Source of the DNA: a virus
Virus record (IMG/VR): IMGVR_UViG_3300044699_000197
Coordinates: 1 to 26,597 of that record
Reading direction: 5' to 3' (one strand)
DNA: 26,597 nt
Part shown: positions 1-26,597 of the stretch, piece by piece
Numbering within the stretch: the stretch's first letter is position 1
Layout: the number at the start of each line of letters is the position of its first letter
Translations under genes and position numbers: made by a program
Notes under the pieces: model-generated
Database searches by the model: none
Told to the model about the DNA's origin: nothing
The model's input: only the letters and a program-made list of their open reading frames with translations

Positions 1-834
1 ATGACGCTCAAGGCCAGCGAGTCCGGGCTGTTGCCGCAGGAGGAACTGGACGACGCCCGCCGGATCATGTCCGAGGACGAGTACGAGCAGGAGTTCGAGT
101 GCTCGTTCGAGGCCGCCATCAAGGGCAGCTACTACGGCAAGCTGCTGAACCAGATCGCGGACCGGATCACCGAGGTCGAGTACGACGCCAGCTTGCCCGT
201 CCATGTCTCGTTCGACCTCGGGCTACACCGACTCCACCGCGCTGTGGTGGTGGCAGAGCCTCGGCGACGAAGTGCGCTATATCCGGGCCGAGGAAGCACG
301 CGGGCTGAACTGAGCGACTACGTCGGCATCATGCGCAGCTACGGCTACGTTTACGGCGACGTGTGGCTGCCGCACGATGCCGCGGCCAAGACCTTGCAGA
401 CCGGACGCAGCACCATCGAACTGCTGCATGAGATGGGCGTGCGCAGCAAGATCGTGCCGCAGTTGAGCGTGCAGCAAGGCATCCAAGCCGGGCGCTTCGT
501 GATGTCCGTCGCCTCGACACCTACTTCGACGCCGAGAACTGTGCCGAGGGCATCGAGGCGCTGCGCCAGTACCAGCGCGAGTGGGACGACAAGAAGCAGG
601 CGTTCAAGGAGCAGCCCAAGCACGACCACACCAGCCACTTTGCCGACTCCTATCGTTATTCGGCCACCGGTGGCGCACAAGGGCGCCCGTGAGTTCGTCA
701 ACCGGGTGGCGCCGCCACGGACCCACGGACACGTCGGCGCGCCGGGGTATGATCCCAAGCTGCCGTTCGGTGGTAACGTGCGCTTGAACGACCTCTGGGA
801 CCAGACGCTGCGCACCCCCAGCGACCGGCTTTAA
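1..834 (+). CDS. Terminase large subunit, C-terminal part (frameshifted)
   Basis: This is the nuclease half of the DNA-packaging motor, which cuts concatemeric phage DNA and works on the portal. The ATP-binding domain is missing because the gene starts before the window, so the ATG at base 1 is probably an internal Met. The RNase H-like nuclease is recognisable once frames are joined: SFDLGYTDSTALWWW (first acidic residue), WLPHDAAAKTLQTGRS, and HDHTSHFADSYRYSA, the usual C-terminal metal-binding segment. The reading frame breaks four times: extra G near 220, lost C near 309, lost C near 506, extra G near 669. Each correction restores family-like sequence, so I take these as sequence errors. 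The portal gene follows after 9 bases with an AAGGAG site at 833-838. The family call is secure; the exact protein sequence is not. Confidence 0.88.
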   Translation: MTLKASESGLLPQEELDDARRIMSEDEYEQEFECSFEAAIKGSYYGKLLNQIADRITEVEYDASLPVHVSFDLGLHRLHRAVVVAEPRRRSALYPGRGSTRAELSDYVGIMRSYGYVYGDVWLPHDAAAKTLQTGRSTIELLHEMGVRSKIVPQLSVQQGIQAGRFVMSVASTPTSTPRTVPRASRRCASTSASGTTRSRRSRSSPSTTTPATLPTPIVIRPPVAHKGAREFVNRVAPPRTHGHVGAPGYDPKLPFGGNVRLNDLWDQTLRTPSDRL

Positions 835-843
835 GGAGCCAGC

Positions 844-3445
844 ATGCCGCCCACCACCCAGCTTGCCGTCGTTGACAGCCCCAAGGACTTCGGACCCGGC
901 GCCGAGGGCAAGGCCAAGTTCCTGCTGGCCGAGATCGAGGCCGCGGACAAGGACCAGCGGGTCAAGAAGTGGCGCGAGCGCGGCAACGGGGTGGTGCTGC
1001 GCTACCGCGACGAGCGTGAGGACGCGGCCGGGACCGGCCAGCCGCACACCCGCAAGTACAACATCTTGTGGTCGAACGTCCAAACGCTGCTACCGGCGCT
1101 GTTCGGGCGCATGCCGCAGCCGGTGGTGGACCGGCGTTACTCCGACCCCGACCCGGTGGCTCGCGTGGCGAGCCTGATCCTCGAGCGGGTGCTGACCTAC
1201 CAGATGCAAACGCAAAGCACGTTCAAGGACACCATCCGTTATGCGTTGCAGGACCGGCTGCTGCCGGGGATGGGCTGCGTCTGGGTGCGCTACCAGATGG
1301 AGGGCGGCAACCCGACCGGCGACGTCACCCAGAACGTGATTACACCTGCGCCGCGCAAGTGCGAGGCGTTCAAGACGCTGGTGGACTTCGTGTACTGGCG
1401 CGATTTTGGATTCACGCCGTCGCGGACGTGGGAGGAAGTGCCCGCGGGTATGGCGCACCGTGTACATGACCCGCGACGCGCTGGTGAAGCGGTTCGGTGC
1501 CGCCATCGGCAACGCGGTTCCGCTCAACTACATCCCCAGCCATCACAAGGACGGCGGCGGCAGCAACGTGTGGAACAGCGGCAACCCCACCGACGAGCCG
1601 AAAGCGGACCTCATCAAGCAGGCGGTGGTGTACGAGCTGTGGGAGAAGTCGGAGAAGAAGGTGTACTGGCTGAACCCGGACACGGTGAAGCCGCTCGACG
1701 TGCGCAGCGATCCGTACTCGTTCGCGGATTTCTTCCCGTGCCCGAAGCCGATGTTCGCCACCAACACCACCGGCAACCTGTGTCCGGTGCCCGACTACTG
1801 CGAGTATCAGGACCAAGCCAACGAGCTCGACCGGGTGACGCAGCGGCTCGCCATGCTGACGCAGGCGTGCAAGGTGGTGGGCGTCTACGACGCCGAGCAG
1901 TTGAGCATTCAGCGCATGCTCACCGAGGGCATCGAAAACCAGTTGATCCCGGTGGATACATGGGCCGCGTTTGCGGAGAAGGGCGGCATCAAGGGCGTCG
2001 TGGATTGGCTGCCGCTGGACAAGGTGATTGAGGTCATCACGCAACTCACGGCGATCAAGGGGCAGATGATCCAAGACATCTACCAGATCACCGGCATCAG
2101 CGACATTATTCGTGGCGCGTCCAGCCCGAATGCGACGGCGACCGAACAACGGATCAAGGCGCAGTACGCCAGCATTCGCTTGGACGACATGAAGTCGGTG
2201 GTGGCGCAGTTCATCACCGACACCCTGCGTCTTATGGCGCATCTGGCGGTGAAGTTCTTCCCGCCCGAAATCCTTATCGCGCAGTCCACCATCATGCAGT
2301 CGGTGGATGGCATGAAGATGCTGGCCGACGCGCAGAAGGCGATGCAGGCACAGGCGCCCGCACCGCAACCGATGCCGCCGATGCCGCCACCGGGGCCACC
2401 GCCCGGTGCGCCGCCGATGCCCGGACCACCGGGCGCACCGCCGGGGCCGATGCCGCCGCCCGGACCCGGCGCGCCGCCGCCGATGCCCGGCCCCCCGGCT
2501 GGCGGGATGCCGCCGGTCGCGCCGCCGCCTGCGCCGCCAGCACCGGACATGATCGTGCTGCAAGCGGTGCAACTGCTGAAGTCGGACGACATCGGCTATC
2601 GCGTCGATGTCGAAGCGTCGTCGCTGATCGAACCGGACGAGATCGACGAGCGCGAGGCGCGCGGCACCTTCATGACCGCCGTCACGCAGTTCTTGCAGCA
2701 AGCGGTTCCGGCGGTGCAGGCGCAGCCGGAGTCGGCACCGATGTTCAAGGCGCTGCTGCTGTGGAGCGTGCGCGGGTTCCGCGTCGGCCGCGACATCGAA
2801 GGGATGATCGACGCCGGGCTGGACGCGATGGCGAACCCCGCGCCGAAGCCGCCGCCACCGGACCCGGCGCGCGACCTCATCATGGCGAAGCTGGAAGCCA
2901 CCAAGCAGCAGATGCAGCTTGACGCGCAGGACGCGGCGGCCAAGCAGCAGCGCGACATGGCGGCGGCGTCGGCGGAGACTGCCGAGAAGCTGCGCCAGAT
3001 GCAGGAGAAGCACGCCGCCGACATGCAGGCGTTCCGCGACATGACCGCGGCCGAGGTGAAGGCTATCCTCATCAAGGCCGGGGTGCAGGCCGAAGTCACC
3101 CAGCAGCAGGCGGAAGCCAAGGCCGAGGCGTTGGCGACCACCACCGCGGCCAAGATCGAAACCAACCGCGAGGAAGATTTGGCGGGCGTGACGCGCGACG
3201 AGGAGCAGCACCTGCAAAACTTGCAGCACAAGGACGACGATCACCAGCAGGGATTGTCACAGGCGCAGGAGAAGGAAACGCGCGGCATGATCGCCAAAGA
3301 GGACGAGCACTTGCAGAAGCTGGAGCAGGGCGGCGAACAGCACCAGCAGGGGCTGTCGCAGCAGGAGGAAGCGGCCAAGGCCACGCTGAAGCAGCAGGAC
3401 GCCGCAGCCAAGGCCGCGTTGAAGAACAAACCCAAGAAGGAGTGA
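844..3445 (+). CDS. Portal protein (P22/podovirus type), one frameshift
   Basis: Forms the dodecameric ring at one capsid vertex through which DNA enters and leaves. The N-terminal part (KYNILWSNVQTLLPALFGR, then DPDPVARVASLILERVL and LLPGMGCVWVRY) is typical of podovirus portals. One extra C in the CCC at 1441-1443 breaks the frame; removing it gives EEVPRVWRTVYMTRDALV and a continuous protein of about 866 residues, longer than most of the family. Two additions explain the length: a roughly 70-residue stretch of almost pure Pro/Gly/Met/Ala (about 2340-2550), and a long charged coiled-coil C-terminus with a repeated HLQxL...HQQGLSQ unit (about 3199-3360) ending in a Lys-rich tail. The ATG at 844 has AAGGAG 5 bases upstream. 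The stop is directly followed by the next gene. Confidence 0.9.
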
Positions 3446-3447
3446 CG

Positions 3448-3648
3448 ATGGAGTTGTACCAAGTACGCGTGATGGAGGAGAAGAAGGAACTGGACGCCAA
3501 GATTGACAAGCTGGCGGCGTTCATCAAGACCGCGCAGTTCAACGAACTCACGGATGAACACCGCGGTCTGCTGGTGCAACAACTGCGCGCCATGCGCGTT
3601 TACACCGACATCCTCGGTGAACGGGTCGAACTTTTTGCGGCGGCATGA
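3448..3648 (+). CDS. Small conserved phage protein, 66 aa
   Basis: A short, largely helical, charged protein (starts MELYQVRVMEEKKELDAKID, ends near YTDILGERVELFAAA). Similar small proteins sit just after the portal in many podoviruses, but their function is not known to me. I chose ATG 3448 rather than GTG 3442 because AAGGAG at 3437-3442 lies 5 bases upstream of the ATG. The end overlaps the next gene as ATGA (3645-3648), indicating translational coupling in the portal-scaffold operon. No frame breaks. Confidence 0.75.
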   Translation: MELYQVRVMEEKKELDAKIDKLAAFIKTAQFNELTDEHRGLLVQQLRAMRVYTDILGERVELFAAA

Positions 3649-3986
3649 GCAAACGGACGTTCCGTTACAGTGCGGAGTTGGGCCGGATGGTGGAAGTCAT
3701 CCGGTCCGACGACGCGCGCCTGCATAGCGTGCAGGGCGAGATCGAACCGTTCGTGAGTCCGAGGGACGGAACCGTGATCCGGTCCCGCGCGCACATGCGC
3801 GACTACATGGCCCAGCACAACTTGGTGCATTACGACCCCACCAACACCGCTGAAAAAGATCGCTACGCAGAGTCGCGCGACGACCAAGCGCGCCGCGAGT
3901 TGATCTGGGAGAACGTGGACCGGCTGAAGCAGACCGGACGCGTGCAGTTCAACGGCCCCCGCTACAGCGAAGATGATCCGCTATAA
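3645..3986 (+). CDS. Conserved phage protein of the portal-scaffold region, 113 aa
   Basis: Intact protein that opens with RTFRYSAELGRMVEVIRSDD and contains EPFVSPRDGTVIRSRAHMRDYM, followed by a charged helical C-terminus. The central FVSPxDGxxIRSRxxLRxY-like pattern recurs in small proteins encoded between portal and scaffold in other phages. I know no function for it and see no catalytic motif. It starts in an ATGA overlap with the gene before, and the scaffold start follows 8 bases after its stop, so all are likely on one transcript. Confidence 0.7.
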   Translation: MSKRTFRYSAELGRMVEVIRSDDARLHSVQGEIEPFVSPRDGTVIRSRAHMRDYMAQHNLVHYDPTNTAEKDRYAESRDDQARRELIWENVDRLKQTGRVQFNGPRYSEDDPL

Positions 3987-3994
3987 GGCCCACC

Positions 3995-5047
3995 ATGCCC
4001 GCACCCGATGACCTGACCGGACAAGAGGACGTTCTGCCCAAGGACGACCTCTCCGGGGCGCTCGAATCCGCGCTCGAGCGCACCACCACGCCGCCGGACA
4101 CGTCCGTTGCGGCGCCGACGGACAAACCCGCCGCTGCACCGGCCGAAGGTGAACGCCAGCGCGATGCGTTCGGCCGCTTCGTACCCAAACCCGAAGGGGA
4201 AGGCGCCCCCGCCGCCGCACCAACTGCGCCGGGAACGACGACCGGCGCGGCTCCGGCGGTGGCGGGGGCCGCTGACCCCACGGCGCAGGCGCCCGCGTCA
4301 TGGACCGAGGAAGCGCGGGCTGGATGGGAGAAGGTGCCGCCCGAACTGCGCGGCTACCTGCACCAGCGCGACAACGAGCTCCAAGCCGGATTCCGTGCGG
4401 TCAGCGAGCGCGCCAACGCCGCCGCGGCCGTCATCAACGAGTTCATGCCCTACGCCGATATTCTCGAGCAGGAGAAGGCGTCGCCGGTCGAGGCCATCCG
4501 CACGCTGTTGCAAACCGCGTACGCGCTGCGCACCGGAGGGCAGGAGTACCGCAAGGCGATCCTGCACGGACTCGCGCAGCAGTACGGTGTGGACATGACG
4601 CAGGGCTTCGACCCCAACGTCGCGCAGACCGAAGCGCAACTGGCGGCGATGAACACCGAGAAGTTGCAGCAAGGCGTGCAGCAGAGTCAGCGCACCGAGT
4701 ACGAAGTGACGCAGGCGTACAACGCATTCGCCAACGACCCGAAGAACGAATTCTTCCCGCAGGTGCGGCAGGTGATGGCCGGGATCATTGGCAACGGCTT
4801 GGCGACCGATCTCGGCACTGCCTACAACATGGCGCTGGGGATGGTGCCGGAAGTGCGCGCCACGCTGCTGCAACGCCAAGTCGAAGCCACTGCCAAGGCC
4901 ACGCAGCAGGCCGCCAACGGCGCCAACCTCTCTGTGTCCGGCGCACCCGGCGGCGGGGCGGCGTCGAAGGCGCCGGACCGAGTGAAAGACAGCGACTTGC
5001 GCGCACAACTTGAGGCTGGGTTGAATGCAGCGGGCGTAGGGGGTTGA
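3995..5047 (+). CDS. Capsid scaffolding protein
   Basis: Intact 350-residue acidic, Ala/Gln-rich protein directly before the major capsid gene, the position and composition expected of a scaffold that guides procapsid assembly and is then lost. Residues 1-100 are disordered-looking (Pro/Ala/Thr-rich). The middle is helical (WTEEARAGWEKVPPELRGYL, then repeated glutamine-rich segments), and the C-terminus (VKDSDLRAQLEAGLNAAG) is a short helix of the kind that binds capsid protein. The start ATG has only a weak AAGG 6 bases upstream and may rely on coupling. The function is inferred from position and architecture; no protease domain is visible. Confidence 0.8.
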   Translation: MPAPDDLTGQEDVLPKDDLSGALESALERTTTPPDTSVAAPTDKPAAAPAEGERQRDAFGRFVPKPEGEGAPAAAPTAPGTTTGAAPAVAGAADPTAQAPASWTEEARAGWEKVPPELRGYLHQRDNELQAGFRAVSERANAAAAVINEFMPYADILEQEKASPVEAIRTLLQTAYALRTGGQEYRKAILHGLAQQYGVDMTQGFDPNVAQTEAQLAAMNTEKLQQGVQQSQRTEYEVTQAYNAFANDPKNEFFPQVRQVMAGIIGNGLATDLGTAYNMALGMVPEVRATLLQRQVEATAKATQQAANGANLSVSGAPGGGAASKAPDRVKDSDLRAQLEAGLNAAGVGG

Positions 5048-5048
5048 C

Positions 5049-5124
5049 AGGACAGGCTGAACGGACGGACCATCCGTTCAGCCCAACGGACAGACACTCG
5101 CGCAATGCGAGCCAGCCATGTCCT
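5049..5124 (+). promoter_or_regulatory. Structured RNA leader ahead of the capsid gene
   Basis: The 141-base gap between scaffold and capsid genes can fold into a three-way junction. The closing stem AGGACA (5049-5054) pairs with TGTCCT (5119-5124). A perfect 11-base stem GGCTGAACGGA (5055-5065) pairs with TCCGTTCAGCC (5073-5083) around a 7-base loop. A 5-base stem CTCGC (5097-5101) pairs with GCGAG (5107-5111). A second AACGGA at 5085-5090 could compete for TCCGTT. There is no T-run, so it is not a standard terminator. A role in mRNA stability, processing or capsid translation level is inferred. Confidence 0.5.
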
Positions 5125-5188
5125 AGCAGTCGGATGACCCAGCGAACGGGCGGGGTAGTCAACATCCAACCTGTTAGGAGCCTCTGTC

Positions 5189-6160
5189 ATGTTCGCCAAT
5201 AGCGCCATCTCGGACGTGGTTGCGACCACGATCCAATCCCGTACCGGAATCGTCGCGGACAACGTGACGAAGAACAACGCGATCCTGACCAAGCTGAACG
5301 GTCGCGGTAACGTCAAGCCGTTCTCCGGCGGCAACGTCATCATGCAGGAACTGTCGTTCCAAGAGAACCAGAACGCGGGCTGGTACTCGGGCTATCAAGC
5401 GCTGCCCATCGGCGCGCAGGACGTGATCTCCGCCGCGCAATACGACATCAAGCAGGCCGCGTGCGGCATCACGATGTCCGGTCTGGAGATGCTGCAAAAC
5501 GCATCGAAGGAACAGATCATCGACTTGATGGAAGCGCGCATCAAGGTCGGTGAGGCGACGATGGCGAACCTGATCTCGCAGGGTCTGTACAGCGACGGAC
5601 TCGGCGCGGGCGGCAAACAGATGGTCGGCCTCGCCGTTGCGGTCAGCAAGACCCCGGCCACCGGCATCTACGGCGGCATCGACCGCGGTTCGTGGACGTT
5701 CTGGCGCAACCAAGCCGCCATCGGCGTCGGCGGCGCGGCCACCGCGGCCAACATCCAGCAGAAGTTCAACGCCATGTACGCGGCCACGTCGCGCGGCGCG
5801 GACCACGTTGACCTCATCATGGTGGACAACGGCTACTGGGCGCTGTACATGGCGTCGCTGCAAACGCTGCAACGCTTCCAAGATTCGGCGATGGCGAAGC
5901 TGGGCTTCCCGTCGGTGCAGTACATGCAGTCCGACGTGGTGCTCGACGGCGGCATCGGTGGTTACGCGCCGGTCAACGTCGCGTACTTCTTGAACACCAA
6001 GTACCTTTTCCTGCGCCCGCACCGGGCACGGAATTTCGTTCCGCTCGACCCGTCGAAGCGCTACAGCGTCAACCAAGACGCCGTGGTGCAACTGCTGGCG
6101 TGGGCGGGCAACCTCACGGCGTCCGGTTCGCAGTTCCAAGGCATCATCGCGGATTCCTGA
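5189..6160 (+). CDS. Major capsid protein
   Basis: Intact 323-residue protein that forms the shell of the head, most likely with the HK97 fold. It begins MFANSAISDVVATTIQSRTG and carries capsid-type segments such as FSGGNVIMQELSFQENQNAGWY, RGADHVDLIMVDNGYW and SDVVLDGG, with an ending (FQGIIADS) typical of podovirus capsid proteins. AGGAG at 5176-5180 lies 8 bases before the ATG, one of the stronger ribosome sites in the window, in keeping with the most abundant virion protein. It follows the scaffold gene after an unusually long structured gap and precedes a small head gene and a terminator. Confidence 0.88.
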   Translation: MFANSAISDVVATTIQSRTGIVADNVTKNNAILTKLNGRGNVKPFSGGNVIMQELSFQENQNAGWYSGYQALPIGAQDVISAAQYDIKQAACGITMSGLEMLQNASKEQIIDLMEARIKVGEATMANLISQGLYSDGLGAGGKQMVGLAVAVSKTPATGIYGGIDRGSWTFWRNQAAIGVGGAATAANIQQKFNAMYAATSRGADHVDLIMVDNGYWALYMASLQTLQRFQDSAMAKLGFPSVQYMQSDVVLDGGIGGYAPVNVAYFLNTKYLFLRPHRARNFVPLDPSKRYSVNQDAVVQLLAWAGNLTASGSQFQGIIADS

Positions 6161-6187
6161 TCCGAACGCCCTCACAAGGAGAACATC

Positions 6188-6525
6188 ATGTCTGTCGTTA
6201 CTCCCCTGATCGGCGCCTCCCTCACGCAAGGTGTGGAAACCGCCGGTCGGTGTCACACCCGGCGCTGCCGGTGATGCCACCGCACCGTTCGACCTCGGCA
6301 CCACCGTCTGGACCGACGGCGGTGCCGGTACCGGCTCCGGCCGCACCGATCGCGGTGTTCTGCCGCGTCGGTGCGTCGGGCATCGCCATCGGTGCCACCT
6401 GCGGTATCACCAACGGCGTCACGGTCGCGGCTGCCGCGGGGAACACATACACCAACGACACCGGGCAGGCGCTGGTGACGGGTGACTATGCGTTCCTCAC
6501 CTGCGCCGCGGCGATGTCGCCGTAA
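6188..6525 (+). CDS. Small head protein, possible capsid decoration (frameshifted)
   Basis: About 111 residues when two extra bases are removed, one in the GG at 6230-6231 and one somewhere near 6330-6345. It starts MSVVTPLIGASLTQ, continues VWKPPVGVTPGAAGDATAP and then FDLGTTVWTDGG, and ends GDYAFLTCAAAMSP. The Gly/Ala/Thr-rich beta-type sequence, its small size and its place right after the capsid gene fit a decoration or head-stabilising protein; this is inference from context. AAGGAG lies before the ATG. A strong terminator follows, so this gene closes the head operon. Confidence 0.6.
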
Positions 6526-6544
6526 GCGTCAACATCGCACCAAG

Positions 6545-6575
6545 GGGCGCAGCGGTTACGCGCTGCGCCCTTTTT
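6545..6575 (+). terminator. Rho-independent terminator after the head genes
   Basis: A perfect 10-base stem, GGGCGCAGCG (6545-6554) with CGCTGCGCCC (6561-6570), a 6-base loop GTTACG, and five T residues at 6571-6575. This is a canonical intrinsic terminator on the plus strand. It probably sets a high ratio of capsid to tail transcripts, with read-through or a further promoter feeding the tail genes. Confidence 0.92.
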
Positions 6576-6588
6576 ACATGGAGTAGCG

Positions 6589-7420
6589 ATGCCGTTCATC
6601 AACGGTGTGCAGGTGTCGGTAGGGCGACGGGCGGGTGCAGATGTCGCTCGCTGCGGTGTCCGGCAGCGACGACTTCCTCGGCGGCCTGCGCTACGAGCAG
6701 GTGACGGGGGCGATCCGCGCCGCGCAGTCAGCGGGTGCGCTCGGCTCACCGGAGTTCATCAACGCGGCGGTGACGCCACCGGCCGGTGGCTACGCAGGCG
6801 GCGTGCAGATTTCGATGGTGTATCGGATGACGATACCCGGCGAAGTGGTGGCAGCGCGCTTCTGGCGGCAGAACTCGCCGCTGCTCACGCGGCAGTTGAC
6901 GCTGTTCGATTACAACTCGCAGGCAGTGCTCGGCACCACCGTCGCCACGGTCGAGGGTGCGGCGTTCGTGGGCTGGGTCAACGCCAACTTCCCGACGCCG
7001 ATTCCGGTGACGGCGACTCAGCGCCTCTGCATTGCGTACACGGAGGCGTCCACTGGCGGCGGCACCCACGGCGGCACGGTGTCGGCGTGTCCGGTGGTGA
7101 ACGCGGGACACGCGACGTATGTGGAAGCACGCTACGGCGGATCACCCGGCGGCTTCCCTTCGACGGTGCAGGCCAACATGACCTACTACGCCGACTTGTC
7201 CGTGCGTTTCGCGGGCGCGGTAGCAGTAGCGAACGGGCTTCCGACCAACGCCAACGGTCAGCTTGCTATCGACCAAGGCGGGGTCGCTGCTGCGTATCGC
7301 AACGGACTTGCCTTCACTTCCGCAGATGCTGTGCTGGTGGGGGTCGGTGCAACACCCGTCGTGCATGTCCACGGTTGGCCGATAGCGGCCGACGGTCGGC
7401 TGTGCGTTAACTTAATCTGA
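6589..7420 (+). CDS. Putative virion surface protein, DUF4082-like (one frameshift)
   Basis: About 276 residues from ATG 6589 (MPFINGVQVSVGR) once an extra G in the GGG near 6633-6635 is removed. Most of the protein is clean. The segment around MVYRMTIPGEVVAARFWRQN, then LTLFDYNSQAVLGTT, AFVGWVNANFPTPIPVTA and RLCIAYTEA, resembles the DUF4082 beta-sandwich found in surface and adhesion proteins: a strand set, a Gly-Trp in the middle, and a final tyrosine strand. The C-terminal region is Ala/Gly-rich and beta-like. It lies between the head genes and the connector genes, so a decoration or host-contact role is possible. The domain match is by eye only. Confidence 0.55.
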
Positions 7421-7430
7421 GAGGCCGCCC

Positions 7431-8014
7431 ATGCAATTGACAGCACCCGCTGCAATGGATGTTCCGCAACAAGACCCCGAGGACGTGAAGCTGTATGTTC
7501 AGTTCTACATGGGGGCGGTGGAGAACCCCGAGAAAAGCGCCGAGGCCGGACATCCGGTGTTCGACTCGATTCCGTTCGTGAAGATTCTGGTGCCGGGCGA
7601 CCGCAACACCACCATCGACACGCGGGCCGGTGAGATGTACCCGCGTCGCTTCCCCCGGCAGTGGGAGGCATTCAAGATGAACGAGGACCAATCGTTGAGC
7701 GGCTTCCCGCTGCGCGAGTGGCCCGTCGTCACGCGCAGCCAAGCCGAGGAGATGGCGCATCTCAACATCTACACGGTCGGAGCAGCTTGCGGTCGCTGCC
7801 CGACGTGTACGGCGCGAAGCTGATGGGCTTCCAAGACTTGAAGCGCAAGGCGGAAACCTTCCTCGCCGCGGCCAAGGAATCGGCGTTCGTGGAACGGGTG
7901 TCGAAGGAGAACGCCGAACTCAAGCTGCAGTTGGATGCCACGCAGCATGAGTTGGCGCGTCTGAGCAAGAAGTTCGACGAGATGATGCAGCAGGGCAGCA
8001 ACAAGAAGGGGTAA
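7431..8014 (+). CDS. Conserved phage head-tail region protein (frameshifted)
   Basis: About 193 residues when two extra bases near 7780 and 7788-7792 are removed, giving LNIYTVEQL, then SLPDVYGAKLMGFQDLKRKA. The first half has DVKLYVQFYMGAVENPE, IPFVKILVPGDRN, PRRFPRQWEAFKMNEDQ and PLREWPVVTRSQAEEM. The second half is a charged coiled coil (AKESAFVERVSKENAELKLQ) with a Lys-rich end. The PRQW...F...WP..T...VE.L.....TVE.L pattern belongs to a family seen near connector genes in many podoviruses. I know no assigned function; a structural or assembly role is likely from context. Confidence 0.65.
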
Positions 8015-8020
8015 CGGATC

Positions 8021-8760
8021 ATGTCCGTCAACGGAACCACTCTGTCTGTCCTGCAATCGGCTGCTTCCGAGATGGGCCTGCCGGAGTTCGGTTCCGCTGC
8101 GGGCAACATCCAGCAGATTCCGCAGCAACTGCTGTCGCTGTACAACCTGACCGGCGAGATGCTGGTGAAGCGCCGCGTCTGGCGCTGCTTGGAGCGCGAG
8201 CATTCATTCGACGCGATACAGGACGTGTCGGTGTACGAACTGCCGCCGGACTTCGCGCGTCCGATCTCGCAGACCGAGTGGGATCGCACCAACCGCTGGC
8301 CGATGGTCGGGCCGGAGACACCGCAGCAGTGGCAGTGGCTGAAGTCCGGCATCCTGTCCACCGGCCCGCGCGAACGCTTCCGGTTGATCGGCAACACGAT
8401 GGAGATTTGGCCGGTGCCGGGCAGCGACACGGTGCCGCTGCCGGTGACGATCTCGTACTTCTACATCTCCAAGTGGTGGGTGGAAACCTGCCGACGGACA
8501 GCCGAAGAAGAAGGCCGACCGCGACGACGACACCTGCGTGTTCGACGACCGGCTGATGATCTCCGGCGTGAAGCTTCGCTACTATCAGGCAAAAGGCTTC
8601 GACACCACCTGCGTTCGCGTCCGACTTCCAGAACAACTTGGACGACGCGCTATCGCAGGACGGCGGCGCGCCGATCCTGTCGCTGGCGCGCAGCGTGAAC
8701 TATCCGTTGATCTCGGTTTGGAACTTGCAGGACGGTAACTTTCCGGGTCCGTCGGTGTAA
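8021..8760 (+). CDS. Head-tail adaptor/connector protein (frameshifted)
   Basis: About 245 residues when single extra bases near 8489 and 8610 are removed. It starts MSVNGTTLSVLQSAASEMGL and has VYELPPDFARPISQTEWDRT, then RFRLIGNTMEIWPVPG and VTISYFYISKWWV. After the corrections it continues FDDRLMISGVKLRYYQAKGF, FQNNLDDALSQDGG and ARSVNYPLISVWNLQ. This matches the podovirus adaptor group (functionally like P22 gp4) that docks under the portal and prevents DNA leakage. The stop shares bases with the ATG of the next gene (TAATG), a sign of coupled translation. Confidence 0.72.
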
Positions 8761-10334
8761 TGGCCCGTCAGTCCTCACTCGCCAAGGTTGTCCGTCGCGT
8801 CAGCGACCAGACCACGCTGCCCGCGCCGGTCGGGGGGCTGAACGCGCTCAACTCGCTGGCGGAGATGCCGCCGATCCAAGCCATCGAGATGGTCAACCTG
8901 TTCCCGCAGCAGTTCGGGGTGCGGGTGCGCAAAGGCTGGTACAAGCACGCCACCGGACTCCCGGCGCAGGTCGAGTCGCTGTTCACCTACGCGCCGGTGT
9001 CCGGCACGCAGAAGCTGTTTGCGGTGTCGCAGTCCAAGCTGTACGACGTGACCGCGCAGGGTGCGGTGGGCGCACCGCTGCTGGTTGGGTTCATCAACAG
9101 TCGGTGGCAGCACCAGATGATGAACAACGTGTTCGGCAGTTGGCTGTCGATGGTGAACGGCTTCGACTTGCCGCAGAAGTACAACGGAACGGCGTGGTCG
9201 AATCAGGCGATGACGCCCGAGGCGGGCGAAACGCTGGACATCCGCAACCTGATTAGCGTCACGCTGTCGCACCGCCGCCTGTGGTACGTCGAGAAGAACA
9301 GCGGCAACGCGTGGTATCTCGACGTTGACGCCATCGAAGGCGTGCTTGACCCGCTTCGGCGTCGGTGAAGTGTTCAAGCAGGGCGGCGCGCTGCGCGAGA
9401 TCATCACATGGTCGGTGGACAGCGGCAGCGGCATGCGCGACCAGACCATCTTCATCTCGTCGCTCGGTGACGTGGTGGTGTACCAAGGCTTCGACCCTGA
9501 CGACAGCCGCCAACTGGACACTGGTCGGCGTCTACCGCTGCGGCGCGCCCCATCGGGCAACGCTGTGCGATCCGCTTCGGCTCCGACGTTCTCATCATCA
9601 ACGAGGACGGTGTGCTGCCTCTGACCGCGATCCTCGGGCAGTCCAAGGCGCTGCTCGGCGAGCCGCTGTCGAACATCATCCAGCAGCGACTGAGTGAGGA
9701 CACGTCCACGCTGAAGGAACTGTTCGGCTGGGAGTTGCAGCTTATCGACCGCCACTCGCTGCTGTTGCTCAACGTGCCCGACCCCCGCGGCCCGCGCCAG
9801 TACGTCATGAACACGGTGACGCAGGCGTGGACGCAGTTCTACGGCTACCTCGGTCTGTGTCTCGAGAAATTCAACGAGGAGTTCTACTACGGCGCCAACG
9901 GATACGTCGGCGCCGGATGGCGCAACGAAGTCGATGACATGCAGCCGGACGGCAGCGGGCTGGCGATCAGCGCCAAGTGCCTGCAAGCGTACAGCTTCTT
10001 CGGCACGCCCGCGTTGCAGAAGCACTGGACGATGTGCCGTCCGATCTTCAACGGCGTGAACCGTCCGTTGGTGTTCATCGGCATGAACACCGACTTCGAC
10101 ATCGAAGACGGCACGCCGCCGCTGTCGGAGTTGGAAGTCATCGCCGACGTGGCGATCTGGGACGTGGCGATCTGGGACGACGGACACTGGTCCGCAGCGC
10201 GGCAGGTGTACAAGGATTGGTACGGCTTGAACGACATCGGCTTTGCCGGTGCGGTGTATCTCAAGATGCAGACGCGCGCAGAGACTTTCTGGGTCAGCAC
10301 CGATTACGTCTTCGAATCCGGTGGCGTGCTGTGA
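8760..10334 (+). CDS. Tail/head-completion protein, P22 gp10-like (frameshifted)
   Basis: About 523 residues when extra bases near 9346 (T), 9510 (C) and 9548-9551 (C) are removed. It starts MARQSSLAKVVRRVSDQTTL, then PAPVGGLNALNSLAEMPP, and has MVNLFPQQFGVRVRKGW, LFAVSQSKLYDVTAQG and GFDPDDSRNWTLVGVYRCG. The repeated aromatic beta pattern (RQYVMNTVTQAWTQF, EFYYGANGYVGAGW) suggests a beta-propeller. Such proteins plug or stabilise the head-tail junction in short-tailed phages. It overlaps the gene before by one base and the gene after by four. A 15-base tandem duplication at 10146-10175 adds an extra VAIWD. Confidence 0.75.
10146..10175 (+). repeat. 15-base perfect tandem duplication inside a tail gene
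   Basis: GACGTGGCGATCTGG occurs twice head to tail (10146-10160 and 10161-10175), producing the protein sequence DVAIWDVAIWDD. The frame is kept. It may be a real in-frame duplication in a surface loop or an assembly artefact. Confidence 0.9.
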
Positions 10335-10799
10335 GGCAAATCGCCATCAACTGCGAGGACTTGGCGGCGCCGTTCATGGAAACGCACTGCCACGCGCACG
10401 GCGCGTTCACTGCGGGCCGCGCCATCGCGCTGCTCGACGTGGACGACGAGGAGCAGACCGCGCGCATGATCGCCTGCGTGCTGGTTCGATTCGTGGAACG
10501 GCGCCAACGTGAACATGCACGTCGCGGCGCTGCCCGGTCGGCGCTGGATGACCCGCGACTTCCTGTACACGGTGTTCGACTATCCGTTCCGGGTGTGCGG
10601 CGTGCGCCGGATCACCGGGCTGGTGTCGTCTACCAACTTCGATGCGCGCCGCTTCGACGAGCACATCGGCTTCACGCTGGAAGCGACACTGAAGGACGCG
10701 GCACCGGACGGCGACCTGCTGGTGTACGCGATGTTCAAACAGGACTGCAAGTGGCTCAACCTGCGGCGTGGGCTGCCACCGATACTCGGAGGTCACTAA
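10331..10799 (+). CDS. GNAT-family acetyltransferase (one frameshift)
   Basis: About 155 residues from GTG 10331, which overlaps the previous stop (GTGA). An extra T at 10485-10486 breaks the frame; without it the sequence reads IACVLVDSWNGANVNMHVAA. The second half is typical of the GNAT fold: DFLYTVFDYPFRVCGVRRIT, then GLVSSTNFDARRFDEHIGF and EATLKDAAPDGD, with the VRRITGLV strand and NxxARRFxExIGF helix that hold acetyl-CoA. The substrate is unknown. Such proteins occur among tail genes of several podoviruses and may modify virion or host proteins. It couples to the next gene by a TAATG overlap. Confidence 0.75.
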
Positions 10800-11171
10800 T
10801 GGGACAGACAGCGGGAATGCCACCAGCGGCGGCGGGGATGATGCCGGGGCGTGGCGGCGGCAAGGGCGGCGTGCCGCCGTCGTACGGGAACATGCTGATG
10901 CAGGCGTCGAACGCGCAGCCTGCCCAGCAGATGCCTGCGCAGATGCCGTCGCAGACGAACGATTGGCTGCGCAACGCCGCGCAGCAGATGGCGGGGCAAC
11001 GGGCGCAGATGCCGTCGCAGCAGGCGCCCGCGCCGGGGAATGATGCCCGCCGCCGCCCAGCAGATGGCGGCGATGCTCGGCTCGGCCCCGGCGCAGCCGA
11101 TGCCGCAACCGGCGCAGCCGATGGTGAAGCCACGCGCGCAGGGCAAGCCGCTGCGGATGAAGCCGTACTGA
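10799..11171 (+). CDS. Small Met/Gln/Pro-rich phage protein (one frameshift)
   Basis: About 123 residues when one G of the GGGG at 11035-11038 is removed. It is low complexity: MGQTAGMPPAAAGMMPGRGG, repeats of QQMPAQMPSQ type, then MPAAAQQMAAMLGSAPAQPM and a basic end (KGSxRMKPY-like, reading GKPLRMKPY). It contains KGGVPPSY, which also appears in the next protein. No recognisable domain. Position between tail genes suggests a virion-associated, disordered protein, but this is inference. Confidence 0.6.
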
Positions 11172-11181
11172 GGAGCCGTCA

Positions 11182-11947
11182 ATGGGTACGTCAGCCAAAG
11201 GTGGGATGCCGCCGCCCCAGAACACGCCGCCAGCGACCGCGGATGCGTCCTACGCGCCGCAGCCGTCGTCGTCCTATGCTCCGATGCCCAAACCGGCGCA
11301 GAACGGCGCTACGGGCCAGCAAGTGGCGGTTCCGCAGACCATGCCCGCCGTCGCGGAGAGTCCGACCCTGACCGGGCCGACCAACCCCAACGCGCCGGTC
11401 GGCGGCCTGACCGGCGCCAACCAGCCCGGCGACATCTGGGCGCCGGGGACCGGACCGAGTGGCAAGGCCAGCAAGGGTGGCGTTCCGCCCAGCTACACCA
11501 CCGGCAGCGCCGGGCTGACGCCGGGGAGCACGCCGGGCGCCGGTCCGGTCGGTGGTGGCTGGGCCGGACCCAACGGACAGTCACCCGCCGGACAGCAGCA
11601 GCCGGGCGGCGCGGGCGCCTTCCAAGGCCAGTACGACGCGATCAAGGCCAAGCTGGGCGACGACGCGGCGCAGACCTTCGCGGTCAAGAACTGGGGCAGC
11701 GGCGGGCAGCAGGCGATGCAACAGCGGTATGGCAACGACTCGGCCGCGTATAACGCCTGCGATCAACGCGCACGGCGCGGGCGGCGTCGCAGCGCGGGAT
11801 CGTCGGACGGACAGTGGTGGGGCCGGACGGACAGCGGTATCAGGTCGGCGAGCAGGGGCTTGGCGCGCTGGCGCCGGGAGCTCGAAGCGCAACCAAGCGA
11901 TGTTCCGCGATCCGCAGTGGCTGGCGCAGAACGCGGTGAAACTGTAA
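11182..11947 (+). CDS. Low-complexity tail-region protein with KGGVPPSY motif (frameshifted)
   Basis: About 254 residues after three corrections: extra T at 11758, extra base near 11789, lost G near 11876-11878. Residues 1-150 are Pro/Gly/Ser/Ala-rich and probably disordered; KGGVPPSY recurs here. The C-terminal third looks folded: GQYDAIKAKLGDDAAQTFAV, NWGSGGQQAMQQRYGND, GRTVVGPDGQRYQVGEQG and AMFRDPQWLAQNAVKL. I do not recognise the family. GGAG lies before the ATG. A linker or internal virion component is possible. Confidence 0.55.
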
Positions 11948-11960
11948 CCGGGAGCGAGTG

Positions 11961-13110
11961 ATGGGTGGAAAATCGAAAGCACCGCCGCCGGTTGATTACG
12001 AAGCGGCTGCGCAGGCAACAAGGTGCGGCGAACAAGGAGACAGGCCATCACCGAATGGCTGCTCAACAACGCCAACCAGAAAACGCCGTACGGCTCGCGC
12101 ACGCTGACCCGCACCGGGCCGGGCGAAACCGACTACACGCTGGAAACGACGCTTGACCCGCGCGACCAAGCGCGCCTCGACCAGCAGCGGCAGTTGGAGT
12201 CCGGCTACCTCGGCATGGGCGGCGCGTCGCTGGACCGGGTGCGCGCGGCGCTGGGCAAGGACTTCGACACGTCCGGCCTCCCGGCGCTGTCCGGTGGTCC
12301 GGGTGCCGGTCCGGGCATGGCTCGAGCGAACATGGCGGGCATCCCCGGCGTGGCGCAGGGCGGCGCGCAGTTCGGTCCGTTGACCCGCAGCATCATCGGC
12401 GCCGACCCCAACACGCGGGGCAAGGTCGAGGAGGCGATGTACGACCGCTTCGCGTCGCGCTTCGATCCGGCCGCCGCGCGCGACACGTCGGCGCTCAACG
12501 CGCGCATCGCCAACATGGGCGGCGTTACCACGTCCAAGGGCGCGCAGCAGATGCAGAACCAGTTGATGACCTCGCAAGGCGACCAGCGGCGGCAGGCGAT
12601 CAACGACGCCATCGAGAAGGGCGGCGCGGAGGAATCGCGCATGCAGCAACTGGCGCAGAACGCCGGGCAGTTCATGAACCAAGCCGAGGGCGCAGCGGTT
12701 CGCGGAGCAGCACCAGAATCTCGGGCAAGCCAACGCTGCGCAGAACCAATCGTTCCAGCAGATGCTGGCCGCGCTCGGCTTCAACAACCAAGGCGCGCAG
12801 CAGGAGTATCGGCAACGCCGTGACCGGCGCGCAGATGGGCAACGCTGCGCGCGGGCAGGGCTTGCAGGAGATGGCGACGATGCGGCAGATGCCGGTCAAC
12901 GAACTGATGGCGATGCTGTCCGGCACGCAGGTCAACAACCCGCAGTTCGCCAACATGTCGCCGACGCAGATCGCGGCGACGCCGTGGATGCAGGCGGCGC
13001 AGAACACCGGCGCGCAGAACCAGCAGATCGCGCAGTCGCAGAACGCCAGCCAAGGCAGCCTGATGTCCGGCCTCGGCGCGCTCGGTTCCGCGGCGCTGAT
13101 GTCGTCATGA
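11961..13110 (+). CDS. Gln/Ala-rich podovirus tail or internal virion protein (frameshifted)
   Basis: About 381 residues once four single extra bases are removed (near 12014, 12043, 12688 and 12810). It starts MGGKSKAPPPVDYEAAAQQQ, then GAANKETAITEWLLNNANQK and TPYGSRTLTRTGPGE. The middle has KVEEAMYDRFASRFDP and TSKGAQQMQNQLMTSQGDQR, and the end has MRQMPVNELMAMLSGTQVNN. This layout (a Tyr-Gly N-terminal repeat, a helical middle, then NELxALxSGxQVxxP and a Gly/Ala tail) matches a family of large hypothetical proteins in podovirus tail modules. I take it as virion-associated. Four breaks in one gene make the exact sequence unreliable. Confidence 0.65.
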
Positions 13111-13838
13111 TGTTCGACCGCCGACGACAAGGTGGTGTTGCAGTTCTCGGGCGGGAAGGATTCGCTCGCCTGCTTGTACCTGCTGCGCGAGCATTGGGAC
13201 CGGCTCAGGCGTGGTGTGGTGCGACACCGGCGATGCGCTGCCAGAAACGCATGCGCAGATGGAGGAGATCAGGAAGCTGGTGCGGACGTTCGTCGCCGTG
13301 AAAAGCAACCAACCGGCGCAGATCGCGCGCTGCGGTCCTCCCGCCGACGTGGTGGCGGTGTGGAGTACGCCCGGCGGCCGTCAGATGCGGGCGGACAATC
13401 CGCTGCCCCCGGTGCAGGCGCCGTTCGACTGCTGCAAGGAGAACATCTGGATGCCGATGCACCGGGCCTGCACGTCGCTCGGTGCAACGGTCATCGTCCG
13501 TGGGCAACGGGCGGACGAACGGATCAAGTCACCGATCCGCAGCGGCACCATCTACAACGGCGTGAAGTACCTGTTCCCGTTGGAGGATTGGACCGAGGAC
13601 CAAGGTGCGCGGCTTCCTGCTGTCGCACAACGTACCGCTGCCGCCGCATTACGCGTACTTCAACTCGTCGCTCGACTGCGGGCACTGCACCGGCTACTTG
13701 TCCGAGAACGTGGGTCGCATGCGCTACCTGCGCGAGCACCACCCCGACGTTCACGCCGAGGTCGAGCAGCGGCTGGCGCGGGTCATGCTCGGTGCGGCCA
13801 CTGAGTTGCAGCACATCGTCCAAGCGATGAAGGAATAG
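13107..13838 (+). CDS. PAPS reductase-like ATP-pyrophosphatase (frameshifted)
   Basis: About 242 residues after removal of extra bases near 13118, 13204 and 13604. The start region reads MMFDADDKVVLQF followed by SGGKDS at residues 14-19, the ATP-pyrophosphatase loop of the CysH/PAPS reductase superfamily. Then come SGVVWCDTGDALPETHAQME, FDCCKENIWMPMH, VIVRGQRADERIKSP and LFPLEDWTEDQVRGFL. Near the end SSLDCGHCTGY gives a CxxC pair. The family transfers sulfur or activates a substrate by adenylation; the substrate here is unknown. The start ATG overlaps the previous stop. It is cargo rather than an obvious structural gene. Confidence 0.82.
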
Positions 13839-13840
13839 CG

Positions 13841-14155
13841 ATGGCGGATGACCTCTACGGTTCGGCAATGACTGCGGCGGAAGCGCCGGACGCCTACCGT
13901 CGTCGCAAGATGATGCAGGCGATGCTGGAAAAGCAGGCGACGGCGCCGATGCAGACCAACGCGGCGGCGCCCACGTCGGCAATGCAACCGCTCGGGCAAA
14001 TCGCCAACGCTGCGGCGGCTGCGTACGGACCGAACGCGCAAGCGCCCGCGCTGGCGCCGGTTCCGGGCGACGGCGTAGGTCCGCCTGCGCTGGCCGGTGG
14101 CGCGCCGCCGGACTTGCTCAAGCAACTGCTGGCGAAATTCGGCATGGGTGGGTGA
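13841..14155 (+). CDS. Small Ala/Pro-rich protein related to the next gene's N-terminus
   Basis: Intact, 104 residues. The N-terminal half has YRRRKMMQAMLEKQ and, about 25 residues on, QPLGQIANAAAAAYG. The next protein has LRRRKMADLLQQQ and EPLGQMAKAFAGMHMG at the same spacing, so the two share an N-terminal module. The C-terminus is Pro/Gly-rich and ends LLKQLLAKFGMGG. AAGGAA lies upstream of the ATG. A virion component is likely from context; the function is unknown. Confidence 0.65.
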   Translation: MADDLYGSAMTAAEAPDAYRRRKMMQAMLEKQATAPMQTNAAAPTSAMQPLGQIANAAAAAYGPNAQAPALAPVPGDGVGPPALAGGAPPDLLKQLLAKFGMGG

Positions 14156-14156
14156 C

Positions 14157-15587
14157 ATGGCTGATACCAACATCGACTTCGACACCAAAGCTGCTGCGCT
14201 GCTTCGGCGCCGCAAGATGGCCGACCTGCTGCAACAGCAGTCGTTGGAAGGCTTCAAGCCGCCGCCGATCCAAGGCCGGACATCGTTCCTCGAACCGCTC
14301 GGGCAGATGGCGAAGGCGTTCGCCGGGATGCACATGGGCAAGGAAGCGGACGCTGCCGAAGCGGAGAACGAAGCGGCGCGCACGGCGGCGCTTAAACAAC
14401 TGTGGAGTGAGATGCCGCAGGGTACGCCCGCAGTTCCCGGTACGCCCGGCATGCCCGCACTGCCGGGTGAAACGCGCGCACCGCTGCCGTCGGCGGGAGA
14501 GCAGCCATTGCTCAAGGACATTCTGCAACCGGGTGCAGTCCCGCCGACGCCGCAGTTGGGTGAGCTCGGCATGCAGCCGGAACTTCCGAAGCTGCTTCCG
14601 GCGCAACCCGCGATTCCCGGCACATTGGGTACTCCGGCCAAGCCGCCGACTTCGGCGGAACTGCTGCCGTGGGTTACGAAGATGGCGCAGGTGGGCGGCG
14701 TGGGGAAGGACATTTCCAAGGCGTTCATGCAGAGGCTTGCTGAAAACGTGGCGCCGAAAACGATGTCGGAATTTGAAGCTGCTACCACCGAGGAAAATCG
14801 CATCAACCACATGGCGGTGCTGGCGCAGAAAGAGGAAGCTGCGAAGGCCGTGCTTGCGGACAAGAACGCAACGCGCGAGCAGCAGGCGCAGGCGGCGCGG
14901 GAACTCAACGAAACCCGGATCGAAGTTGCGCGGATCGCTGCCAGTGCGCGGCGCGGCTCCGGCGAGGGTGGCAGCGACAAGTACAAGACCACTACCGACG
15001 TGGGCGATCAGGGGCAGCGCCTCGTTCAGAGCAACGGTGTGTATCACCAAGTTCTGGGCGACGGCACCATCGACCCGAAGCCTTACGGCGGCGTGACGAC
15101 CCCGAAAACGACACAGGAGAAAAACGTCGCCGCGGCATTCGGCTCCGAGAAAACCATCGCGCAACTCGACAGCGCGCTGGCGGCGATGGACAAAGACCCC
15201 AACCTGTTCAGCACGCGCAAGGCGCTCGGTTCGATCCTCCCCGACGCGGGCGACTTGTCGGCCAAAGTCGGCGGGGTCACGGCAGAGCAGGGCAAGCAAC
15301 GCGCGCAGATCGCGGAGATGTCGGCGCAACGTGCGCATGCGTTGTATGGCGCTGCGCTCACCGAGTCGGAGCAGCGGCGGGCCAAGGGCTTCATCGTCAA
15401 CCTGTCGGACGGACCGAGCACGGCGCGCTGGAAGCTGGAGGGGTTGAAGCAGATGGAAATGGAATTCAAAGATCGCATGCCATCGGCTGCGCAAGCCGCA
15501 GTCGCTGCGCGCACTGGCGGCGCTGCACCGGCTGCTGCGGCCCCCAGCGGTGGCGGGTGGAGTGCGACGGTGGTGCCGAAGCCGTAA
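14157..15587 (+). CDS. Probable internal virion protein, 476 aa
   Basis: Intact. The N-terminal module LRRRKMADLLQQQSLEG with EPLGQMAKAFAGMHMGKE is followed by a Pro-rich linker (about residues 85-165), a long charged helix (AVLAQKEEAAKAVLADKN, then ELNETRIEVARIAASARR), a beta-like patch (VQSNGVYHQVLGDGTIDP) and a helical C-terminal region (RAHALYGAALTESEQRR). This layout is common among podovirus proteins carried inside the capsid and ejected with DNA. No lysozyme or transglycosylase motif is visible. The ATG lies one base after the previous stop. The role is inferred from architecture and position. Confidence 0.65.
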   Translation: MADTNIDFDTKAAALLRRRKMADLLQQQSLEGFKPPPIQGRTSFLEPLGQMAKAFAGMHMGKEADAAEAENEAARTAALKQLWSEMPQGTPAVPGTPGMPALPGETRAPLPSAGEQPLLKDILQPGAVPPTPQLGELGMQPELPKLLPAQPAIPGTLGTPAKPPTSAELLPWVTKMAQVGGVGKDISKAFMQRLAENVAPKTMSEFEAATTEENRINHMAVLAQKEEAAKAVLADKNATREQQAQAARELNETRIEVARIAASARRGSGEGGSDKYKTTTDVGDQGQRLVQSNGVYHQVLGDGTIDPKPYGGVTTPKTTQEKNVAAAFGSEKTIAQLDSALAAMDKDPNLFSTRKALGSILPDAGDLSAKVGGVTAEQGKQRAQIAEMSAQRAHALYGAALTESEQRRAKGFIVNLSDGPSTARWKLEGLKQMEMEFKDRMPSAAQAAVAARTGGAAPAAAAPSGGGWSATVVPKP

Positions 15588-15597
15588 AGGAACGGAC

Positions 15598-17501
15598 ATG
15601 CCGCAATTCAAGGTCAAGGCACCGGACGGACACACCATCCTCGTCAACGCCCCCGAGGGCGGGACGGAGGCGCAGGCCATCGCCTACGCGCAGGCGAACT
15701 ACAAGCCTGACCCGGAGGCGATGAAGTCGCTCGCCACGTCCAAGGCTGCGTCCGAGAAGTTGGATACGGCGATTGCGACCGGCGCCGACAACCCGAACAA
15801 CCCGACCGCGGAGATGGGTGGTCTGGAACGCTTCATCGGCGGCGCTGGCGCCGGGGTGCGCGGCAAGCTGCTGGGCGCGCGGCAATTCGTCAATGACATT
15901 ACCGGCGGGCGCGTCGGTGATCGTGCGGACTTGGCGGCGCAGGTTGCGGAGAAGGAACGCCTCGACAAGAATCTGCTGGCAACCCCCGGCGGCAGCTTCG
16001 GTGAAACGGTAGGCAAGCTGCTGCCTGACTTGCTGCTCGGCGGTGGCGCGGGTGCAGTTGCGCGCAAGGCTGCAACGACGTTCCTTCCGAAAGTGCTGCC
16101 GAAGGTGCTGCCCGCGGTGGCCGAAAGCGCGGCGGCGGGCGCGGAGAGTGGCGTCACCGAAGCCGACAAGGATTACAGCGCGCTCAAGCAGGGGGGAACC
16201 GGCGCAGCGTTCGGCGTTGCCGGTGACGTGGTGGCGCGTGGCGCAGGACGCGTGCTGTCGCCGCGCTGGGAGTCGGGCAAGGAAGCGATCAAGGAGAAGC
16301 TGGCGAATCTGAGCGACGTGCCGTTGCTGGCCGAGTCGGTGACGAACAGCAAGACGCTGCGCGCGTTGACCAACGCGCTCGAACAACTTCCGTTCTTCAA
16401 CAGCGGGGTCGTCAAGACTCGCGGCGATGCGTACGGCAAGATCACTGAGGACATCACCGGGGCCGCCGGATACCGGACGCCGGAACTGACGGACAAGGCG
16501 GCCATTGCGATGGCGGATCGTCTTTCTGGTCAAGCCGACGCGTTCCGCGCCGGGCCCAACGTGCCGTTGACCAATATGTCCGGCAACCTGCAAACGAAAC
16601 TGGCCGAGTTGCCGAACGCTGGTCTGTCCGGCGGGAGTCCGACGGCGGCGACCAAGCTGGAGCGCGCCATCGAAGCGTCGTCCTCGCCCGGATCGCCGAC
16701 GCCGACGGTGCCGGGCATCTTCGGCACACTGGACGAAGTGGCCGCGACGCAGCCGGGTCCGCGCCTCGCCAACACCATCGAGCAGGCCGGTGCGGACTTG
16801 CACCAAGGTCGCGGCGTGGTGGCGCCCAAGGTGGCGCCCGAAGCGCCGCCGAACGTGCCGACGATCACCGCCGCGCAAGCGATGTCGATGCGCAGCCAAG
16901 CGACCAAGGCAGCGTCTGACCGCAACGCGACGCAAGAAGCGCGGCAGGCTGCGCGCGACATTCGTGACGAACTGGACAACGCGCTGGAAGCGACGATGCC
17001 GGAAGGCCAGCGTAAGGCGTACGGGAGTTGGAAAAAGGATACGGCGCGGAGCAGAAAATTCTCAATGCGGGCAAGAGCAAAGAGGGCTACGTTCCGGCGG
17101 AAGATTACGTCAAGACGTTGAGCAAGCGGGCGCAATTGGCGCCGCGCACTGATCTGGAAAAGCGCGTCACATCTGCGGCGCACATCATCCCCAATCCGAC
17201 GCTGGCCGAGAACCGCTCGATGATGACGCGGCTCCTGATGGGCGCGTCGATCCCCGGCGCAGGCGCTTTGCTCGGCGGGGCGGGTGGTGCAGGGTCTGAC
17301 AACATCCCCGGCGGAGCAGTGACCGGGACTGCGGGCTCGCTCGCATTGGCGCACCTGCTGCTCGGCACTAAGGGTGGCGGACGCTATCTCACCGGCAAGG
17401 CGAGCAGCAAAGCGGGCAAAGCATTGCAGTCGGAATTCCTGCGTGACATGCTGCGCCGCTCCGCGCGAGCCGGTGGTGGCGAGTTGGCGGGCGGCGAGTA
17501 A
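15598..17501 (+). CDS. Large internal virion / DNA ejection protein (one frameshift)
   Basis: About 634 residues. The ATG at 15598 is preferred over an upstream GTG at 15550, since it follows AAAGGA and the N-terminus MPQFKVKAPDGHTILVNAPE is the usual start of such phage proteins. Gly/Ala-rich hydrophobic segments near residues 140-190 (LLPDLLLGGGAGAVARKA, FLPKVLPKVLPAVAES) and near the C-terminus (GASIPGAGALLGGAGGAG) could insert into membranes. The rest is helical and charged. The frame breaks once near 17022-17037, a lost base or, less likely, a -1 slip at G-AAA-AAG. No catalytic motif is visible. Role inferred from position between tail genes and fibres. Confidence 0.65.
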
Positions 17502-17518
17502 CGGACAAAGGAACGGAC

Positions 17519-18739
17519 ATGCCCCGTAACGGAAGCGGCACCTACGTCCTGCCCGCCGGTAACCCGGTGGTGCCGGGTACGGTCATCCAGACCGCGTGGG
17601 CCAACCCCACGATGTCGGACATCGCGGCGGCGCTCACCGCGTCGATCTCGGCCGACGGACAAACGTCGCCGGTCGCCAACCTGCCGATGGGGGGCTTCAA
17701 GCATACCGGCGCGGCCCCGGCCGCCGCCGTCGATGAGTACGCGCTGGCCGGACAGGTGCAGCACCAAGCGTTCAACGTCATCCAAGGCGCAGCGATGGCG
17801 GTGGTGAACGTCTACACCGGCACGCTGCCGCTCGGCCTCACCACGTTCACCAACGGCATGTTCGTGATCTTCGTCGTCCCGACGCCGGGATCGAACACCG
17901 GACCAGCCACGTTGTCGATCAACGGCGGCGCTGCCAACAACATCACCGACGGCAACGGTGGTCCGTTGGGCGCAGGCGCGCTTGGCCCCGGCGCCATCGC
18001 GCTGCTCGGCTGGGACGGCACCAACTGGCGCAGCGTGCTGGGTGGTGCCGGTAGCGCGCTCGGTTACGTCCCGGTGAACAAGGCCGGTGACACCATGACC
18101 GGCGCACTGACCGTGCCGACGCCGCTGACCGTCACGTCGGCAACGTCGGCATTGGGTGCGTACGTCTACGCGAAGGCGACGTGGGTACCCGCGTCGGGCA
18201 ATGCGCTCGGCGGCTTCCAGACTTTCGGCACTGACGGCGGCGTCAATACCAACGTGCCGGTCGGTTACATGACCATGCGCGCGGCGGCGGCGTGGTCGGC
18301 GGGCAACATGCCGACCAACATCCTGTTCCACGTCACGCAGTCCGGTGGCTTCACGCAAGTGCAGGCGTTGGCGATCAACGCCGACCAAACAACACTCTCG
18401 GGGCGCGGGCTACGCGCCAACCTGTTCACGCTCGCGCCCGCAGCGGGCGCAGCGATCACGGTGGACTTCACCGGGACCGGCGCGGTCGGCGGCTCGACCG
18501 GCCAATGCATGCAGATCACGCTGGCCGGGAACCTGACCATGACCAACGTGCTGATCCCGCAGGGCGCAATGATGCGGATCGTGTTCCAAGCCACCAACCT
18601 CGGCACCGTGACGTGGCCCGGCTACGTCATCTGGCCGCTGGGTGTCGCGCCCAATCTTGCGGCGGGAGCGCAGAAGTACGCCATCGTGACACTGGTCAAT
18701 GCCGGTGCGTGGGTGCTGGGGAACGCGAGCGCGTACTAA
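17519..18739 (+). CDS. Tail fibre / receptor-binding protein
   Basis: Intact, 406 residues. The N-terminus (MPRNGSGTYVLPAGNPVVPG, then TVIQTAWANPTMSDIAAALT and LPMGGFKHTGAAPAAAVDEY) is the well-known particle-binding domain of podovirus and prophage tail fibres. The middle has GYVPVNKAGDTMTGALTVP, the typical fibre repeat. The rest is beta-rich and variable-looking and probably binds the host receptor; it ends WVLGNASAY. The leader AAAGGAACGGACATG (17507-17521) is identical to that of the gene at 15598. Confidence 0.85.
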   Translation: MPRNGSGTYVLPAGNPVVPGTVIQTAWANPTMSDIAAALTASISADGQTSPVANLPMGGFKHTGAAPAAAVDEYALAGQVQHQAFNVIQGAAMAVVNVYTGTLPLGLTTFTNGMFVIFVVPTPGSNTGPATLSINGGAANNITDGNGGPLGAGALGPGAIALLGWDGTNWRSVLGGAGSALGYVPVNKAGDTMTGALTVPTPLTVTSATSALGAYVYAKATWVPASGNALGGFQTFGTDGGVNTNVPVGYMTMRAAAAWSAGNMPTNILFHVTQSGGFTQVQALAINADQTTLSGRGLRANLFTLAPAAGAAITVDFTGTGAVGGSTGQCMQITLAGNLTMTNVLIPQGAMMRIVFQATNLGTVTWPGYVIWPLGVAPNLAAGAQKYAIVTLVNAGAWVLGNASAY

Positions 18740-18741
18740 GC

Positions 18742-19998
18742 ATGGCAATCACCATCACCAAGACCGGCGGTAACGGACAGTCCGCCAAGCTGAATCAGCT
18801 TTATGCCAACAACCTGCAAGTGCAGGTGATGGACAACGCGACGATTCCGCCGACGCCGGTTACCGGCGGCACGGTGTCGTTCCAGAACCTAAACAACCTC
18901 GTCACGCAACCCGCCGCGCCGTTCAACGGCGCCGGGTCGCAGACCGGCGAATGTGGCCCCGGCGGCTACGCCAGCACGTCGATCAAGCCGCGCGCCAACG
19001 GCGTCGCCGGGAAGGTGACCATCCGCTGCTGGGGCTTCGGCGCGGAAACCAACTTCACGCTGACCAACAAGACCCCCAGCGGCTCGCCGGTCGCGGAGGG
19101 CATCGAACTCACCGCTGGCGACAACCAGACCGTGCTGCAAGGCGCGGGTCCGTCCATCGCTCCGGTGGTGAAGGTGACGGACCAGTACGACGCGGCGTTC
19201 CCCGGCGCGTCCGTTACCTTCGTCCTGCCCAGCAGCGGACCGTCCGGCATCTTCACCGGCACCGGCACGACCTCGAGCACCGCCACCAGCGACGCGTCCG
19301 GTCTGGCGACGATGCCCGCGTTCACCGCCAACTCGCAACTCGGTCCGTGGAGCGCCGAGGCGCGGCTGACTGCCGACACCACGGTCAACGTCGATATTCA
19401 CTTCAGCACCGTGCCGTCGTCCGGCACCGAGGTCTGCACCGCCGCGCTGGTCCCGGCCACGGTCGCCACGCTGCCGCAGGCGGGCAACAGCTATTCGTGG
19501 ATCAACGCGGCGCAGTGGACCGGCGCGGGTGCAGGCGCATCGGTGTTTCCGCCCGCGTCGGCGGCGGGGTTCAGCGACTTCATCATCGCCAGCGGAATGG
19601 CGGCGTTGTCCGCGATCCCCAACACCGCCGAGATCACCCGCATCACGTTCGCGCAGAACGTGCGGATGCAGACGCAATCGGCGGCGCTGAACACGGTGAT
19701 GGAGATGACCTCGTTCGCCGCCCCGGCGATCACCAGCGTCCGCACCTTCAACGTCCCGGTCAACGCGTCGTACGTCGCCAACACCTTCTCATGGACGACC
19801 TTCATCACCCCCAACCCCGGCAGCAAGCTGTTCGGGGTGGACGTGAAGAACGCCAACTTCCGCATCAAGCAGTGGAGCACGGTCGGCGTCAACCCGGCGG
19901 GCGGGCAACTCGACTGCCGTCAGTTGACCATCACCGTCTGCTACATCGAACCGGCCACCGGCAGCGGCGCAGGCGCGCTGGCGTTCTGTGAAGTTTAG
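18742..19998 (+). CDS. Fibre-associated protein with Ig-like domains
   Basis: Intact, 418 residues, starting 2 bases after the fibre stop. The N-terminal half holds two bacterial Ig-like (invasin type, Big_1) patterns: GNGQSAKLNQLYANNLQVQV then TGGTVSFQN, and GDNQTVLQGAGPSIAPVVKV then TDQYDAAFPGASVTFVLPSS and SDASGLATMPAFTAN. The C-terminal half is beta-rich with aromatic strands (VRTFNVPVNASYVANTFSWT) and ends in CRQLTITVCYIEPATGSG. Ig-like folds in phage proteins usually mediate weak surface or carbohydrate binding. A second fibre or fibre accessory is likely. Confidence 0.7.
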   Translation: MAITITKTGGNGQSAKLNQLYANNLQVQVMDNATIPPTPVTGGTVSFQNLNNLVTQPAAPFNGAGSQTGECGPGGYASTSIKPRANGVAGKVTIRCWGFGAETNFTLTNKTPSGSPVAEGIELTAGDNQTVLQGAGPSIAPVVKVTDQYDAAFPGASVTFVLPSSGPSGIFTGTGTTSSTATSDASGLATMPAFTANSQLGPWSAEARLTADTTVNVDIHFSTVPSSGTEVCTAALVPATVATLPQAGNSYSWINAAQWTGAGAGASVFPPASAAGFSDFIIASGMAALSAIPNTAEITRITFAQNVRMQTQSAALNTVMEMTSFAAPAITSVRTFNVPVNASYVANTFSWTTFITPNPGSKLFGVDVKNANFRIKQWSTVGVNPAGGQLDCRQLTITVCYIEPATGSGAGALAFCEV

Positions 19999-20166
19999 CC
20001 GTGCTGTCGTGCTCGCCGCCGCAATCGCCATCGCGGCGTGTATTCTGCTGGTTATCTACGGGTGCCAGACCGTGACCGTGCAAGTCGGGCCGGACAACTC
20101 GGCCGACCGCGCCACCGGAATGCGGACCGATACGTCCGTTACTAGAAAAGAGGAGAAGAAACATGA
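19988..20166 (+). CDS. Short membrane protein or lipoprotein candidate, end uncertain
   Basis: GTG 19988 overlaps the end of the Ig-like gene. The product starts MKFSRAVVLAAAIAIAACIL, then LVIYGCQTVTVQVGPDNSAD: one hydrophobic helix and a Cys in a poor lipobox (IYGC). The open frame runs on to 20659, but beyond about 20160 it lies under a better gene, and codons there look random. A TGA in another frame overlaps the next ATG (20163-20166), so a single lost or gained base could give a natural ATGA junction; I end it there tentatively. A TAG at 20143 in that same frame is an alternative end. A lysis-related role is possible but not shown. Confidence 0.4.
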
Positions 20167-20846
20167 AGCGCATCGTCGTCGCTTTGCTGCTCACCCTCGC
20201 GCTGCCCGTCGCTGCACAGACGCTGACCTCACCGCTGCCGCCGGGCTGCACCGCGCCGATCATCAGCGGCACCACGGTGACCTGCGCCGCGGCGCCCCCG
20301 GTGTGCGCACCGACGCCGCCCGCGTGTCCGGCCACCGTGCCGCCGGGCTGCGCGCCCTGCACGCCGCCGCCCGATCCGCCGCCCGTGTCCTGCGGTACGT
20401 TGCAGCAACTGGACCTCGGGCAGTTCTACTTCAACGGCAGCACGCAGACGATCCAACTCGGCAAGGGCGACAAGGAAGTGGCGATCATGTGGTACGTCGC
20501 TACCGCCGACGACATCGGCAAGGTGACCCATCTCAACATCGCGGAGCACGGCAGCGGCGCGCACCAGAAAACGATCTGGGCGTCGCGCGTGAAGTGCGAG
20601 ATGACCAGCGCCACCCGGCAGGCCAGCGACTCGTCGCCGTCGGCGTGGGTGTCCGTTGACGGAACGCAGCCGGTCAACATGCACGTCGGTGAGAAGTGGT
20701 TCTTCATGATCCGCAACCTGTCCTCGAGCGGCAAGAACACTTGCAGCGACAACAAGTGCGGCGAGATCATCAGCAAGTATCTGTGGGCGCCGGCCGCCGG
20801 ACCGATGTCGTACAAGGCGCCGAAGTTCAAGAAGCCGAAGAAGTAA
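20163..20846 (+). CDS. Secreted Cys/Pro-rich protein with signal peptide
   Basis: Intact, 227 residues, with a strong ribosome site (AGAGGAGAAG). Residues 1-18 are a Sec signal peptide (MKRIVVALLLTLALPVAA, cleaved before Q). Residues 27-78 are a Pro linker with about eight Cys (PPVCAPTPPACPATVPPGCA). The C-terminal part looks like a beta-sandwich: LDLGQFYFNGSTQTIQLGKG, KEVAIMWYVATADDIGKVTH and NMHVGEKWFFMIRNLSSSG. It ends Lys-rich. Signal peptides are uncommon for virion proteins, so it is probably exported to the periplasm during infection. I do not recognise the family. Related small proteins sit near lysis genes in other phages. Confidence 0.65.
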   Translation: MKRIVVALLLTLALPVAAQTLTSPLPPGCTAPIISGTTVTCAAAPPVCAPTPPACPATVPPGCAPCTPPPDPPPVSCGTLQQLDLGQFYFNGSTQTIQLGKGDKEVAIMWYVATADDIGKVTHLNIAEHGSGAHQKTIWASRVKCEMTSATRQASDSSPSAWVSVDGTQPVNMHVGEKWFFMIRNLSSSGKNTCSDNKCGEIISKYLWAPAAGPMSYKAPKFKKPKK

Positions 20847-20856
20847 GGAGGCTGTC

Positions 20857-20997
20857 ATGCCGTGGACACCGAAGCAGCACAAGCTTTTCCAAGCCGCCGC
20901 GCACAACCCGAAGATCGCCGCCAAGGTTGGCATCCCGCAAACGACGGCAAAGAAGATGGCGAGCGAAGGCGTGAAGGCGACGCCGAAGAAGAAGTAG
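20857..20997 (+). CDS. Small basic phage protein, 46 aa
   Basis: A short gene reading MPWTPKQHKLFQAAAHNP, then KIAAKVGIPQTTAKKMASEG and a Lys-rich end. It follows a near-perfect ribosome site, AAGGAGG at 20845-20851, 5 bases before the ATG. Similar small basic proteins (MPxTxKQxxxF... with ...AxxMAxEGxK) are frequent in podovirus genomes near tail and lysis genes. The function is unknown; DNA or RNA binding is possible from charge. Confidence 0.7.
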   Translation: MPWTPKQHKLFQAAAHNPKIAAKVGIPQTTAKKMASEGVKATPKKK

Positions 20998-21028
20998 TCG
21001 CGTAACCCACTCAACCAAGGAGCAACAC

Positions 21029-21682
21029 ATGGACAAGTTTCTGGCATGGATCACCCCGGTCGAGCCGGGCCACCCCGACCAAGGGCTGCCGAAGCCGCCC
21101 GCGTACCCGGACCAAGGGCTGCCCGAGGCGCCCGCGTACCCGGACCAAGGGCTGCCGCCCGGCGGCGAGCGTCCGTCGCATCCCATCGTGATCCCGCCCG
21201 GCGCCATCGCACCGGGGTATCCGTCGCATCCGATCTTCCTGCCCGGCAAGCCGGATCAGGGTCTGCCGAAGCCGCCGACCAAGCCGCCGACCAAGCCGCC
21301 GAAGCCGGACCAAGGGCTGCCGGGCGAGCAGCCGGAGATCGACAACACGCTGCCGGGTGAAGGCAGCGACTATCGGCCGCCGAAGCCGGACCAAGGGCTG
21401 CCGGACGAACCGCGTCCGTCGCACCCCATCGTGTTCCCGCCCGGACTGCCGGACAACGGACTGCCACCGACGCCGGGGCTGCCCCCGCTGGTGCCGTCGC
21501 ACCCCATCGTGCTGCCGCCCGGCTTGCCGCCCGGCACTGCGCTGGTGATCCCGCTGTACGGAGCGCAGTTGCCGACGGTGCCCGACGCGCCGCCGGGAAC
21601 GATTCCGTGTCTGGTGTGGCAGGGTCCGGGGACGTACCCGCAGGTGGCGTACTTCCAACCGCTGCCCAAGCCCAAGAAGTAG
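21029..21682 (+). CDS. Proline-rich repeat protein (PDQGLP / PSHPI)
   Basis: Intact, 217 residues, more than a third Pro. It begins MDKFLAWITPVEPGHPDQGL and carries six PDQGLP units and one PDNGLP, interleaved with four PSHPI[VF] units and two PTKP units. The C-terminus, about 60 residues, looks folded (PLYGAQLPTVPDAPPGTIPC, LVWQGPGTYPQVAYFQPLPK). AAGGAG lies before the ATG. Proteins of this kind occur near the lysis end of several podovirus genomes and are unnamed. A stiff polyproline-II rod or cell-wall spacer is a guess from composition. Confidence 0.65.
   Translation: MDKFLAWITPVEPGHPDQGLPKPPAYPDQGLPEAPAYPDQGLPPGGERPSHPIVIPPGAIAPGYPSHPIFLPGKPDQGLPKPPTKPPTKPPKPDQGLPGEQPEIDNTLPGEGSDYRPPKPDQGLPDEPRPSHPIVFPPGLPDNGLPPTPGLPPLVPSHPIVLPPGLPPGTALVIPLYGAQLPTVPDAPPGTIPCLVWQGPGTYPQVAYFQPLPKPKK
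21074..21418 (+). repeat. GACCAAGGGCTGCC-type coding repeats
   Basis: The six PDQGLP codon blocks are nearly identical at base level (five contain GACCAAGGGCTGCC, one reads GATCAGGGTCTGCC). The units are irregularly spaced and not a strict tandem array. This near identity suggests recent duplication and a risk of assembly collapse. Confidence 0.75.
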
Positions 21683-21694
21683 CGCGGCCCTCCA

Positions 21695-21727
21695 CCCCCG
21701 CCGTGCGCAATCCGGCGGGGGCTTTTT
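21695..21727 (+). terminator. Rho-independent terminator after the Pro-rich gene
   Basis: CCCCCGCCG (21695-21703) pairs with CGGCGGGGG (21713-21721) around a 9-base loop, followed by C and five T at 21723-21727. It is a strong GC hairpin with T-run on the plus strand. It separates the fibre/secreted-protein genes from the holin-like gene. Confidence 0.88.
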
Positions 21728-21745
21728 CAGCTACCGGAGAACGTC

Positions 21746-21943
21746 ATGGACTTGGTTGGCCTGCTGATTACGGTTCTCGTACTCGGGCTGGTGTTCGGGC
21801 TGCTGTACTGGCTGATTGGTCAGTTCCCGCTGCCCGCGCCGTTCGCAATGGTGGCGAAGGCGATACTGGCCCTCATCATCGTCATCCTGCTGCTGGGCAT
21901 GCTGTTCGGCGGCGTCAACATTCCCACGCTGCGACTGCGGTAA
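21746..21943 (+). CDS. Two-helix small membrane protein, possible holin
   Basis: Intact, 65 residues. Two hydrophobic helices (about residues 4-26, VGLLITVLVLGLVFGLLYWL; and 36-55, AKAILALIIVILLLGMLFGG) are joined by a short FPLPAPFAM turn. It ends with two Arg. This resembles small membrane proteins of the Thivi_2564 type found in phages and bacteria; the size, topology and place at the end of the late genes fit a holin. No endolysin was recognised in the window, so the holin role rests on structure and position. GGAG is 8 bases before the ATG. Confidence 0.6.
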   Translation: MDLVGLLITVLVLGLVFGLLYWLIGQFPLPAPFAMVAKAILALIIVILLLGMLFGGVNIPTLRLR

Positions 21944-21945
21944 AT

Positions 21946-21973
21946 AAAAAGGGGGCGCCATCGCGGCGCCCCC
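21946..21973 (-). terminator. Minus-strand terminator at the convergent junction
   Basis: GGGGGCGCC (21951-21959) pairs with GGCGCCCCC (21965-21973) around ATCGC. On the minus strand the hairpin is followed by five T (AAAAA at 21946-21950 on the plus strand), giving a canonical terminator for the PEP-CTERM transcript. On the plus strand there is no T-run after the stem, so it can stop late transcripts only weakly. Confidence 0.85.
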
Positions 21974-21994
21974 TGTCTGCGTGTGGCAGACGCG

Positions 21995-22708
21995 TTACGC
22001 GCGCCGACGCAGGAAGCCAAGCCCCAGCAGTCCGATCCCCACCAGCGCCAGCGTGCCGGGCTCCGGCACCGCCTGCGGGATCAGCAGCGTTTGCGAGCGA
22101 CCGACGATGGTCGGCTCCTGCCCGACGATGCCGTTCCACGCCGCGAACGTACCGGACGTGCCCAGCGACATGCTGAACAGACCGGGCGACGTGAACGGAC
22201 CGTTGCTGTTGAACGCGAACGCATCGGCCAGCGTGGTCGCAACGTCCGCGAACGTGGCGAGTTGCAGGCCCGGCAGGTCGAGCGGGTTGTCGGCGCCTTG
22301 CTGGTTAGCGGGGTCGGCGTAGAACGACAGGTTGATGGTCGAGCCGACGGCGTTCTGGAAGGTGCCGCTGCCGCTGGCATCGAAGCCGTTGGCCGGTCCC
22401 TCGAAGTCGATCCCGCTGATGGCGAGGATGACCGTGCGCGCCGCTTGCGTCAGGTTGACGATCTGGAAGCTGGACGTGTTGAGGAAGTTCAGCCCGCCCG
22501 CGAACGCGATCTGCGAGGAACCAACAACGCGCACGCCGTTGATCGTCTGATCGGCAATTGACAGTTGGTTGGGCGCGAGGTTGGTGTCGCAGGCTTGCTG
22601 GTCGGCGCAGTTGAACAGCACGCCGTTCACGTCCGCGGACAGTTGCAGGACCGCCGAGGCAGGCGCGGCGAGGGCCGCGAGCGCGAGGGCGAGGAACAGT
22701 TTCTTCAT
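21995..22708 (-). CDS. PEP-CTERM sorting domain protein
   Basis: Intact, 237 residues from the ATG at 22708; the longer open frame upstream is ignored because AAAGGGG (22718-22724) precedes this ATG and a signal peptide follows (MKKLFLALALAALAAPASA). The body is beta-rich and Asn/Gly-rich with two Cys (FNCADQQACDTN). The last 25 residues form the classic sorting signal: VPEPG, a hydrophobic helix LALVGIGLLGLGFL, then Arg-Arg-Arg-Ala. Exosortase (EpsH) recognises such tails and links export to exopolysaccharide. No exosortase is in the window, so host enzyme would be needed. Its presence in a phage is unusual; a cell-surface change in infected or lysogenic hosts is an inference. Confidence 0.85.
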   Translation of the reverse strand: MKKLFLALALAALAAPASAVLQLSADVNGVLFNCADQQACDTNLAPNQLSIADQTINGVRVVGSSQIAFAGGLNFLNTSSFQIVNLTQAARTVILAISGIDFEGPANGFDASGSGTFQNAVGSTINLSFYADPANQQGADNPLDLPGLQLATFADVATTLADAFAFNSNGPFTSPGLFSMSLGTSGTFAAWNGIVGQEPTIVGRSQTLLIPQAVPEPGTLALVGIGLLGLGFLRRRA

Positions 22709-22726
22709 GGTGTCGATCCCCTTTAC

Positions 22727-22748
22727 AAAACCGGGTGAATTCCCGGCT
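22727..22748 (-). terminator. Weak terminator or attenuator hairpin before the PEP-CTERM gene
   Basis: On the minus strand AGCCGGG (22748-22742) pairs with CCCGGTT (22735-22729), including one G-T pair, around a 6-base loop AATTCA. Four T (22730-22727) overlap the 3' end of the stem. It lies between the DUF1508-like stop and the PEP-CTERM ribosome site. It could end the upstream message or tune the downstream gene. Confidence 0.5.
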
Positions 22749-22778
22749 TTCGCCAACATCGACGCAAGCACCGTGCCA

Positions 22779-23006
22779 CTACGCCGCCTGTTTTTCGGCC
22801 TCGGCAATGACGCGCTCGGTGTAGAACTTGCGCGACATTGCCTTGGCGAACGCAGCCACTGCGTTCTCCGCGTTGCGCCGCGACGTATAGCCCGCCGCCG
22901 GACACCCGGCCAGTAGCCGTCCGTTGCTGCCGTTCACTTGCCAGTACCACTGGCTCCCCACCCGCCAGTAAGTGACCACGTTCTTGCGTTCCTTTGCGGC
23001 TGCCAT
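22779..23006 (-). CDS. DUF1508-like small protein
   Basis: Intact, 75 residues, MAAAKERKNVVTYWRVGSQW, then YWQVNGSNGRLLAGCPAAGY and TSRRNAENAVAAFAKA. The pattern WxWxVxxxNGxxLAxCxxxGYxSxxxAExAV is that of DUF1508 (YegP-like) domains, which usually come as one or two repeats; here there is a single copy plus a helical tail. The function of the family is unknown. GGAG lies upstream of the ATG, and a good promoter lies about 30 bases further upstream. Confidence 0.7.
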   Translation of the reverse strand: MAAAKERKNVVTYWRVGSQWYWQVNGSNGRLLAGCPAAGYTSRRNAENAVAAFAKAMSRKFYTERVIAEAEKQAA

Positions 23007-23021
23007 GTTGCACTCCGGTTG

Positions 23022-23060
23022 CTTGGTTAAAGAGCCAAATTATAGCACTAAAACTTGGTT
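23022..23060 (-). promoter_or_regulatory. Extended -10 promoter with flanking direct repeats
   Basis: Reading the minus strand, TGC followed by a perfect TATAAT (23047-23039) forms an extended -10 element just after the primase-helicase stop. No good -35 is present, as allowed for extended -10 promoters. Copies of CTTGGTT (plus-strand 23022-23028 and 23054-23060, 32 bases apart) flank it and could be an operator. A GCTCTTTAAC stretch (23035-23026) resembles boxA but overlaps the predicted start point. The region is AT-rich against a GC-rich background. It would drive the DUF1508-like and PEP-CTERM genes. Confidence 0.6.
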
Positions 23061-25129
23061 GGTTGCGGAAGCTGAACGACATTCGTGGACGGGGCGACGG
23101 GGTCGATGCGGAAGTAGCCGCGCAGGTTGACTGTTTTGTCCAGCTTCCATAGTGCAGTGCGCCGCATGAGCCCCGCCAGCCGCCGCGACGTGCCCGAGTT
23201 CCTTTCGGCCCCCAAGCGGAGGAGCAGGTCTGCCGTCGAGAGGAAGGGGTGCTGCTTGCCGTTGTAGCTAACCTTGGGGATGCTGGTGGTGTCGTTGAGG
23301 ATCGCCGCCAGCATGTCCTCCCACGGATCGAACGCCACCCGTGCGTCCTGTTCGGCGCGCGTAGCGACGGCGGTCGGTGCGTTGAAGTCCTCCCACCACT
23401 GCTCCCCGGCGCGCAGGCGGTGCAACGCCTCGGCCCAAATCTGCGGCCGGAACTCCTGCAACCATTGCAGGTTGATCTGTCCGTTGCACTTGACCGGCCA
23501 GAACCGGCGGTTGCCGGACGGATCACGCAGGTAATCGTCGGTGTTGGTGGAGCCGACCATGACGAAGCGCCGCGGACGGTTGAGGGACATGCGCCCCCAA
23601 ACCGAACGGAAGGTGTCCGTGCGGGTGGTGATGTAGCCCTTGATCTGCTCCATGTCGGCGTACCGCATGGCCCCGAGCTCCACCATGTCCACCACCCAAG
23701 CGGTGTGCGCGGAGGCAATGAAGTCCTTGTTGTCCATCTTCTGCTGCGACGCGATGTAGCCGCTGCCCCCGAGAATTTCCAGCGCCTTGGACTTGCCCAC
23801 GCCTTGGTCGCCCTCCAGCACCAGCATGTTGTCCATCTGGCAGCCGGGCATCGTCAGCCGCGCCATCGCGCCGGTGGCCCAATACTTGCCCACCATGCGC
23901 GTGTACGGCGTGTCGTCGGCGCCGAACGCGGTGATGAACAATTCCTCGAGCCTTGGCACGCCGTCCCACTTGACCGCCTCAATCTCCTCCAACACCGGAT
24001 TGCGCGCGTACTGCGGATCGCTGGCGACTGCGAGCAGACATTCAGTGACCAGCTTGTGCGTGAAGTGATGCAGGCCCAGCGTGTTCTGCATCCAGATGGT
24101 GAGGTACATGCCAGTGTGGTCGTTAACTTGTTGCAGCGTGCCGTTACTGAAAGTCTCGAACAGCCGGTTACGCACCACGTCGAAGTACATGCGCCCGCGC
24201 GTGTGGGCGTGCGACTCCATGACCTTGACGATGTTGGACGCATTCGCCAACGGTGAGCCCTTGGCGTTCAGCGTCAGGCCCAACGCGTCGTACAACGTTG
24301 GCAGGTGGGTGTCGAACGTCTGTCCGTCGGTCCGTTCCAGCGCGTCGAACAGCGTCGCCACCAGCGACTTGTCCTGCACCCCCATGATCCAATCGTCCAG
24401 ACCCAGCTTGCCGTCGGCCAGCTTCGGCAGCAGCACGAAGCGGACTTCGATGCCCAGCGCGCCCATCACCTGCCGCAGCGTCCCGGCGGCACGGTTCACG
24501 TCGGGGTTGGTCTGCACGTCGCCGTCGAACACCACGTCCACCGTGTCGCCGGGGTGGAACATCGCCGCCAGCGACGGATGCAGTTCAAACGGACGCTGTA
24601 TCGCCGCCAAAGCCGCCTGTGAGGGCGTGGCGGCTCCGGTTGGGGTCACGGTAGGTTCGGGCCGGTACAGCGCGTTGTAGGCGCCGGAGAAGCCGATTGC
24701 CGGGCGGCCGATGTACTTCATCGCCGCCACCGCTTTCTTCTCGCCCTCGACCAGCAGCCACGTCTTGGGCGTGGCGTCGGCGCCGAGCGCGGCGAAGGTG
24801 AGCCCGCCCAGCGCGAGGATGTACGGATTGAAGTAGGGCAGCGTGGCTTCGTGGGCGTCGCCGCCCGCCGCAATCAGGTCGGCCTTCTTGGGGCCGAGGT
24901 ACTTGCCTTCGCCCTTGGCCGGGTTATGCAGCCGTTTGCGCCATACGCGAGAGTGGCGGGTGCCGTCCGGCAGGTAGTAGGGGAAGCTGTAGCTGGGGCT
25001 GGTGGGTGACGCGCCGAACGCGGCAGCAGCAGCGTCCGGTGGATCGGCCACGGCATCCATGTCGGACGCTGCGAGCCCACTGCGCAGCAGGTCGGCGTCC
25101 ATTGCCGATGTATCCGTCTGTGGGGTCAT
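23048..25129 (-). CDS. VapE-type primase-helicase with TOPRIM-like N-terminus
   Basis: Intact, 693 residues. The N-terminal half resembles a TOPRIM/DUF3854 primase-type domain: WLLVEGEKKA (about 124-133), VVFDGDV (199-205) and LDDWI (244-248) carry the acidic residues for metal-dependent catalysis. The C-terminal half is the virulence-associated E (PF05272) SF3-like helicase: VKWDGVPRL (387-394), Walker A GDQGVGKS (440-447), Walker B-like WVVDMVELG (478-486), VGSTNTDDYL (525-534) and the Arg-rich NRRFWPV (540-546). The protein would prime and unwind phage DNA. The ATG at 25129 has only a weak ribosome site; an internal Met at residue 10 is an alternative. It is transcribed after the SNF2-like gene. 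Confidence 0.85.
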   Translation of the reverse strand: MTPQTDTSAMDADLLRSGLAASDMDAVADPPDAAAAAFGASPTSPSYSFPYYLPDGTRHSRVWRKRLHNPAKGEGKYLGPKKADLIAAGGDAHEATLPYFNPYILALGGLTFAALGADATPKTWLLVEGEKKAVAAMKYIGRPAIGFSGAYNALYRPEPTVTPTGAATPSQAALAAIQRPFELHPSLAAMFHPGDTVDVVFDGDVQTNPDVNRAAGTLRQVMGALGIEVRFVLLPKLADGKLGLDDWIMGVQDKSLVATLFDALERTDGQTFDTHLPTLYDALGLTLNAKGSPLANASNIVKVMESHAHTRGRMYFDVVRNRLFETFSNGTLQQVNDHTGMYLTIWMQNTLGLHHFTHKLVTECLLAVASDPQYARNPVLEEIEAVKWDGVPRLEELFITAFGADDTPYTRMVGKYWATGAMARLTMPGCQMDNMLVLEGDQGVGKSKALEILGGSGYIASQQKMDNKDFIASAHTAWVVDMVELGAMRYADMEQIKGYITTRTDTFRSVWGRMSLNRPRRFVMVGSTNTDDYLRDPSGNRRFWPVKCNGQINLQWLQEFRPQIWAEALHRLRAGEQWWEDFNAPTAVATRAEQDARVAFDPWEDMLAAILNDTTSIPKVSYNGKQHPFLSTADLLLRLGAERNSGTSRRLAGLMRRTALWKLDKTVNLRGYFRIDPVAPSTNVVQLPQPTKF

Positions 25130-25196
25130 TGACCACTTTCGTTTGTGTGCGGGGGAGCCAGCCCATTACGCGCTGGCGAATTGCGGAGTCAACCCA

Positions 25197-26597
25197 CTAG
25201 GGTTGGACAGTCTCCGCAACCACAACATCTTGGGGTTGACGTTTCAGTGCGTTGAGGAAATCTTTTTGCGAACGATCACGCTGCGCCAACGTACGCGCCA
25301 CTGCTTCCTCGATACTGTCGGCCACCACGAAGGTGTGAACGAACACTCGTTCGTGCGGATTGCCGTGCCGCCATACGCGCGCCGTCGCTTGCTCGTCGAA
25401 TTCCAAGTTCCAGTTCGGGCCGAACCAGACGATGTGCTGTGCTTGTCCTTGCAGGTTCAACCCATGACCCGCGCTCGCCGGATGCGCGAGCAGAACGGAC
25501 AACTGTCCGTTGTTGAATTCGTCGCAGATCGCGTCGGCCTCTCTATCGCTGATGTCCGCACCCAAATCTTTCGCCTGCGGAAACAGTGACTTCAATCTAT
25601 TACGGTCCGCGATGAACTCGTACAGGATCAGCACCGGGTTGCCTTGCAGATCGTCCACGAAATCTTTGATCGCTTCGATCTTGGCGTCGTGGATGGTGAC
25701 GTAGCTATGGTCCGGGTTGTACAGGAAGCCGTTGGCGATCTGGCGCAGCTTGCCGCCCAGCACCGCCGCGTTGGGCGCGGTGATGTCCTGTCCGTTGATG
25801 CAGGATGCTGAAGTCGCGCTCCATGCGGTCGTAGATGCCGCGCGCCGCGGTTCCAACTCCACCGGGATCACGTTGCGGAACAGCTTCGGCATGTCCATGT
25901 GATCGACTGGCGTCCTCGCGCAGCACCAGCGGCTTGATCTTCTCGTTGATGTGCTTCTCGGCGCCGGGGATCAGTTGCCAATCGCTGTACGTCCTGCCCA
26001 GCGCGGCGTCGTAGAAATACTGGTTGCGGTAGTGCGTGATGTAGCGACCCAGCGCGCCGCCCATGTCGAGGATGAACGCTTGCGACCACAGGTTTCTCGT
26101 AGTTCTTCGGCTTCGGCGTGGCGGTGAGGATGATGCGGCGCTTGAACGTGTGCAGCACCGTGCGGATGTTGCGGAAGCGCTGGCTGCTGTGAGTGCGGAA
26201 GTAGATGCTCTCGTCGATCACCAGCACGTCCGCGCCCAGCTTCTTCCACAGGTCGTTCTTGGTCAGCCAATCCACGCCCTCCGGCGTGACCACGCAGATG
26301 TCGGCCGTCGTCCGTTCCAGCACTTCCATCTTCTTCGGCCCGTGCAGCACGTCCATAGTGAGGCCGTGGAAGTCGGTCCACTTGAGTCGTTCCTTCGGCC
26401 ACACCAGCCGCGCCGGACGCCGCGGGTGCGACCACCACCGCGCGCTTCAGCATCCCCTTCAGCTTGAGCGCGGCGATCGTCGCCAGCACCACCGACGTCT
26501 TGCCGCAGCCCGGCGACCAGAACAAGGCCGCGTTCGAGTTCTGAAGGAGAAACTTCACGCCTTCGATGTGGTACGACTTCGGCGTCCAGCGTTGCAT
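25197..26597 (-). CDS. SNF2/DEAD-like helicase (frameshifted)
   Basis: About 465 residues when five breaks are corrected (extra bases near 26413, 26094, 25904 and 25801; a lost base near 25847). The start ATG is the last triplet of the window, so a longer N-terminus cannot be excluded, although MQRWTPKSYHIEGVKFLLQN is a natural beginning. Motifs: Walker A SPGCGKTS, motif II VLVIDESIYFR, motif III ILTATPKPKNYENLW, then FILDMGGALGRYITHYRNQY, a helicase C-terminal segment with GHGLNLQGQAQHIVWFGPNW and motif VI EQATARVWRHGNP. Phage SNF2-like helicases of this compact type probably remodel or unwind DNA during replication or recombination. It ends 67 bases before the primase-helicase start. Confidence 0.85.

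Follow-up and report, generated by a model that had tools for sequence, protein, structure and literature searches.

Among the viral records of IMG/VR, a stretch of 26,597 nucleotides (IMGVR_UViG_3300044699_000197, positions 1 to 26,597, hereafter the window) carries an intact gene for a PEP-CTERM protein, which raises the question of what a phage gains from a protein with a bacterial surface-sorting tag. The gene, named vPEP1 here, is probably a mobile moron that encodes a substrate of the host exosortase and alters the interaction of the infected cell and its surroundings with the phage and with neighbors. The features of the gene and its flanks are as follows.

21950..21974, minus strand: intrinsic terminator directly 3' of vPEP1 (11-bp stem, T-run), fold -29.1 kcal/mol including flank, z -4.8
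21995..22708, minus strand: vPEP1, phage PEP-CTERM protein of 237 amino acids, recognized by an intact frame, profile matches, a structural model, and selection
22001..22072, minus strand: PEP-CTERM sorting tag (VPEPG, transmembrane helix, RRR), PF07589 at residues 213-235, six-frame scan at 22004-22072
22589..22609, minus strand: Cys34 and Cys40 in the motif CxDQxACDTN, invariant in 30 aligned sequences
22652..22708, minus strand: predicted Sec-type signal peptide, residues 1-19 (KK, hydrophobic core, ASA), from sequence pattern, homologue conservation, and an AlphaFold helix at residues 2-12
22711..22727, plus strand: putative PrsR enhancer (motif 1) TGTCGATCCCCTTTACA, PWM score 19.5 bits with the window left out of training
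22763..22778, minus strand: sigma-54 (-24/-12) element TGGCACGGTGCTTGCG, spanning -70 to -55 relative to the ATG and differing from the consensus used at one position

The translation of vPEP1 (22708 to 21995, minus strand) starts with MKKLFLALALAALAAPASA, continues with VLQLS, and ends with QAVPEPGTLALVGIGLLGLGFLRRRA at the stop codon. Its layout is MKK, a hydrophobic core and ASA, followed by a beta-rich body and by VPEPGTLALVGIGLLGLGFLRRRA at the extreme C-terminal end. Pattern and conservation predict the N-terminal signal peptide that is expected of a PEP-CTERM protein. The C-terminal tag is matched by Pfam PF07589 (30.2 bits, E = 4e-7, residues 213-235, cut-off 20.7) and by NCBIfam TIGR02595 (25.1 bits, cut-off 16), and both matches end one or two residues before the stop codon. 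In a six-frame scan vPEP1 was the single PEP-CTERM match in the window record, and no match was found in 14 control genomes. The AlphaFold model, based on 30 homologues (mean pLDDT 85.8), consists of a helix at residues 2-12, approximately 13 strands between residues 22 and 211 and a C-terminal helix at residues 218-236, and suggests that the body is a beta-sandwich. Profile matches and model thus bear out the signal peptide, beta-rich body, hydrophobic helix, and Arg cluster that a preliminary description had read from the DNA. Fold matches were broad and weak (TM about 0.3-0.5) and included Bd1399, CBM61 (TM 0.50 by target length), and tail-fiber domains; the weak matches to carbohydrate-binding modules give only a hint that vPEP1 might bind carbohydrate. 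Across 30 aligned sequences the Glu-Pro of the PEP motif, one Gly in the helix and the two Cys are invariant, the latter probably representing a disulfide or a fold motif. The dN/dS ratio between homologues (0.12-0.39) indicates that the gene, tag included, is under purifying selection, and together with the invariant residues it excludes a chance frame or a pseudogene.

Relatives of vPEP1 were identified in at least 46 further IMG/VR records, where they are about 37-93% identical and are spread over phage backbones of several unrelated kinds; almost every one carries the tag. Scans of IMG/VR with the vPEP1 protein and alignments yielded 36 of these records, and a profile search of all fetched loci, among them those retrieved independently by their sorting tag, added approximately ten. 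An all-against-all comparison split the loci into several unrelated gene neighborhoods with a GC content from 48 to 69%. Phage genes near vPEP1 encode a tail tube (L003), a terminase (L024), a tape measure (L015), a DNA polymerase (L016), tail fibers (L017), and a portal (L035, identified by tblastn against phage portals). The window also encodes a portal, a major capsid protein and a VapE-type helicase; its capsid protein has 61% identity to the counterpart in Stenotrophomonas phage BUCT555, in which no relative of vPEP1 was found. Two sister phages (L004 and L005) have kept vPEP1 between the same neighbors as in the window, and a third record (L002) carries it at 83% DNA identity on a different backbone. 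A chimeric assembly join at 21950-23000 was therefore rejected. No convincing homologue was found in cultured phages or plasmids. None was confirmed in 85,000 species genomes either, with patterns that match only 35 out of 51 known members and 0 out of 10 independently found ones, so distant bacterial relatives may exist. A query with the 31-aa tail gave no matches, probably because this low-complexity sequence was filtered.

The contig probably contains frameshift errors outside vPEP1, because an SNF2-type helicase (25197-26597) that is intact in L004 (469 aa) is split across several frames and the frame of the terminase (1-834) appears to be interrupted. Frames at 13132-13838 that start with MVLQFSGGKDSL resemble a PAPS-reductase-type protein and are likewise frameshifted. 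At 10509-10799 the window matches an Acyl-CoA N-acyltransferase profile (phrog_4470) which PHROGs classes as a moron/auxiliary gene.

The location of vPEP1 suggests a gene that moves between phages. In the lineage of the window (L004, L005, L006, and L010) it lies at the junction of the structural and the replication operons, in either orientation. Between the window and L002 the protein is 93% identical over 192 amino acids, and of the other genes that the two share across the full 56.7-kb L002 record the best reaches 56%. The alignable DNA spans the terminator and extends from the end of a gene for a 65-aa protein to the start codon of vPEP1. The contrast in identity and the either-way insertion of the cassette at the operon junction argue that vPEP1 is a horizontally moving phage accessory gene (moron). 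The 65-aa protein, which is the left neighbor in the window, is predicted to form two helices and has no PHROG match. A position beside the lysis genes, as initially proposed, did not hold up: no recognizable lysis gene adjoins vPEP1 in the window, where the sole match of lysis type is an amidase-like profile at 9612-10331.

The upstream region links vPEP1 to a known bacterial regulon. PEP-CTERM genes of Proteobacteria are preceded by a 17-nt motif with the 3' end TTTACA and then a sigma-54 site, at a spacing of 62.8 +/- 10.6 nt (minimum 32), and the motif has been attributed to PrsR (Haft 2006, PMC1569441). When the region from -90 to -30 of the non-redundant vPEP1 members was scored, sigma-54 sites with a score of at least 17 were present in 15 out of 35 members compared with 4 out of 193 intergenic controls (p = 8e-11). 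A good site is missing from about half of the family. The site of the window shares the best score of the family (20 of 21) and is the only match with one mismatch in the window. TTTACA is the commonest hexamer upstream of the sigma-54 sites (12 out of 16), as part of a phage motif 1 that approximates [CTA]G[TA]CG-N5-6-CTTTACA. Motif 1 and a sigma-54 site occur jointly in 11 out of 35 members, with motif 1 preceding the sigma-54 site by 32-92 nt, but in only 1 out of 631 other phage genes (p = 2e-14; mean of 0.03 in shuffles). This test was shaped by the data, in that the motif was noticed and then counted, and motif 1 is also enriched at sites outside the training set: among non-training matches of at least 16 bits, 15 distinct ones fall in the 98 kb around PEP genes and 4 in the other 1.33 Mb, a 51-fold difference. 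As in the PrsK/PrsR regulon, the phage motif has 17 nt, ends in TTTACA and is followed by -24 GG and -12 GC; it differs in its spacers of 41-64 nt, on the short side of the published range. These spacers form two groups separated by one helical turn, at 41-44 nt (mainly near 41-42) and at 50-52 nt (Rayleigh p about 1e-4). A further difference is an unusual variant in the window, where motif 1 is inverted relative to vPEP1, overlaps the ribosome-binding site, adjoins the start codon, and follows the sigma-54 site after a gap of 35 nt, an arrangement otherwise seen only in L006. A scan for sigma-70 promoters found none, and a leader hairpin at 22709-22760 was not significant (z -1.65). With motif 1 taken as a putative PrsR enhancer, an assignment made from the published motif text, many vPEP1 genes look as if they were controlled by a copy of the bacterial PEP-CTERM regulon promoter (PrsR/sigma-54). 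One further record carries three motif-1 copies (L068:12944-13126) at most 300 nt upstream of its PEP-CTERM gene, on the strand opposite to that gene.

No exosortase was found in any of 87 PEP-bearing viral records (37 and 50 scanned), so sorting must fall to the host. A tyrosine integrase was present in 1 out of 31 records of the first set and 7 out of 50 of the second, and no serine resolvase scored over the cut-off in 23 records; the records may be incomplete, although several span 40-100 kb. The near lack of integrase and resolvase suggests that the PEP-CTERM trait is apparently one of mainly virulent phages and unlike classical lysogenic conversion, in which a moron would be carried by temperate phages.

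The vPEP1 gene is often accompanied by further PEP-CTERM genes. PF07589 was matched in 35 out of 37 vPEP1 records, with two or more matches in 17 of the 35. About half of the first 37 records contain a second, unrelated PEP-CTERM gene directly 3' of vPEP1, often overlapping it by stop-start codons and with a body of one of several unrelated types. Three PEP genes follow one another in one record (L044), and tandem arrays of two or three were observed on viral contigs at L044:3390-5494, L101:3709-5105, and L066:3063-4560. A narrow sorting-tag pattern retrieved 89 stretches. Among them is a second viral family, named vPEP2 here, which comprises 33 loci within L040-L113 (e.g., L102:4608-5234). 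Its signal peptide is followed by an FGQ motif, and motif 1 plus the sigma-54 promoter is also present in a few of its members. Profile comparison detected no homology between the bodies of vPEP1 and vPEP2.

Two known systems are informative for comparison. With the PepA-type exosortase substrates of bacteria (NF033554; Zoogloea and Aquincola), vPEP1 shares a signal peptide, the PEP-CTERM tail, a small secreted body, a sigma-54 promoter with a TGGCAC -24 element and a single-gene unit with its own terminator; the RpoN-dependent pepA promoter has been mapped as TGGCAC/CTGCTT (PMC9850573). Unlike these substrates it is phage-borne, no relative in a bacterial genome was confirmed with the patterns used, and its body is no member of NF033554, the flocculation PepA profile reaching 39.2 bits over residues 167-236 against a curated cut-off of 80 bits. 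The Ltp lipoprotein of Streptococcus thermophilus phage TP-J34 (PMC3952083) similarly forms a separate accessory unit for a surface-targeted protein. Such surface or exclusion morons differ from vPEP1, which would use exosortase sorting and a sigma-54 promoter of a host regulon, and most of its carriers lack an integrase.

The suggestion in the preliminary description that the host exosortase receives a substrate from the phage is thus supported by dozens of records on unrelated backbones, by the selected tag, by the absence of exosortase from the 87 records and by the regulon promoter elements; it is these cis elements that point to a host exosortase and to PrsR. In the proposed mechanism, the phage would infect an exopolysaccharide-making Proteobacterium whose RpoN and PrsK/PrsR switch vPEP1 on. 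The protein would cross the inner membrane by Sec and be held there by its C-terminal helix until the host exosortase (EpsH/XrtA) cuts it at the PEP motif, after which it would join the matrix or the outer surface. There it might shield against competing phages or keep the infected cell and the progeny in the floc, and the second, variable PEP-CTERM gene directly 3' might diversify the coat. When PepA is overproduced in Aquincola, exopolysaccharide is bound to the cells and flocs form again (PMC9850573); by analogy vPEP1 would alter matrix binding. A biofilm change or a block of re-infection, both raised at the outset, would be plausible outcomes. As to the benefit, exclusion of competitors or receptor shielding is tentatively put forward, retention in flocs is a possibility of some weight, and a benefit outside all those considered in this study seems improbable. 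On balance, we lean toward a wider reading in which mostly virulent phages carry widespread, mobile exosortase-substrate genes on copies of the host PrsR/sigma-54 promoter, so that a coat is made on the exopolysaccharide schedule of the host and remodels the matrix around infected cells.

An alternative that we consider rather unlikely is that vPEP1 acts as a decoy that competes with host PEP-CTERM proteins for exosortase or export, thinning or loosening the matrix and allowing progeny to spread and adsorb. The shared tag and regulon promoter would ensure that it is made exactly when the host substrates are, and the phages encode no exosortase, but for a pure decoy there would be no need of a body of 190 residues that is conserved and confidently folded, with invariant Cys and many other invariant residues, nor of a further PEP gene whose body differs. 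There is a slim chance that vPEP1 is instead a virion or lysis component, that is, a membrane-anchored late protein for decoration, adsorption or envelope disruption with the PEP-like tail as a mere anchor. It lies among late genes in several phages (between capsid and tail-tube genes in L003, before the portal in L035 and L036) and near tail-fiber, LamG-like or beta-helix genes, and its weak fold matches include phage tail proteins; however, the pairing of a signal peptide with a cleavable-type tag does not resemble virion proteins, Glu-Pro would not stay invariant in a generic anchor, and its own sigma-54 promoter and terminator set vPEP1 apart from late operons. That the gene is host DNA from bacterial contamination or chimeric assembly, as might be thought for an otherwise bacterial trait on a linear 26.6-kb metagenomic fragment, is hardly credible given its fixed neighbors in L004 and L005, its presence on unrelated backbones, a species-genome scan of limited recall that confirmed no relative, and the lack of exosortase in every record scanned.

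A search of mainly open-access papers brought up no published account of phage-encoded exosortase substrates. If vPEP1 is such a substrate, viruses would plug into PEP-CTERM/exosortase sorting by both tag and promoter, and the conflict between phages and matrix in soils and activated sludge would become testable. As for hosts, the promoter copies predict Proteobacteria that have PrsK/PrsR, RpoN, and exosortase, and exosortase sorting could be studied cleanly with the conserved substrates of these phages.

Beside the PEP cassette, a gene for a protein of approximately 385 amino acids (cluster 6) was considered as an integrase and rejected, its sequence resembling a beta-helix adsorption protein. 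This beta-helix-like protein is encoded close to the cassette in two lineages (L023:11765-12913 and L013:11714-12892), has no PHROG match, and is possibly a tailspike or a polysaccharide-active protein.
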